Source of the DNA: Lacinutrix sp. Hel_I_90
GTDB lineage: Bacteria > Bacteroidota > Bacteroidia > Flavobacteriales > Flavobacteriaceae
Reading direction: 5' to 3'
Assembly (NCBI RefSeq): GCF_000934685.1
Contig: NZ_JYNQ01000001.1
Span: 682,001 to 746,000, forward strand
DNA length: 64,000 bases
The position numbers and the translations under genes are program-made. Within the stretch, counting starts at the first letter, position 1; each line of letters opens with the position of its first letter. Under the pieces are notes generated by a model. That model had not been told where the DNA came from. It made no database searches and saw nothing but the letters and a program-made list of their open reading frames with translations. Shown in pieces: positions 1 to 64,000 of this stretch.

Positions 1-143
1 GCAATGCGATAATTGCTTTCTTTAATGGCATTATCGGGAAGCCCTACTAAATGATAACCAATGCCAAAATCAACATTAACTTCTACTGTAATGGTTGTGG
101 CATCGACACCAAAAACAGCACTGCCATAAACTTTTTTGAGCAT
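1..143 (-). CDS. YifB/ComM family Mg-chelatase-like AAA+ ATPase, N-terminal fragment
   Basis: The minus strand from an ATG at 143 reads in frame to the left edge, giving 47 codons. The peptide begins MLKKVYGSAVFGVDATTI and continues with GYHLVGLPDNAIKES, the characteristic N-terminus of YifB/ComM proteins. In Haemophilus, ComM is an AAA+ helicase that promotes branch migration of incoming DNA during natural transformation. Elsewhere the family is a conserved housekeeping gene of unclear role. The ATPase core lies outside the window. It marks the left border of the accessory locus, 106 bp past the end of the Hedgehog-like gene. Family assignment is firm for the part visible. Confidence 0.85.
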   Translation of the reverse strand, partial: MLKKVYGSAVFGVDATTITVEVNVDFGIGYHLVGLPDNAIKESNYRI

Positions 144-249
144 AGAACTGATAGTTTTCCTTAAATGTAAGAAAATTCAATGAATTAATAGTCATGCGAT
201 TACATACAGTGCAGAAGCTCTTTTTTACTTTAGTGTTACCTACAACTCC

Positions 250-1527
250 TTACTTTTTCATTGACACATGTACATGGTATTTATCCTCATACAGCACCCA
301 ATCAAATCCTGCTAAAACAGCCAGGCCTGCTAACCGCCCTAACTTATTACCATCTCTATCACTAGTCGTTAAATCTGCGCCTCGACCTTCATAATGCACG
401 CTTGATGTGGCATGTTCATTATTTTCGTCCCAAGCTTCGGTAAGTCTTAGTTTTATTTCAGGACCCCATTCTTGTATCACGAGATCTGCCAGAGCATTTA
501 GCTTCTCATTCATTTTGCTTGTCATGTAACGATCGGCACCTGTGCCCTCTTCATCTTTAAAAATGATTTTCGCATTATCATTTTTAACCAGAGCATCAAA
601 TTCTGGGGTTCCTCTTAAAATTTTTCCTGAAATACGTCCCACGACATCTAATTCTTTTTCCTTAGGAACGTGTTCTCCTAAATTTAAAGTTTCGGGTAAA
701 CTTAAATCGGTACTACTTGGTCTATACACCCAATGCCAAGGTTCGTCTATTTGTAAATTTTGATAAAAGTTATAGGTCGCTGCATTGGCATCTAACCAAT
801 CCCACACCCAGGTGGTTCTCCATGCCGTAGTGGCTTGTGTATTGGTTTTATTCCTATACAATTTCCCGTCTTGGATGTTTTTTATATCAATGGCTAAGCC
901 ATTGTTGTGATTACTATACCCCGGTGTTGCTATGCGTGCTCTGGTGTATGCTGCTAAATGCGATGCTGCGGCATCACCATGTGCTCCGCCTTGCAGCGCT
1001 TCCCGCTCTGTTCTTGTCGCTGAATAATATTGATTGGTAACTAAGTCGTTCCAAATTGTAAATTGATGGGAGGCTGAGCGGTACGCACTGGAGAGGCCTA
1101 CCTCAACATTTTTTCCAGCGCTTGTGATTTCTGCTCGAATGGCTTGCAACATATTAATTGCCGCTTGTGCCGCATTGGTTCTTAATTTAAAGCGGCCTTC
1201 TACAGGTGCCAACTCATTTGCCGGCACATCGTTTACGAAGGTTTGATTGGCTTTCCGTGCCAGATTAATGTCGTACACGCGTTTTAAAAACGTTAGTTGT
1301 TCTGGTGTGGCACCAGGCCATGTTAATCCTGATGATCCCAGTGACTGCTGGGTAGCATAGGTGGCCATTTCAGAAAACGGCCTAACTACTTCTGGTGGTA
1401 AATAATTAAAAGCATGGGTTCGCCCCGAAAAATTAAGCGCCGTTTTCTCTCGACGTGGTTTTTTTATGACTTCTTTAGGTCTTGGTTTTGATTTTGAAAA
1501 ATTATTTATGTTTTGATAACGTATCAT
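250..1527 (-). CDS. VanY-type M15 DD-carboxypeptidase fused to a Hedgehog N-terminal-like domain
   Basis: This 425-aa protein has three parts. Residues 1-105 are basic and Pro-rich with no signal peptide. Residues 106-270 form an M15B (VanY/DacB-like) zinc peptidase: H207 and D214 in SNHNNGLAIDI, E262 and H265 in EPWHWVY. Residues 295-425 match the animal Hedgehog signalling (HhN) domain. There the calcium-site segment FKDEEGTGADRYMT (E326, E327, D332) and TEAWDEN (E364, D367) is followed by VHYEGRGADLTTSDRD (H378, D385) and YEDKYHVHV (E414, H418, H420). Compared with Shh from memory, the zinc ligands, the catalytic-type Glu and most calcium ligands are kept; the last calcium Asp of TEGWDED is Asn here. 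There is no Hint/Hog domain. Hh and DD-peptidases share a fold, so the likely role is peptidoglycan peptide cleavage (inference). It is the last gene of the 12-gene operon. Confidence 0.9.
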   Translation of the reverse strand: MIRYQNINNFSKSKPRPKEVIKKPRREKTALNFSGRTHAFNYLPPEVVRPFSEMATYATQQSLGSSGLTWPGATPEQLTFLKRVYDINLARKANQTFVNDVPANELAPVEGRFKLRTNAAQAAINMLQAIRAEITSAGKNVEVGLSSAYRSASHQFTIWNDLVTNQYYSATRTEREALQGGAHGDAAASHLAAYTRARIATPGYSNHNNGLAIDIKNIQDGKLYRNKTNTQATTAWRTTWVWDWLDANAATYNFYQNLQIDEPWHWVYRPSSTDLSLPETLNLGEHVPKEKELDVVGRISGKILRGTPEFDALVKNDNAKIIFKDEEGTGADRYMTSKMNEKLNALADLVIQEWGPEIKLRLTEAWDENNEHATSSVHYEGRGADLTTSDRDGNKLGRLAGLAVLAGFDWVLYEDKYHVHVSMKK

Positions 1528-1545
1528 AGCGTTTTGATTTACATA

Positions 1546-2226
1546 TTAATGAGAGGCATCATACACATTTGTTTTAAATAATTTGATTTCGGAAAGCCGT
1601 CTTTTAACTAAGCCCGAAAGTCCTCCGTTGGTGACATCTTTCATCTCATCTGCTCCTTTGGCATAGTGCCCCGCATTGATGTACTTTTTAATTTTAGTTT
1701 CTCCTTTTCCAGCGCCTCCAACATTTAAGAAATTAGACCCTGTATTGAATAGCAGACTGACTAAAGCGTCAAACTCGTATTGATAAAGGGGCACAGTGAT
1801 GTCTCTTTGTACTGCTTTTTCAAAATTTGGCAAACGTTTTAAAAACAGCGCGTCTGCTTTTACTTTACTTATGCCTCCTGTAAACTCGGAAGGCAGCGTA
1901 ATGTCTTCACATTTGTTTTTAGCTATCAAATGGCCATAACCAATGGTACAATAGCCCAGTGCATCGTTATAGGCGTTTTCTACAAAACCCTCCCACTCTT
2001 TAATAAAAGCTATGCCTTTAGCGCTTGTTTTTAAAGTTTTAGGGTCTACCCTTGCTGCATTTTGACCAAAAACTAAATGCTGGTACATTCTCGCGTATTC
2101 TGGCCGCACCGATTCAAAATGACTTCTTCGTTTAGTCGCTGTTGGTAGTGCTTTCGTTTTTACATAAAAACTACCCGTTTTAAACGTTTTAATATCTTTG
2201 TCTAACTGAAGAAATCGATTGCTCAT
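1546..2226 (-). CDS. GH24 (T4-type) lysozyme with N-terminal tag
   Basis: This is a 226-aa muramidase of family GH24, which cleaves the MurNAc-GlcNAc bond of peptidoglycan. The T4 lysozyme triad and its spacing are visible as E79, D88 and T94 in [20 protein letters not shown], followed by GYGHL. Residues 1-65 precede the enzyme domain. They are basic, probably disordered, carry no signal peptide, and begin [15 protein letters not shown], almost the same as the next protein upstream. Phage endolysins of this family are usually about 150-165 aa, so the extension is an addition. It lies 18 bp from the Hedgehog/M15 gene, suggesting joint expression of two wall-cutting enzymes. Enzyme call firm; the route to the wall is unknown. 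Confidence 0.92.
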
Positions 2227-2253
2227 TGCTTTTTTATTAAATTATACGATGCT

Positions 2254-2859
2254 TTATATTACCGTGCCGTCACCATATAGTTTATAACGTTGTATTTTTA
2301 TTACATCACTTCCAATAGATCGAGAAAAACGATAATTAAAGGTCACTTCAATCATAGACATGGATTGCCCGCCATTATTTGAGGTATAATTCTGAGGATC
2401 TGCCATTAATTTTGCTTCAACTTTTAAACCCCATCCTATTGCATCGTTAGATTCAACATGATCCATATCTATATAGCCTACGCCATAGCCATTGTATTTA
2501 AATGACAAATCGAATTTTGCAGATATTTCATCAGTAGCATAATTTTCGAATTTTTTATAAACGCGTATCGTTTTCTTTTGCCACACCCCTTTGTTTTGAA
2601 AGGAGGTATCATCACTAGGTAACTTAGACCCTTCCATTCTTGCTAGTTTAACGTCAATATCGCCTTCAGTTTGCGCCCAACCAAATTCAAAAATTTTCCA
2701 GCCAACACCAACGGCTGCAACCACGGCTGCCGCTGCTGCAGGCGCAATTTTTTGAGTGGAATACTTAGACTTGGTTTTAGACATAAAACCTTTCTTTTTT
2801 GTGTTATTAGCATCGAAACCTGTTAACTCTTTTTCTAAAAATAAAAATCTATTACTCAT
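2254..2859 (-). CDS. Unrecognised 201-aa protein with MSNRFL tag and Ala-rich hydrophobic helix
   Basis: I do not recognise a family. The N-terminus MSNRFLFLEKELTGF matches that of the lysozyme encoded next. It is followed by a Lys-rich stretch (about 20-42), then an Ala/Val-rich hydrophobic segment (about 44-60, APAAAAAVVAAVGVGWKIF) that could be a membrane-inserting or buried helix. The C-terminal half (about 95-201) has alternating polar and hydrophobic residues typical of beta strands, with many Tyr, Phe and Gly. No catalytic motif is visible. It sits 27 bp upstream of the lysozyme in the same operon. It may be a structural or pore-like partner of the cargo enzymes, but this is guesswork. 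Confidence 0.75.
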   Translation of the reverse strand: MSNRFLFLEKELTGFDANNTKKKGFMSKTKSKYSTQKIAPAAAAAVVAAVGVGWKIFEFGWAQTEGDIDVKLARMEGSKLPSDDTSFQNKGVWQKKTIRVYKKFENYATDEISAKFDLSFKYNGYGVGYIDMDHVESNDAIGWGLKVEAKLMADPQNYTSNNGGQSMSMIEVTFNYRFSRSIGSDVIKIQRYKLYGDGTVI

Positions 2860-2894
2860 GACTGTATTTATTTTAATTGAACGTCTTTCATTTT

Positions 2895-4211
2895 TTATGC
2901 TTTAACCGCTATAGTACCAGTTAATTCGCAATTAGGGTTTGTATTATTAACAAAGAAGAAGGTGAGATAATAATTTCCAGACTCTAAATCATTCCATGTT
3001 TTAGTATCTGGACCTCCTATTCTAAATTGTTTTGTGCCCTTTTCATCGTCTGGCCAATAATCTACCGACCTCGTTAATGTCACATTTAACTCGTTAAGTG
3101 TTGAACAATTAAGTGGCGTCCAACTGGAATCAATTTGAACCTCAACGGTGCTGCCACTTACTGCAAACACTCTGCTCTTTAAATATCTGTGCTTGATACT
3201 TATGGTACTATTGAAACTAGATTGAGACGATAAAGTCTCTAAAACTTCTTTTTTATGATTGGCTTCAATGGTGTTTAACTTATCTAAATCATTTAAAAAG
3301 TCTTTAGTTTCAATCTTGTCACTATCCTCAGGAGGTTCCTCTTTTTTTTCGGTCTTATGGACTACACGCTCGTTACTTTCAGTAGCCTCCTTGTCTTTTG
3401 GCTTATCCTCTTCTAGCAACTCATGAATTTTTTTGGTGAACTCTTTATCTGTTTCTTTTTCTAGAAAGTCGAACTTTTTATCCATGGCGATCGACCCCAA
3501 GTCGTATGAGCTAGCCATTTCCATACTTTGAGCAATTTTATCAAAAATAGCATGATCATTTTTTAGTTTATCTTCAATTTTCTGGTTGTCATTTTTATCA
3601 AATAGCCCATGATTTTTATCTTTTATAGCTTCCTCTGGATCTTTTGCGACACGTTGTTTATCAAATTGTTTTTTGCCTGTTAAAATCGACTTAATATCCT
3701 CTTCAAATTTTTTATCTTGTTCCCGAATGGCCTCCTCATCTAAGAGGTCTTCTGAATTTACCACAACCGCATCATGAGCTTCAACCGCTTCATTATTGGA
3801 AGTCGCTGTCTCTGGCGTATTTGTCTTTTTAGAGGCATCTGCCTGTTCATTAGACTGTTGTTTTACAAAATTATCTTCTTTTTCAAAATAGGCATTTGCC
3901 GCACTGTAGTCTTCATTGTTTTCATCTGAAACTTCTTCATAATCTAAAGGCGACTCTTGCGCCTGCTTTTGTTGCTGGGAGTCATAACTATGCGCATGAC
4001 TCATGGTAGTATCATCGTGGTCATAACTTAAACTTTGTGGTAAGACGAGTTCTATTTTTTCGTTTTTATCATAATGACCAGAAGTTCCTTTTTCCTGTTG
4101 ATTTGTTGCAAGCTCTGGCTCCAATGGATGGGGCGTTTCTGTACGCATAGCCCTCACACTTGTTTTTGGGTTTTTGGCACTCTTAATTATAAAACTTTTA
4201 TGTTTAAGCAT
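2895..4211 (-). CDS. Acidic low-complexity protein with C-terminal beta domain
   Basis: This 438-aa protein has an unusually charged body. Roughly residues 20-330 are rich in Glu, Asp, Lys, Asn and Gln with few hydrophobic residues, predicting disorder or long charged helices. A short basic segment precedes this (residues 1-24). The last 100 residues are different: they contain Trp, Tyr and Phe in alternating patterns (SGSTVEVQIDSS, FRIGGPDTKTWNDLESGNYY), consistent with an Ig-like or jelly-roll beta domain. No enzyme motif or secretion signal is seen. It is separated by 5 bp from the gene upstream. A flexible linker or scaffold is plausible. Family unknown. Confidence 0.75.
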   Translation of the reverse strand: MLKHKSFIIKSAKNPKTSVRAMRTETPHPLEPELATNQQEKGTSGHYDKNEKIELVLPQSLSYDHDDTTMSHAHSYDSQQQKQAQESPLDYEEVSDENNEDYSAANAYFEKEDNFVKQQSNEQADASKKTNTPETATSNNEAVEAHDAVVVNSEDLLDEEAIREQDKKFEEDIKSILTGKKQFDKQRVAKDPEEAIKDKNHGLFDKNDNQKIEDKLKNDHAIFDKIAQSMEMASSYDLGSIAMDKKFDFLEKETDKEFTKKIHELLEEDKPKDKEATESNERVVHKTEKKEEPPEDSDKIETKDFLNDLDKLNTIEANHKKEVLETLSSQSSFNSTISIKHRYLKSRVFAVSGSTVEVQIDSSWTPLNCSTLNELNVTLTRSVDYWPDDEKGTKQFRIGGPDTKTWNDLESGNYYLTFFFVNNTNPNCELTGTIAVKA

Positions 4212-4216
4212 GACTA

Positions 4217-4960
4217 TTATTTTTTATTATTAAGCTTCATTTTATAGATGGTGAAAGGATCTGAGACAATTATAAGTTCATTATCGTTTTCATTTATATG
4301 TTCTTCGTTTACTTTTATATTAAGTATTCCATTATCTGCATTTTCCAGTTCTGCCAGCTTGCCATTAAAGACAGCAACGGGAGAATATTTTTTATCAACC
4401 ACAAGATTATCGCCTTCGACCACTATAAACGAGCCACTTTTACTAATATTAAAGTTTACATTTTTTACGGTTGGTGGCAAATTATTACGTCTCGCTTTTT
4501 GTAATAGGTTCGCTAACTTGCCATAATTGGTTTTTTTGTTACTTATTTGCTCTAAGTCGACATTACTTTTTTGAATTTGATCTAAATCATTGACGGAGGT
4601 GACCCCTATTTTTCGTAATGTTGATTTTGTTTCGTCATCAATTTCTTCTATTAAATCGATGGAGATATCATCTGACTTCGTGGGTTCTTTTGACGTTTTT
4701 CTTATTTGTTGATCTGTAATAGACCCCAATTGAATGGCAATTTTAGAAGCGCCTTGTTGTCCAGGTTCTGCGGTAACAAACTTCACATTATTACCATCAA
4801 AACTTGGAAACAATTGCATTTCTAGATTGACATCTTTCACCGCATAGGTTAATGGTTTATTAATGGCTTTAACAGACAGCGTTTCTCTAGCCTTATCTAG
4901 CTCTACTATAAGCGAATCTAAAAAAGATTCTAAGTTCCATGCTCTGTTTGCGTTAGCCAT
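4217..4960 (-). CDS. Unrecognised protein with HhH-like segment and beta (IPT-like) C-terminus
   Basis: This is a 247-aa protein with no known family. The first ~100 residues contain strand-like sequence (LTYAVKDVNLEMQLFPSFDG). Residues about 105-150 (DDETKSTLRKIGVTSVNDLDQI, then a Lys-rich helix) resemble a helix-hairpin-helix unit, like the one at the C-terminus of the 378-aa protein in this operon. Residues about 160-247 (LPPTVKNVNFNISKSGSFIV onward) resemble an IPT/TIG-type immunoglobulin-like fold. There is no signal peptide. It starts 2 bp after the stop of the 86-aa gene upstream, so translation is probably coupled. The domain readings are inference from pattern only. Confidence 0.75.
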   Translation of the reverse strand: MANANRAWNLESFLDSLIVELDKARETLSVKAINKPLTYAVKDVNLEMQLFPSFDGNNVKFVTAEPGQQGASKIAIQLGSITDQQIRKTSKEPTKSDDISIDLIEEIDDETKSTLRKIGVTSVNDLDQIQKSNVDLEQISNKKTNYGKLANLLQKARRNNLPPTVKNVNFNISKSGSFIVVEGDNLVVDKKYSPVAVFNGKLAELENADNGILNIKVNEEHINENDNELIIVSDPFTIYKMKLNNKK

Positions 4961-4962
4961 TA

Positions 4963-5223
4963 TTATTCTGTTTCTATAGTTAATTTGATATTATGAAAAA
5001 CGGGCATAAATGTGGTTTCTACATAATACATTGGAGGAATGGCTCCAATTTTTACTTCGTTATTCTCGTCAATCTCTATCGCTAATTGCACGGGGGTTTG
5101 GGTCTCTATTTTTTTTGGTTTTAATACAATTTCTTCATCTAAAAAATGCTCGGTTAGATAGAAATCGACATTAGCCATTTCTAATATAAATTCATGCAAC
5201 GCTATAAAATCTTCATCGTCCAT
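4963..5223 (-). CDS. Small acidic conserved-locus protein (86 aa)
   Basis: The 86 codons encode an acidic protein (starts MDDEDFIALHEFILEM) with a helical first third and a beta-like remainder (PVQLAIEIDENNEVKIGAIP). No family is recognised and no cysteines, membrane segment or signal are seen. The start overlaps the junction with the 49-aa gene: one base separates that gene's stop from this ATG. The spacing argues that it is a real, translationally coupled member of the operon. It could be a small structural subunit or chaperone; nothing in the sequence decides this. Confidence 0.7.
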   Translation of the reverse strand: MDDEDFIALHEFILEMANVDFYLTEHFLDEEIVLKPKKIETQTPVQLAIEIDENNEVKIGAIPPMYYVETTFMPVFHNIKLTIETE

Positions 5224-5224
5224 T

Positions 5225-5374
5225 TTAATCTATTTTATCTTTTTGTTTTTCTATGTCTACGGGCATTAATTTTACTTTTTTATCAAAAAGCAATTTTTGT
5301 CCGTTGACCAAAACGGTTTCCAACTCTAATGTTTTAGAGGACATTTGTGATAAATCTGGTAATTTAGTTTCCAT
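5225..5374 (-). CDS. Very small basic protein (49 aa)
   Basis: The 150-bp gap between the 86-aa and 760-aa genes is completely filled by one minus-strand frame from ATG at 5374 to TAA at 5225. The peptide begins METKLPDLSQMSSKTLELET, then reads VNGQKLLFDKKVKLMPVDIE and ends with a Lys-rich tail. The frame leaves 4 bp to the upstream gene and 1 bp to the downstream gene, the same tight packing as the rest of the operon, which is the main reason to call it. No family is recognised. Confidence 0.6.
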   Translation of the reverse strand: METKLPDLSQMSSKTLELETVLVNGQKLLFDKKVKLMPVDIEKQKDKID

Positions 5375-5378
5375 AATA

Positions 5379-7661
5379 TTAACGTTCTGATGTTGTTCCT
5401 ATAAAATGTATAAAATTTGGTTTAGGAATGACTTTTTCAATAGGGGTTAAACTAACCACCTGCCCATAGGCATCTACATCCCCAATTTGAGAAAGGTGTA
5501 ATTTATACAAGGACATTTCTGGATACGACCATAATGTGCTTGTGTCCCCTTCGCGACCTTTCATTTCTAATCTCATTCTCGAGACTTGCTGGAATACTTT
5601 TTCTATATCACTTTTACTTAATACTTCAAGAATAGATGACTCTAATACGGGTTGATTAAGCAAAGACAGCAACTCATTTATGGCATGCATTCCTAACTCT
5701 GTACCGCTTTTTAATTTTGCTTTCACTTTACGTCTGCCTGGATGCTCTTGGCCTGGTTCTACATTGTCTTCTGTAATTCTTTTTTTAGTTTCAAGTCTTG
5801 AAAGGTCCTGCGCTTTCGTGTTTAATAAGTAGTAGTATTTTAAATCAAATTCTACATGCCACCTGTTACTTTGAGAAAAACCACCTTCCCATATTTTATG
5901 CCAATAGTTTCTATGTACATTTATATCATTTAATGGTATAGGTTCTCCAATTTCTTCTCCTATTCTGTCAAAAATATAGCTCTCTATAAAATGAATGTAA
6001 TGGCTTTTAAAAACACCAATATTTTCATTCTCATTAGATTTCCAAACATGAGACACTTCTAATTTTAGTTCTTTATTACACGGGATTCCTTTAATTTCTT
6101 CTACAGTGAGATAGGCTTCATTAACGTCTATACTTATATCGACATTAACCAACTTAATGTTTTTACGGAAAACCAAAGCCATCGTTTCTGCATCTTTTAT
6201 AAGGATTTGAATCACTGATTTTTTTAGAATTTTACTTAACCGCCCACTACTGGTTGTAATTTCAAAAGGAATAGCGATACGTTGGTTTTTAGCATAGAGC
6301 ACCCGTTGTTTATTTTTAAAATTAACGGTCTTGGTATTTTTAAAATTTAGATTTAAACTTTTTAATAGCTTAAACTCTATAATATCTTCTTTATACATTG
6401 ATGAATTGATACTCATCCCAATGAGCATTTTTGCAATATCATCAGCCGTATCTACTCCAGGGTTTATCGCTTCTAAATGCTTGATTTCTTGTTCATCCAT
6501 TTTTAAGACAGCATCTCCAATGGCTTTAAATAGTTTTACGGGTTGGTTACCTACGGCTTCTATTAACTTGGGATCCAATGCTTTTTCAATTACCGGCATT
6601 AATGCTGGCAATGCTGCTAATAATGCCGGAGCCACTTTGGCTTCAGAAAACTGTTGCCCTTTGCTCTTTTCAATGCCATTCTGTGCTTTTTCGGCTATAT
6701 TATTAACATTACTGGTACTGGTGCCTTCTGTTTTTTGAACGGCATCTTTAATGGCTAGAAATAACTTTTGTGGATCATCGCCAATTGCTAAAATGGCTTC
6801 TGGCGAAAATAATTTTTCTAAAATTGGCGTTAACCCAATTACAGTTTCTGGTTCTAAACTATAAGTAACGCTTAATCTACTAGATGCTATGGATTGCGCT
6901 GGTTGTTGTACCGCTCCATTTGTTGCTGGTTGTGAGGTTTGACTAGTTTCTGTTGTTGTGGCTGGTGCTAAAGTAGCATTAGCAGGCGTTGGGTTAGCAT
7001 TATTTGAAATCGCTTCTAAAACCTCAACGACCTTACTTATCACTTCACTTGTTTTGTTGCTTTCTGCTGTGTTATTCTGGGTATTTGTTGCTGGTTGATT
7101 AGTATTTGACCCGCCAACCAGACTCCCAATTACAGGAGCCGCATGTTCAACTATAGTTGGTAATGCATTAATAATAGCATTCCAAAACATCACCTTGCTT
7201 AATTTAGGCTCTTGGTAATTAAATGCTTTATTTCTAACTAACGTTTCTTGCATGATAGACTCGTTTTTAATGGTTGTTTCAATTGAATTACTAAAGGTCA
7301 AATTATGGGTTCTTCCTACCATTGGATATAACCTAATAATATTAGATATTGTTGGTGCTTTGCTTCGCCTATTTGAAAAGCTATACAGTTGCACATATTT
7401 TGCATCAGCATCAATTTCGGTTTCAGGTATCGTTAAAGGAAAACTACCTTTATTAATTTTCTGCATGGCTTCATTAAGCTGAAGTAGTTTTGAAACTTTT
7501 TTATTTTCGTCTAATACTGTAATGAATTCATTTTTTCCGACTTTTATTTTTTTTTGTTTTGATGCCGTAACATATTTAAAATACTTAGCGGTACCTATAT
7601 CTGCTTGAAACGTATAGTTCCCATTATTTTTACCTTGAAATTTTAAAAATGCTAATGCCAT
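5379..7661 (-). CDS. Large operon protein (760 aa) with internal repeats
   Basis: The largest product of the locus, without a recognised family. Residues 1-160 are beta-rich (MALAFLKFQGKNNGNYTFQA). Residues 185-260 are a Thr/Pro/Asn/Gln/Ala low-complexity linker. Two related ~34-residue units follow at 277-310 and 354-387 (EKLFSPEAILAIGDDPQKLF versus EKALDPKLIEAVGNQPVKLF, 18 of 34 positions identical), with a weaker echo near 164-184 before the linker. Residues 420-580 are again beta-rich; 580-760 are mixed, with WHKIWEGGFSQSNRWHVEF. There is no signal peptide or enzyme motif. Size, repeats and linker suggest a scaffold or shell component. It starts 18 bp after the 356-aa gene. Confidence 0.8.
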   Translation of the reverse strand: MALAFLKFQGKNNGNYTFQADIGTAKYFKYVTASKQKKIKVGKNEFITVLDENKKVSKLLQLNEAMQKINKGSFPLTIPETEIDADAKYVQLYSFSNRRSKAPTISNIIRLYPMVGRTHNLTFSNSIETTIKNESIMQETLVRNKAFNYQEPKLSKVMFWNAIINALPTIVEHAAPVIGSLVGGSNTNQPATNTQNNTAESNKTSEVISKVVEVLEAISNNANPTPANATLAPATTTETSQTSQPATNGAVQQPAQSIASSRLSVTYSLEPETVIGLTPILEKLFSPEAILAIGDDPQKLFLAIKDAVQKTEGTSTSNVNNIAEKAQNGIEKSKGQQFSEAKVAPALLAALPALMPVIEKALDPKLIEAVGNQPVKLFKAIGDAVLKMDEQEIKHLEAINPGVDTADDIAKMLIGMSINSSMYKEDIIEFKLLKSLNLNFKNTKTVNFKNKQRVLYAKNQRIAIPFEITTSSGRLSKILKKSVIQILIKDAETMALVFRKNIKLVNVDISIDVNEAYLTVEEIKGIPCNKELKLEVSHVWKSNENENIGVFKSHYIHFIESYIFDRIGEEIGEPIPLNDINVHRNYWHKIWEGGFSQSNRWHVEFDLKYYYLLNTKAQDLSRLETKKRITEDNVEPGQEHPGRRKVKAKLKSGTELGMHAINELLSLLNQPVLESSILEVLSKSDIEKVFQQVSRMRLEMKGREGDTSTLWSYPEMSLYKLHLSQIGDVDAYGQVVSLTPIEKVIPKPNFIHFIGTTSER

Positions 7662-7679
7662 TTTTACGTTTTTTCATCA

Positions 7680-8750
7680 TTAAGCCGTTGCAGCAGGCAA
7701 AGCAGCTTGTTTTTCTTCAGCTGAAGGTGGTGCGTACATTTGCGCAAAATTGTCTAGTTTAAAGTAATCTGTTTTAAACTCTATTTTAACAAAACCTCTT
7801 AATTTTGCTTTCAGCTCATCTTCAGAAGTACTTTTTGCAGAAGACACGCTAAATTTCGTGGTTTGACTACTCCTAGTGCTACCTACACTGCCGCCTCCAA
7901 ATAGTTTACCTATTAAACCAGTACTTGCTCTTCCTGAGGTTCCTGTGGAAGACGTGGTTTTGTTTATGGCTTTGTCTTTCTTCTCTCCAGTACGTTGGCC
8001 TTTAAATTCGAAATTAACCTCAGCTTCAACCACTCCTTTATCTACCACTAAACGCGTTAAGCCCATAAGTACCATTTCTCTCAAAGCCGCACGATGCTCT
8101 TGTGCCATTTTAATTTTGGCATCCATGATTTTGGCTTTAACTTCATTATCACCAATGTCTACAGCCTCTCCTTTAGGATCGGTAAGACTCATTTTCTCGC
8201 CACCCTCGGGATCTTCTTCCATGCTAATATTAAACTCGTCTGGTTTGTTTTCTGCCAAGTAAGCGAAGGTTGTGGTGTCATCGATTTGCTTAATAAATTT
8301 TGCTAAACCTGAAGTCGCTTCCTTCATTAACCGAATGTAATCATCGGTTTGAGATTTCATAACAGAAATGTTGGCATCAAAAACAGATTTAAGTAAATCC
8401 CTTACAAATGCTGGAAAATCTACAGAATCTACTAAATCTTCAAAAGCATCCACCCCTTCTTCAAAGCCTTTTTCATGACGCGAGTCATCAATTAAATTAG
8501 AAGCCCTGTTCGCGGTTTGATTTGCTTTTGCCTGTCTTGTGGCTTTTTCAAGAAAGTTCTCTTTAGCCTGAGAAAAGTCGTCTTGATAATGGCCATTGCT
8601 TTTTCTTAGTTTATCTATTTGATCTTCTACCACATTAACATACATTCTTTTTTGGTCCTCAATGGACATGTTTTTAAAGGTGTCGTTCCCTGATAGGATT
8701 TCTCTAGCTTTATCACGAGCTACCTCTTTTATGTGTTTTGGATTATTCAT
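7680..8750 (-). CDS. Unrecognised helical protein (356 aa) with Ser/Gly loop
   Basis: Residues 1-170 are strongly helical and charged (IKEVARDKAREIL, YVNVVEDQIDKLRKSNG), probably coiled coil. Residues about 225-335 have two beta-like stretches (VVEAEVNFEFKGQ and LRGFVKIEFKTDYFKLDNF) separated by a Ser/Thr/Gly-rich insert (about 255-300). The end is Ala/Pro-rich. The paired strands with a Ser-rich middle faintly recall DUF2589-type proteins, but I would not assign that without a profile search. It has no signal peptide, membrane helix or catalytic motif. It lies between the 330-aa and 760-aa genes with gaps of about 20 bp. Confidence 0.75.
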   Translation of the reverse strand: MNNPKHIKEVARDKAREILSGNDTFKNMSIEDQKRMYVNVVEDQIDKLRKSNGHYQDDFSQAKENFLEKATRQAKANQTANRASNLIDDSRHEKGFEEGVDAFEDLVDSVDFPAFVRDLLKSVFDANISVMKSQTDDYIRLMKEATSGLAKFIKQIDDTTTFAYLAENKPDEFNISMEEDPEGGEKMSLTDPKGEAVDIGDNEVKAKIMDAKIKMAQEHRAALREMVLMGLTRLVVDKGVVEAEVNFEFKGQRTGEKKDKAINKTTSSTGTSGRASTGLIGKLFGGGSVGSTRSSQTTKFSVSSAKSTSEDELKAKLRGFVKIEFKTDYFKLDNFAQMYAPPSAEEKQAALPAATA

Positions 8751-8769
8751 GAATTTTATATTTTAGTGT

Positions 8770-9762
8770 TTAGAAATCCCAATTTTCTTCCATAGATTCA
8801 AATTCTTTTTCGGTGTCTTCAAAATCACCGTTTTGCCCGACATCGTCTCCACTTTCAGTACTTTTTTGAAACTGGTGTTGAGCGATAATAAAGGTTTCAA
8901 CATTGCTTACAAATTTTTGGAATTGATCCTCACTAAATGTTGCTTTGTTGTAGATGGCTAAATCTAAAATGATGTTTCTAGCAGAATCGGCAATGGTTCT
9001 TAAAGAAGAGGTGTTAGGGAAATAATTAAACTCCTCCATACTTACGCTTTCTACAATGTTCCAGAGGTCTCTTGAAATACCGTGACCTAATTGATCTCTT
9101 AATTCTTCTGCATTAATAATTTGAATGGCATCCTCAAGATGTGCATACATCTCTGGTACGAATATCTTAACCATACCAGAGGCTGCTCTTGATAGGTTGT
9201 GTTGCAGATCTGTAATCACTTGTTGAATTCCAGATTTTGAAACACGTAGTGGGTCGTCTGCACTTTCGTATTTATCAATATATTTAATAACTTCTCCCAT
9301 CATATTTTCCCAAAGCGGCAAGAAGTTTTCATTGGTGACCATATCTGACACCGTATTCCCGTTTCCAATATCAAAGACTTGCTTATACCACATAGAGCGT
9401 TCATCAAAAGACGTACGGTTATCTCTTAATTGCATGTAATTATAGAGTCTTGTTGCTGTTGTTGTAGATTCTACATCAACCCTACCCATGGTTACATATT
9501 TTAAAATGCTATCTGCCACTCTAAAAATGCCCATCTCATCACCTAAAATCATAATAGCATAGAGTGATGCTGCGTTTTGTATATTCACCACATTAATGGT
9601 TCCTCCTGGTAAATTAAGTGGGTCTAAAAATTGAAATGAATTAACATGATCAAAGTCATTAACTTCATTATAGTAAACGTTCTTTACTGGGTCTCTAGAA
9701 ACGTCACTAGAACTACCTAAAACTTCACTTAACGTGTGCCATAAAATTGCTTCCGTGCTCAT
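8770..9762 (-). CDS. Unrecognised helical protein (330 aa)
   Basis: This 330-aa product has a mostly helical pattern, low Cys and an acidic C-terminal tail (DVGQNGDFEDTEKEFESMEE). The beginning (MSTEAILWHTLSEVLGSSSD) and middle (ASLYAIMILGDEMGIFRVAD) carry no motif I can place. It lacks a signal peptide and membrane segments. It is separated by 4 bp from the HhH gene upstream and 19 bp from the helical gene downstream, so the products are probably made in step. Role unknown; a structural subunit of the same assembly is one reading. Confidence 0.75.
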   Translation of the reverse strand: MSTEAILWHTLSEVLGSSSDVSRDPVKNVYYNEVNDFDHVNSFQFLDPLNLPGGTINVVNIQNAASLYAIMILGDEMGIFRVADSILKYVTMGRVDVESTTTATRLYNYMQLRDNRTSFDERSMWYKQVFDIGNGNTVSDMVTNENFLPLWENMMGEVIKYIDKYESADDPLRVSKSGIQQVITDLQHNLSRAASGMVKIFVPEMYAHLEDAIQIINAEELRDQLGHGISRDLWNIVESVSMEEFNYFPNTSSLRTIADSARNIILDLAIYNKATFSEDQFQKFVSNVETFIIAQHQFQKSTESGDDVGQNGDFEDTEKEFESMEENWDF

Positions 9763-9766
9763 AATT

Positions 9767-10903
9767 TTATCTTTTATTTAATTTATCTTGATACGCCAGT
9801 AGTTCTCTAAATTGACCTTTAGCAATAAATTTTGCCTGTTCAAGTATCTGACCGTAATTAATATTAGCTCTTACTTTTTTCAATCTTTTTTTAAGGCTTG
9901 TTTCATCAAAAGAAGCTAAATGTGAAAAAGACATGATCCCCACTTCTATTAATTCTTTTTTAATAACACTCCCCACCCCTTCTATAGCTTCAAACTCATC
10001 TGGAACTAATTGGTTTTCTTCTTGTGTTGTGCTCTCTTCTTCCTCGTGATTAAAATCTTCATTATACCCTAATTTTAAAAGGTAATCCACCATTTTTTTT
10101 GCTAAAGATTCTTTGTTCGTTGCTCTATCTAAAGTCACTTTACCACTATTTAGAAAGTTCATGACTAATTGATATAATTTTCCCCCTGACTTTAAATCGT
10201 CTATTAATTCTACAATCGTGTTTTCTGGGACTCCCGGAAAGTAACTAATGCGTGTATTCTCAATTTTGTCTTTCAGTATTTTCACCTCTTTCTTGCTTAC
10301 TTCGAGACTCTCTTTTTTGATGATTTTGTCAACCAATTGAACGTTTACATACGATTTTACTAAGTCTAAGGACTCAAACATGTTTGCGCTAATCCCTTCG
10401 CAATCCAAAATTTCATAACCAATAATGGCTCTACAAGCTAGAAACAGAAAAATTCCTTCCTCTGTTAAAATGGCTCTCGAGAGTTGATCTATTGTAGAAT
10501 TATTGATACTTGAGGCTACTTTGGTCATCACTCCCGTATGGCCGTGACTGGTAATAAAGTGTTTAAATTCGTTATCTGTTTTAGTCCTAAGACTGCCGTC
10601 TTCTTCTAAAAGTTCTTGAATAGATTTATTTAAAAATGCTTCTTTTGAAGGCACCTTCATTTTGTTCGTTATTATTTTATTGAGTTCAAATAATGATTCT
10701 TCAACCAAATCGTCAAAGCGCATTGTTGCCGGAGAAATAAAGAATTTTGAAATTAATAAACTGCCCGCAGCATCTATTGAAAACTGGCTTGATTTTAGTA
10801 AATCACTGGTTCTAGGTATTTGATTGTAGTACGTTAGATTATTTATACTTGGTAGCTTAAGCTTACTACTCCTAGATTCTGATAATGTTCCATTTTTATT
10901 CAT
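9767..10903 (-). CDS. Helical protein with C-terminal helix-hairpin-helix domain (378 aa)
   Basis: Residues 1-290 are largely helical and unrecognised. An acidic spacer (NHEEEESTTQEENQ) leads to a clear helix-hairpin-helix module at about 305-360: FEAIEGVGSVIKKELIEVGI, then SFSHLASFDETSLKKRL. This is the pattern of DUF4332/Rad51-N-type HhH repeats (x-IEGVGxxxxxxLxxxGI-x-S/TxxxLA). Such modules bind DNA non-specifically or mediate protein contacts. Nothing else suggests nucleic-acid processing. It is the second gene of the operon, 10 bp after the subtilase. HhH domain confident, function not. Confidence 0.8.
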   Translation of the reverse strand: MNKNGTLSESRSSKLKLPSINNLTYYNQIPRTSDLLKSSQFSIDAAGSLLISKFFISPATMRFDDLVEESLFELNKIITNKMKVPSKEAFLNKSIQELLEEDGSLRTKTDNEFKHFITSHGHTGVMTKVASSINNSTIDQLSRAILTEEGIFLFLACRAIIGYEILDCEGISANMFESLDLVKSYVNVQLVDKIIKKESLEVSKKEVKILKDKIENTRISYFPGVPENTIVELIDDLKSGGKLYQLVMNFLNSGKVTLDRATNKESLAKKMVDYLLKLGYNEDFNHEEEESTTQEENQLVPDEFEAIEGVGSVIKKELIEVGIMSFSHLASFDETSLKKRLKKVRANINYGQILEQAKFIAKGQFRELLAYQDKLNKR

Positions 10904-10913
10904 AATACATTTT

Positions 10914-12227
10914 TTACAGGTTATAGTTTAACATTTTTAATGCATCTAGTACATTGATTCTTCCAAATCCCGATTTTTCATCTTTAAATTGATTACTAAA
11001 TTTATCGGTTGTGCGTTGTACGATGTCTCGTATTAAGTCATTTTTTATTTTTTTCCCTTTTTGATGGGCAAAAGATTTTAATAAGGCTACCGTACCACTA
11101 ACATAGGGAGACGCCTGAGAGGTTCCAGAGGACAAGGCATACCCATTATTTAAGAAAGAGCTATAGACATTGACCCCTGGTGCCGTTACTGAGACGTGTC
11201 CGCCATAGGTAGAAAAAGGAGCCACGTGACCAACATTGTCTGATGCGCCTACGGCAATCACATAATCCAAAGCGCCCGGGTAGTATTTGTCTTTTTTACC
11301 ATCGTTTCCAGAAGCAGCGACTACGGTAACGTCGTTATCTAAGGCATATTTAATAACATCCCTATGTGGTAAACCTCCGCCTGTATGCTTTATTCCTAAA
11401 CTCATATTAATCACATCTGCTCCTTTATCTACAGCATATTTAATCCCTGAGTTGATATCGTCTATGAGTCCAGCTCCTACTACCTTACCATTAGCATTTA
11501 GTGCTCCCAGCACTTTTATGGGTATTATTGTGCAATTGGGCGCCACACCAATGGGCATTTTATGGCCTTTAGAGCCAATAATTCCTGCGACGTGGGTTCC
11601 ATGTCCAACTTTGTCGTCTGGGATGTCATCCATATCTAAAAAGTCACCAACAAACTGTTGAGCGCCATCGATGATGTTCACAAAGTCTTTGTGGTCTTTA
11701 AATTTTGGATTTTGACTGTCTTGTACTTCAAATTCAAAATGGCTGGTTTCAATACCGGTATCTAAAATGGCGATTTTAATCTCTGGATGTCCTTTTGTCC
11801 AAAGATGTCCCTCTTTTAAATAAATGGCGTTATCGCTGTATTTTGAGCTTAAACTTTGAGTGGCGGCTAATTCTTGTCTTGGAATGTCACTGGTTGTAAT
11901 TTGCCCTTCATTAACATAAACGACATTAGGTAAAAAGGAAATATCATCAATTAACTGCTCAGGAATCGTTGTATTATTGGTGAGAAGAATGAGTCTGTAA
12001 ATTCTGTCTAATCCCGACCTTATTTCTTCTGGAGACCACTTTTTGTTTTTTGATTTATAGTTTTGAGACGCTATAAAATCTATTTTATAGGTCTTGTTTA
12101 TAATGGCATCTATATTTGGAACAAAGCTTTTGCTTAAATTACTTTTGTCATTAATCAAGGTCTCCCAATGGTCATACCTTGGGTTTTCATCTTGATTATT
12201 TAGCTTTATTATAAGATGCGGTTTCAT
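10914..12227 (-). CDS. Subtilisin-like (S8) serine protease without signal peptide
   Basis: This 437-aa protein is a complete subtilase. D156 sits in AILDTGIE, H209 in GHGTHVAG, oxyanion N308 in AASGND and nucleophile S370 in SGTSQASPYVSGTVALL. Residues about 45-115 resemble an I9-type propeptide ending NVVYVNEGQ, which in the family inhibits and folds the enzyme before self-cleavage. The N-terminus (MKPHLIIKLNNQDENPRYD) is not a signal peptide, so it probably acts in the cytoplasm or is exported with an assembly. It is the first gene of the 12-gene operon. A maturation protease for its neighbours is plausible; a toxin-like effector is another option. Confidence 0.93.
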   Translation of the reverse strand: MKPHLIIKLNNQDENPRYDHWETLINDKSNLSKSFVPNIDAIINKTYKIDFIASQNYKSKNKKWSPEEIRSGLDRIYRLILLTNNTTIPEQLIDDISFLPNVVYVNEGQITTSDIPRQELAATQSLSSKYSDNAIYLKEGHLWTKGHPEIKIAILDTGIETSHFEFEVQDSQNPKFKDHKDFVNIIDGAQQFVGDFLDMDDIPDDKVGHGTHVAGIIGSKGHKMPIGVAPNCTIIPIKVLGALNANGKVVGAGLIDDINSGIKYAVDKGADVINMSLGIKHTGGGLPHRDVIKYALDNDVTVVAASGNDGKKDKYYPGALDYVIAVGASDNVGHVAPFSTYGGHVSVTAPGVNVYSSFLNNGYALSSGTSQASPYVSGTVALLKSFAHQKGKKIKNDLIRDIVQRTTDKFSNQFKDEKSGFGRINVLDALKMLNYNL

Positions 12228-12271
12228 CTGTTACATTAATTTATTTTCAACGGTCACCTATTGTTCGCTAT

Positions 12272-12293
12272 TTATCACTCTCTTTGGTGATAA
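12272..12293. promoter_or_regulatory. Short inverted repeat between regulator and subtilase genes
   Basis: TTATCAC and GTGATAA form a perfect 7-bp inverted repeat around an 8-base spacer in the 114-bp gap upstream of the subtilase. It could be an operator for a dimeric regulator or a transcript hairpin. No T-run follows on the minus strand, so it is not a good terminator for the AraC gene, and read-through into the operon is possible. Confidence 0.35.
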
Positions 12294-12341
12294 TGCTTTT
12301 ATACTCATTTCATCTTTATAAAATTAGATATCTATTAGGTT

Positions 12342-13124
12342 TTAGATTTGCATTATTGTGTATGGTTTTTGTGGTATTGAGTCAACTTTATACGATTGGT
12401 CCTTATGGCACAATCTAAATTGCGTTGGATTATCACGGAAATGTTTTTTAAATAAGCGACAGTAATACTGTTGCGAACTAAACCCTAACGCATCAGATAT
12501 CCGACTTATCTGCCAATTGGTAACGATGAGTAAATGTTTACTCTTTTCTAATTTATATTTATTTATAAATGCTGTTGGTTTTAATCCGGTATGCCTTTTT
12601 ATCTTTTTACTCAATGAGCTCCGGCTCATATACAACAACTCGCTTAGTTGTTGCATGTTTAAAGTATCGTTATCAATATTTTCATCTATAATTTTGGTGA
12701 CTTTATTCAAAAATATATCCGCGCTATCTGTGCTTACCTTATTATTCAACACATTTATAGATCCTTTAATCTTGGCTAAATATTTTAATAAAATAGGAAT
12801 GAGCGAAAAGTGAATAAACTCTGACCCTGCTTTTATATTTAATGAAGTTGTATAGGTTACAATGAGGTTAAGCTCATCAAGCGCCTTTAATATTTTATTA
12901 TTAATAGAACTTTCATTATTTACCAAAACAATATCCATTTCGGTCTGGTCTCTATGAATACTAGAGGATTTGTATTGGATGTCATTTTTAGTTATATAAG
13001 ATTCTAGACAGGATGGAATACTGCCAATATGCAGTATATCTAGCACCACAAATTCTGTTCTCAGCGTTAATCGCGTTACTGTAGCGTCTGACACCAAATG
13101 CTTCCTTATTAAAACTCCTTCCAT
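12342..13124 (-). CDS. AraC-family transcriptional regulator
   Basis: This is a 260-aa regulator. The C-terminal ~100 residues are an AraC/XylS DNA-binding domain with two helix-turn-helix units: LSELLYMSRSSLSKKIKRHT and ISRISDALGFSSQQYYCRLF, followed by KKHFRDNPTQFR. The N-terminal ~150 residues match no sensor domain I recognise. It is 114 bp upstream of the subtilase on the same strand and divergent from a NarL/LuxR-type regulator. It is therefore the likely controller of the operon, perhaps through the tandem repeat upstream of its start. Confidence 0.9.
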   Translation of the reverse strand: MEGVLIRKHLVSDATVTRLTLRTEFVVLDILHIGSIPSCLESYITKNDIQYKSSSIHRDQTEMDIVLVNNESSINNKILKALDELNLIVTYTTSLNIKAGSEFIHFSLIPILLKYLAKIKGSINVLNNKVSTDSADIFLNKVTKIIDENIDNDTLNMQQLSELLYMSRSSLSKKIKRHTGLKPTAFINKYKLEKSKHLLIVTNWQISRISDALGFSSQQYYCRLFKKHFRDNPTQFRLCHKDQSYKVDSIPQKPYTIMQI

Positions 13125-13182
13125 TTTAAAATAACTTGATACGTTGTAATAAAACTACGAATAATCAACATCCTGTATTAGA

Positions 13183-13226
13183 GTGTTATAACCTGTTTTT
13201 AATGGTGTAATAACTTGTTTTATTAG
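13183..13226. promoter_or_regulatory. Tandem 22-bp direct repeat in divergent regulator spacer
   Basis: GTGTTATAACCTGTTTTTAA (first 20 bases of unit 1, 13183-13204) and GTGTAATAACTTGTTTTATT (unit 2, 13205-13226) abut exactly, with 16 of 22 positions identical. Two direct half-sites spaced about two helical turns apart are the usual form of an AraC-family operator. The site lies between the AraC gene and the divergent NarL/LuxR gene. Regulatory role inferred. Confidence 0.45.
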
Positions 13227-13306
13227 GGGGAAAACACTAATTTTAAGACATAGTAAGTCTCCTTAAACACTTTGTTTTATTAATTGTTTTAATTTAAGAT
13301 CTATTT

Positions 13307-13951
13307 ATGGATTCGTATTCTGTTGTTATCGTTGAAAATCATACCTTATTTTCTCAAGCCTTATCTGGCGTAATAAATTCGTTTAAAAATTTCAATGTGA
13401 TGTATACCTGCTCTAACGAAAAAGAGCTTATAGATAAACTGAAATTTTCATCAACATTACCCAACTTAATATTGATTGATTTCCCTATACCCGTGTCCTA
13501 TAACGTTAACATTGTTAAATATATACGGGAACAACATCCTTCTATTTCTTTAATAGCACTCTCTGATGAAAAAAATGAATCCACAATAATTGACATGCTT
13601 CAATCGGGAATTAAAAGCTATTTGTTTAAAGAAATTGAAACCAAGACCCTAGAAACAGCCTTAACAGAAGTCATGCTTTATGGCTATTATCATACCAGTA
13701 GCGTCTCTAATATCCTTGTCAATTCTTTTACAAAAGCTATTGGTACTAAAAGAACAATACTAAAAGAGCAAGAAAAAAAATTCTTAAAATATATTTGCTC
13801 GGAGTTAACCTATAAACAGATCGCAAAAAAAATGTGTAGAAGTCCAAAAACAATTGATGGTTATCGCGATTGTTTATTTGAAAAACTAAAAATAAGAAGT
13901 AGAACGGGCTTAGTGCTTTATGCCATTAAAAATAAGATTCACAAACCTTAA
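13307..13951 (+). CDS. NarL/LuxR-type response regulator with altered acidic pocket
   Basis: This 214-aa protein has a receiver domain (1-125) and a LuxR-type HTH (about 150-210, ELTYKQIAKKMCRSPKTIDG). The phospho-acceptor is D58 (LILIDFP) and the conserved Lys is K108 (YLFKEIE). The usual DD pair of the acidic pocket is E10-N11 (VIVENHTLF), so metal binding and phosphorylation may be weak. No histidine kinase is adjacent. It is divergent from the AraC gene and upstream of the metzincin gene, so it may control either side of the locus. Confidence 0.88.
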   Translation: MDSYSVVIVENHTLFSQALSGVINSFKNFNVMYTCSNEKELIDKLKFSSTLPNLILIDFPIPVSYNVNIVKYIREQHPSISLIALSDEKNESTIIDMLQSGIKSYLFKEIETKTLETALTEVMLYGYYHTSSVSNILVNSFTKAIGTKRTILKEQEKKFLKYICSELTYKQIAKKMCRSPKTIDGYRDCLFEKLKIRSRTGLVLYAIKNKIHKP

Positions 13952-14228
13952 GATGGCGCTAATATAGCCTTCTACATCTGTTTGCTTCGAAGCTACTAAA
14001 ATAAAGAGCATTCGTGTTAGGTGTTATACTACATCCTATTTGCGTTATCAATAGTTTCTGTTTAATAAATAAGAATACCCAACACAGCTTAAACGATACT
14101 GGAAACGGCTTTAAGCTTCCCTTTTTTGTTTGGAAATTACGATTTGTCATGAGGTCTTTAAAAACAAATTTCAATGTTAACCTTTACTTATCTAGTACCA
14201 TTAATTATTAAACTAAAACATTTTTATC

Positions 14229-15182
14229 ATGGGACGAGTATGTAGAGAAGTACAAGAATGGGTCGAAGAAGAAATCCAAAAACCTATTGAAACGTGGGAA
14301 GAAAGAGCAGAAGAACGATGTAGTCGAAGAAGATGTAAATGGTGGTGCGCCTGCTGCAATAAGTGGTTTTGCTGGATTGAAATTCTATTAGTAAAAATCA
14401 TAAAATGGGTAGTCGTCATCGTTGGCAAATGGGTCACTAGAGTGATCTGTGAAATTATTTCTTTAATTTTAGATGTTATTGCTTTTGTCGTTAATCTTAT
14501 TTTAAGCATCCCCATAATTGGAGGTATCATTAGAACCCTATTAAATTGGATCACCGAAATAATTTGGCGTATTGTTGGCTTATTTGATTTTATTGGAAGT
14601 CTATTAGGCATTCGACCGCGAAAGAAAATGTATTTTGGTCTTATTATACCTACCCACGACGGGGAACCTATTGCCAGCCAAGCAGACCTACAACCTCAAT
14701 TAGACGCTGCTATTGAGCATATGGATAGGCTATGTAACGTGAATTTAATTTTTACCGGTACTTGTAATTCTACTATAAACGCGCCGAATAATCCTTTAGA
14801 ATATCCTTGTAATGCTGAAGGCTTTTTTAGCGACTGGTGGATTCAAGGGTCTTTTTATGAGCTTGCCACATCACTTTGCAAATTTGAAGATGGTTGGCGC
14901 AGAGTCTTAGGTTATGGGGCTGAAATTATTGTGTTCGTGGTTGACGATGTAACACCCGATGGCAAAGGAGGCTGCAGTATGGCTGCCTCTACAAATTATA
15001 TCATGACAGAGAGCGGTACCTCTACAAACATGATTGCTCACGAAATGGGCCATGCTTGTATCCTACTTCATAGAGACAATCGCGCGAATTTAATGTTTCC
15101 CACAGTAGGTTCTAGCCCTCAGACCCTAACCAACTGGCAAATTTCTGTTATTCGTTGGAGTAAGCACTGTGTGTATATTTAA
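14229..15182 (+). CDS. Metzincin-like zinc metalloprotease with Cys/Trp-rich membrane-active N-terminus
   Basis: The 317-aa protein starts with charged helices (1-35) and a Cys/Trp-rich patch (RRCKWWCACCNKWFCW). About 80 hydrophobic and amphipathic residues follow (about 52-125, with NLILSIPIIGGIIRTLL). The C-terminal domain carries HEMGHACILLH (H271, E272, H275, H281), a zinc site of the metzincin form, and a Met-turn NLMF (M289). The Gly usually found in the metzincin HExxHxxGxxH motif is Ile here. It lacks a normal signal peptide. This layout fits a protease that inserts in or crosses a membrane, such as a delivered effector (inference). It sits 277 bp after the response regulator on the same strand. 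Confidence 0.8.
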   Translation: MGRVCREVQEWVEEEIQKPIETWEERAEERCSRRRCKWWCACCNKWFCWIEILLVKIIKWVVVIVGKWVTRVICEIISLILDVIAFVVNLILSIPIIGGIIRTLLNWITEIIWRIVGLFDFIGSLLGIRPRKKMYFGLIIPTHDGEPIASQADLQPQLDAAIEHMDRLCNVNLIFTGTCNSTINAPNNPLEYPCNAEGFFSDWWIQGSFYELATSLCKFEDGWRRVLGYGAEIIVFVVDDVTPDGKGGCSMAASTNYIMTESGTSTNMIAHEMGHACILLHRDNRANLMFPTVGSSPQTLTNWQISVIRWSKHCVYI

Positions 15183-15211
15183 AATAAGATGACTCTTTAA
15201 TCAACAAGAAA

Positions 15212-15586
15212 ATGGAAAATAATCTCGTCATTACCAATAAAGAAGCGCTTTCGTTACTCCTTTCAAATTCGACATTTGATCGCATCACATTTAATTTCCC
15301 AAACCTTAAGGCGTCTTATAATCAGTATTGGTCAGAAAAAGTTGAGAAAGTCTATCACGCTTGCGGTTGCACTACAGGTTTTCAATTTATGTTTTCTAGT
15401 TTTATAATGTCAATACTCTACCTGGTTTTGCGATTTGGTCACGTTATAGAACACCCCTATAGAACGCTTATGGAAGGCTTTGTGTTTATACTTGTGATGA
15501 CCCTTTTAGGTAAGGTCATCGGGTTGTTTCTGGCTAGGATAAAGTTAATGTGGTATGTTAGAGAAATTAAAAAGATAACCTTTTAA
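15212..15586 (+). CDS. Small membrane protein (124 aa)
   Basis: This 124-aa protein has a soluble N-terminal half with a Cys-x-Cys motif (YHACGCTTGF) and two predicted membrane helices (about 62-76 and 88-107). No family is recognised. It starts 29 bp after the metzincin gene and is probably cotranscribed. If that protease is a membrane-active toxin, a small membrane protein next to it could be an immunity protein. This rests on position only. Confidence 0.65.
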   Translation: MENNLVITNKEALSLLLSNSTFDRITFNFPNLKASYNQYWSEKVEKVYHACGCTTGFQFMFSSFIMSILYLVLRFGHVIEHPYRTLMEGFVFILVMTLLGKVIGLFLARIKLMWYVREIKKITF

Positions 15587-15776
15587 TTCACAGCATTTAA
15601 GCCACAAAAACTTGAGGACTCTCAGGAGTTAATGTTCAAAAAGTAGTAGTGCTTTTACCTTATGCTCCACCTCTTATATGATCATGACGTTGAATAATTC
15701 ATAAAAAAAATATAATAATCCTTAACTCGCTATTTAATTTATAAATTTCTAGATTTGTTAATCAAAATAGTTATTT

Positions 15777-16916
15777 ATGGCAATTATTTCTTCTTTAGGT
15801 TTAATATTAATCACCTGTATTATCATTTGGCGTGCCTGTGATGGTTTTGAAATGGCCTCCAATTACTTGGGGCGCAACATGAAAGAAGGCATTAAAGGGG
15901 CGACTATTAATGCTGTTGGAAGTAGTCTGCCAGAGTTATTCACCACACTCTTCTTTTTATTTGTGTTAAAAGATAAAGATGGCTTTGCTGGAGGTATTGG
16001 CACTACGGCTGGAAGTGCTGTTTTTAATGCCATGATTATTCCTGCGGTTGTGATTTTAGTAGTCATTGGTAAAGGCATCAGCTCTAAGATTGAAGTGTCG
16101 CTAAAAGTTATTTTACGAGATGGTATCGCATTAATATTGGCTGAACTGGCTTTAATTTTTGTCATTACTGGCACCTCTTTAGATTGGACGCACGGTTTAA
16201 TTTTAATGTGTTTGTATTTTGTTTATGTGGCATACATGCTATTAAGTAAAGGGCCTGGTAAAGTTGAAAATGATTATGAAGCAACCGCGGAAGGTGGTGA
16301 TCGGGTGTTGGCCTTTTTTAAAGGAGATTTATCGACTACGGTCTTGGGGGATTCTAAAATTAATGGGCCAAAAGCAGTCCTTTTATTAATTGTATCCATA
16401 CTTTTTATTAGCTTGGCTTGTTTTTGGCTTGTAGAAGCTTGTGAGAGTTTTGGTGAGGCCATTAATATGCCTATATACTTTGTGTCTGTAATATTAGCGT
16501 CTGCGGCTACCAGTGTTCCAGATACTATTATGTCTTACAAGGATGCCATGAAAGGTAATTATGATGATGCCGTTGCCAATGCCTTAGGAAGTAATATTTT
16601 TGATGTTTGTTTTGCTTTGGGCTTCCCGCTTTTTCTATTTACGCTTATTTATGGCCCTATTGAAATGAATGCGGAAACGGTTGAAAATGTTGGTCAACTG
16701 CGGGTGTTACTTTTAATTTTGACTTTAATCGTGTTTTTTATATTTGTATTTGCTCAAAAAGGCATCAGACGCATTCATGCGAGAGCGCTACTCCTTTTGT
16801 ATGTGCTTTTTGTGGCATATTCTATAGGAAAAGGAATTCGCTATGATATTCCTGTGATTAATAGTGTTTCTGAAGTACTCTCGGCTATTTCAAATTGGTT
16901 TACGACACTTTTTTAA
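15777..16916 (+). CDS. Ca2+/cation antiporter (CaCA, YrbG-like sodium/calcium exchanger)
   Basis: A 379-aa integral membrane protein with the two alpha-repeats of the CaCA superfamily. The first is NAVGSSLPELFTTLFF followed by TTAGSAVFNAMIIP. The second is SAATSVPDTIMSY followed by NALGSNIFDVCFALGFP. The acidic residues in the repeats (E of LPEL, D of VPDT) bind the ion in the family. About ten membrane helices are apparent. It presumably exports Ca2+ in exchange for Na+. It borders the accessory region on the right, and the gap before it (190 bp) holds nothing I can identify. Confidence 0.9.
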   Translation: MAIISSLGLILITCIIIWRACDGFEMASNYLGRNMKEGIKGATINAVGSSLPELFTTLFFLFVLKDKDGFAGGIGTTAGSAVFNAMIIPAVVILVVIGKGISSKIEVSLKVILRDGIALILAELALIFVITGTSLDWTHGLILMCLYFVYVAYMLLSKGPGKVENDYEATAEGGDRVLAFFKGDLSTTVLGDSKINGPKAVLLLIVSILFISLACFWLVEACESFGEAINMPIYFVSVILASAATSVPDTIMSYKDAMKGNYDDAVANALGSNIFDVCFALGFPLFLFTLIYGPIEMNAETVENVGQLRVLLLILTLIVFFIFVFAQKGIRRIHARALLLLYVLFVAYSIGKGIRYDIPVINSVSEVLSAISNWFTTLF

Positions 16917-16931
16917 TGTTTAGTCCTTACT

Positions 16932-18554
16932 TTATTCAATTTCTAAAGCAGTAAACTTAAATGTTTGACCATTAAAAAGACCTTTGTCACTCAATTTAAG
17001 CGACGGAATTACCAACAAGGCCATAAAAGAAAGCGACATATAAGGGGCGTTTAGCGTACAACCCAATTGTTTTGCCATGGTATCCAATTCAGCATATTGT
17101 CTACCTATGGTTTCACCATCTTGATCGCTCATGATTCCAGCAACAGGTAATGGTACTGTTTTTTCTTCGGAAGTATTCACTGCACATATGCCTCCTTTAA
17201 CGGCGATAATAGCATTTACCGCTTTACAAATAGCAGCATCATTGACTCCTACGGCAATAATATTATGCGAATCATGACCAACAGAACTAGCTATTGCACC
17301 TTCTTTTAATCCGAAATTTTTGATGAAGGCAATCGCGGGCTGTGCATTGTTATACCGGTTAACAACTACCATTTTAAGAACATCGGTTTCAGTATTAGAA
17401 ACTAAGTTTCCATTTTCAATGGAAGCGTTGGTAATAATTTCATTGGTTACCAATTCACCATCAAGACATTCAATAACTCTTATTTTTTCAGCTGAAGATT
17501 CAAATCTAAAGTCTGAAATGTCTTTTTTATCGCAATTGAAATTATTAAGATTTTTGAAAGATACCTCTGGCATGTTTACTATTCCGAAGTCATAAACCAA
17601 GGTTCCATCAATATACGTTTGCAAGGTTTTAAAGGCTTTTAAATCTTCGACTATAATAAAGTCCGCAGCATCACCAACGTTCAACAATCCAACGTCTAAA
17701 TTATAATGTTTCACGGGATTGATGCACGCTGTTTGAAGTATTTTAGAAATGTCTATGTCTTTTGAAACTGCTCGCGCACATAGTTGATTAATGTGACCAA
17801 TGAGCAAATCGTCCGGGTGTTTATCGTCACTACAAAACATCATGTTTTCGTGATGTTCTGGTAGTAAATCTATAAGTGCTTCAAAATTTTTGGCTGCACT
17901 ACCTTCGCGAATAATGACTTTCATTCCTTTTTGAAGTTTCTCTAAGGCTTCTTCATAAGTAAAGCATTCGTGATCTGTAGAAATTCCAGCGGCTATGTAC
18001 TTTGTGATATCGGCACCACGTAAACCTGGTGCATGACCATCAACGGGCTTATTATACTGTTTCGCCCATGCTATTTTTTTAAGTACTTCTTCGTCATCAA
18101 ACAATACCCCTGGATAATTCATCATCTCCGCCAGATATTTAATATCTGGATTTGCCATTAAGGTTTTAATGTCATCAGAATCAATGACAGCTCCTGCTGA
18201 TTCAAAGCTAGTCGCTGGCACACAGGAAGGGGCACCAAAATTGAATTTAAAGGGTGTTTGTTTACCATTTTCAATCATGAACTCCACCCCCTTTACACCG
18301 AGAACATTGGCTATTTCGTGCGGATCTGAAACCGTCGCAACCGTACCATGAGTCACCGCTAATTTCGCAAATTCACTTGGTACGAGCATGGAGCTTTCTA
18401 TATGGATATGCGCATCTACAAAACCTGGCAAAATGTAATGCGTGACCTCGTGGTCTTTTTCAACAATAGCTTGTATTTTACCATTTGCAATGGTTAATTC
18501 GCCTTTGTATATTCTTTGGTTTGGTATGTCTACTATTTGGCCTTGGATTTTCAT
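16932..18554 (-). CDS. ade: Adenine deaminase
   Basis: This amidohydrolase-superfamily enzyme converts adenine to hypoxanthine in purine salvage. Metal-binding HIHIE is seen in [20 protein letters not shown], with [21 protein letters not shown] and the C-terminal Ade domain ([14 protein letters not shown]). The ATG at 18554 ([13 protein letters not shown]) is chosen over an upstream TTG that would place the start inside a dispersed repeat; this gives 540 aa, normal for Ade. It faces the exchanger gene tail to tail (about 16 bp apart). Confidence 0.93.
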
Positions 18555-18561
18555 ATCATTA

Positions 18562-18585
18562 CACTTCGACAAGCTCAGTGTGACA
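18562..18585. repeat. Dispersed repeat half-element (CTTCGACAAGCTCAGTGTGACA type)
   Basis: The motif CTTCGACAAGCTCAGTGTGA and variants recur at 32938-32960, 57671-57746 (both orientations) and 63270-63290. It lies immediately upstream of ade. The rest of the gap to dsbD (to 18710) has further AT-rich sequence with GTGCCACTTCG, which looks like another degraded copy. Short palindromic elements of this kind are scattered in flavobacterial genomes. Confidence 0.55.
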
Positions 18586-18710
18586 TTAATTATTAGTTTT
18601 AGTGCACCTTATCATGAAGTTAACATCGAAATATTTTATTATAAGGGTGCCACTTCGTTTTGAATGACATCGTTTTTGTCTTCAATTTTAAGGGGATCAT
18701 TCGTTGATTT

Positions 18711-21095
18711 TTACTTCTTAAAATGCTCCAACCCTTTTTTCAACCACTCTAAATACTCGTCTTCATTTGGAGTGTAAGCTGCGGTATGGTTTAGCAATTC
18801 CATATCATGATTTAATAATACATAAAAGGGTTGCGAATTATTCTGGAAATTCACCGTTTGTAAGGTTGCCCATTTATCGCCAATAGTTTTAATTTTCTTA
18901 ACTAAACCATTCGCTTTTAAATATTTGAATTGCTCTGTTTCGGGCAATTCTTTTCTATCATCTACATACAATGAGATAATAATATAGTTTTCATTTAAAA
19001 CTTGATAGATTTTATCTTGACTCCAAACCTGCTCTTCCATCTTTCTGCAATTCACACAAGCATATCCCGTAAAATCGAGCATAATAGGTTTATTTTGTTC
19101 TTTTGCAGCAGCAATACCTTCCTCTAAATCCTTATAACAGTTTAGACCTAGCGGACATTCTGAATCCTTTTCATATAAACTATAAGGTAAGGGTGGTGGA
19201 AAACCACTCAACAGTTTCAAATTCGCATACTTTGTATTGGTTAATCCTGGAATTAAATACACCACAAAGGCAAAAACCAAAAAGATAAATGCGCCTTTAC
19301 TAAAGCTTATTTTTTTGAAAGGCCCATCGTGAGGAAACTTGATTTTCCCTAATAAATAAAGCAATAAACCGATTCCTATGATGATCCACAGTCCAATAAA
19401 GACTTCTCTTGGCAAAATACCCCAATGCTTTACTAAGTCGGCATTCGATAAGAATTTTAAAGCCAGTGCAATCTCAATAAAACCGAGTACTACTTTTACT
19501 GTATTTAACCAACCCCCAGATTTTGGCAGTGAATTTAACCATTTTGGAAACATCGCAAATAGTGTAAAGGGTAACGCCAGTGCTAAACCAAAGCCACTCA
19601 TTCCTGCCGTTAACTGCATCGCACCACCATCGCTAGTTAGGGAGCTTCCTAATAGGGTTCCTAAAATGGGCCCAGTACAAGAAAACGACACAATAGCTAG
19701 CGTCATTGCCATAAAAAAGATTCCTATAATACCACCAATACTGTTTGCTTTATTATCTAAAGCGGCACTCCAGGAGTGCGGTAAGGTAAGCTCGAAATAC
19801 CCAAAAAACGAAAAGGCAAAGGCGATGAAAATAACAAAGAAAATAATATTCAAAGTGACATTCGTTGAGATATTGTTTAGAATTTCTGGATCTAAAGAAT
19901 CTAAAACGTGGAAGGGTATGCTTAGTAAAACGTAGATTAAAAAGATAAAGAAGCCATAGAGAATTGAATTGGCTAAGCCTTTTTTAGAATCGCTAGCACT
20001 TTTAGTAAAAAACGACACTGTTAATGGAATCATAGGAAACACACAAGGTGTTAACAAGGCGATTAAGCCTCCTAAAAAGCCTAAAAAGAAAATGGTGAAA
20101 TTACTTTTCTTAGCAACATCTTCCTTTTTATAATTATCCCATCCAGTGACGCCAAGGGTTAAAGCTTCCGATTTTTCCTGACTCTCTGCGTCTAAACCAA
20201 TAATTTCTGTGCGTTCTGCTTTTCCGTCTAAAGACGTATTAAATTCAAAGGTTGTTGGTGCTAAACACTTTTCATCATCACAGGCTTGATAGAACACTTC
20301 TGCAGTAATATTCTTTAATTCCGGATTTAAAATTTTAAACCGTTGTTTAAAAATAGCTTGGTCTTCAAAATACCTCACTTCCATTTGAAACGCCTGCTCA
20401 AAAACGGTGGTTGTTTTAGACTCAGAAGTACTGCCTATAAGTTCATAATCTTCAGAATCTTTAAACGTAAATGCTGTAGGAATTGGCCCCACCTCTTCTC
20501 CTTCTATTTGCGAGTAAAAATGCCAATGATCCTCTATTAATCCCGTGTAAATAATTTCATATTCTGTGTCCGAAATTTTCTTAGCTTCAGAGGTCCATTT
20601 TACAGGATCTATAATGTTAGATTGTTTTTTAGGAGCCGTCGCGGGTAAATTAAACGTTACCAATTCACTCTCGAAAATACACTTTTTATCATCACAGGCC
20701 TGATAAGAAATTTCTGCTTCAATAGCTGTGATGCTTCTATTTAAAAGCTCAATTTTTTGGGTAAAGGTGGCTGCACTGTCAAAATAGGTAAGATCCATTT
20801 GAAACACCATGTCATACTCGGTAATACTCTTACTCTCTTTTGCTTTACCTATTAATTTAAAATCGTTGCTTTCTAATAAAGACTCATAGATAAATTCAGT
20901 TGGAATTGCACCTCCTTCTGGTAAGTTTTGGGAATATAAATGCCAATGTTCTTTTATATCGGCAGTATAAATCAGATTGTATTCTGTATCAGACAGTTTT
21001 TCAACAGCTACATTCCATTTTACAGGCTCTAAAACTTGTGCTGAAATTGAACTGATAGAAAATAAAACGAATACTAAGGTTAGGATATACTTCAT
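18711..21095 (-). CDS. dsbD: DsbD-like thiol:disulfide interchange protein with duplicated N-terminal domain
   Basis: The 794-aa inner-membrane protein moves electrons from cytoplasmic thioredoxin to extracytoplasmic thiols. It has a signal peptide ending ISAQ. Two tandem DsbD-alpha-like domains follow (about 23-150, EPVKWNVAVEKLSDTEYNLI, and 160-285, DPVKWTSEAKKISDTEYEII), each with YQACDD(K/E)KC. Next come the CcdA-like membrane core (about 335-620, GLIALLTPCVFPMIPLT and SFSCTGPILG) and a thioredoxin domain with YACVNCRKME. Family members usually have one alpha domain. It overlaps tilS by one base (TAATG), implying coupled translation. Confidence 0.93.
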   Translation of the reverse strand: MKYILTLVFVLFSISSISAQVLEPVKWNVAVEKLSDTEYNLIYTADIKEHWHLYSQNLPEGGAIPTEFIYESLLESNDFKLIGKAKESKSITEYDMVFQMDLTYFDSAATFTQKIELLNRSITAIEAEISYQACDDKKCIFESELVTFNLPATAPKKQSNIIDPVKWTSEAKKISDTEYEIIYTGLIEDHWHFYSQIEGEEVGPIPTAFTFKDSEDYELIGSTSESKTTTVFEQAFQMEVRYFEDQAIFKQRFKILNPELKNITAEVFYQACDDEKCLAPTTFEFNTSLDGKAERTEIIGLDAESQEKSEALTLGVTGWDNYKKEDVAKKSNFTIFFLGFLGGLIALLTPCVFPMIPLTVSFFTKSASDSKKGLANSILYGFFIFLIYVLLSIPFHVLDSLDPEILNNISTNVTLNIIFFVIFIAFAFSFFGYFELTLPHSWSAALDNKANSIGGIIGIFFMAMTLAIVSFSCTGPILGTLLGSSLTSDGGAMQLTAGMSGFGLALALPFTLFAMFPKWLNSLPKSGGWLNTVKVVLGFIEIALALKFLSNADLVKHWGILPREVFIGLWIIIGIGLLLYLLGKIKFPHDGPFKKISFSKGAFIFLVFAFVVYLIPGLTNTKYANLKLLSGFPPPLPYSLYEKDSECPLGLNCYKDLEEGIAAAKEQNKPIMLDFTGYACVNCRKMEEQVWSQDKIYQVLNENYIIISLYVDDRKELPETEQFKYLKANGLVKKIKTIGDKWATLQTVNFQNNSQPFYVLLNHDMELLNHTAAYTPNEDEYLEWLKKGLEHFKK

Positions 21096-22408
21096 TACTG
21101 AATACTAATTTTTAACATTTTATGGGTTTGCTTGGTTACTTTAAAACGGTCGTCTGCCCGATAATTAATAACCCAAACGATGTCCTCTTGCGAACACAAT
21201 AACAGACATTTTTCTTTATCTAACAAAGATAGTTTTTCGTCCTTAAAGAACTTACTCAGTTTCTTCTTGCCTTGCATGCCTAACGGACAAAAATAGTCAC
21301 CTTTTTTCCAATGTCTTACTATTAAAGGAAATTTTAACTTTTGGGCATCGACGTAGACTACATTTTTTGATTGTTCCGAGAGTGTTTCAACCGCTTCAAT
21401 AACTAAAACCCCTTGTGTGGTTTCTACTGTTTTGTCTTCGGAAGTAATGACAATAGCGTCCTGAGGTGCTTCAGAAACTAATGCTGTTAAAATTAAGGTT
21501 TCTCTGTTTTTTAGTAATTTGTGAGTGGCAGAAAAGACCTGTTTTCCGCTTTGGGCTTTTAATAAGTTTTCGATATCATTCCATTCTGAGAATCCATAGT
21601 TTTTAAAAACTTCAAACAAATAGGCTTTAGGGTTATTCAGTTTTATAAATTCCTGAACGCCATACACTACCGCGTGTTCATCCATACTTTTTATGGCGCG
21701 TTTTAAAACTGCACCCACACTCTCTTCAACAATATCTGCAGTATCATTGAGGTGACTAATAGTATGGTCTATGTTTTGGAGTAATTTCGGATTGATTTCC
21801 TTTAACAACGGAATCACATCATGCCGGAGTTTATTACGTAAATATTTAGTGGAGGCATTACTACTGTCTTCACGCCATTTTAGATGTTTGGTTTTAGCGT
21901 AAGACGCTAAAGTTTCTCTAGAAAATTTTAATAAGGGACGTGCAATTTTACCATTAATCTCTGGGATACCTGTTAAACCATCGATACCCGTACCGCGCGT
22001 TAGGTTAATGAGTAAGGTTTCTAAATTATCATCTGCGTGATGTGCTGTGAGAATGTAATCAAATTTGAGTTGTTCTGCCAAATCATAAAACCACTCGTAT
22101 CGCAATTCACGCGCTGCCATTTGAATGGATAATTTATGCGTTTCTGCATACCTTTCCGTCTCAAAATGTTGAATAAAGATTTCTCTATCCAAATCTTCAG
22201 CTAAGTCTAAAACGAAGGCTTCATCGGCATCGCTTTCACTTCCTCTTAAATTAAAATTGCAATGCGCCAGAGCAAAATCCAAATTAGCGTTATGGCAAAG
22301 CTGTGCTAACACCACGCTATCCAATCCGCCAGAAATAGCAATAAGCAATCTGCTCTTGTTTAAAAATGGTAAATTAGTATTTATCTGTTTTTTAAAAGCG
22401 TCCTGCAT
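21095..22408 (-). CDS. tilS: tRNA(Ile)-lysidine synthase
   Basis: TilS ligates lysine to C34 of the CAU-anticodon tRNA-Ile, changing decoding from AUG to AUA; it is essential in most bacteria. The PP-loop is ISGGLDSVVLAQL near residue 30, followed by CNFNLRGSESDADE and LTAHHADDNLET. The C-terminal TilS domain (RHWKKGDYFCPLGMQGKKKL) is complete. The length, 437 aa, is normal. Its stop overlaps the dsbD start, and the hydrolase gene ends 9 bp upstream. Confidence 0.95.
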   Translation of the reverse strand: MQDAFKKQINTNLPFLNKSRLLIAISGGLDSVVLAQLCHNANLDFALAHCNFNLRGSESDADEAFVLDLAEDLDREIFIQHFETERYAETHKLSIQMAARELRYEWFYDLAEQLKFDYILTAHHADDNLETLLINLTRGTGIDGLTGIPEINGKIARPLLKFSRETLASYAKTKHLKWREDSSNASTKYLRNKLRHDVIPLLKEINPKLLQNIDHTISHLNDTADIVEESVGAVLKRAIKSMDEHAVVYGVQEFIKLNNPKAYLFEVFKNYGFSEWNDIENLLKAQSGKQVFSATHKLLKNRETLILTALVSEAPQDAIVITSEDKTVETTQGVLVIEAVETLSEQSKNVVYVDAQKLKFPLIVRHWKKGDYFCPLGMQGKKKLSKFFKDEKLSLLDKEKCLLLCSQEDIVWVINYRADDRFKVTKQTHKMLKISIQ

Positions 22409-22417
22409 GTCGCAAAT

Positions 22418-23236
22418 TTAAAGATTGTCTAGCCATTTTACTACCGATTGGAGCATTTCTTCTTTATAAATATCGTGATGCAATTCGTGATAGCCATTTT
22501 CAAATAATTGTACTTCCCCCAATTTTGCATTATTTTGAAACTCTACAGAACCTTTGTAATCAATAATTCTATCTGCTTTTCCATGAAATAGCAAGGTAGG
22601 AATCATTATTTTATGTGCATTGTGTATGGCATATTTACCGGCTTCCATAACTGGAAACAGATACATTGGGCTTATTTTATCGTGAATTAAAGGATCTTCT
22701 TGATACCGCTTTACTTCGTTTGGAATACTTGAAATTGCAGCTTCTTCAATTTCACTAGGTAAAGTAATCGAAGGTAGTATTTTTAGCATTAATTTACCCA
22801 GAGCCACTTTCCATTTTGGTGGTTGGAATGCTAAACGTAGAAACGGACTTGTAGCTACAATTCCTTTTACTTCTGGTTGTTTTCTTATCGCATAATTAAT
22901 TACAACGTTACCACCTAAACTATGCCCATAAAGAAATGCTGGCACATCAGAAAACAATAATTTAGCTCTATTTATAACGTATTCAAAGCTTTCTAAAAGT
23001 GCTTCATAGCTGGGGCAATGCCCTCGCTTACCATGAGATTGTCCATGACCAAATTGATCATAAGCCACAACAGCATAGTTATTTTTTAATAAATGAGGCA
23101 CGACAGAATCCTCATAGCGGCCAGAGTGTTCGCCCATACCATGCACCAAAACAACGACGCCTTTTGCCGTTTCTGGAGTCCAGTATTGACCAAATAACTC
23201 TACATTTCTAATACTAAAAGTGAATGTGTTTTTCAT
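22418..23236 (-). CDS. Alpha/beta hydrolase, monoacylglycerol-lipase-like
   Basis: This is a 272-aa cytoplasmic hydrolase of the lysophospholipase/monoglyceride lipase type (Hydrolase_4). It shows the oxyanion HG motif (VLVHGMGEHSGRY), the nucleophile elbow YGHSLGGN, the acid in FHGKADRIID and the late catalytic His in NGYHELHHD. It probably hydrolyses monoacylglycerols or lysophospholipids; the true substrate is unknown. It lies between pabB and tilS on the same strand, with no obvious functional link. Confidence 0.88.
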   Translation of the reverse strand: MKNTFTFSIRNVELFGQYWTPETAKGVVVLVHGMGEHSGRYEDSVVPHLLKNNYAVVAYDQFGHGQSHGKRGHCPSYEALLESFEYVINRAKLLFSDVPAFLYGHSLGGNVVINYAIRKQPEVKGIVATSPFLRLAFQPPKWKVALGKLMLKILPSITLPSEIEEAAISSIPNEVKRYQEDPLIHDKISPMYLFPVMEAGKYAIHNAHKIMIPTLLFHGKADRIIDYKGSVEFQNNAKLGEVQLFENGYHELHHDIYKEEMLQSVVKWLDNL

Positions 23237-23288
23237 AGTTACTTTTTTATCTTCTGCCTTTTTCTTTTACCATGTAATCAAAACCTTA

Positions 23289-24605
23289 TTAACTCTCCAA
23301 AACCTCTCGCATGGCTTTGGCTTTAACCAAACATTCTTCATATTCTTTTAAGGGATCACTTTTAGACGTAATGGCGCCACCTACTGAATAAGATACATAT
23401 TTTTCATTTTCGTTATACAAGATACTTCTAATCACCACATTAAAATCAAAATTATTATCAGGAGAAATGTAGCCAACGGCTCCAGAATAGAGACCACGTT
23501 TGGTTTCCTCAAGTGCTTCAATAATCTGCATGGCTGAAATTTTTGGTGCACCAGTCATACTTCCCATTGGAAATGTGGTTTTAATGATATCTATAGGATT
23601 AATGGTTTCTTCCACTTCTGAAACGACAGTAGAAATCATTTGATGTACCTGGTTGAAAGTATAAACGCTACAAAGTTCTTCAACAGTCACACTACCTTTT
23701 TTAGCTGTGTGAGACAGGTCGTTTCTCACCAAATCAACAATCATAACGTTTTCACTACGCTCTTTTTCATCAAAAGCCAATTCATGTTTTAACAAATTAT
23801 CCAAAATACTATCGGTCTCACGTTTTGCTGTCCCTTTTATAGGTTGAGAAATAATTTTTGTACCCTCTTTTCTAATATATCGTTCTGGCGAAGCAGATAG
23901 TAAGTATTTATCCCTTATTTTTAAAAATGTGGCGAAGGGCGTATTAGAAATTGTATTGAGTTTGTTGTATGTTTCAAGAGGGTCTATGGTTGTATTTTCA
24001 GCATAAAATTCCTGACAAAAATTAGCTTCATAAATATCACCTCTATGAATGTTAGCCAGCATGGCATTCACTTTTTCAAAATACTGATCTTTATGAATTC
24101 TTAGCTTTATTTTTATAGGATTGTCTACAGCCTTTCTCTCAAAATTTTGGTCGTTATTAAGACTATTAGACTCAAATTTTTTAATACTTTTTAAATCACC
24201 TTCTAATTCATCTGCAACACCATTTAAATACAAGATTTCAACCTGATTGCCTTTAATTAAAAAAATCTTTTTAGGTTGAAAGAAATACAAATCTGGAAAA
24301 TGCAAACCGTCAAAATTATGTGATTCTAAAGCCTCAACATCATTTTTTAAATCATAGGTTAAGTAACCAAAAATCCAGTCTTTAGTACGTGTTTGGTATT
24401 CTTTTAATTTATTAAAAGCTTCAAAATAATCCGTTTCTATGGCTGTAAGCGCATCGACAGCTAAAACGGCATCATAGCTCGAGTAATTTTGAGCATAATT
24501 ATTAGAGTCTAACCAGGCCACATCATCAAATTGTTGTGCCCAAGCTAAAAGACTTTGCTTGAAGCTCTTACTGTTTTTTAAAATATGCGTTTGCTGTGTT
24601 CTCAA
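23289..24605 (-). CDS. pabB: Aminodeoxychorismate / anthranilate synthase component I
   Basis: The 438-aa chorismate-utilising enzyme has the signatures SQPIKGTAKR, IVDLVRNDLS and TTFPMGSMTGAPKISAM, the chorismate-binding core. The N-terminal domain is shorter and more diverged than in TrpE, and no trp genes are adjacent. PabB (4-amino-4-deoxychorismate for folate) is therefore more likely than TrpE. A glutaminase partner (PabA) is not in the window. The ATG at 24605 gives the normal length. Confidence 0.87.
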   Translation of the reverse strand: MRTQQTHILKNSKSFKQSLLAWAQQFDDVAWLDSNNYAQNYSSYDAVLAVDALTAIETDYFEAFNKLKEYQTRTKDWIFGYLTYDLKNDVEALESHNFDGLHFPDLYFFQPKKIFLIKGNQVEILYLNGVADELEGDLKSIKKFESNSLNNDQNFERKAVDNPIKIKLRIHKDQYFEKVNAMLANIHRGDIYEANFCQEFYAENTTIDPLETYNKLNTISNTPFATFLKIRDKYLLSASPERYIRKEGTKIISQPIKGTAKRETDSILDNLLKHELAFDEKERSENVMIVDLVRNDLSHTAKKGSVTVEELCSVYTFNQVHQMISTVVSEVEETINPIDIIKTTFPMGSMTGAPKISAMQIIEALEETKRGLYSGAVGYISPDNNFDFNVVIRSILYNENEKYVSYSVGGAITSKSDPLKEYEECLVKAKAMREVLES

Positions 24606-24714
24606 TTAAAAGTAATTATTGAAAGTGTCCAAATTTATGAAGAATCTCATTATTTTAGCTATTTAATACGTGAAACATTTCACAACCCCCAATCTTATGG
24701 CTCTAAACTTACCT

Positions 24715-27700
24715 ATGCTTAAGAAGCAGACTTTTATACTCACTTTAGTTCTTTTTATCACTTTTAAACTAAATGCACAAGACCGCTCCAATTATAGTTT
24801 GTTGTGGAAAATTGAAGGAAAAGAACAGCTTAAACCTTCTTATTTATTTGGCACCATGCACGTTGACGATGCACGTGTTTTTGATTTTAGCGATGCGGTT
24901 TTGCCCGCCATTGAAAATACTGAAAAATTTGCTTTAGAAATTCAGCCAGACTCATTAATGATTAAATTATTTAGTAAGCCTACAAAAACAAAGGCTTATC
25001 TACAATTTAAGAAACTGTTAAATACTGAAAATTACACTAAAATAGCCAAGCGATTTAAGGAAGTTAATGGCTACGATATTGAAACTTCAGCGATTAAAGA
25101 TCCGAACATATTAATATCGATGCTTAGCCCTGATGATGATAAAGCATCTGATAAAGCAACTTTTGTTGACATGCATTTGCTGGGACATGCAAAAACAATG
25201 CAGAAGGACATAATAGGACTTGAAGACATCGATTCACAAATAAATTATTTTGAAAATGCTACTGAAGATAGGCAGCGTGAGATGTTATTGGAGGCATTAC
25301 ATTACGATACATCCACTTATCTATCTGAAATAGAAGCCCTAAAAAAAGTGTATATCACTGGCGATATAAATGCTATTAATACCATGGTTATGCCTTACAA
25401 TGGTTATGGTAAAGAGATGGAAGAACGAAATATAGTCATGACCAATAGTATTATTAAAGAAATGAAAGACAGTTCTGTGTTTTCTGCTGTTGGAGCCGCA
25501 CATTTACCCGGTAAGGTTGGATTAATTAAAATGTTACGTGATAAAGGCTATACTGTAACACCTGTAGAAGCTAATTTTACAGGTGTTTCAAAAACATATA
25601 ATATAGACAACAGTAAAATGAAATGGCATTCTTTTACAGATACAGATTTAGGCTTTACTGTTGAGACCCCTGGAATTAGTGGCTTAGAATCGACAAATAA
25701 AAATTTGAAAATTTATGTTTTTACGGACTTAACAACCAAAACTAATTATTCCTTTTTTGCTTTAGATTTTAGATTACAGAAAGAATTAACCAAAGACATA
25801 CTTTTTAAAAGAATCATAGACAATTCCGCAGAGCGATACAATGCAGAAGTATTAACAGAAAGATTAATAACAATTGATGGAGTAGAAAGTTACGAAGTTA
25901 TTCTAAAAATGAAAGAGGTATCTGATCCTAACCTAACGGGATTAAAATTTGTTTTCACCTTCAAGAACGGGATATTTTACCAGTTTATAGTATTAGATAA
26001 AATCGAAAAATTAAATTCAGAAAATGCTGTACGGTTTTTTAATTCTATCAAACTTCACAATCCAGAACCTTTAACTAAAAAGAAATGGTTGCGTTTTGAA
26101 AGTGGACAAGGTGCCTTTTCTGTAGATTTTCCTGACACTCCTATAGATAAGTCTAAAGAAGTTGATAGTCCTTATGAAGATGCCGAAGAACCGTATTACC
26201 TTAAAATGTATACGGCGTATGACCCAGAAAACAGATCAAAGTACCTCATGCGCTATAATGATATACCAAATGGGTATTATCTAAATGATTTGGATGCTGC
26301 TTTCGCATCTATGTCTGAGAGTTTTACTAGTAAAGCAGAATTAATAGGTAAACCAAAAACTATTTACCACGAAGGCTATATTGGCAAACAATATGAGCTA
26401 CTTATTAGTGGTCTATATCATAGTATCTGTAAGGTTTTTTTTAGAGGAAATAGAACGTATCTATTATTGTCTCAAAAAATAGATACGGGAGAAAAAACAA
26501 ACCCTGATAATAAATTTTTAAAAAGTTTTGAATTCAAGGATTTTCTTAAAGAGGAAGTTGTTTTACAAGAAAAGGAAGATTTCGTGTTTAAGAGTTTCAA
26601 AAACACCCGTACTTTAAGAGATGAGAACTATGATAACAGTGATGAATACACTTATAATTCCGTAGATCATTACACAAAAAATGAATCAACAGGCGATGTG
26701 TACTTGTTTGGTTATTCAAAATTGAAACCTTATTTTAAAATTGATACACTACATAACTTTTACGATTTATATAAAAAGGAACTTACGCAATGGACAGATA
26801 CAATAATTGATTATAAAAAAATTAATGTAAAGCATAGTGATGGCATAGAATTTACAATTATGTCTACCCAAGACAGTATTTTAAGCAAATATCTCCTTTG
26901 GTTAGACCATGATACTTTTTTTTATACAGGAGTATTTGCCGCTAAAGAAAACATTAATAGTGAATTAACTAATGAGATTCTTTATGGATATACCCCTAAA
27001 GACAATACAAAAAAATTCGATTATTACAGTTCTAAAACAACGCGCTTATTAAAGGACCTTAAAACAAAGGATTCTATTATTTTTAAACAGGCCATAGGTG
27101 CTTTTAATTATTATGAATTTGACCCAAACGACGTCAGCCAGCTTTACAAAGCTATAGATGAAACCTATGCTTCAGAAGAAAATAGAATCACTGTCATTAA
27201 GAATATCGTTAATGAGTTAATTAGAATTGACACTACTGATACACTTCCCCTTCTTGAAAACATTTATACTAATTATAGTGTAGATGAGGAAACCAAACGC
27301 AACATCATTCAAAATATACCAAATTTAAAAGACAAAAACAGTTTAGAAGTTTACAAAAAACTATTATTTAGCGATCCTCCAAAGGCAGAAGATAGCTACT
27401 ATAATTATAGCACATTTTCTCCATTTTTCGATTCTATTCCAATGGCTATTGAAAACTATAAAGCCTTAACAGAACTGAATACGTCTAAAAGATATCGCAA
27501 GCAAATACTAGACCTATCGCAGTATATACTAAAAACGGCTCATAAAAATGATATTATTACTTATTTTAATGAAATAACCAAGGATTCAAAAACCGATCTT
27601 CAATCCTACATACAATTACAAAAAAACAGTGATGAGTACAATTATAGTGAGCATTCATTAATCTATAGTTATCTCGAATATTTTAAAGAAATTCCTAAAG

Positions 27701-28236
27701 CAACAAACGTTAAAACTATTGCTGACTTTACGAAAGTATTGCTAAAATTAAATGCGAATAAATGGATGACATTGAAAACAGCAGAAACAAGAGTATTACA
27801 TCATTTAAAACTTTCTGGAAAATTAAAAAACACTCTGTTAGATAGCGTAGATACAAGGTTTGATTTGATGAAAGCTTACCATCAAGCAAATAGATTGAAT
27901 GAAGTTTCAGAGAAATTTTATGATGAAAATGAGTTTTCCAGAGTATCCCTAAAACAATATTTAGAAGCTATAGAAGAATACCCAGACAAAAGAGTTCTTT
28001 TAGGAAAACTCACAATAGATTCTGTACTGTATTATGCTTATGAGTTGAAGTATGAGTATGAAAATTTAGCAGATAACACTTCTTATCTGGCCTTAGTTAG
28101 AGTGGATTACAAAGTCACACAAGCGCATGAATTAAATTTATATAAAGTAGTCTGTGATTGGGATGTTGTTAATACGGATTGGAAAGCACAGGCAAAAGAA
28201 TTAGTAGCACTTAAAGACGAAAACACAGTGAATTAA
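24715..28236 (+). CDS. TraB/GumN family protein with very long C-terminal extension
   Basis: I take the ATG at 24715 because it begins a typical signal peptide (MLKKQTFILTLVLFITFKLNAQ); a GTG at 24670 and an ATG at 24697 are also in frame. After cleavage, residues about 25-275 form a TraB/GumN (Tiki-like) domain with YLFGTMHVDD and the later GAAHLPGKVG, the two GxxH motifs of this metalloprotease-like fold. About 890 residues follow without a recognised domain, including repeated beta-rich segments (about 300-460 and 460-610) and a helical end. Stand-alone GumN proteins are about 280-350 aa. It is probably periplasmic or on the cell surface. No partner gene is obvious. Confidence 0.8.
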   Translation: MLKKQTFILTLVLFITFKLNAQDRSNYSLLWKIEGKEQLKPSYLFGTMHVDDARVFDFSDAVLPAIENTEKFALEIQPDSLMIKLFSKPTKTKAYLQFKKLLNTENYTKIAKRFKEVNGYDIETSAIKDPNILISMLSPDDDKASDKATFVDMHLLGHAKTMQKDIIGLEDIDSQINYFENATEDRQREMLLEALHYDTSTYLSEIEALKKVYITGDINAINTMVMPYNGYGKEMEERNIVMTNSIIKEMKDSSVFSAVGAAHLPGKVGLIKMLRDKGYTVTPVEANFTGVSKTYNIDNSKMKWHSFTDTDLGFTVETPGISGLESTNKNLKIYVFTDLTTKTNYSFFALDFRLQKELTKDILFKRIIDNSAERYNAEVLTERLITIDGVESYEVILKMKEVSDPNLTGLKFVFTFKNGIFYQFIVLDKIEKLNSENAVRFFNSIKLHNPEPLTKKKWLRFESGQGAFSVDFPDTPIDKSKEVDSPYEDAEEPYYLKMYTAYDPENRSKYLMRYNDIPNGYYLNDLDAAFASMSESFTSKAELIGKPKTIYHEGYIGKQYELLISGLYHSICKVFFRGNRTYLLLSQKIDTGEKTNPDNKFLKSFEFKDFLKEEVVLQEKEDFVFKSFKNTRTLRDENYDNSDEYTYNSVDHYTKNESTGDVYLFGYSKLKPYFKIDTLHNFYDLYKKELTQWTDTIIDYKKINVKHSDGIEFTIMSTQDSILSKYLLWLDHDTFFYTGVFAAKENINSELTNEILYGYTPKDNTKKFDYYSSKTTRLLKDLKTKDSIIFKQAIGAFNYYEFDPNDVSQLYKAIDETYASEENRITVIKNIVNELIRIDTTDTLPLLENIYTNYSVDEETKRNIIQNIPNLKDKNSLEVYKKLLFSDPPKAEDSYYNYSTFSPFFDSIPMAIENYKALTELNTSKRYRKQILDLSQYILKTAHKNDIITYFNEITKDSKTDLQSYIQLQKNSDEYNYSEHSLIYSYLEYFKEIPKATNVKTIADFTKVLLKLNANKWMTLKTAETRVLHHLKLSGKLKNTLLDSVDTRFDLMKAYHQANRLNEVSEKFYDENEFSRVSLKQYLEAIEEYPDKRVLLGKLTIDSVLYYAYELKYEYENLADNTSYLALVRVDYKVTQAHELNLYKVVCDWDVVNTDWKAQAKELVALKDENTVN

Positions 28237-28248
28237 GTTTTTTAAATT

Positions 28249-28256
28249 TACCTTTG
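28249..28256 (+). promoter_or_regulatory. Candidate -7 promoter element for the helicase gene
   Basis: TACCTTTG matches the Bacteroidota -7 consensus TAnnTTTG. It lies about 100 bp before the DEAD-box start, just after the previous stop. No convincing -33 TTG was found at the right distance, so confidence is modest. Confidence 0.4.
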
Positions 28257-28358
28257 CATGAAAATTGGCACAGTGATTTTTAACCTGATATCTATTCTTT
28301 TATGAAATAAATCAGATTTAATTCGCATTCAAAACTAAAGCCTAAATTAAAATTTGTT

Positions 28359-29717
28359 ATGGCTCATTTTAGAGACTTAAATTTAAACACACCATTATAT
28401 AATGCGCTTGACGACTTAGGGTTTACAACACCTACTCCTATTCAAGCCGAAGCGTTTAGCGTTGTTGCCAGCGGTAAGGATATGGTTGGTATTGCACAAA
28501 CCGGCACGGGAAAAACCTTTGCCTATATGCTTCCTATTTTAAAACACTTACCGTTTTCTAAACAGGAAAACCCACGGGTCTTGGTTTTAGTACCCACCCG
28601 TGAATTAGTGGTACAAGTGGTTGATGAGATCGAAAAGCTCTCAAAGTATATTAATAACCGTGTATTAGGGGTTTATGGTGGCACAAATATTAATACACAA
28701 AAACAGGCTATTGCCAATGGTGTCGATATTTTAGTGGCCACACCGGGTCGTTTATACGATTTGGCTTTGAGCCGCGTGTTACAACTAAAAGCGATTCAAA
28801 AGCTGGTTATCGATGAAGTAGATGTTATGCTAGATTTAGGCTTTAGACATCAACTTATTAATATTTTTGATATCCTGCCAGAACGTCGCCAAAATATTAT
28901 GTTCTCTGCAACGATGACTAAAGATGTGGCGTATTTAATAGATGATTTCTTTATCGCACCAGAAAAAGTATCGATTGCAACTTCTGGGACACCTTTAGAA
29001 AACATTAAGCAAGAACGTTATGATGCACCAAACTTTTACACGAAACTAAACTTATTAAAATACATTCTTCAAGACGAAGAAACATACAATAAAGTGTTGA
29101 TTTTCGTCGCTTATAAAAAAATGGCCGATCGTCTATTTGAAGCTTTAGAGGAAGAATTTAAAGAAGAACTCTGCGTTATTCACTCTAATAAAACTCAAAA
29201 TTATAGATTGCGTAGTATCGAACAATTTCGCGAAGGCTTTAATAGAATCCTTGTGGCTACAGATGTTATGGCTCGTGGACTAGATATTGATAATGTATCG
29301 CACGTTATTAATTTTGACACACCAGACTATCCAGAAAATTACATGCACCGTATTGGTAGAACAGGTCGTGCAGAACGAGAAGGTCGTGCCTTGGTACTAT
29401 CTACTGAAAAAGAACAACAGGCTTTAGAAGACATAGAATCATTAATGGATATGAAAATTCCGTTACTCGATTTCCCCTCATCTGTTGAAGTTTCGAAAGA
29501 ATTGATTGAAGAAGAACGTGAAGTCATTAGAGAGCGAAACAACCCACACAAGAGAATAAAAAATGATGACGAGCCTGGTGCTGCTTTTCATGAGCGATCA
29601 GAAAAAAACTCAAAAGAAAATTTAGGGGGCTCTTATAAATTTAAAATTGCGGCTAAATATAAAAAGCCAAAAACCAAAGGTGACAAGAATTATAATAAAA
29701 GAAATAAGAAAAAGTAA
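28359..29717 (+). CDS. DEAD-box RNA helicase (RhlE/CsdA-like)
   Basis: This 452-aa ATP-dependent RNA helicase shows the Q-motif (TPIQAEAF), motif I AQTGTGKTF, Ia PTRELV, motif II DEVD (in VIDEVDVMLDLGF, Val instead of the usual Ala), motif III SAT, motif V TDVMARGLD and motif VI HRIGRTGRAER. The tail (about 390-452) is Lys/Asn-rich and probably binds RNA. Expected roles are RNA remodelling during cold or ribosome assembly. It is transcribed alone. Confidence 0.93.
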   Translation: MAHFRDLNLNTPLYNALDDLGFTTPTPIQAEAFSVVASGKDMVGIAQTGTGKTFAYMLPILKHLPFSKQENPRVLVLVPTRELVVQVVDEIEKLSKYINNRVLGVYGGTNINTQKQAIANGVDILVATPGRLYDLALSRVLQLKAIQKLVIDEVDVMLDLGFRHQLINIFDILPERRQNIMFSATMTKDVAYLIDDFFIAPEKVSIATSGTPLENIKQERYDAPNFYTKLNLLKYILQDEETYNKVLIFVAYKKMADRLFEALEEEFKEELCVIHSNKTQNYRLRSIEQFREGFNRILVATDVMARGLDIDNVSHVINFDTPDYPENYMHRIGRTGRAEREGRALVLSTEKEQQALEDIESLMDMKIPLLDFPSSVEVSKELIEEEREVIRERNNPHKRIKNDDEPGAAFHERSEKNSKENLGGSYKFKIAAKYKKPKTKGDKNYNKRNKKK

Positions 29718-29831
29718 GCTTATAACTACCAGTATTTAAACTTTTTACGCATAATATCGGTAGATTTAATACCTTTATCTAAAAGTTTCCGTTTTATACA
29801 TAAAGTTCAATCTAATTAATTAGATTTAAAT

Positions 29832-30422
29832 ATGCAAACGGTCCATAACATACTTTCTAACAATAATTTATATCAAGACGATTTTGATTTCACTAGTCGC
29901 TTGGTAAATAATAATTGGGTGCTTGTAAATGAGATCAAACAAACCAAGACCATTTATAATTTCTTCTTAGACAACTCACTCACAATTTCAAAAAATGGTA
30001 CTGTTGCCAAAGCCCATTGGCATTATGTTAATCCGGAGTATATTAGAATTACAAGTAATAATGAAATAAACGTCATCAAAATCAATTTTAGAGACGATGA
30101 TATTTTAACCTTAGATATTGATAGGAGTTCTAACGAATTAGCTGTTTTTATTAATGAAAGTAAAAGTACAACACCACTAAACACGCGTCATGCGATAACT
30201 GAATTTCTGCACAATAAGTACATTAATAAAGCAAGAACGATCATACACAATCATGAATATTATTATATTGAAAAATCTATAGAATATGGGCCGTTTACCG
30301 CAAAGCACTTAATTGATAAGGCAGAAAAGGATAACATTAGCGCACAATGCTTTATTCGTGAACCTCAGGATGCTGATTATAGTAAAAGGTTACGTATTAA
30401 AGATTTAATTGAAGCTATTTAA
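29832..30422 (+). CDS. Hypothetical protein with possible GYF_2-like C-terminus
   Basis: The 196-aa soluble protein has no recognised family. The first ~135 residues contain alternating Trp/Tyr strands (TISKNGTVAKAHWHYVNPEY). The last ~55 (YYYIEKSIEYGPFTAKHL, then AQCFIREPQDADYSKRLRI) resemble the GYF_2/DUF4339 pattern of an aromatic residue before GPF and a downstream signature residue. That match is by eye only. A terminator hairpin follows. Confidence 0.7.
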   Translation: MQTVHNILSNNNLYQDDFDFTSRLVNNNWVLVNEIKQTKTIYNFFLDNSLTISKNGTVAKAHWHYVNPEYIRITSNNEINVIKINFRDDDILTLDIDRSSNELAVFINESKSTTPLNTRHAITEFLHNKYINKARTIIHNHEYYYIEKSIEYGPFTAKHLIDKAEKDNISAQCFIREPQDADYSKRLRIKDLIEAI

Positions 30423-30453
30423 ACTGTTTTATTTCAGAAAATATATAATACAC

Positions 30454-30490
30454 AAAAAGCGAATCTAAAATTTGGATTCGCTTTTTTTTT
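30454..30490. terminator. Rho-independent terminator
   Basis: AAAAAGCGAATC and GATTCGCTTTTTTTTT form a strong stem with a T-run on the plus strand. The mirrored A-run lets it also serve the convergent ExbB-like gene. Confidence 0.8.
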
Positions 30491-30519
30491 AGTTTTTTTT
30501 TAGTTTTTTTTTTAAAATA

Positions 30520-30894
30520 TTATTCTTTTTGAATCCACCTTAAAATTAAAATACCAATTCTAGAGATCACAAAAGTAAAAAGTCCAAAAGTAGCTGTTAA
30601 CAGTGATACTTTAAGTCCTCCAGCCATGACACCAGAATCGATATCACCTAGAGATTGTACGACATCAAAAGCTTGAATAAGCCCTAATACAGAGCCTAGA
30701 AAACCAAGCGCTAAACCCAAAAGACTAGCATCTGTTGCTAAGCTTAACATTCTTTTGGATACTACTTCGTCTTTCTTTAAATTTAAGAAACCTCTAATGA
30801 TAAAGAAAATAGAGAGTAAAAGTGTGATTAAAATAAGTGACATAAATAACGGTCCACCCTCTGTGAAGCGATTTGAAACTAATAATACATTCAT
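30520..30894 (-). CDS. MotA/TolQ/ExbB-like small membrane protein
   Basis: This 124-aa protein has three membrane helices (about 16-38, 54-74 and 92-119). The central LGLALGFLGSVLGLIQAFDV and GGLKVSLLTATFGLFTFVIS match the proton-channel core of MotA/TolQ/ExbB proteins. It is shorter than ExbB (about 220-270 aa) and lacks the large cytoplasmic loop. No ExbD or TonB gene is near, so energy transduction to the outer membrane is uncertain. Confidence 0.7.
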   Translation of the reverse strand: MNVLLVSNRFTEGGPLFMSLILITLLLSIFFIIRGFLNLKKDEVVSKRMLSLATDASLLGLALGFLGSVLGLIQAFDVVQSLGDIDSGVMAGGLKVSLLTATFGLFTFVISRIGILILRWIQKE

Positions 30895-31085
30895 AATTGT
30901 TACGGGTTTTGATTAAGATACTTCAAACTTAATCCGAATAGCTTTTCAAAAAAATGAAATGCGACAGACTACCACTTTAGTAACCGATTAAACAAAATGC
31001 TAAAACAATTGCTAAACTGGTCATTCGTCTATAAAACGTTAATTACCATCAAAAATATGTTATTATTGTAAGACTTTTACAAACC

Positions 31086-32156
31086 ATGTTAGAAAAGAGA
31101 TTCTTATTAAAAAAACTTGGTCAGCTACTCCTGCATATTTTGTTCTGGTGTGCTGTGCTTATATTTTTTACCTATTTTTTCGGAACCGATAGTACGCATT
31201 TTAATAATGTACTCGCTTTTTCTCTTTTCTTAATGCCTATTACTATTGCTACTACTTACGTTTCAATATATAAATTAATACCCGATTATTTAGTTACTAA
31301 ACGGTATTTTCTTTTTGTGTTATATAGTGTGTATACCCTTATTATTTCTGCTTATTTAATCATGCTCTCTATTTTTTTTAGTTTGATATACTTATCAAAC
31401 TTTAAGTACGACCAAATGAATCCCATAACTAAAAACCTGGTGTTTGTAATGACTAGTGTTTATCTTATAGTTGTTATAGTTAGTGCTTTTAAATTATTAA
31501 AGGCAAATTTAAGAAACAGCACAAAAACGAATCTTTTAGAAAAGAAAATTCTGCAAACGCAGTTAAAGTTAAAAGAACAAGAACTGAATTATTTAAAGAT
31601 GCAAATTCATCCACATTTCTTATTCAATACTTTAAATACCATGTATGGTTTCGCCTTAAAGAAAGCTGATGAAACGCCAGAAATGATATTAAAACTTTCT
31701 AATTTATTAGATTATTTACTTTATCAAGCAGATAAACCTTTTGTAAGTTTAACTGAAGAAATAAGCCATATAAAAGACTATATAGCACTAGAACAATTAC
31801 GCTTTAATGACACGTTGGAAGTTTGTTTTTCTTCAGAACATAGCTCTGAAACCACTAAAATATCGCCAATGCTACTCATGCCGTTTGTTGAAAACAGTTT
31901 TAAACATGGCGCTATTAAAAATGGAGCACTTAAGGTAGACATTACTATATCCTGTATCGACGAGATCCTATTATTCAACATAAAAAACACCTCGTATAAG
32001 GCTACAAATAGCCAACATGGTATTGGTTTAGATAATATAAAAAAACGTCTCGAATTATTGTATGAGGATAATTATAAACTGAATATCGCAGAAAATGATA
32101 CTTTCTTTGAAGTAACTCTGCGTTTAAACACTAAAAGTATAGCAACAAATGTCTAA
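31086..32156 (+). CDS. LytS/YehU-type sensor histidine kinase
   Basis: This is a 356-aa kinase with four N-terminal membrane helices (about 12-34, 42-66, 74-100 and 112-138) and no extracellular sensor domain. A linker coiled coil precedes the His_kinase box QIHPHFLFNTLNTMYGFALK, with the phospho-acceptor His. The ATPase part shows MPFVENSFKHGAI and HGIGLDNIKKRLELLY. It pairs with the LytTR regulator overlapping its 3-prime end by 8 bp. The stimulus is unknown. Confidence 0.92.
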   Translation: MLEKRFLLKKLGQLLLHILFWCAVLIFFTYFFGTDSTHFNNVLAFSLFLMPITIATTYVSIYKLIPDYLVTKRYFLFVLYSVYTLIISAYLIMLSIFFSLIYLSNFKYDQMNPITKNLVFVMTSVYLIVVIVSAFKLLKANLRNSTKTNLLEKKILQTQLKLKEQELNYLKMQIHPHFLFNTLNTMYGFALKKADETPEMILKLSNLLDYLLYQADKPFVSLTEEISHIKDYIALEQLRFNDTLEVCFSSEHSSETTKISPMLLMPFVENSFKHGAIKNGALKVDITISCIDEILLFNIKNTSYKATNSQHGIGLDNIKKRLELLYEDNYKLNIAENDTFFEVTLRLNTKSIATNV

Positions 32157-32859
32157 TGTAATAAAATGTATTATTGTTGATGATGAAACAATAGCAAGAG
32201 AAATTATTGCAACGCATTTGGCTAAAATAGAGACTATAGAAATAGTTAAAAGCTGCAGCAATGCTATTGAAGCTTTTAATTGTATTAATGCTCATAGCAT
32301 AGATTTGATTTTTCTTGATATTAATATGCCTGAGATTTCGGGAATCGCCTTTGCTAAATCAATAAATAAGGATATTAAAGTTATTTTCACAACAGCGTAT
32401 CGTGATTATGCTGTAGAAGGTTTCGAATTACAAGCCGTAGATTATTTACTCAAACCCATAGCCTTTCACCGCTTATTGAAAGCTGTAAACACCTATTTTG
32501 ATGTTTACAACACGAATGAAAATACAGAAAACAAAACGGACGACGCTAGCCAATTTATGTTTGTACGCTCAGAGAGGCGCATGCTAAAAGTGGACTTTAA
32601 CGCTATCGTTTATGTTGAAAGCTTAAGCGATTATATAAAGATTCATTTACCAAATGAGACCATCGTTACGCGAGAAACCATAAGTGCCCTTGAAGCCAAA
32701 TTACCCAAACAACAATTTATGCGTATTCACCGGTCCTATATTATTTCTATAAAACACATTACAGCTTTTACCAATGAACATATTACGATTACAGTAAAGG
32801 CCTTACCAATTAGTAGAAGTTATAAAAAAGAGGTTTTAAAGGTTTTGGAAAGGTATTAA
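32149..32859 (+). CDS. LytTR-family response regulator
   Basis: The 236-aa regulator has a receiver domain (1-120; acidic pair in IIVDDETIA, phospho-acceptor Asp in IFLDINMPEISG, Lys in YLLKPI) and a LytTR DNA-binding domain (about 135-236; VRSERRMLKV, AIVYVESLSDYIKIHL, FMRIHRSYIIS). The start overlaps the kinase stop by 8 bp, so the two are coupled. LytTR proteins bind promoter repeats; targets cannot be told from this window. Confidence 0.93.
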   Translation: MSNVIKCIIVDDETIAREIIATHLAKIETIEIVKSCSNAIEAFNCINAHSIDLIFLDINMPEISGIAFAKSINKDIKVIFTTAYRDYAVEGFELQAVDYLLKPIAFHRLLKAVNTYFDVYNTNENTENKTDDASQFMFVRSERRMLKVDFNAIVYVESLSDYIKIHLPNETIVTRETISALEAKLPKQQFMRIHRSYIISIKHITAFTNEHITITVKALPISRSYKKEVLKVLERY

Positions 32860-32892
32860 TTTACTATTCCGGCCAATGCAGGAATGATAATT

Positions 32893-32927
32893 AAAAAAAG
32901 CGAGCCTAAATTAGGCTCGCTTTTTAA
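32893..32927. terminator. Bidirectional terminator after the LytTR gene
   Basis: AAAAAAAGCGAGCCTAA and TTAGGCTCGCTTTTTAA form a near-perfect stem with T-runs in both directions, between the LytTR gene and convergent lpd. A degraded dispersed repeat (CACTTCGACAAGTGCAGTGT) follows at 32938-32960. Confidence 0.85.
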
Positions 32928-32985
32928 TAGTATTTAGACACTTCGACAAGTGCAGTGTAACCTTATTTTTTAATTCTTTTTAATT

Positions 32986-34386
32986 TTAAACATGCAAAGC
33001 ACGATCCTCAGTTGCTGCTAAAGCGGCTTCTTTTACGGCTTCAGCAAAGGTTGGGTGTGCATGCGACATTCGTGAAATATCTTCAGCAGAGGCTCTAAAT
33101 TCCATAGCTACTACAGCTTCGGCTATTAAATCTGCACAACGTGCGCCAATCATATGTACACCTAATACTTCATCGGTCTTTTTATCGGCTAGGATTTTCA
33201 CAAAGCCGTCTAAATCGCCTCCTGCTCTGGCACGACCTAAAGCTCGAAATGGAAACTGTCCAACTTTATAGTCTGCTCCTGCTTCTTTAAGCTCTTCTTC
33301 GGTTTTACCAACGGCGGCAACTTCTGGCCAGGTGTAAACAACCCCAGGAATTAAGTTATAATCGATATGAGGTTTTTGGCCTGCTAAAGTTTCAGCTACA
33401 AAAACACCCTCTTCTTCTGCTTTATGAGCCAACATTGCTCCTTTTACAACATCGCCAATGGCATAAATATTAGAAATACTCGTTTGTAAATGCTCATTAA
33501 CTTCTATTTGCCCCTTATCTGTTAATTTCACTCCAGCGGCTTCCGCATTTAAACCGTCAGTGTAGGGACGACGACCAACAGAAACTAAACAATAATCGCC
33601 TTTAAACTCAACAACTTCGCCTTTTTTATTCTCGGCTTTCACGATAACTTCATCTCCAACACGTTCCACAGATTTCACCTTGTGAGACACTTCCATCTTA
33701 CATTTTGCCTTCTTAAAGACTTTATTTAATTCTTTAGACAGCGCAGCATCCATAGTAGGAATAATTCTATCCATATATTCTATTACGGTTACTTCTGCCC
33801 CTAAACGTCTGTATACTTGTCCTAACTCTAGGCCAATAACACCGCCACCAATCACAATCATGTGTTTTGGTATTTCTTTAAGTTTTAAAGCTTCTGTAGA
33901 CGTTATAATACGTTCTTTGTCTAAAGTAATAAACGGTAAGTTTGATGGTTTAGAACCTGTTGCTATAATGATATTTTTAGCTTCAATTTCTGTCGTTTTC
34001 TCACCTTTTACAATAATATGTGTCGCATCTTTAAAGCTACCTAAACCTTGGTATACGTCAATATTGTTTTTCTTCATTAAGAAGTCGATACCGCCCGTTG
34101 TTTGATCAACAACAGCCTGCTTACGACCAATCATCTTTTCTAAATTCACTTTAATATCACCAGGAATTTCTATTCCATGTTCTTCAAAATGTTTAGTAGC
34201 GTCTTCATAATGGTGTGAAGAGGCTAAAAGTGCTTTACTTGGAATGCAACCAACGTTAAGGCAGGTTCCTCCTAGTGTCGCATATTTTTCTATAATGGCA
34301 GTTTTCATGCCTAGTTGAGCGCAACGAATGGCTGCAACGTATCCTCCAGGTCCAGAGCCAATAATGGCTACATCATATTTACTCAT
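32986..34386 (-). CDS. lpdA: Dihydrolipoyl dehydrogenase (E3)
   Basis: This 466-aa flavoprotein reoxidises dihydrolipoamide in 2-oxoacid dehydrogenase and glycine-cleavage complexes. It shows the FAD motif IIGSGPGGYVAAIRCAQLG, the redox disulfide GGTCLNVGCIPSK, the NAD motif VIGGGVIGLELGQVY, the second FAD motif YAIGDVV and the catalytic HAHPTFAEA near the C-terminus. No E1/E2 genes are adjacent, so it is probably shared among complexes. Confidence 0.95.
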   Translation of the reverse strand: MSKYDVAIIGSGPGGYVAAIRCAQLGMKTAIIEKYATLGGTCLNVGCIPSKALLASSHHYEDATKHFEEHGIEIPGDIKVNLEKMIGRKQAVVDQTTGGIDFLMKKNNIDVYQGLGSFKDATHIIVKGEKTTEIEAKNIIIATGSKPSNLPFITLDKERIITSTEALKLKEIPKHMIVIGGGVIGLELGQVYRRLGAEVTVIEYMDRIIPTMDAALSKELNKVFKKAKCKMEVSHKVKSVERVGDEVIVKAENKKGEVVEFKGDYCLVSVGRRPYTDGLNAEAAGVKLTDKGQIEVNEHLQTSISNIYAIGDVVKGAMLAHKAEEEGVFVAETLAGQKPHIDYNLIPGVVYTWPEVAAVGKTEEELKEAGADYKVGQFPFRALGRARAGGDLDGFVKILADKKTDEVLGVHMIGARCADLIAEAVVAMEFRASAEDISRMSHAHPTFAEAVKEAALAATEDRALHV

Positions 34387-34480
34387 AAATGTTATATTTT
34401 TTTCGCTTTTGTGGAAATTGATAATTTAAAAACGATTACAAAAGTACGATTTTGATTTTTTATTAATGCCTGACACTTAA

Positions 34481-34672
34481 CTATTTTTTGAATAGCTCAG
34501 CAATAAACAACATCAATATACAATTATGATTCATAGAATTATGCTTCTTATCGGCTATGAATTTTAAATCGTTACTATCAGTTCGTCCTAAATTATAACT
34601 TATTCCAATTAAAAATCCAGCTTTAGATTTAAACCCTTTCCAGAATTTAAATTTAACTCTATTTATTTTTGA
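34481..34672 (-). pseudogene. Possible remnant of an outer-membrane protein gene
   Basis: A 63-codon open stretch without a usable start ends at TAG (34481-34483) and is preceded directly by a stop codon. It reads KAGFLIGISYNLGRTDSNDL, like the terminal strands of a flavobacterial porin-type protein. The rest of the 517-bp gap (34387-34903) between lpd and the PAS-LuxR gene has no other coding signal, only a terminator-like hairpin at its right end. This is a weak call. Confidence 0.3.
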
Positions 34673-34765
34673 TTAAGAAGTAAAAACAGAAAACTACGGG
34701 CTTTAGCCCTATCAAAACATAGAAAATCTATTACCTATTAAAAGGATGATAGAATTGAAGTATAT

Positions 34766-34820
34766 AAAAAAACAGCCCATTCATAAACACTACTCGTGTT
34801 TATTCGAAAAGGCTGTTTTA
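34766..34820. terminator. Terminator-like compound hairpin
   Basis: AAAACAGCC pairs with GGCTGTTTT, and inside it ATAAACAC pairs with GTGTTTAT around TACTC. The flanking A- and T-runs suit termination on either strand; it is downstream of the minus-strand PAS-LuxR gene. Confidence 0.6.
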
Positions 34821-34903
34821 ATAAAAAAAAGTTAATTAATAGCGATTATAAATTTCACCAAATTCTTAATGCTAGACAATACTCAAATTGAGTAATTTTA
34901 CTC

Positions 34904-35674
34904 TTACAAAAAACGGGTGTTCATTTTCAACATACCTATTAATTCTCCAGTTGAGGAAATTTTTAGTTTTTTTAAAATATTTCTTCTATGTGTATCCACA
35001 GTATGCGGACTAATATTCAATTTTTCCGAAATCTCCTTACTTGAGTAATCTAACACCAATAAGCGCACAATATCACGCTCTCTATTGCTAATCCCATGAT
35101 TTAATAACTTTTGAGAAAAGTTATTAAAATAGACGGTGTCATATTCTTTTTGTTCATTTAATAGTTTTGCCGTTGCTGTTATTGGCATTTTAATCATTGC
35201 ATCCAAAACGGTATAATGTGCTAAACCAATGATGGGTTTCATATCTGAATCGAAAGCTAAAGGTGTGGTATTCTGAATAATGTTTACATAATTGTCATTT
35301 GCATCTTTTAATCTAAAGTTCCAGGTATAATTGGCATTTTGTCTTTTACTTTCCGGAATTTCATGGAGTGTAAACTCCATTAATTCATTTAATGCACTTA
35401 GCCATAATTCGACATCTTCAGGATGAATTCGACTCCAGAAATAACGCATACCTTTAGCTTTAAGCTCATTGACGTCTAGACCTAAACAAGAATTAAAATT
35501 TTTACTGATGTATTCAAATTTTAAGTCCTGTGTATTAGTCACACAAAAAAAAGTAGAACTGTAAGGCAAGTAGGCATCTAATTCAATTACTTTTTTGATA
35601 TGGGTTTCAAGCGAAGGGTTGTCGTAAGATTCGAAAATTGACTTATAAAAATCTTTGATTTGGTTATATTTCAT
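34904..35674 (-). CDS. PAS-domain LuxR-type transcriptional regulator
   Basis: The 256-aa protein has a PAS_3-like sensor region (about 35-170, with DLKFEYISKNFNSCLGLDVN and YFWSRIHPEDVELWL) and a C-terminal LuxR-type HTH (about 190-250, ISNRERDIVRLLVLDYSSKE, then SPHTVDTHRRNILKKL). There is no receiver domain, so it probably senses a ligand or redox state directly. No clear target is adjacent. Confidence 0.87.
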   Translation of the reverse strand: MKYNQIKDFYKSIFESYDNPSLETHIKKVIELDAYLPYSSTFFCVTNTQDLKFEYISKNFNSCLGLDVNELKAKGMRYFWSRIHPEDVELWLSALNELMEFTLHEIPESKRQNANYTWNFRLKDANDNYVNIIQNTTPLAFDSDMKPIIGLAHYTVLDAMIKMPITATAKLLNEQKEYDTVYFNNFSQKLLNHGISNRERDIVRLLVLDYSSKEISEKLNISPHTVDTHRRNILKKLKISSTGELIGMLKMNTRFL

Positions 35675-35735
35675 AAATTGATAACGATAGGACTATAAAT
35701 TTATAAAAAATAAATTGTTAAAACCAAATTCTTTC

Positions 35736-36362
35736 TTAAGAAGGAAAACCAAGCAGCTCCCCCATTCCAACAGTAAATAACCAGCAGCCATAAATAGCAT
35801 GCTCGATGGTGACTAAAAGCGTTGATTTCGTTTTATAGAACGTAAAAGCAAATAATAATCCGCCGAAAAAAGTGAGAATAATCACCAAAATATTTGCAAA
35901 AAATAAATGTGCTAAACAAAAGATGGTAGCATTAATGAAGATAAGCAATTTTTTGTTTGTAAATAATGATTCATACCGCTGAAAATAAAAAGTGCGATAA
36001 ATTAATTCCTGCGGATATACTGAAAACAATGCATATATAAAAAGCAAAACCAGCCACAGTACTGGTTTATTTAAAACTACCTGAAAGAGACTGGCTTGAT
36101 CTGAAAAATAAACGAAAACGGTAGTAATGCTAGCAATAGCTATCAATTTTATAAGGGTTGTTTTAAAAAATGATTTCCAGTGTAAACCTTGAGCTATTCT
36201 AAATTTCATTTTTTCTACTTGCAATAGTACATAACCCACATATAAAAAACCAAAAAGACTCAGTGCTATTTTAATCCAAACAGGGAACGGAATAGCAAAA
36301 CTTACAGGAATTAAAATAAATAGTATAAAAAATTCTGTGAGTTTGTAAGCGGTTGATTGCAT
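35736..36362 (-). CDS. CPBP-type intramembrane protease (Abi family)
   Basis: This 208-aa membrane protein has about six helices. It shows the CPBP motif in a variant form, YPQELIYRTFYFQRYESL (QE instead of EE, then R), with later FCLAHLFFA and a third conserved His in TIEHAIYG. The family holds CAAX-processing homologues and bacteriocin self-immunity proteins. The substrate here is unknown. It lies 18 bp from the Lrp-type gene upstream on the same strand. Confidence 0.78.
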   Translation of the reverse strand: MQSTAYKLTEFFILFILIPVSFAIPFPVWIKIALSLFGFLYVGYVLLQVEKMKFRIAQGLHWKSFFKTTLIKLIAIASITTVFVYFSDQASLFQVVLNKPVLWLVLLFIYALFSVYPQELIYRTFYFQRYESLFTNKKLLIFINATIFCLAHLFFANILVIILTFFGGLLFAFTFYKTKSTLLVTIEHAIYGCWLFTVGMGELLGFPS

Positions 36363-36380
36363 ATTCTAAAGATACTATTT

Positions 36381-36839
36381 TTATACACTAATAGCCGTCG
36401 TGTGTTTCACTTCATTAATCATAAACATGCTATGCGTACTACCAATGTGGTTAATACTTGTTAATTTACTAACCATAAAGTCTCTAAACGCTTCCATATC
36501 TTTCACTAAAACCTTTAATAAGTAATCATAATCACCACTTATATGATAACATTCTGAAACTTCTTCAAGATTAGTAACTTCCTTTTCAAACTTAACCACA
36601 TAATCATGAGTATGCTGCGTAAGTTTAATATGGCAAAAGGCTACAAATGATTTATTTACCTTTTCTTTTTTAACTAATGCCACATACTTGTCTATAACCC
36701 CTAGTTTTTCTAGTTTTTTGATACGTTCATAGACAGCAGTTACTGATAAATCTAAAGCATGAGACAATTCTTTATTCGTTTTTTTACTGTCCTTTTGTAA
36801 TAATGTAATTAGTTTTTTATCAATAAGATCAAACTGCAT
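36381..36839 (-). CDS. Lrp/AsnC-family transcriptional regulator
   Basis: The 152-aa regulator has an N-terminal HTH (LITLLQKDSKKTNKELSHAL, then SVTAVYERIKKLEKLGVI) and a RAM/AsnC ligand-binding domain (ECYHISGDYDYLLKVLVKDM). Such proteins sense amino acids. It is divergent from the FMO / PLP-lyase / OsmC cluster across a 155-bp spacer. It is therefore likely to control those genes, perhaps responding to a sulfur or other amino acid. Confidence 0.92.
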   Translation of the reverse strand: MQFDLIDKKLITLLQKDSKKTNKELSHALDLSVTAVYERIKKLEKLGVIDKYVALVKKEKVNKSFVAFCHIKLTQHTHDYVVKFEKEVTNLEEVSECYHISGDYDYLLKVLVKDMEAFRDFMVSKLTSINHIGSTHSMFMINEVKHTTAISV

Positions 36840-36994
36840 ACTTGAAAAATTTTCTGTTAAGCGTGAATAAATACAAATTATAGTTTAAAATAAACTAAAT
36901 TAAGCAAATATAGTAGTTTTATTTTCCTAAATTAATCATTATGGTTGACTAATAATCTATTAAAACATAGTTTTGATAAAAATTAATCAATTTA

Positions 36995-38086
36995 ATGAAA
37001 GATTTTATTGTCATAGGAGGCGGCCAAGCTGGCTTATCGATTGCTTATTATTTAAAAAAACAAGGTCAAGATTTTCTGGTTGTAGATGCCAATGCTGAAG
37101 TCGGAGCACCGTGGTTAAAGCGTTGGGATTCTTTAAAATTATTTACACCATCAGAATTTAATAATTTACCTGGATTCCCTTTTCCTCATAAAAAAGGACA
37201 TTATGCAAGCAAATATGACGTTGCAGATTATTTAAAACAATACGTTTCCACTTTCGATATTCCTATTAGATTTAATGAAAAAATAATAACTTTAAAAAAA
37301 GAAGGCAGTCACTTTATTCTTAAAAGTGAAGGTAACGTATACAAAGCAAAAAATGTGATTGTATCTACTGGTCCTTTCCATACACCATTTATACCTGCGT
37401 GTCATTCAAAAATTGCCGATCCTATTTTTCAAATTCACAGCGAGTATTACAAAAATGCGAATCAATTACAAGATGGTGATACTTTAGTGGTTGGTGCTGG
37501 GGATTCTGGTGTGCAAATTCTTAAAGATATTTCTGAAACAAATAGAACTGTTTATTTTTCTGGAACCACTAACATAGCAACATTACCACAGGAAATCTTG
37601 GGAAAAACATTATGGTGGTGGTTTAAAAAAATAGGATTTTTAACGGTCACTAAGTATTCTTGGATTGGAAAAAAATTAGTATCAGGACGGCAACCGGTAA
37701 TAGGAACCAATGTTAAAAAATTGTTTAAAAAACCAAACATTCATTGTGTTGGCAGAACCTTAGATACCGATAAATATGATATTGTTTTTGAAGAAAAAAC
37801 TATTTCTTCTATAAAAAACATTATTTGGGCCACTGGGTTTAAACCCAATTTTGAATGGATAGAAAATGAACAATTGGATGCTGATAACTACCCAAAAAAC
37901 TACAGAGGGGTTAGTACTATAGAAGGCTTATATTATTTAGGCTTACCATGGTTACATACCAGAGGCTCCGCCACACTTGGCGGTGTAAAAAATGATGCCA
38001 AATATTTAAGTCAGTACATTTTAAAAACGATGCCGTCTATAAATACCGCACAAAAAGAAACGATAAAAGAATTAATCTCAACCTAA
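36995..38086 (+). CDS. Flavin-dependent monooxygenase (FMO/CzcO-like)
   Basis: The 363-aa NAD(P)-binding flavoprotein has the FAD motif VIGGGQAGLSIAYYL at the N-terminus, the NADPH motif VVGAGDSGVQIL near 165 and the conserved IIWATGFKPNF near 285. The CzcO/YpdJ type oxidises soft nucleophiles such as thioethers. It starts the cluster with a PLP-dependent lyase (12 bp on) and OsmC, so a sulfur-compound substrate is plausible, not shown. Confidence 0.88.
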   Translation: MKDFIVIGGGQAGLSIAYYLKKQGQDFLVVDANAEVGAPWLKRWDSLKLFTPSEFNNLPGFPFPHKKGHYASKYDVADYLKQYVSTFDIPIRFNEKIITLKKEGSHFILKSEGNVYKAKNVIVSTGPFHTPFIPACHSKIADPIFQIHSEYYKNANQLQDGDTLVVGAGDSGVQILKDISETNRTVYFSGTTNIATLPQEILGKTLWWWFKKIGFLTVTKYSWIGKKLVSGRQPVIGTNVKKLFKKPNIHCVGRTLDTDKYDIVFEEKTISSIKNIIWATGFKPNFEWIENEQLDADNYPKNYRGVSTIEGLYYLGLPWLHTRGSATLGGVKNDAKYLSQYILKTMPSINTAQKETIKELIST

Positions 38087-38098
38087 CTAGTCAAAAAA

Positions 38099-39376
38099 AT
38101 GAATAACAAAAACAACCTATGGCTAAACGATTTACAGCGTAAAAGAGAAAAAGGCCCTACACTTCACAAAGCTTCCTATTCTGAATTTAATGATTCTACA
38201 AAATCTGTTCATGCGGGACAATACAACGACCCAACTACCAGAGCCTTAGGGACACCCATTTTTCAATGTTCTACATTTTATTTAAATGAAGCGTCTTACA
38301 AAGCCATAGATGAAGGGCGTGGGAGAGATGAAATGATTTATTCAAGATACGGGAACCCTTCACAATGGAGTGTTCAAGAAAAACTATCTTCATTAGAAAA
38401 TGCCGAAAGTTCAATTGTATTTTCCTCAGGAATGGCAGCTATTTCGTCTACGCTATTAGCACTATTAGATAAAGGCAGTCACGTGGTCTCTTCAAGAGAT
38501 ATTTACGGAGGAACCTATAACTTTTTGTATGAAGATCTATACCGTTATGGGATGTCGGTAACTTTTACCTCTCCTACTAATATAGAGGCTATTGAAGCTG
38601 CAATACAAGAAAACACCAAAGTGTTGTATTTTGAAGCGCTAACAAATCCTTTACTAAAAATAACCCCATTAAAGGACTTAGTTGCTTTAGGTAAAAAACA
38701 CAACCTAAGAGTAATTATAGACAACACCTTTTTAACGCCTTACAATGTAAAACCTTTAGAATTAGGGGTTGATTTAGTCGTTAACTCTGCAACAAAATAT
38801 TTAAATGGTCATTCTGACTTAATTGGAGGAACCGTTTCTGGTTCTCGTAAACTAATAGACAGTATTTGGCCTCAAATGCTTAAAAACGGGGGTTCTATGG
38901 ATCCTCATGCCTGCTTTTTATTAGAGCGTAGTTTAAAGACCTTTGCACTTAGAATGCGTACTCATAATGACAATGCACTACAACTTGCCTATTTTTTGGA
39001 AGCAAATGAAAACATAAAAAGAGTCTACTATCCTGGATTACTTTCCCATAATCAATATGAGTTGGCGCAATCTCAAATGAAAGGAAAATATTCCGGAATG
39101 ATTAGCTTTGAGGTTCAAGGAGGCAACGAAAATGCTCATAAATTATTGAGTTACTTAAAACTACCAAAAGAAGCCACTAGTTTAGGAGGCGTAGAAAGTT
39201 TAATCTCGCTACCTTATAACACTTCACAAGCTTCATTAACTAAAGTACAGCAAAAAACCATAGGAATAAACGAAGGTCTTATTCGTTTATCTGTTGGTAT
39301 AGAAGATATTGAAGATCTCATTTTAGATTTTGAACAAGCAATTAATAACGTATTTAAAAAGGAACTTGTATGTTAA
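38099..39376 (+). CDS. Cys/Met-metabolism PLP enzyme (methionine gamma-lyase / cystathionine lyase type)
   Basis: The 425-aa fold-type I PLP enzyme shows the cofactor Lys K233 in NSATKYLNGHSD and the PLP-phosphate segment SSGMAAISSTLL, with YSRYGNPSQWSVQEKL and SLGGVESLISLP. An N-terminal extension of about 30 residues precedes the usual start. Members of this group are methionine gamma-lyase, cystathionine beta/gamma-lyase or O-acetylhomoserine sulfhydrylase; the sequence alone does not settle it. It overlaps the OsmC start by 7 bp. Confidence 0.88.
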   Translation: MNNKNNLWLNDLQRKREKGPTLHKASYSEFNDSTKSVHAGQYNDPTTRALGTPIFQCSTFYLNEASYKAIDEGRGRDEMIYSRYGNPSQWSVQEKLSSLENAESSIVFSSGMAAISSTLLALLDKGSHVVSSRDIYGGTYNFLYEDLYRYGMSVTFTSPTNIEAIEAAIQENTKVLYFEALTNPLLKITPLKDLVALGKKHNLRVIIDNTFLTPYNVKPLELGVDLVVNSATKYLNGHSDLIGGTVSGSRKLIDSIWPQMLKNGGSMDPHACFLLERSLKTFALRMRTHNDNALQLAYFLEANENIKRVYYPGLLSHNQYELAQSQMKGKYSGMISFEVQGGNENAHKLLSYLKLPKEATSLGGVESLISLPYNTSQASLTKVQQKTIGINEGLIRLSVGIEDIEDLILDFEQAINNVFKKELVC

Positions 39377-39921
39377 ACAACATTAACATCGCTGGACTAA
39401 GCGAATTTACTAATGAAGTAAAAGAAATTCCTACAGAAGGAAGAGCTTCTTATGGTATTACTCTTGACTGGGTAAGCGGTACAAAAACAAAAGTTAGTAC
39501 CAAGAATATGGTTTTAGGTCATCATAAAATAATAAGAGATTTTGAGTTTATGATAGACGAGCCTTCTCAATTATTAGGGGTTAACCATGCTCCAAATCCA
39601 GCAGAATATATGCTTGGGGGTTTAGCGGGTTGCATGGCAGTAACTTTCATGGCTGGAGCTACAGCTATGAATATTGAAATAAACGAATTAAAAATTGAAA
39701 TCGATGGTGAGTTAGATTTGAATGGGTTTCTAGGAATAAATGACAAAATAAACCCAGGTTTTCCGGAATTAAAATTCATTTTTCATGTAAACGGAAATGG
39801 CACCCAAGACGCTTATAATAAGCTTATTGAACGTGTAACGAAACATTCCCCTAACTTTAATACCATTAAAAACGAAGTAAGAATGATAGGAGCATTAAAA
39901 ACAGAAGCTCCTATAAACTAA
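39370..39921 (+). CDS. OsmC-family protein with only one of the two reactive Cys
   Basis: The 183-aa OsmC-like protein has the first peroxidatic Cys in GGLAGCMAVTFMAG. Where the second is usual (HCPV), it has KHSPNFNTI, a Ser. OsmC/Ohr enzymes reduce organic hydroperoxides through both cysteines; single-Cys relatives may have another job. Its start overlaps the end of the PLP-lyase gene, so the two are coupled. A terminator follows at once. Confidence 0.85.
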   Translation: MLNNINIAGLSEFTNEVKEIPTEGRASYGITLDWVSGTKTKVSTKNMVLGHHKIIRDFEFMIDEPSQLLGVNHAPNPAEYMLGGLAGCMAVTFMAGATAMNIEINELKIEIDGELDLNGFLGINDKINPGFPELKFIFHVNGNGTQDAYNKLIERVTKHSPNFNTIKNEVRMIGALKTEAPIN

Positions 39922-39923
39922 AT

Positions 39924-39960
39924 AAAAAAGGCCAGAACTCAGAGTTCTGGCCTTTTATAT
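39924..39960. terminator. Bidirectional terminator
   Basis: AAAAAAGGCCAGAACTC and GAGTTCTGGCCTTTTAT form a perfect GC-containing stem with a T-run, separating the OsmC gene from the convergent SPOR gene. Confidence 0.85.
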
Positions 39961-39976
39961 ATATAAACATAATGTT

Positions 39977-40600
39977 TTACCAAGCTTCTTCAATCTTGAT
40001 GCGCTTACCGTTTTCGTATGACGCGATAAAGGCATCTCTAAAACCTATTCTCAAGAGTTCCTTTCTAAAACGTTGTGCTTCATCTAGATTGTCAAAACTA
40101 CCAATAGAATACTTGTAGAATTCATCTTCTTCAAATTCCTTAAAATTTAAAAAAGAATCAGAATAGGTAGATACCATGCGCTCTTCAAAAGCGCCAACTT
40201 GTACGGCATAAACAAACTCACCTTCTACCGAAGCTCGCGACTCTTCCTGCTCAATGTTATTAGATGCTAAAAGAGCTGTGTCGCCTTCACTTTCGCCATA
40301 GTTACCAAGTTGTGTTTCTAATGAGTCAATTTTAACCGTTTCATACAGTTTAAATCCATCCTTTTTAAGCGCACTTTCATTTATTAAAGTAGCAGGACTA
40401 GCAAAGTATGTGGCAATACCAATAATTAAAAAAAGCAGAAACACTGACGAAATTCCAATAAAAATATTGCGTTGATCCTTTAGAGTCTGCGTTTTTTCGC
40501 GCTCTCTGTAAAAGTTAGTTTCAAATTGTTTTTGTTCTTTTTTACTAATATCTATTTGCTCATGCATAGCAACTAGATCGTTTTCATCGATGAATGGCAT
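39977..40600 (-). CDS. SPOR-domain membrane protein
   Basis: The 207-aa protein has a cytoplasmic helical N-terminus (1-45), one membrane helix (about 48-68, IFIGISSVFLLFLIIGIATYF) and a C-terminal SPOR domain (about 130-205, VYAVQVGAFEERM, then YKYSIGSFDNLDEAQRFRKE). SPOR domains bind denuded peptidoglycan at division sites. It probably acts in the envelope during cell division. Confidence 0.88.
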   Translation of the reverse strand: MPFIDENDLVAMHEQIDISKKEQKQFETNFYREREKTQTLKDQRNIFIGISSVFLLFLIIGIATYFASPATLINESALKKDGFKLYETVKIDSLETQLGNYGESEGDTALLASNNIEQEESRASVEGEFVYAVQVGAFEERMVSTYSDSFLNFKEFEEDEFYKYSIGSFDNLDEAQRFRKELLRIGFRDAFIASYENGKRIKIEEAW

Positions 40601-40716
40601 AATTGTAGGTCGTTCGGGTTAATAGGGTTGCAATATAATAATTTTTAATTATGTGGTCAATTCATTTTTACTTTATAGTAAAATAAAAATAATATAACTA
40701 TTTGATATGTTGTTTT

Positions 40717-41738
40717 TTAAACACCTTTCATTCGCTGCCATAGTTCAGACATTGCAGCACCAAAACTGCCTATCCTGGGCTCAAAATCTTTCATATTAAG
40801 TCTGTCATTCTCTTTGAAAAGCTGAAAACTAAATACAGATTCATAACCTTTTTCTGTTTTCAATAACGGATATCGTAAGTCATTATATAAGTACTCGTTT
40901 TCTGAAGTTCTCTGAACATTAAAATAATCTTTACTAAACCATGCTAAGTCTCTCATGTCTTGAAATTCTACTTTAGAAATCGATCGTGTTTTTGGAATTT
41001 TTTGCCATTCAGAAAAACGAGGCTCTGCGTCTAATAAGGAATAGAATGCGATGTGATACTCTGTTTTCGTTTCAGCAATACCATACCATAAAATATTATT
41101 TAAAAGCGTAGGTTGTGCACTATAGCGTGTATATTCTATAGAGTTTTCAGTTAAAGATTTTTCGAAAACAGAATCTACATAATACTTATTTCCAATGGTG
41201 AGTAACAGATATGCAGAACTAATACCTATCCCCAATCGCAGCAAACGTTTTCGTTTTGTCGCTGTTCTTCTGTAGCACATTAAAACTAACATACAAATCA
41301 AAAAGGGAAAAGTATACAAGGGGTCTAGAACAGCAATGTTATTAAACGCCACCCGATAATTTGAAAAGGGAGCAAATAGTTGCGTACCATAAGGTGTGAA
41401 ACAATCTAAAATTGGGTGTGTAAATAAGGCTAAAAAGAATAACAAAATCCACTCTTTTAGTGTTGTAGTTTCTTGGCGTTTACCTGAATTATATAGCTTA
41501 TAAACCAGCCACCCAAAGAGAAACGCACCTAAAACCGAAAACAAAATGGAATGCATAAAGCCACGATGAAAAAGCATCGCATCAATTTTATTACCGTATA
41601 AAATGTTCCCTATAAAAACATCTAAATCTGGAATAGTGCCTCCAATGGCTCCAAAGAGCAATGCCTTATTTCCTATTTTTTTCCTAAAACCGCTTCACCG
41701 CAAGCCGCCCCGAGTACAATTTGAGTTAATGAATCCAT
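40717..41738 (-). CDS. YdjM-like (DUF457) membrane hydrolase, split at an A7 tract
   Basis: The intact-looking part (40717-41661, about 314 aa) starts with LFGAIGGTIPDLDVFIG and has the HRGFMHS motif and five or so membrane helices. The true N-terminus is 77 bp upstream: ATG at 41738 reads MDSLTQIVLGAACGEAVLGK, the conserved family start, then hits TAG right after GGA-AAA-AAA. A -1 shift on the seven A (41676-41682 on the plus strand as T7) restores IGNKALLFGAIGG exactly. So either a programmed -1 frameshift on A_AAA_AAA, slippage of RNA polymerase, or an indel in the sequence is involved. The family is metal-dependent and membrane-bound (LexA-binding in E. coli YdjM). Confidence 0.8.
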
Positions 41739-41824
41739 ATAAAAGGCTAAGTTACAGTAAGCTATTGAATTTGCATAGCTTATTGTAAAATCGTAACATT
41801 ACAATTCTAAAAAAACAAACCGAA

Positions 41825-43291
41825 ATGCAAGACGAAAACCTTTCGAAAATTGATATTGAAGACCAAAATATTAGAGATAATAAAGAACTTAATATCTGGG
41901 AGGCTATGGTTCCTGTTATTATTTTAATGGGGTTATTAGCGTATAATATCTTTTTTGTTGACGGTCAAGAATGGTTTGGTACTTACACCAATCAAATTAT
42001 TTTATTATTGGGAGGTGGCGTGGCCATGATTGGGGGATTTTTAAACAAAGTGTCTTTTCGTGTGATGCTAAAAGAAATCTGGGAAAATTTAAGAAGTGTT
42101 TTTGTTCCAATAATGATTCTTTTTTTAGTGGGAGCATTAGCGGGAACCTGGTTGGTTAGTGGTATCATACCCGCAATGGTGTATTATGGGCTTCAAGTAT
42201 TAAATCCATCTATATTTTTACCGGCTTCGGTCATTATTGCTGCTATTATTTCTATTGCTACTGGAAGCTCATGGACAACTTCTGCAACCGTTGGTATAGC
42301 TTTAATTGGCATTGGTAGTGCGTTGGGCATTCCAGCTGGTATGATAGCTGGTGCTGTTATTTCTGGGGCTTATTTTGGAGATAAAATGTCTCCATTAAGT
42401 GACACTACAAATTTAGCTCCTGCCATGGCTGGAACAGATTTATTTACGCATATTCGTTATATGACCATCACAACCGTACCAACAATAATAATCACTTTAA
42501 TTGCTTTCACGTTTATGAGTATGACGGTGGACACAAAAGGAAGTGCTGATATTAGTGACTTTTTAGCGACGATAGATTCTACTTTTTATATAACACCTTG
42601 GCTATTTACGGTACCTGCAGTAGTTATCGTTCTTATTTTATTTAAAACTAAGCCCCTAATCGCTTTAGCCACGGGCGTAATTTTAGCTGCTATTTTTGCC
42701 TTTGTTTTTCAGCCAAATATTCTAAATAGTATTGCTGATTCAAAATTAGGCGCAATTACTAATGCTGTTTTAACAGACACGAGCATTATTACAGACAACG
42801 AAAAACTTAATGATTTATTTAGTTCTGGCGGAATGAATGGCATGCTTTGGACCATTTTTCTAATTTGTTGTGCTATGGTTTTTGGCGGCGTGATGGATGC
42901 TATTGGTGCCTTAGCCAGAATTACTAAAGAGTTATTAAAATTAGCAACCTCAGTATTTGGCTTATTTGCCAGTACCGTAGTGAGTTGTTTGGGATTAAAT
43001 GTTATCGCTTCAGATCAATATTTAGCCTTAGTAATTCCTGGGAAAATGTTTAAAAAAGCATACGAAGATCGCGGTTTAGCCCCAGAAAACCTAAGTCGTA
43101 CATTAGAAGATTCTGGAACAGTAACCTCTGTTTTAATTCCTTGGAATACTTGTGGTGCTTACCAAAGTGGTGTTTTAGGCGTTGGCGTTGGCGAATATTT
43201 CATATATGCTATTTTTAACTGGCTGAGTCCGTTTACCACATTATTTTTTGCTGCACTTAATATTAAAATAAGACAATTGAAAGCTAAATAA
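41825..43291 (+). CDS. nhaC: NhaC-family Na+/H+ antiporter
   Basis: This 488-aa membrane protein has about 11-12 helices. The family signature GDKMSPLSDTTNLAPAMAG is present near residue 188, with ATGSSWTTSATVG before it and DSGTVTSVLIPWNTCGAY near the C-terminus. It exports Na+ in exchange for protons, which suits a marine species. It is followed by a strong palindromic terminator. Confidence 0.92.
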   Translation: MQDENLSKIDIEDQNIRDNKELNIWEAMVPVIILMGLLAYNIFFVDGQEWFGTYTNQIILLLGGGVAMIGGFLNKVSFRVMLKEIWENLRSVFVPIMILFLVGALAGTWLVSGIIPAMVYYGLQVLNPSIFLPASVIIAAIISIATGSSWTTSATVGIALIGIGSALGIPAGMIAGAVISGAYFGDKMSPLSDTTNLAPAMAGTDLFTHIRYMTITTVPTIIITLIAFTFMSMTVDTKGSADISDFLATIDSTFYITPWLFTVPAVVIVLILFKTKPLIALATGVILAAIFAFVFQPNILNSIADSKLGAITNAVLTDTSIITDNEKLNDLFSSGGMNGMLWTIFLICCAMVFGGVMDAIGALARITKELLKLATSVFGLFASTVVSCLGLNVIASDQYLALVIPGKMFKKAYEDRGLAPENLSRTLEDSGTVTSVLIPWNTCGAYQSGVLGVGVGEYFIYAIFNWLSPFTTLFFAALNIKIRQLKAK

Positions 43292-43334
43292 TTGTAAATT
43301 ATAGCTTTATAATTTTACTATAATCAAAACTTAT

Positions 43335-43366
43335 AGCCTAATAAAATTTTAAAATTTTATTAGGCT
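43335..43366. terminator. Perfect 16-bp palindromic terminator
   Basis: AGCCTAATAAAATTTT and AAAATTTTATTAGGCT form an uninterrupted 32-base palindrome followed by TATTTTATTT. It ends nhaC transcription and precedes the peroxiredoxin promoter. Confidence 0.85.
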
Positions 43367-43387
43367 TATTTTATTTAAGGACTGCTG

Positions 43388-43395
43388 TACTTTTG
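43388..43395 (+). promoter_or_regulatory. -7 promoter element of the peroxiredoxin operon
   Basis: TACTTTTG matches the Bacteroidota -7 consensus TAnnTTTG exactly and lies 42 bp before the peroxiredoxin ATG. A clear -33 TTG is not seen. Confidence 0.55.
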
Positions 43396-43436
43396 TACCC
43401 TTACAAAACAAAATATTAATTATAAAATTTTAAAAA

Positions 43437-44081
43437 ATGGCAATAGTAGGAAAACAATTTCCAAACTTAAATGTGGATGCAATGAACGAGATGGGTGATA
43501 CCTTTAAATTAAACGTTCTTGAAGAAGCAAAAAAGAACAAGAAAAAAGTATTATTATTCTGGTATCCCAAAGATTTCACTTTTGTTTGTCCAACAGAATT
43601 GCATGCTTTTGAAGCTGCCAAAGCAGAGTTTGAAAAAAGAAATACGATCGTCATTGGTGCCTCTTGTGATACACCAGAAGTGCACTTTGCATGGTTAAAC
43701 ACTCCAAAAGATAATGGTGGTATTGAAGGTGTTACTTACCCAATTTTAGCAGATTCTAACCGTAATTTGGCTTCTACTTTAGGCATCTTAGATATTACTA
43801 ACGAAACATACAATGATGAAACAGGCGTTGTGACTGTTGAAGGTGACAATGTAACCTACAGAGCAACTTATGTTATAGATGAAGATGGTATTGTACAACA
43901 CGAAGGTGTAAACAACATGCCAATTGGTAGAAATGTTAATGAGTTTTTGCGTATTATCGATGCCTTAACACACGTTCAAGAAAAAGGTGAAGTTTGTCCT
44001 GCAAATTGGGAAGAAGGAAAAGATGCTATGAGTGCTAACAGATTAGGAACTGCTGAATATTTGGCTAATCACGTAAACTAA
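43437..44081 (+). CDS. 2-Cys peroxiredoxin (AhpC/TSA family)
   Basis: This 214-aa peroxidase reduces hydrogen and alkyl peroxides. The peroxidatic Cys C51 sits in FTFVCPTELHAFEAAKAEF and the resolving Cys C187 in GEVCPANWEEGKD. A third Cys is in GASCDTPEV. The thioredoxin-like gene 7 bp downstream is the natural reductant. Single operon with two following genes. Confidence 0.93.
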   Translation: MAIVGKQFPNLNVDAMNEMGDTFKLNVLEEAKKNKKKVLLFWYPKDFTFVCPTELHAFEAAKAEFEKRNTIVIGASCDTPEVHFAWLNTPKDNGGIEGVTYPILADSNRNLASTLGILDITNETYNDETGVVTVEGDNVTYRATYVIDEDGIVQHEGVNNMPIGRNVNEFLRIIDALTHVQEKGEVCPANWEEGKDAMSANRLGTAEYLANHVN

Positions 44082-44087
44082 TTTATC

Positions 44088-44396
44088 ATGGTTCAAGAAT
44101 TAAGTCAAGACAACTTATCAGAAATTATTGCTGCGAACGACACTGTTGTCGTGCAATACTCTGCAACTTGGTGTGGTAACTGTCGTATTATGAAACCAAA
44201 AGTTAAGAAATTAGCTGGCGAATTAGAAAACATAACCTTTGTTATCGCTGACGCGGAAAAATTTCCTGAATCAAGACAATTAGCGACCGTTGATAATTTA
44301 CCAACGTTTGCAACATTTAAAGGCGGGAAATTTGTAAATCAAACACAGACTAACAAATTTGACGTTTTAAAAGCATTAGTTGACGAAGTAGCATAA
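44088..44396 (+). CDS. Thioredoxin-family protein with CGNC active site
   Basis: This is a 102-aa single-domain thioredoxin fold. The active site is WCGNCRIMKP rather than WCGPC; the cis-Pro is in NLPTFATF. A change from Pro to Asn should alter redox potential. Its place directly after the peroxiredoxin (7 bp) suggests it reduces that enzyme. It lacks a signal peptide, so it is cytoplasmic. Confidence 0.9.
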   Translation: MVQELSQDNLSEIIAANDTVVVQYSATWCGNCRIMKPKVKKLAGELENITFVIADAEKFPESRQLATVDNLPTFATFKGGKFVNQTQTNKFDVLKALVDEVA

Positions 44397-44441
44397 AAAA
44401 AATGCTTTTTGTTTTAACGGAAATTATAAATTTATTTATCA

Positions 44442-44699
44442 ATGAAATTACCAGTAATAAAACACCTAACACAATTTATTGAAGACAATGACGAAGATTT
44501 CCTTGTTGAGACTATTGAAACCTTGGAAGCTTTAACAGAAGTGCCTTCTTTAAAGGATGAAGAACTCGACGTTATTGGAGAACTAATCTCTAACATGTAC
44601 GGTGCCATAGAAGTCAATAAAATGATTAAGGAAGGTGCTACAAAAAAAGATGCCGTTAATAATTTTATGAAACGTGTATTAGGGGCTATTGATAAATAG
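44442..44699 (+). CDS. Small conserved Bacteroidota protein (DUF6952-like)
   Basis: This 85-aa acidic helical protein (MKLPVIKHLTQFIEDNDEDF) ends KDAVNNFMKRVLGAIDK. It resembles the small uncharacterised family DUF6952, found after peroxiredoxin-thioredoxin pairs in Flavobacteriia; I recall that association but cannot check it. It has no Cys, so it is not itself a redox protein. It may be a regulator or partner. A terminator follows. Confidence 0.75.
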   Translation: MKLPVIKHLTQFIEDNDEDFLVETIETLEALTEVPSLKDEELDVIGELISNMYGAIEVNKMIKEGATKKDAVNNFMKRVLGAIDK

Positions 44700-44730
44700 A
44701 AATTAGATAAATTAAAATATAGTTTAATAA

Positions 44731-44759
44731 AAAACCACTTCAACTGAAGTGGTTTTTTT
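44731..44759. terminator. Terminator of the peroxiredoxin operon
   Basis: AACCACTTCA and TGAAGTGGTT around a 2-base loop, with a T-run after, form a strong terminator. A second perfect 11-bp hairpin (GACCTCACCTT ... AAGGTGAGGTC, 44770-44797) lies between it and katG's end. Confidence 0.85.
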
Positions 44760-44829
44760 GTTGTTATGAGACCTCACCTTTAAAAAAAGGTGAGGTCTTC
44801 TTAATTTATTTTGAGTTACTTCTTTTGAT

Positions 44830-47043
<2,214 letters not shown>

Positions 47044-47192
47044 CTATCTGTTTCGTTATTTGTTTCCTTAAAATTAACGATTTAAATGATTAGAATAAAA
47101 TTAAATAATTGATTGTTCTAATTTTGTAATAACTTTAAACTATTAAAAGCGAAACATATATCATTTATTATTATTGCTTAGCTTTTCCCCAC

Positions 47193-47228
47193 AAAAAAAG
47201 CCACTTCAATTTGAAGTGGCTTTTTTTT
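47193..47228. terminator. Terminator after the TPR gene
   Basis: AAAAAAAGCCACTTCAA and TTGAAGTGGCTTTTTTTT form a strong stem-loop with T-runs on both strands, just past the end of the minus-strand TPR gene. The rest of the 204-bp gap to katG contains only AT-rich sequence. Confidence 0.85.
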
Positions 47229-47244
47229 ATCTTTTGAAATAGTC

Positions 47245-48486
47245 TTAAAGATCGAAATTTATTTTAATTTCTTTGGCTTTTGAAGCTTCTCCAACAGCAG
47301 AATATATATTCATGAGTGTTCTTGCGACATCGGCATCTGCCTTCCCACTACTAACGACTACCTCTAAAAAAGGAATCGCTTCTTTGTATACCGTTTGACG
47401 TTTCGCAATCAGTTCATCATAACGTTTGTTATCTGCATTAGAATTTCCCAATGCATTCATCTCTTTAACAATGGCTTTATCTTCATCTAATATTAAAACC
47501 GCTAAATTTGTTAAGGCATTAACATTTTTTGAATCTAAAGAAATCACTTTTAAATAGTATTTTTTTGCATCCTCTATTTTTCCAGAGGTTGCAGATAAAA
47601 CGCCCAGATTAAATAATAAGTCGATATTATTTGGATCTTTAGTTGTCGCTTCTTTAATTAAGCGCTCATACTCTTCGGTATTCCCTAACTTGTATTGAAT
47701 ATTCGCTTCTGTTATAATTAAATCAGAGTTATCAGGATCAATAACTCTTGCTTCTTTAATGGCAGCTAAAGCCTCTTCCGTTTTGTTTTGTTGAAGATAT
47801 ATAAAAGCGATGTTTTTTGTAATTTCAGGAACTTTTGATTCTGTTTCTCTCACACCTGGAGTAATATGAGATTTTACAGTTTTAACATATAAGTCTCTTG
47901 TTTCTTTATCCATTACTTCTTCTTCACCAGTCTCTTTATTTACCGCAAAGTATTCCATTTTAACACCTGTATACCCTATTTCTTTAAGTTTTAAATAGTG
48001 CTTTAATGCCGCATCGTAATCTTGTCCGCTAACAGCACTTACCGCAGCATAATATAAATATTCAGCATCCGTTGGAACCACCTCAAACAAATTAGCAAAG
48101 GCCATTTCTGCTTCTTTGAAATTTTTATTTGTGAATAACGTATTTGCTTTTTGAAGCAAATCATTTTCCATTAATTTTTTCAAATCGGCTACTTCACCTG
48201 CATAAGAATTGCCTGATATACTATCAAGACTTTCTACAGCTACCATTACCTCTTGTGCTGAACCAGCACCATTAGCAAAAAACGCTTTTCCTTTATTTAA
48301 ATAAAATTTAGCTTTGCTTTTATCGTCCATCGATGAAAGCATTGGCTCTAATTCTGAAACTACAGTTTTAGCTTCAGCATAATTATTATTTTTTACTGCT
48401 TTCTCAAGCACTCTTAATTCTTTGTTTTGAGCAAAAGAAAAAAGGCTTACCATTAATGCTAGTGAGAGAATTAATTGTTTTTTCAT
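47245..48486 (-). CDS. Exported TPR-repeat protein
   Basis: The 413-aa protein has a signal peptide (MKKQLILSLALMVSLFSFAQ) and several tetratricopeptide repeats (for example NIDLLFNLGVLSATSGKIED and NVNALTNLAVLILDEDKAIV). TPRs mediate protein contacts; no catalytic motif is seen. It follows gyrA by 36 bp on the same strand and shares its terminator, so they may be cotranscribed. Its partner is unknown. Confidence 0.87.
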   Translation of the reverse strand: MKKQLILSLALMVSLFSFAQNKELRVLEKAVKNNNYAEAKTVVSELEPMLSSMDDKSKAKFYLNKGKAFFANGAGSAQEVMVAVESLDSISGNSYAGEVADLKKLMENDLLQKANTLFTNKNFKEAEMAFANLFEVVPTDAEYLYYAAVSAVSGQDYDAALKHYLKLKEIGYTGVKMEYFAVNKETGEEEVMDKETRDLYVKTVKSHITPGVRETESKVPEITKNIAFIYLQQNKTEEALAAIKEARVIDPDNSDLIITEANIQYKLGNTEEYERLIKEATTKDPNNIDLLFNLGVLSATSGKIEDAKKYYLKVISLDSKNVNALTNLAVLILDEDKAIVKEMNALGNSNADNKRYDELIAKRQTVYKEAIPFLEVVVSSGKADADVARTLMNIYSAVGEASKAKEIKINFDL

Positions 48487-48522
48487 GTTAAATTATAATT
48501 TTTTGTTTTGTATGATTTATTT

Positions 48523-51063
48523 TTATTCTTCAGATTCAGAATCAAGAGTCGTGCCAGTGTCTAAATCATCAGTCTTTTCGGCACCTTCAACTCCTTCAAG
48601 ACTTTCATCGATGACCTCATCTTCATCATGCATTACTTTTGCAACAGCAGCAATAGAATCCTTTCCTTTTAAGTTAATAAGTTTAACGCCTTGTGTCGCT
48701 CTACCCATAACGCGTAAATTGGAAACAGCCATTCTAATAGCTATACCTGATTTATTGATGATCATTAAGTCATCCTCATCTGTTACATTCTTAATAGACA
48801 CTAAGTTACCTGTTTTTTCTGTAATTGAAATGGTTTTTACACCTTTTCCTCCACGATTAGTAATTCTATAGTCCTCTAAACTAGAACGTTTACCATAACC
48901 ATTCTCTGAAACAACAAGGATATCACTCTGCATATCATCTACAGCAATCATTCCAATAACCTCATCGGTTTTATCATTTTGCAAACGAATGCCTCTAACA
49001 CCGGAAGCACTACGTCCCATTGGGCGTGTTTTTGCTTCTTCAAAACGAATCGCTTTACCAGATTTTAAGGCTAACATCACTTGACTTTCACCAGTAGTTA
49101 ACTTTGCTTCTAATAAAACATCATCTTCTTTAATGGTTATTGCATTAATACCATTGGTTCTTGGACGAGAATATTGCTCTAAAGAGGTCTTTTTAACCTG
49201 ACCTTTCTTAGTCGCCATAATAACGTAGTGACTATTAATGTAGTCTTCATCTTTAAGATCCTGAGTACATATAAAAGCCATCACTTTATCGTCTTGCTCG
49301 ATATTAATCAGGTTTTGAATTGCTCTTCCCTTAGAAGTTTTACTTCCTTCTGGAATTTCATAGACCCGCATCCAGAAACATTTTCCTTTTTGTGTAAAGA
49401 ATAGCATGTATTGGTGATTTGTTCCAACAAATAAATGTTCTAGGAAATCCTCATTACGCGTTGTTGATGCTTTTTGTCCTACACCTCCTCTATTCTGCGT
49501 TTTGTATTCTGTTAAAGAGGTACGCTTAATATAACCCGCATGAGAAATAGTAATTACGACTTGTTCATCTGGAATCATGTCTTCAATACTTAGATCACCA
49601 CCTGCGTATTCAATAACTGAACGTCTATCGTCTCCATATTTATCTCTTACAACCACTAACTCTTCCTTAATAATAGCCATACGACGTTCTTTTTTGTCGA
49701 GGATATCTTTTAATTCAATTATCGTTTTCATAATTTCATCATACTCGCCTCTTAGCTTGTCTTGCTCCAGTCCTGTTAATTGACGTAGACGCATTTCAAC
49801 AATGGCTTTGGCTTGTATTTCAGAAAGTTTGAAACGTTCTATTAAATTGGCACGTGCTTCATCTGCATTTGAAGAGGCTCTAATAATTTTAATAACTTCA
49901 TCTATGTTATCTGAAGCAATAATTAAACCTTCTAAGATGTGTGCGCGTTCTTCCGCCTTACGTAATTCGTAAGTTGTTCTTCTTACCACTACTTCATGTC
50001 TATGCTCAACAAAATAATGAATGAGTTCTTTTAAGTTTAATAACTGCGGACGGCCATTAACCAGGGCAATATTATTAACACTAAATGACGATTGTAATGC
50101 CGTGTATTTATATAATTTATTAAGAACAATATTTGGAATGGCATCACGCTTTAACACATAAACAATTCGCATCCCGTTTCTATCCGATTCATCACGAATC
50201 GTAGCAATACCTTCTATTTTTTTATCATTAACCAAATCTGCAGTCTTTTTAATCATGTCTGCTTTATTGACCTGGTATGGAATTTCATTTACGATAATAC
50301 ATTCGCGCCCATTAACGTCTTCAAGAACTGTTTTAGCTCTCATAACAATACGCCCACGACCTGTATGAAAAGCTTCCTTTACACCATCATAGCCATAAAT
50401 AGTTCCTCCAGTAGGAAAATCTGGTGCTTTAATGTGCTGCATTAGCTCATCTATCTCAATATCTGTATTCTCTATATAGGCAATAGTGCCATCTACAACT
50501 TCTGTTAAGTTATGTGGTGGCATATTAGTAGCCATACCTACCGCAATTCCAGAGGCGCCATTCACTAACAACCCAGGAATACGAGTTGGTAAAACGGTTG
50601 GTTCTTCTAAAGTATCATCAAAATTTAATTTATGATCTACAGTTTCTTTGTCAATATCTGCAAGCATATCCTCAGATATTTTACGCATTCTTGCTTCTGT
50701 ATAACGCATGGCTGCTGGACTATCGCCATCTACAGAACCAAAGTTACCTTGACCATCAACTAACATATAACGTAAACTCCATTCCTGAGCCATACGTACC
50801 ATTGCATCATAAACCGAAGTATCACCGTGTGGGTGATACTTACCTAAAACCTCACCCACAATTCTTGCAGACTTTTTATGTGCGCTATTTGCTCTAACAC
50901 CCAGTTCATGCATACCGTAAAGTACACGTCTGTGAACTGGCTTTAATCCATCTCTTACGTCTGGTAAAGCACGTGACACAATGACTGACATTGAATAATC
51001 AATGTAAGCCGATTTCATTTCATCTTCAATATTGATTGGAATCAGTTTTTCTCCTTCTGCCAT
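48523..51063 (-). CDS. gyrA: DNA gyrase subunit A
   Basis: This 846-aa subunit cuts and reseals DNA in negative supercoiling. The catalytic Tyr is Y121 in [10 protein letters not shown]. The quinolone-resistance region reads [16 protein letters not shown], with Thr at the E. coli Ser83-equivalent position and Asp at the Asp87-equivalent. The C-terminal beta-pinwheel has the GyrA box QNRGGVGQK. The tail is acidic. It is divergent from clpC across 259 bp with no gene. Confidence 0.98.
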
Positions 51064-51322
51064 ATAAAATATTATTTAGTTTTTATAAGTATTTCAAAAC
51101 GTGCTAATATAATTATTTCTTAGTGATGGCAGGACTTTAAGCTTCATTTTTTAAAGGTATTTATTAACAATTACAGCGGTTCTCTCTTAATAAGTATCTT
51201 GTTAATTGTTTTGATTTTATAAAGTTTTTTTTGTCTATTAGCTGTAATCATAATATTTAAGGAATAGTTTTTGCGATTGATGTTATGATTTAGTAAATTT
51301 AATGTAGAAAGGAAAACAATTT

Positions 51323-53872
51323 ATGGATGATAATTTTTCACCAAGAGTTAAAGATGTTATAGCTTACAGCAAAGAGGAAGCGCTAAGGTTAGGTCACGAT
51401 TTTATTGGCACTGAACACCTAATGCTTGGTTTATTAAGAGATGGTAATGGGAAAGCAATTAATATATTAAATGCCCTAGATATTGATTTAAATCATTTAA
51501 GGCGTAAAGTTGAAATATTAAGTCCGGCAAACCCTAATGTCACTATAACCGCTAATGAAAAGAAAAACTTACACTTAACAAGACAAGCAGAACGTGCGTT
51601 AAAAACTACTTTTTTAGAAGCGAAATTATTTCAAAGTACTTCAATAAACACCGCACACTTGTTATTATGTATTTTAAGAAATGAAAACGACCCTACTACC
51701 AAGCTTTTAAATAAGCTAAAAGTCGATTATGATAACGTAAAAGAACAATTTAAGTCTATGATTACAAACGACGATAATTACATAGAGCCTAAAGCGGAAT
51801 CATTTCAAGATGATGATTCTCAAGCTAATGAAGGCAACGAGTCCAAAGACATTTTTAATACGCCCACTGGAAAAGGCAATAAGAAGTCTAAAACACCAGT
51901 TTTAGATAACTTTGGGCGCGATTTAACGGCCATGGCAGAGGAAGGGAAACTAGATCCTGTGGTTGGGCGTGACAAGGAAATTGAGCGCGTGTCTCAAATT
52001 CTATCCCGTAGAAAGAAAAATAACCCCTTATTAATTGGTGAACCAGGAGTAGGTAAATCGGCAATAGCCGAAGGCTTAGCGAACCGAATCGTGAAACGTA
52101 AGGTTTCACGTATCTTATTCAATAAACGTGTCGTAACCCTAGATTTAGCTAGCCTCGTGGCAGGAACCAAGTACCGCGGACAGTTTGAAGAGCGTATGAA
52201 GGCAGTTATGAACGAACTAGAAAAGAATGACGATGTGATTCTCTTTATAGATGAAATTCATACTATTGTTGGTGCTGGTGGTGCCACAGGAAGTTTAGAT
52301 GCCTCAAACATGTTTAAACCGGCATTAGCCAGAGGTGAAATACAATGTGTAGGCGCAACAACACTTGATGAGTACAGACAGTACATAGAAAAAGATGGTG
52401 CTTTAGAGCGTCGTTTTCAAAAAGTAATTGTAGAGCCAACATCGGTTGATGAAACGATAGAAATATTAAATAATATAAAAAGCAAATACGAAGAACATCA
52501 CAATGTGTCTTATACTGACGAAGCGATCGAAGCGTGCGTAAAGCTAACCAATCGTTACATGACAGAGCGTTTTCTTCCAGACAAAGCTATTGATGCTTTA
52601 GATGAAGCAGGGTCACGTGTTCACATTACTAATATTGATGTGCCAAAACAAATCATAGAATTAGAAAAGAAGCTTGAAGACGTAAAAACAACCAAAAATT
52701 CTGTGGTTAAAAAACAGAAATATGAGGAAGCTGCGCGTTTAAGAGATGATGAAAAACGTTTAGAAAAAGAACTAGCCATCGCCCAAGAAAAATGGGAAGA
52801 AGACACAAAGTTGCATAAAGTAACCGTTACAGAAGACAATGTTGCCGATGTTGTTTCTATGATGACCGGTGTTCCTGTTAATCGTATTGCACAGACCGAA
52901 AGCAACAAACTAGCTAAACTACCAGAACTTATTAAAGGAAAAGTAATTGGTCAAGATGAAGCCGTTGCTAAAGTGGTAAAAGCCATTCAGCGTAATCGTG
53001 CGGGACTTAAAGATCCTAACAAGCCAATCGGGTCGTTTATCTTTTTAGGGCAAACAGGTGTTGGTAAAACGCAGTTAGCCAAAGTACTGTCTCGTGAATT
53101 ATTTGATAGTGAAGATTCGCTTATTCGTATAGACATGAGTGAATACATGGAGAAATTTGCTATTTCCCGTTTAGTTGGTGCCCCTCCAGGATACGTTGGC
53201 TATGAAGAAGGCGGACAATTGACAGAGAAAATAAGACGCAAGCCCTATGCCGTAGTCCTTCTAGATGAAATTGAAAAAGCGCATCCCGATGTATTCAATA
53301 TGCTACTACAAGTTTTAGATGATGGTTATTTAACGGACTCTTTAGGTAGAAAAATTGATTTTAGAAATACCATTATTATAATGACTTCTAATATTGGTGC
53401 CAGGAGACTAAAAGATTTTGGAACCGGAATGGGCTTTGGTACTGCCTCGCAAAAATCGCAAGAAGACGCGAATGCCCGTGCAGTGATTCAAAATGCATTG
53501 AAAAAATCTTTTGCACCAGAATTTTTAAACAGAATTGATGACGTTGTTGTTTTTAATAGCTTAGAAAAAGAAGACATTAACAAGATCATAGATATTGAGT
53601 TAGACAAATTATTAGAGCGTATTTCAGGTTTAGGCTACACTCTTAAATTAACGAAAGCTGCAAAAGATTATATTGCAGAAAAAGGTTTCGATAAGCAGTA
53701 TGGTGCACGCCCTTTAAAAAGAGCAATTCAAAAATATGTTGAAGATGCTTTAGCAGAAGAAATTATAAATGCTCAAGTTAGTGATGGTGATGTTATTAAA
53801 ATGGATTTAGACAAGAACAGTGATGAAATAAAAATTACTATTGAAAAGGCTGAAAAGCCAGCAGAATCGTAA
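51323..53872 (+). CDS. clpC: ClpC-type AAA+ unfoldase
   Basis: The 849-aa Hsp100 protein delivers substrates to ClpP. It has two Clp N repeats (1-145; [20 protein letters not shown]). AAA1 shows [13 protein letters not shown] and [14 protein letters not shown] segment ([19 protein letters not shown]) marks ClpC rather than ClpB. AAA2 shows [12 protein letters not shown] and [16 protein letters not shown]. It has its own terminator. The gap upstream (51064-51322, shared with gyrA) carries promoters, not seen precisely. Confidence 0.96.
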
Positions 53873-53892
53873 TTAATAAAACACATCGTTTT

Positions 53893-53930
53893 AAAAAGCT
53901 TCATTATATTTACATAGTGAAGCTTTTTTT
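53893..53930 (+). terminator. Terminator of clpC
   Basis: AAAAAGCTTCATTAT pairs with ATAGTGAAGCTTTTTTT around ATTTAC and ends in a T-run just after the clpC stop. Confidence 0.8.
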
Positions 53931-53982
53931 ATGCTCCAAAACAACAGCAATGAAAAAAATCTATAGTCAAATAATAAATTAA

Positions 53983-54390
53983 ATGTCCATGTCTAAAACC
54001 CGTAAAATCTGGTTAGGTATTCTCACCTTCCTCCCTATGCTCTTTCTTATCGCTTATTTTATTTTTTTCTTTGCTTTTTTATTTAGTACATTTCAAAATG
54101 CAGAAAATCATGACGCCGTATTTCCTGAGGCTTTTATGAGCAGTTTTGCAATACTTTTTATACTTATAATGTTAAGTAGTTTGCTCTCTATTGGGTTGCT
54201 TATCTATTATATTGTTCATGCCAATAATAATGCAGAAAATGACAGTAACAAAAAATTAATGTGGACTCTGGTTCTAATCTTCACCTCTGGCATTGGATCA
54301 ATCGTTTATTATTTTGTAGAAATTCTTCCACTGAAACCAATGAAAGACAAAGTAAAAACTAGCACAGCTCATGATCTCACAGCATTATAA
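53983..54390 (+). CDS. Small membrane protein (135 aa)
   Basis: The 135-aa protein has three predicted membrane helices (about 12-36, 50-74 and 90-112; TRKIWLGILTFLPMLFLIAY). No family is certain; such small proteins of three or four helices are common next to stress genes in Bacteroidota. A terminator lies between it and clpC, so it has its own transcript. Confidence 0.65.
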   Translation: MSMSKTRKIWLGILTFLPMLFLIAYFIFFFAFLFSTFQNAENHDAVFPEAFMSSFAILFILIMLSSLLSIGLLIYYIVHANNNAENDSNKKLMWTLVLIFTSGIGSIVYYFVEILPLKPMKDKVKTSTAHDLTAL

Positions 54391-54537
54391 GGTGGGGTAT
54401 TAAATTTAGAGTGTATAGCTTTACGCATTACCTATTCCTTAAACCTATAAAATAGCTAAAAAAGCATCTTTTGGCAGGTGATTTTTACCTATTGTCTAAA
54501 ACTAATACATCTGTTATGTCGCTCTCGTTTTTAATTC

Positions 54538-54545
54538 TAATTTTG
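54538..54545 (+). promoter_or_regulatory. Candidate -7 element for the STAS-like gene
   Basis: TAATTTTG fits TAnnTTTG and lies about 20 bp before the start codon at 54565. No -33 box is clear. Confidence 0.4.
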
Positions 54546-54564
54546 TAGTCCAAATTGGAGTTAA

Positions 54565-54930
54565 ATGATAGCAGACTTAAAGTTTTGTAAAATTGGATTT
54601 TTTGATGATTATGTAATCTGTAACGTTAATGAAGGTGTTACTTTATGTACCAAAAAAAATAAGGAGATTACAGTCTTTTTATTAAATCATTTTCAAAACA
54701 AACCGTTTGTATACATTACCGAACGCATTCATTCTTATTCAGTAGACCCCTCAATTTATAGTCACTCTTCTAAAGTTGAAACGCTTAAAGGCTTTGCGGT
54801 TGTTGCTTTTAATTATTTTGCTGCTAGCAGTGCTGATTATGAAAAAAACTTCTTAGAAAAACCATTTGAAATTTTTAATGAAACTATTGCCGCAGAACAT
54901 TGGGCTAAAAATTTATTAAAAACCGTTTAA
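54565..54930 (+). CDS. Hypothetical protein, possibly STAS/SpoIIAA-like
   Basis: This 121-aa soluble protein has no confident family. The alternation of strands and helices (FFDDYVICNVNEG, then KPFVYITERIHSYSVDPSIY) is like the STAS-related SpoIIAA-like fold common in Bacteroidota. It overlaps the end of hutH on the other strand by 4 bp. Confidence 0.65.
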   Translation: MIADLKFCKIGFFDDYVICNVNEGVTLCTKKNKEITVFLLNHFQNKPFVYITERIHSYSVDPSIYSHSSKVETLKGFAVVAFNYFAASSADYEKNFLEKPFEIFNETIAAEHWAKNLLKTV

Positions 54931-56438
54931 TCTAAGAGCTCTTTAATGTCTATATTAAGTTGCTGAATGAATTCAATAGACGCTTGTATGTCATCATGAA
55001 GCACTTCATCTTCTTCAATAAAAGGAACGTCTACTCTATAGGCTTTTATGAACTGTTCTATAAATACTGACGATTTTAAGGGCGCTCTAAAAGCCAAAGC
55101 TTGTGATGCGTTAAGTAATTCTATAGCTAAAATACGTTCCACATTATGTATTAAAGTATGGGCTTGTGTTGCGGCGTTTGCTCCCATACTTACGTGATCT
55201 TCTTGACCATTACTAGATACAATACTATCAACACTCGCTGGTGTCGCCAATTGCTTATTAGCACTCACAATACTGGCTGCAGTATATTGCGGAATCATAA
55301 GCCCAGAATTCAATCCTGGATTATTAACCAGAAAAGCAGGCAAGCCTCTTAATCCAGAGACTAGTTGGAATACACGACGCTCAGAAATATTACCCAATTC
55401 GGCCATAGCAATTTTTAAATAATCTAAGGCTAATGCTAAGGGTTGACCATGGAAGTTTCCACCAGAGATAATTTCATCGTCTTTTGAAAAAATATTAGGA
55501 TTATCGGTTACCGAATTAATTTCAGTTTTAAAGGTCTTTAACACAAAATTCAAGGTGTCCTTTGTGGCACCATGTACTTGCGGAATACAACGAAAAGAAT
55601 ACGGATCTTGAACGTGTTGTTTTTCTTGAGTAATTAATTCGCTGCCTTCTAAAAACTCACGCACTCTAGAGGCTGTTTTTAGTTGTCCGTTGTGTGGTCG
55701 CACCAAATGTACTAATTCATTAAAGGGTTCTATTCTGCCATCAAAAGCATCAATAGAAACACTCCCTATCAAATCTGCCAAATAAGACAGTTTAAATGAT
55801 TTTAATAACAAGTGAATACCATAAGCACTCATAAATTGTGTGCCATTCAATAAGGCTAATCCTTCTTTAGATTGTAATTGAATAGGAGACCAGTTGAATT
55901 GTTTTAGCACGTCTTCCGCAGGCAAAACCGCGCCCTTATAATTTACTTTTCCTTTACCAATTAAAGGCAATGATAAATGCGCTAAAGGTGCTAAATCTCC
56001 AGAGGCTCCAAGTGAACCTTGTGTATAAATCACAGGTAGAATATCATGATTGTAAAAATCGATTAAACGTTCTACCGTTGCTAACTGACTTCCAGAGTGT
56101 CCATAATTAAGCGATTGTATCTTTAAAAGTAACATGAGCTTCACAATCTCTTGCGGCACTTGATCTCCTGTGCCACAAGCGTGAGACATGACTAAGTTTT
56201 CCTGAAGTTTTGTTAAATTTTCCTTGGAAATTTTGACATTATATAAAGACCCAAAACCTGTATTAATGCCATAAATTGGCTTGGTTTCGACTTTTAATTT
56301 TTCATCTAAATAAGCGCAACAAGTGATAATACGTTCTTTCGCGTCTTCAGATAATTGTAACTGCTTTTGCTCAGTTATTATAGCATGAACAGTAGCCAAT
56401 TCTAAAACTTCAGAAGATATATAATGTGTAGTATTCAT
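54927..56438 (-). CDS. hutH: Histidine ammonia-lyase
   Basis: The 503-aa enzyme removes ammonia from histidine to give urocanate, the first step of histidine breakdown. Its self-made MIO cofactor comes from A145-S146-G147 in GSLGASGDLAPLAH. IYGINTGFGS near residue 55 and ISGGNFHGQP are also present. The other hut genes are not in the window. It has normal length and a clear start at 56438. Confidence 0.95.
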   Translation of the reverse strand: MNTTHYISSEVLELATVHAIITEQKQLQLSEDAKERIITCCAYLDEKLKVETKPIYGINTGFGSLYNVKISKENLTKLQENLVMSHACGTGDQVPQEIVKLMLLLKIQSLNYGHSGSQLATVERLIDFYNHDILPVIYTQGSLGASGDLAPLAHLSLPLIGKGKVNYKGAVLPAEDVLKQFNWSPIQLQSKEGLALLNGTQFMSAYGIHLLLKSFKLSYLADLIGSVSIDAFDGRIEPFNELVHLVRPHNGQLKTASRVREFLEGSELITQEKQHVQDPYSFRCIPQVHGATKDTLNFVLKTFKTEINSVTDNPNIFSKDDEIISGGNFHGQPLALALDYLKIAMAELGNISERRVFQLVSGLRGLPAFLVNNPGLNSGLMIPQYTAASIVSANKQLATPASVDSIVSSNGQEDHVSMGANAATQAHTLIHNVERILAIELLNASQALAFRAPLKSSVFIEQFIKAYRVDVPFIEEDEVLHDDIQASIEFIQQLNIDIKELLD

Positions 56439-56537
56439 AAATCAATTTATACAGCCTCAAAAGTCAACATTCGTAAATTGATATGCAAGAAATATTAATA
56501 ATTTATGAAAATCATAATAAATATAATTATAAACGAT

Positions 56538-56545
56538 TATTTTTG
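56538..56545 (+). promoter_or_regulatory. Candidate -7 element for the TlpA-like gene
   Basis: TATTTTTG fits TAnnTTTG and is 24 bp before the ATG at 56569, between divergent hutH and this gene. Confidence 0.4.
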
Positions 56546-56568
56546 AACAAACCAAAAATTTTTAATTG

Positions 56569-57621
56569 ATGAAAAAACTATTAATATGCCTAGCTGCTTT
56601 AGCTATAGTAGCATGTGAAGAAGCCCCTAAAGATTATGTCACTTTATCTGGAAAAATAACAGATAAAAACAGTGATTCTATAGTTTTAAGAACACAAACC
56701 TATTCTAAAACAATACCGGTAAATGAAGATGGTACTTTTAAAGATACATTAAAGGTAGACGCTGGGATGTATAATTTTTATGATGGTGGAGAAAGCACAA
56801 ATTTATATTTAAAGAATGGCTATGACTTGACGATGACTCTAGACACCAAAGCATTTGATGAAAGTATTACCTATGAAGGTTTAGGCGCTGAAACGAATAA
56901 CTATCTAGTAAAAAAGGCTTTAATGGAAGAAACACTGTATCCTCCAGGACTTTGGGATTTTGAAGAAGACGCCTTTAAATCGGCTACTTCAGAAATACAC
57001 AGCAAATTAACCGTGTTTTTAGACAACAACAAAACTATCGACTCTACATTGTTTTCTCTAGAGAAGAAAAATTTAGACGCTTTTAAAGAGGGCATTTTTA
57101 ATGCCTATAAGCGAAATAAAGCGGCTGCTGAAGCGAGAGCTGCGCAATTTGCCGATTTTATTGGTCAACCTGCACCAACTTTTGAGAACTATGAAAATGC
57201 AAAAGGAGGCACAACCTCTTTGTCAGATTTAAAAGGGAAATACGTCTATGTAGATGTTTGGGCAACCTGGTGTGGTCCTTGTATTAGAGAAATACCTGCT
57301 TTAAAAGAAGTTGAAAAAGAATTTCATGATAAAAACATTGCGTTTGTAAGTCTGTCTGTCGATGATGGAAGAGGTTATAAAGACCGTGACGCTGCTGCTG
57401 CAAAAGAAGGTTGGAAAACCATGATTAAGGAAAAAGACTTAGGTGGTATCCAGGTTATATCAGACAAAGGTTGGCAATCAGACTTTGTTCAAGAATTTAA
57501 GATACAAGGCATTCCGCGTTTCATATTAATTGATCCAGCAGGAAATGTTGTAGATGCTGATGCACCAAGACCTTCTAGTCCTAAATTAAGAGACGTATTA
57601 AATGGTTTAGAAAATATTTAA
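56569..57621 (+). CDS. TlpA-like thioredoxin lipoprotein
   Basis: The 350-aa lipoprotein has a signal peptide ending in the lipobox AIVAC (MKKLLICLAALAIVACEEAP). The N-terminal ~115 residues look like DUF4369 (beta strands, VTLSGKITDKNSDSIVL). The C-terminal ~150 form a TlpA/AhpC-TSA thioredoxin domain with WATWCGPCIREIPAL and the cis-Pro in IQGIPRFIL. It is expected to reduce disulfides in the periplasm. The ATG at 56569 is preferred over a TTG one codon upstream. Confidence 0.9.
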   Translation: MKKLLICLAALAIVACEEAPKDYVTLSGKITDKNSDSIVLRTQTYSKTIPVNEDGTFKDTLKVDAGMYNFYDGGESTNLYLKNGYDLTMTLDTKAFDESITYEGLGAETNNYLVKKALMEETLYPPGLWDFEEDAFKSATSEIHSKLTVFLDNNKTIDSTLFSLEKKNLDAFKEGIFNAYKRNKAAAEARAAQFADFIGQPAPTFENYENAKGGTTSLSDLKGKYVYVDVWATWCGPCIREIPALKEVEKEFHDKNIAFVSLSVDDGRGYKDRDAAAAKEGWKTMIKEKDLGGIQVISDKGWQSDFVQEFKIQGIPRFILIDPAGNVVDADAPRPSSPKLRDVLNGLENI

Positions 57622-57641
57622 TCTTCCATCTCTTATCATTT

Positions 57642-57780
57642 AAAAGAGGCTTTCTAAAAAGACGAGTTCATTGTCATATTGAGCCTGTCGAAATATTTTA
57701 ACCTACTGGTAATCAATATTAGTTTCGACAAGCTCAACCTGACAAAGTAAATTTAAAAGTCTTTTTAGACAGCCTCTTTT
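57642..57780. repeat. Nested inverted repeats: terminator stem holding a dispersed palindrome
   Basis: Outer arms AAAAGAGGCTTTCTAAAAAG (57642-57663) and TTTTTAGACAGCCTCTTTT (57759-57780) match at 21 of 22 positions. They look like one terminator between convergent genes. Inside lies an inverted repeat, arms 57671-57693 (TTGTCATATTGAGCCTGTCG) and 57724-57746 (TTTCGACAAGCTCAACCTGA), 20 of 23 matched, of the dispersed family. Confidence 0.8.
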
Positions 57781-57786
57781 TTATGA

Positions 57787-59373
57787 TCAATGCTTTGTCC
57801 TCGTTTTTGTTTTTTTATCGCTGTCCTCATCCACTTCTTCTACTTGTGGCTGCTCAGGTTGTTTAAATAAATCAATGTAGGCTTCACCAATACCTTCAAT
57901 AACGTGGCTGGCTATTAAACTTTGATACCCTAGATTTTCAATTAACAAATCGGCAGACCGCCCATGTAAATAAATAGCAAAAATAGTACCCGCTAGAGGG
58001 GCGTAACCTTGCGATAGCATTCCTGTAATCATTCCCGTTAAGACGTCTCCGCTTCCAGCTGTTGCCAAACCAGGATTACCTGTAGTATTGACATACAGTT
58101 TATCTTCAAAAATAGTTATCGTGTTTGCGCCTTTTATAACCACAATTAGTTTATACTTTTTTGCAAAGGCTTTGGTTTTTTTTAGTTTATCAAAATCGTC
58201 CTTCCACTTACCTACTAAGCCCTCCAACTCTTTAGGATGTGGGGTTAAAATAGTCTGTTCTGGTAAGGCTTTTAAAAGCGCTTTCTTTTTGGCTAAAATA
58301 TTTAACCCATCGGCATCAATGACTAAAGGTGTTTTGTTGGTTTTTAAAAAGGCTTCAAAAGCAGCGATCGTTTTAGCATCCGTTCCTACTCCTACCCCAA
58401 AACCAATAACGGTTGGTGCAATATCAAAACTAATATTTGTTATTTTTTCTTCCTCTGGATCAGTAATAACCATCACTTCAGGTAAAGCCGTTTGTAACAC
58501 CGTATAGCCACATTTTGGAACATAGGCTGTCACTTTCCCAGCACCAATAGATAAGGCTGCCCTACTTGCCAAAGTGACTGCCCCAATTTTTCCGTAACTG
58601 CCACCAATGACTAAACTATGTCCGTAAATACCTTTATGACTATACTTTTCTCGTGGTTTGTAAATAGGAAGTACTTCATTTTTTCCAATCAATTGGGCTT
58701 CTGTTGGTGTTGTAAATAGAAATTCTGGATCAATACCTATATCTAACACTTCCCACTGGGTGGTATATCTCGCTGTCTCTGGTAAAAAGAAAACTAACTT
58801 CGGTGTTTGAAAACTCAAGGTATACCCTGCATTCACAACAGCTTCCTTATCTTCTGGTACTTGATCTGTGTGCAAGCCAGAAGGAATATCTATAGATACT
58901 GTATAAGCCTTAGTGGTTTTAAAATGATTAAATAGTGCCTTTACCCAATCATCTACAGGTCTGTTAATACCAATTCCAAAAATAGCATCGATAATAATAT
59001 CCTTTTCATCTACTACGATCTCTTCAAAATCTTCTTGACAACTTAATAATTTGGGCCAATCGTTAGAGACATTTTTAATCCGATCATAATTAATTAAAAA
59101 ATCTTTTGAGCGCTTGGTACTGCAGTTAACAACATAGGTCTTTACATTGTAGCCATGCGAAATCAAATGCCTGGCAACTACCAGTCCATCACCACCATTA
59201 TTACCAATACCACAAAATACGTGAATGGGCACTTGAGCCCCTTGCATACGCATGTGTAGCCAATTAAAAATTTGTATTCCCGCACGCTCCATTAAATCGG
59301 TTGAAGAAATCTTTTGTTTTTCGGCGGTAAGTTTATCGCCAGCGTATATTTGTTCTTTGGAGAATATTTTCAT
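57787..59373 (-). CDS. nnr: Bifunctional NAD(P)H-hydrate epimerase / dehydratase
   Basis: The 528-aa repair enzyme has the YjeF N-terminal epimerase domain (1-215; TDLMERAGIQIFNWL and FCGIGNNGGDGLVVARHL) and the CARKD dehydratase domain (about 230-505; GHSLVIGGSYGKIGAVTLAS, TPHPKELEGL and NPGLATAGSGDVLTGMITG). It restores damaged NADHX/NADPHX to NAD(P)H. The C-terminal tail after 505 is charged and Lys-rich. Family match is firm. Confidence 0.95.
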   Translation of the reverse strand: MKIFSKEQIYAGDKLTAEKQKISSTDLMERAGIQIFNWLHMRMQGAQVPIHVFCGIGNNGGDGLVVARHLISHGYNVKTYVVNCSTKRSKDFLINYDRIKNVSNDWPKLLSCQEDFEEIVVDEKDIIIDAIFGIGINRPVDDWVKALFNHFKTTKAYTVSIDIPSGLHTDQVPEDKEAVVNAGYTLSFQTPKLVFFLPETARYTTQWEVLDIGIDPEFLFTTPTEAQLIGKNEVLPIYKPREKYSHKGIYGHSLVIGGSYGKIGAVTLASRAALSIGAGKVTAYVPKCGYTVLQTALPEVMVITDPEEEKITNISFDIAPTVIGFGVGVGTDAKTIAAFEAFLKTNKTPLVIDADGLNILAKKKALLKALPEQTILTPHPKELEGLVGKWKDDFDKLKKTKAFAKKYKLIVVIKGANTITIFEDKLYVNTTGNPGLATAGSGDVLTGMITGMLSQGYAPLAGTIFAIYLHGRSADLLIENLGYQSLIASHVIEGIGEAYIDLFKQPEQPQVEEVDEDSDKKTKTRTKH

Positions 59374-59521
59374 TTTAAAATTTAATAATCTTTATTTCTA
59401 ATGCGTTATTTATTTCGATTATGAAATACATTCCATTTTAATTCAGAATCTTATAAAAATGTTGGTTTTGTTTTGTTATTAGCGTAAAAGTAATACATTT
59501 ACTATGTAATACATACAAAAA

Positions 59522-59632
59522 ATGAATAACAACGTGATAATAGCACCCTTAAATAGAACTTTAGTTATTGAAGTACGCGTTGCTGTTTTTACGTTTATTA
59601 CGATAATTACGACGACCCTTTTGGGTTCTTAA
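59522..59632 (+). CDS. thrL: Threonine operon leader peptide
   Basis: A 36-codon ORF (ATG 59522, TAA 59630) starts 186 bp before thrA. Its peptide ends AVFTFITIITTTLLGS, with Thr at 24, 27 and 30-32 and Ile at 26, 28 and 29. A run of Thr/Ile codons before a thr operon is the mark of ribosome-mediated attenuation, as in E. coli thrL. Stalling at scarce Thr- or Ile-tRNA would prevent terminator formation. The rest of the 334-bp gap upstream of thrA (59374-59521) holds nothing I recognise. Confidence 0.75.
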   Translation: MNNNVIIAPLNRTLVIEVRVAVFTFITIITTTLLGS

Positions 59633-59676
59633 TTATATTCACTTCCGCACTTATTTTAGCTTTTACGCTACTTTTT
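59603..59676 (+). promoter_or_regulatory. Candidate attenuator hairpins upstream of thrA
   Basis: One hairpin spans 59603-59636: ATAATTA pairs with TAATTAT, with an inner ACCC-TTTT-GGGT, and it overlaps the leader's Thr codons. A weaker one, TAGC-GCTA (59657-59670), is followed by CTTTTT and could be the terminator. The antiterminator pairing is not resolved by eye. Confidence 0.5.
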
Positions 59677-59707
59677 CAAAATTAATTTCGATTAAAATAA
59701 AATACAA

Positions 59708-62152
59708 ATGCAAGTATTAAAATTTGGAGGAACCTCTGTTGGTTCTTCAAAAAACATCAATAGAGTTATCGCTATTTTAGAAGACTATGCTAAACAAAGT
59801 AAGGTGATCTGTGTGGTGTCTGCCGTTGGTGGCATTACCGATAGGTTATTAAAAGCTGGGCAATTAGCAAAGGACAATAACAAAGACTATAAAAAGGAGT
59901 ATAAAGCCATTAAGAATAAACATTTAACTATGCTTTCTGAATTAATTCCTACCAACGAGACTAAAGTTGCAGATGCTCTAGAAGAAAAGCTCAAGCAATT
60001 AAAAAATCTTTTAGATGGTATTTTTTTAATCAATGAATTATCACCTCAAACCTCTGATCGTCTGTTAAGTTTTGGCGAACTATTGTCATCATTTATTATT
60101 GCTGAAACGCTAAAAAGCAGAAGCATGAGCGCAGCGCGAAAAAATGCGCAAGAGCTTATTATTACCAATTCAAATTTTACAAAAGCTGAAGTTAAATTTG
60201 AACCTACAAACTCAAATATTCGTACGTATTTTAAAGATGCCCATCAAAGTATTACCATTCTACCTGGTTTTATTTCAAAATCTACAAACAACGAGATTAC
60301 CACTTTAGGACGTGGTGGCTCAGACTATACTGCGGCTATTGTTGCGGCTGCATTACAGGTGGAGAAACTGGAAATATGGACCGACGTTAGTGGCATGTAT
60401 ACTACTAATCCGAAACTTGTAAAGCAGGCCTATCCTATTCAGCGCATTAGCTATCAAGAAGCTATGGAATTATCCCATTTTGGGGCTAAAGTATTGTATC
60501 CGCCAACGGTGCAACCTGTACTCAATTTAAAAATCCCTATTCAAATTAAAAACACGATGGACCCTAAAGCCGTTGGAACCCTGATTTCAGATGGTGGCAA
60601 TGGGAAATCCTCAACAGCAACGGGGATCACAAATATTAACAATATTGCTTTATTAACCCTTCAAGGTAATGGTATGGTGGGCGTGCCTGGTTTTTCAAAA
60701 CGTTTGTTTGAAACATTGGCTCAAGAGAAAGTTAATATTATTTTAATTACACAAGCCTCGTCTGAGCATTCTATTTGTTTTGGTATAGACGTACAAGATG
60801 CCAACCTTGCCGAATTGGCTATTAACCAAGTCTTTGAATATGAAATAGCGACAAATAAAATAGACCCTATCATTGTTGAAAAAGAGCTCTCTATTATCGC
60901 TTTAATTGGTGACAAAATGAAAAGTCACCAAGGTATTAGTGGTAAAATGTTTAGTACGTTAGGGAAAAACAATATTAATATCCGTGCGATTGCGCAAGGT
61001 GCCTCAGAAAGAAATATCTCTGCGGTCATTACAGAAAAAGATGTAAAAAAAGCACTAAACAGCTTGCATGAAAGTTTTTTTGAAAGTGATACCAAACAAC
61101 TTAATGTATTTATTACCGGCGTAGGAAATGTAGGCGAACGCTTAGTAGAACAAATAAAACAACAGCAACAGTATTTAAAAAAGCATTTAAAAATCAATTT
61201 ACGTGTTGCAGGATTGTCTAATTCTCGAACGATGGTTTTTAATGAAGAAGGTCTGGATTTAAAAGACTGGAAAGTTACATTAAAAGAAGGTGAAGTGGCT
61301 ACTTTAGATGGCTTTTTTGATGGTGCAAAAGCCTTAAACCTTCGCAACAGTATTTTTGTAGACGTGACGGCCAATGAAGCAGTATCTAAGTTATATACCA
61401 GATATTTAAAAGAAAGTATTGCTGTGGTCGCCTGTAATAAAATAGCCTGTTCAAGTACTTACGAAAACTATGTCGCCCTTAAAGCGCATGCTTTAGAATA
61501 CAATGCGTCCTTCTTGTTTGAAACCAATGTTGGCGCAGGACTACCTGTTATCGACACCTTGAGTAATTTAATGGCTTCTGGGGATAAAATAACATCGATT
61601 CAAGCGGTCTTATCTGGTAGTTTAAACTTTGTCTTTAATAACTTTAATGATACTACAAAGTTTCACGACGTGGTGAAGCAAGCACAAGCTGAAGGGTATA
61701 CCGAGCCAGATCCAAGAATAGATTTAAGCGGTGTTGATGTGGCTAGAAAAATACTCATTTTAGCCAGAGAAAGTGGAACAGCAATGAATCTGGACGACAT
61801 TACCAACGACTCCTTTTTAACGAAAGCTAATTTAGAATGCGACTCGGTAGCTCATTTTTATAGCACATTAATTTCAGATGAAGCACATTTTCAAAAATTG
61901 TATGCTTCTGCCAAAGCTAAAGACTGCCAATTAAAATATGTTGCAGAATTTAATAATGGACAAGCCAAAGTTGGATTAAAGGAAATCCCACAAGGGCATC
62001 CGTTTTATAATTTGGAAGGAAAAGATAATATTGTCATGTTTTATACCCAGCGTTATCCAGAACAACCCATGATTATTAAAGGTGCTGGTGCGGGTGCAGA
62101 TGTTACGGCTTCTGGATTATTTGCAGATATTATTCGTGTAGGAAATAATTAA
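59708..62152 (+). CDS. thrA: Bifunctional aspartokinase / homoserine dehydrogenase I
   Basis: This is an 814-aa fusion. The aspartokinase (1-300) shows VLKFGGTSVGSSKNI and TTLGRGGSDYTAAIVAA. Two ACT domains (about 310-455; LLTLQGNGMVGVPGFSKRLF and SIIALIGDKMKSHQGISGK) bind the feedback amino acid. The homoserine dehydrogenase (about 463-814) shows the NADP motif VFITGVGNVGERLVEQI and the catalytic region GLPVIDTLSNLMASGDKI. It makes homoserine from aspartate in two steps. First gene of the thr operon, under the leader. Confidence 0.97.
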   Translation: MQVLKFGGTSVGSSKNINRVIAILEDYAKQSKVICVVSAVGGITDRLLKAGQLAKDNNKDYKKEYKAIKNKHLTMLSELIPTNETKVADALEEKLKQLKNLLDGIFLINELSPQTSDRLLSFGELLSSFIIAETLKSRSMSAARKNAQELIITNSNFTKAEVKFEPTNSNIRTYFKDAHQSITILPGFISKSTNNEITTLGRGGSDYTAAIVAAALQVEKLEIWTDVSGMYTTNPKLVKQAYPIQRISYQEAMELSHFGAKVLYPPTVQPVLNLKIPIQIKNTMDPKAVGTLISDGGNGKSSTATGITNINNIALLTLQGNGMVGVPGFSKRLFETLAQEKVNIILITQASSEHSICFGIDVQDANLAELAINQVFEYEIATNKIDPIIVEKELSIIALIGDKMKSHQGISGKMFSTLGKNNINIRAIAQGASERNISAVITEKDVKKALNSLHESFFESDTKQLNVFITGVGNVGERLVEQIKQQQQYLKKHLKINLRVAGLSNSRTMVFNEEGLDLKDWKVTLKEGEVATLDGFFDGAKALNLRNSIFVDVTANEAVSKLYTRYLKESIAVVACNKIACSSTYENYVALKAHALEYNASFLFETNVGAGLPVIDTLSNLMASGDKITSIQAVLSGSLNFVFNNFNDTTKFHDVVKQAQAEGYTEPDPRIDLSGVDVARKILILARESGTAMNLDDITNDSFLTKANLECDSVAHFYSTLISDEAHFQKLYASAKAKDCQLKYVAEFNNGQAKVGLKEIPQGHPFYNLEGKDNIVMFYTQRYPEQPMIIKGAGAGADVTASGLFADIIRVGNN

Positions 62153-62281
62153 GTGTAAAATCGCAGTGGGCAGGCCTCGCTCACTACAAAAAACAAACGG
62201 TTATTGTGAGGCGTTTACGAGGTGGCGATCTCTTAAACCTAAAATAATAAAATAAGATTACCGCTATCGCGGAAAATAAAT
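62153..62281. repeat. Repeat-bearing spacer between thrA and thrB
   Basis: The 129-bp gap contains GTGGGCAGGCCTCGCTCAC (a stem with one G-U pair) and a second related segment, GTGAGGCGTTTACGAGGTGG, then CCGCTATCGCGG. These are typical dispersed palindromic elements. No gene or promoter is evident. Confidence 0.5.
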
Positions 62282-63211
62282 ATGAATGTAATAAAAATAT
62301 TTTCACCAGCAACGGTAGCCAACGTCTCCTGCGGATTCGATGTGCTCGGTTTTTGTTTAGACACTATTGGGGATGAAATGCTAATACGAAAAACTAAAGA
62401 AAAAGGGATTCGCATTACCAAAATTGAAGGTTATGATTTGCCCTTTGAAGCTGAAAAGAATGTCGCTGGTGTCTCAGCTTTAGCCTTAATTGAAGTAGCG
62501 AAACCCGATTGTGGATTCGAAATCGAAATTTATAAAAAAATAAAACCCGGCAGTGGTATTGGCAGTAGTTCTGCCAGTGCTGCGGGTAGCGTATGGGCCA
62601 TTAACGAGTTATTAGGCAAACCGTTTAGTAAAGCACAAATCACAAATTTTGCGATGAAAGGAGAAGCCCTCGCTAGTGGCTGCGAACATGCAGATAATAT
62701 TGCGCCCGCAATATTTGGAGGAATTACCTTAGTGAAATCTTGCGCGCCTTTAAAGGTTTTAGAAATTCCGACGCCTTCCGCATTGTATGCCACAATCATT
62801 CACCCAGAAATAGAAATAAAAACAGCGGAAGCCAGAGCTATTCTGCCAAAACAAGTTGATTTACAGAACGCCATTACACAATGGGCAAACGTGGGGAGCT
62901 TAGTACATGCCATGCATACCAATGACTATGATTTAATTCGTGAGTCCTTACATGATGTTATTGTTGAGCCTTACAGAAGCCAATTAATTCCGTATTTTAA
63001 TGAAGTAAAAACCGAAAGTATAAAGTCTGGTGCTTTAGGCGCGGGCATTTCGGGCTCAGGACCTTCTATTTTTGCCTTATCAAAAGGGAAAGCTGCTGCA
63101 GAAGCTGTTGCCCATGCAATGAAAAAAGTCTATTCTCAAACAGATATTCAGTTTAATGTGTATGTGTCTAAGATTAATATGGAAGGGATTAGAGTAATTA
63201 AATGTAACTGA
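62282..63211 (+). CDS. thrB: Homoserine kinase
   Basis: This 309-aa GHMP-superfamily kinase phosphorylates homoserine. It shows the start FSPATVANVSCGFDVLGF, the ATP loop PGSGIGSSSASAAGSVWA and the C-terminal GAGISGSGPSIFAL. Second gene of the thr operon, after a 129-bp gap. Confidence 0.96.
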   Translation: MNVIKIFSPATVANVSCGFDVLGFCLDTIGDEMLIRKTKEKGIRITKIEGYDLPFEAEKNVAGVSALALIEVAKPDCGFEIEIYKKIKPGSGIGSSSASAAGSVWAINELLGKPFSKAQITNFAMKGEALASGCEHADNIAPAIFGGITLVKSCAPLKVLEIPTPSALYATIIHPEIEIKTAEARAILPKQVDLQNAITQWANVGSLVHAMHTNDYDLIRESLHDVIVEPYRSQLIPYFNEVKTESIKSGALGAGISGSGPSIFALSKGKAAAEAVAHAMKKVYSQTDIQFNVYVSKINMEGIRVIKCN

Positions 63212-63363
63212 TTAAAAAGCGTGCGTTATACATTTTAAACAACGTGAGGCAACTATTTAAAAGAGGCTTCGACACACTCAGCATGACACCGAGAAAAATA
63301 AAATAATATTAAAAGATTTTCGCTCAAGTGTATCTTGAGCACAGTCGCTAGACACAAGCAAAC
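63212..63363. repeat. Repeat-bearing spacer between thrB and thrC
   Basis: GGCTTCGACACACTCAGCAT (63267-63290) is a variant of the dispersed half-element. It is followed by a perfect 7-bp hairpin GCTCAAG-TGTAT-CTTGAGC (63322-63340). The 152-bp gap contains no ORF. Confidence 0.5.
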
Positions 63364-64000
63364 ATGAACTATTACAGTCTAAACAAACAAGCACCAAACA
63401 CAACGTTTAAAAACGCTGTTATAAAAGGATTAGCGCCAGATAAAGGGCTGTACTTTCCAGAAAGCATTACACCCTTACCAGAATCGTTTTTTGAAAACAT
63501 CAATACGCTAAGCGCTTCGGAAATAGCATTTGAAGCAATCAAACAATTTGTGAGTCCGGATATTCCTGAAGCCATACTTAAAACAATTGTTGAAGACACC
63601 TTGTCATTTGATTTTCCTGTGGTGACCTTAAATGACAGTATTTCAACTTTAGAACTATTTCACGGGCCAACCATGGCCTTTAAAGATGTTGGCGCCCGAT
63701 TTATGGCGCGTTGTTTAGGCTATTTCAATAAAAACAACACTAACGAAATTACTGTTTTAGTGGCGACTTCTGGAGATACTGGTGGCGCTGTTGCTAACGG
63801 ATTTCTTGGTGTAAAAGGGGTTAATGTCGTTATTCTTTACCCTAGCGGAAAGGTGAGTGCTATACAGGAAAAGCAATTAACCACTTTAGGACAAAATATC
63901 ACGGCATTAGAAGTCGACGGTGTCTTTGACGATTGTCAGGATATGGTAAAACGTGCATTTTTAGATGAAGCGCTAACCAGCAAAATGCAACTCACCTCTG
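63364..64000 (+). CDS. thrC: Threonine synthase, N-terminal part
   Basis: The open frame starts at ATG 63364 and continues past the right edge (212 codons seen). The start NYYSLNKQAPNTTFKNAVIK, the PLP-Lys in GPTMAFKDVGARFMAR and the phosphate-binding ATSGDTGGAVANGF are diagnostic of threonine synthase. It converts phosphohomoserine to threonine. Third gene of the operon; truncated only by the window. Confidence 0.95.
   Translation, partial: MNYYSLNKQAPNTTFKNAVIKGLAPDKGLYFPESITPLPESFFENINTLSASEIAFEAIKQFVSPDIPEAILKTIVEDTLSFDFPVVTLNDSISTLELFHGPTMAFKDVGARFMARCLGYFNKNNTNEITVLVATSGDTGGAVANGFLGVKGVNVVILYPSGKVSAIQEKQLTTLGQNITALEVDGVFDDCQDMVKRAFLDEALTSKMQLTS

Follow-up and report, generated by a model that had tools for sequence, protein, structure and literature searches.

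The locus analyzed here raises the question of what a domain closely resembling the animal Hedgehog signaling domain is doing in a bacterium, and with it touches on the long-running question of whether Shh is a working peptidase or is descended from one. It lies at the start of a 64,000-nucleotide stretch from Lacinutrix sp. Hel_I_90 (contig NZ_JYNQ01000001.1, positions 682,001–746,000; hereafter the window). An earlier note on this DNA had placed a Hedgehog-like domain at 250–655; this range corresponds to the last ~135 codons of a minus-strand open reading frame of 425 amino acids (250–1527), the translation of which contains all of the motifs quoted in the note. We designate the encoded protein VanY-Hh; its features are:

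250..1527, minus strand: VanY–HH_signal fusion, 425 amino acids, last gene of the cassette (PF02557, 56 bits; PF01085, 171.7 bits)
262..687, minus strand: HH_signal domain, residues 281–422, from Pfam, the fold model and a dN/dS of 0.048 (145 codons)
718..1188, minus strand: VanY D-Ala-D-Ala carboxypeptidase domain, residues 114–270 (PF02557)

The PF01085 (HH_signal) search that the note had suggested as a check gives 171.7 bits for residues 281–422 (E 1.3e-50), far over the cut-off of 22.1; as none of 14 control genomes has a match to HH_signal, the match in the window is far beyond chance. In a PDB sequence search, all 25 matches of VanY-Hh at E<=0.01 are hedgehog proteins, with Indian hedgehog (3n1f, E 3.6e-44) at the top, and the aligned identity of the domain is 55% to human SHH, 57% to IHH, and 52% to Drosophila Hh. 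Such similarity is not new, because bacterial Hedgehog proteins (BacHh) with >50% identity to ShhN have been published (Roelink 2018, PMC6027127; Jagers and Roelink 2021, PMC8052667; here and below, papers are cited for parts of their text). The note had rightly stated that bacterial Hedgehog-like proteins are known, but the novelty it implied was overstated, as bacterial Hh domains >50% identical to Shh, together with a proposed bacteria-to-animal transfer, were published in 2018 and 2021.

The structural comparison points the same way as the Pfam search. An AlphaFold model of the HH domain, built with eight bacterial rows, has a mean pLDDT of 82.5 and a pTM of 0.83, and matches the Shh fold (Foldseek against 3n1f: E 6.3e-19, TM 0.88). 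Among the best 50 of 166 Foldseek matches with E<=10, the 38 at E<=0.001 are all hedgehog structures, with query TM values of 0.84–0.89 to Shh, Ihh, and Dhh and 0.77–0.84 to Drosophila Hh; the first match of another kind among these 50 is a VanY-like LD-carboxypeptidase at E 0.1. The poorest part of the model (model residues 94–104, pLDDT <50) covers the positions of H372 and H378. A model of full-length VanY-Hh from four sequences was set aside (mean pLDDT 46.9).

The domain carries the zinc-site pattern H-x6-D ... H-x-H with a catalytic-type Glu (H378, D385, H418-x-H420, and E414). The zinc ligands (H378, D385, H420), E414, and the residues E326, E327, D332, E364, and D367 were correctly numbered in the note and are invariant in all four full-length rows, that is, the window VanY-Hh and three relatives. 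An alignment of nine bacterial HH domains, which takes in the window domain and spans several phyla, is invariant at the positions of E326, E327, D332, E364, D367, H372, H378, D385, E414, H418, and H420 (9/9). H372 and H418 fall on H135 and H181 of mouse Shh. Most calcium ligands are present, as the note had claimed: five of the six of mouse Shh (as given in PMC8052667) are identical in the window, and the sixth, D132, corresponds to Asn369. The other bacterial domains in the alignment have Asp, Asn, or Lys at this sixth position.

Absent from the earlier note were the N-terminal VanY domain and the cassette in which the gene lies. PF02557 matches VanY-Hh at 56 bits against a cut-off of 25 bits, and the residues S205-x-H207-x(2)-G210-x-A212-x-D214 and E262PWH265 are invariant in 4/4 rows, the window included; this pattern is the VanY motif, with H207, D214, E262, and H265 kept. 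VanY-Hh is, as predicted from these residues, a tandem of two LAS-type metallopeptidase domains, each with its site residues. It resembles the VanY/M15B carboxypeptidases in its N-terminal domain with the intact motif, but differs from them by the additional HH domain and by its neighbors, which form no vancomycin-resistance operon. With the N-domain of animal Hedgehog (Shh/Ihh/Dhh) it shares the fold, the zinc ligands, and most calcium ligands, whereas its N-terminus is a different one and it falls into a separate clan in the tree: VanY-Hh has no Pfam match to the Hog/Hint autoprocessing domain and stops three residues past the HH match, and ahead of the HH domain lie VanY and a linker instead of a Patched-binding N-terminus. 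The window protein is therefore, on its predicted domain content, a bacterial HH-domain enzyme and not a Hedgehog ligand.

VanY-Hh is encoded by the last of 12 minus-strand genes separated by 2–155 bases, in the order AraC regulator, S8 subtilase, p378, p330, p356, p760, p86, p247, p438, p201, lysozyme, and VanY-Hh. The remaining features of the region are:

1..143, minus strand: 5' part of comM, 106 bases past VanY-Hh; the gene extends outside the window
1546..2226, minus strand: phage-type lysozyme, 226 amino acids (PF00959, 96.9 bits), with an N-terminal leader of 15 residues
2254..2859, minus strand: p201, unnamed, with an Ala-rich hydrophobic stretch; leader MSNRFLFLEKELTGF
2895..4211, minus strand: p438, unnamed, with orthologues in relatives
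4217..4960, minus strand: p247, core protein, with homologues in relatives and on plasmids
4963..5223, minus strand: p86, core protein, with homologues
5379..7661, minus strand: p760, core protein, with homologues
7680..8750, minus strand: p356, core protein, with homologues, including four paralogues in a Burkholderia cluster
8770..9762, minus strand: p330, the most conserved core protein (83–84% identity in three other genomes)
9767..10903, minus strand: p378, with orthologues
10914..12227, minus strand: S8 subtilase, 437 amino acids (PF00082, 158.4 bits), without a hydrophobic N-terminus by hydropathy
12342..13124, minus strand: AraC-type regulator, first gene of the cassette (PF12833, 63.7 bits), with orthologues

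The neighbor beyond VanY-Hh is comM (yifB). A Pfam search of all 12 cassette proteins gave no match over cut-off for the core proteins other than S8, and no NucA, other nuclease, or trypsin in any of the 12; p247 and p356, the two core proteins searched against PDB profiles, have no match at E<=0.1. Residues ~281–370 of p378 show weak matches to families that we read as having helix-hairpin-helix-type ends. Window p247 has no match to Trypco2 (PF19631) at E<=0.1; its Burkholderia relative matches Trypco2 weakly (16.6 bits, below the cut-off of 24.2) and its Tolypothrix relative matches TIG weakly (19.8 bits, below the cut-off of 20.9). In a sample of Planctomycetota, Trypco2 is over cut-off in 0/129 genomes and at E<=0.001 in 1/129. 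Matches to PADLOC at E<=0.1, with ten proteins searched, were limited to the S8 protein and the protein encoded at 14229–15182, and we do not read these two as a known defense system. The latter gene lies on the plus strand, divergent from the cassette; the N-terminus of its product is rich in Cys and Trp and strongly hydrophobic, and the product ends in a weak match to a matrixin-type zinc protease (PF00413, E 0.0085, below cut-off) and has no match among the genes of two fully read relatives.

The cassette was found beside comM in five Flavobacteriaceae genomes, with 12/12 genes in identical order in Algibacter, Flavivirga aquatica, and Flavivirga algicola. Ten of the genes are present in the stretch examined of Lacinutrix neustonica (L010 12–10465), several of them split by frameshifts that may reflect sequencing error or decay, in a genome of 84% completeness. 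In 4/5 genomes comM directly follows VanY-Hh; in L. neustonica a partial comM lies ~1 kb beyond VanY-Hh and the full comM 4.8 kb beyond it. This partial second copy of the start of comM (L010 11480–12132), between the cassette and the full gene, could be the sign of an insertion site beside comM. As to integration ends, comparison of ~2 kb at each end of the cassette yielded a single 17-base match (94%, E 0.053) besides seven matches of 11 bases, and no tRNA gene occurs within the 20-kb stretch. Past comM in Algibacter (L012 13308–20097) there is a separate run of six open reading frames, the first with an NWCWAA motif that we read as papain-like.

The HH domain is 98% identical to that of L. 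neustonica and 76–80% identical to those of three other flavobacterial genomes, as against 56–58% for the whole of VanY-Hh in the latter. Relative to L. neustonica, dN/dS is 0.04–0.09 for five cassette genes and 0.089 for the whole VanY-Hh (372 codons); within the latter, the HH domain stands at 0.048 and the VanY part at 0.171. Relative to F. algicola, three genes give 0.12, 0.12, and 0.28, and saturation leaves two without a defined value. The cassette genes compared are under purifying selection. The distribution is sparse, with p760 in 3/299 genomes of a family sample and p330 in 1/296 of a phylum sample, the window genome itself.

Parts of the cassette occur far outside this family without the HH domain. 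Out of 72,556 plasmid records, p247, p356, and p330 match four, three, and four, respectively; all three match plasmids of the cyanobacteria Tolypothrix and Microchaete, and p247 and p330 also match a plasmid of Burkholderia pyrrocinia. The Tolypothrix plasmid keeps the cassette order (S8, a p330-like protein of 615 amino acids, p356, p760, p86, and p247) with two extra genes interspersed, one of which encodes a protein with a peptidoglycan-binding domain. The Burkholderia cluster has S8, p247, four p356 paralogues, and two p330-like proteins in an order that differs from the window, and adjoins an Amidase_2/C92/C70 protein; p760 and p86 are unmatched there in a profile search. Neither the Tolypothrix nor the Burkholderia plasmid was matched in the plasmid search for HH, and neither stretch has a match to comM. 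Just past the Burkholderia cluster (L058 14656–31390) are genes for a protein with an adenylate/guanylate cyclase domain and a patatin-like phospholipase. What emerges is a set of core genes without a name, of which three phyla have parts in common.

Bacterial HH domains themselves are rare. HH_signal is over cut-off in 1/395 genomes of a sample of the window's phylum, which is the window genome (one more reaches 21.1 bits, below cut-off), and in 2/13 genomes of its genus. A scan of a collection with two peptide patterns gave 300 candidate stretches, seven of which were confirmed as HH: those of L. neustonica, F. algicola, an uncultured Algibacter, and F. aquatica, and those of the isolate M00.F.Ca.ET.205.01.1.1, one Phycisphaerae MAG, and one Sumerlaeota MAG. 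Around the isolate, HH_signal was found in 1/297 genomes of a family sample and 1/297 of an order sample, both being the isolate itself, and around the Phycisphaerae MAG in 1/246 of a phylum sample, again that MAG itself. The only HH match among the 72,556 plasmid records is in Pararhizobium gei.

BacHh genes of Mesorhizobium and Bradyrhizobium have neighbors encoding lysozyme, amidase, M23, trypsin, MMP, and nuclease proteins (PMC6027127, PMC8052667). The isolate M00.F.Ca.ET.205.01.1.1 is entered at NCBI as unclassified bacteria; because its locus resembles the one in these genera, we regard it as probably rhizobial. Its BacHh neighbors are Amidase_2-M23, DUF3616, matrixin, a Trypsin_2-Endonuclease_NS-S8 fusion, and bDLD2-Trypsin_2, whereas those in Pararhizobium are an astacin, a caspase-like protein (just below cut-off), Trypsin_2-PLD, an M15_4 protein, and a muramidase, along with an annotated HNH endonuclease. 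A theme of proteases and wall enzymes is thus seen at 2/4 of the non-flavobacterial BacHh loci and is absent from the other two (L015 and L016), where the Pfam-named neighbors (five proteins scanned) are housekeeping ones such as COX1/COX2 and H+-pyrophosphatase. The cassette families found near the four loci are only VanY-Hh and, at the isolate, S8.

The locus of the isolate, with its trypsin-NucA-subtilisin fusion and bDLD2-trypsin, is like System 3 of Kaur et al. (2020, PMC7159879), in which peptidases are coupled to NucA and for which effectors cutting peptidoglycan are also named. The core of System 3 is NucA plus a trypsin-like peptidase; the window cassette differs in having S8 and wall hydrolases without a NucA or trypsin match. 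The word hedgehog is absent from the main text of that paper and of its 2021 sequel (PMC8195603). The neighborhoods described here tie BacHh to loci of a kind thought to be bacterial conflict systems. Compared with the BacHh (Hh-DD-peptidase) of the two earlier papers, the window protein shares the domain, the zinc site, and the C-terminal place within a larger bacterial protein, but is fused to VanY, occurs in a Bacteroidota genome, and sits in a 12-gene cassette. The main texts of PMC6027127 and PMC8052667 do not name Flavivirga, Lacinutrix, or Bacteroidetes, and we found no description of the VanY-Hh architecture and its conserved cassette context in the open-licence literature searched. 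The domain itself is real, striking, and of a kind already in print.

What does this protein do? The fusion to VanY and the adjacent lysozyme lead us to favor peptidoglycan as the substrate, and peptidoglycan cutting by VanY-Hh is likely. The earlier note had proposed a calcium-regulated peptidoglycan or peptide hydrolase; a hydrolase is indeed most likely given the complete LAS-type set of zinc-site residues, whereas the calcium regulation stays conjectural. Our best explanation, to which we give slightly better than even credence, is that HH is a zinc peptidoglycan peptidase acting with VanY and the lysozyme, within a cassette that includes a subtilase and serves lysis or conflict. HH, as the second of two catalytic domains carried by VanY-Hh, would cut the peptidoglycan stem peptide in a zinc-dependent and probably calcium-stabilized manner, and VanY-Hh would dismantle the wall together with the adjoining lysozyme. 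The two would be the effectors of the S8-containing cassette; holding, processing, or releasing them would fall to the subtilase, as a putative trigger, and to the unnamed core proteins, and either the producing cell itself or a neighbor would be lysed. That the cassette serves lysis or conflict is a reasoned guess drawn from its context: Pfam gives no match over cut-off for any core protein but S8, nor do PDB profiles at E<=0.1 for p247 and p356, so this label rests on association.

For this explanation we count the HH, VanY, and lysozyme Pfam matches, the zinc-site residues kept in 9/9 domains, the conservation of HH, the 12/12 cassette order, the plasmid core clusters, and the BacHh loci of M00.F.Ca and Pararhizobium. 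Against it we count that no activity data for any BacHh were found in the parts of the BacHh literature cited here (PMC6027127, PMC8052667), that Shh itself is termed a pseudo-enzyme (PMC6027127), and that a Bradyrhizobium BacHh domain swapped into Shh did not restore matrix association (PMC8052667); further, the housekeeping neighbors at L015 and L016, the missing core (bar S8) near the four non-flavobacterial BacHh, the lack of a nuclease or trypsin in the window cassette, the unmatched p760 and p86 in Burkholderia, and that no export route was identified. Alternatively, HH might be a non-catalytic binding module, as some argue for Shh, that anchors VanY to wall or matrix glycans. HH does adjoin a complete VanY domain, and Shh binds glycans according to the titles of the structures 4c4m and 4c4n; yet the zinc ligands, E414, H372, and H418 are kept in 9/9 bacterial domains from several phyla, whereas Drosophila Hh has lost several site residues (PMC6027127), and L015 and L016 carry HH with only a short N-terminus. 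We consider a binding module unlikely.

Delivery of the putative effectors may involve a leader shared by two cassette proteins. Nearly identical leaders of 15 residues are encoded at 2182–2226 (lysozyme) and 2815–2859 (p201) on the minus strand; residues 2–16 of the two score 39 with BLOSUM62, whereas the runner-up among 990 pairs of open reading frames reaches 18. NRF occurs near the start of lysozyme in 4/4 rows, of p201 in 4/4, and of VanY-Hh in 2/4. Hydropathy shows no hydrophobic N-terminus for lysozyme or for VanY-Hh in any of four rows each. The shared leader is possibly a targeting leader, and together with the lack of a hydrophobic N-terminus in lysozyme and VanY-Hh it is counted for the best explanation. 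Genome-wide, the leader pattern gives 23–44 matches per genome against 9–28 in a reversed control (four genomes); it recovers the cassette's own genes and is too loose to tell of others.

Another reading makes the cassette a module for lysis, or the cargo, of an extracellular particle, a gene transfer agent, or a decayed prophage, with VanY-Hh as its endolysin; the leader common to lysozyme and p201 counts for this as well. The lysozyme is of the phage type, and its match to the gene-transfer-agent endolysin NF058676 has an E value of 2.8e-21, although its 76 bits stay below the cut-off of 315. The VanY part is similar to a segment of phage tape-measure proteins (phrog_16823, E 1e-10). However, only the lysozyme and VanY domains match PHROGs at E<=0.01 among ten cassette proteins; HH is absent from 50,697 phages, as are p356 relatives from the phages searched, and two scans of viral contigs gave no HH, nor were relatives of p760 or p330 confirmed there. 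We think this reading quite improbable.

The unrooted tree of HH domains separates nine bacterial from three animal rows (the latter without hedgling) at 100/100. Lacinutrix is a marine genus, and this and the 55% identity to SHH would suit a Hedgehog mimic of animal origin directed at animal tissue. We reject this hardly credible reading on the tree and the architecture, given the 100/100 branch between the bacterial and animal rows, the lack of a Hog match in VanY-Hh, a Patched-binding N-terminus that is not conserved in BacHhs (PMC8052667), the relatives in Rhizobiaceae and in Phycisphaerae and Sumerlaeota MAGs, and the wall-enzyme neighbors.

The direction of transfer was called an open question in the earlier note, and we agree: beyond the unrooted split, rooting with three M15 domains (a fourth M15 locus, L048, was left out) gave no answer, with outgroup end branches of 2.2–7.0 changes per column and AU p values of 0.475 and 0.494. 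A bacteria-to-animal transfer of Hh has already been proposed (Roelink 2018, PMC6027127; Jagers and Roelink 2021, PMC8052667), and comparable origins from bacterial effectors have been proposed by others for the Hint domain and Wnt (PMC12419801). Tentatively, and with confidence well short of even, we suggest that the HH domain began as a wall-cutting effector in protease-gated conflict loci of bacteria and that the animal ligand descends from such an effector. It may have been recruited, on the same tentative footing, by at least two unlike systems, namely the subtilase/p247-core cassette of the Flavobacteriaceae and the trypsin-NucA-death-domain locus of the probably rhizobial isolate. For the question of Shh as a peptidase, the locus supplies a bacterial relative that can be tested: the residues of its two active sites are intact, peptidoglycan is a natural candidate substrate, and its partners are conserved. 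Identity of the HH domain is 58–68% between bacteria of different phyla, 71–74% between human and fly, and 49–57% between bacteria and animals.
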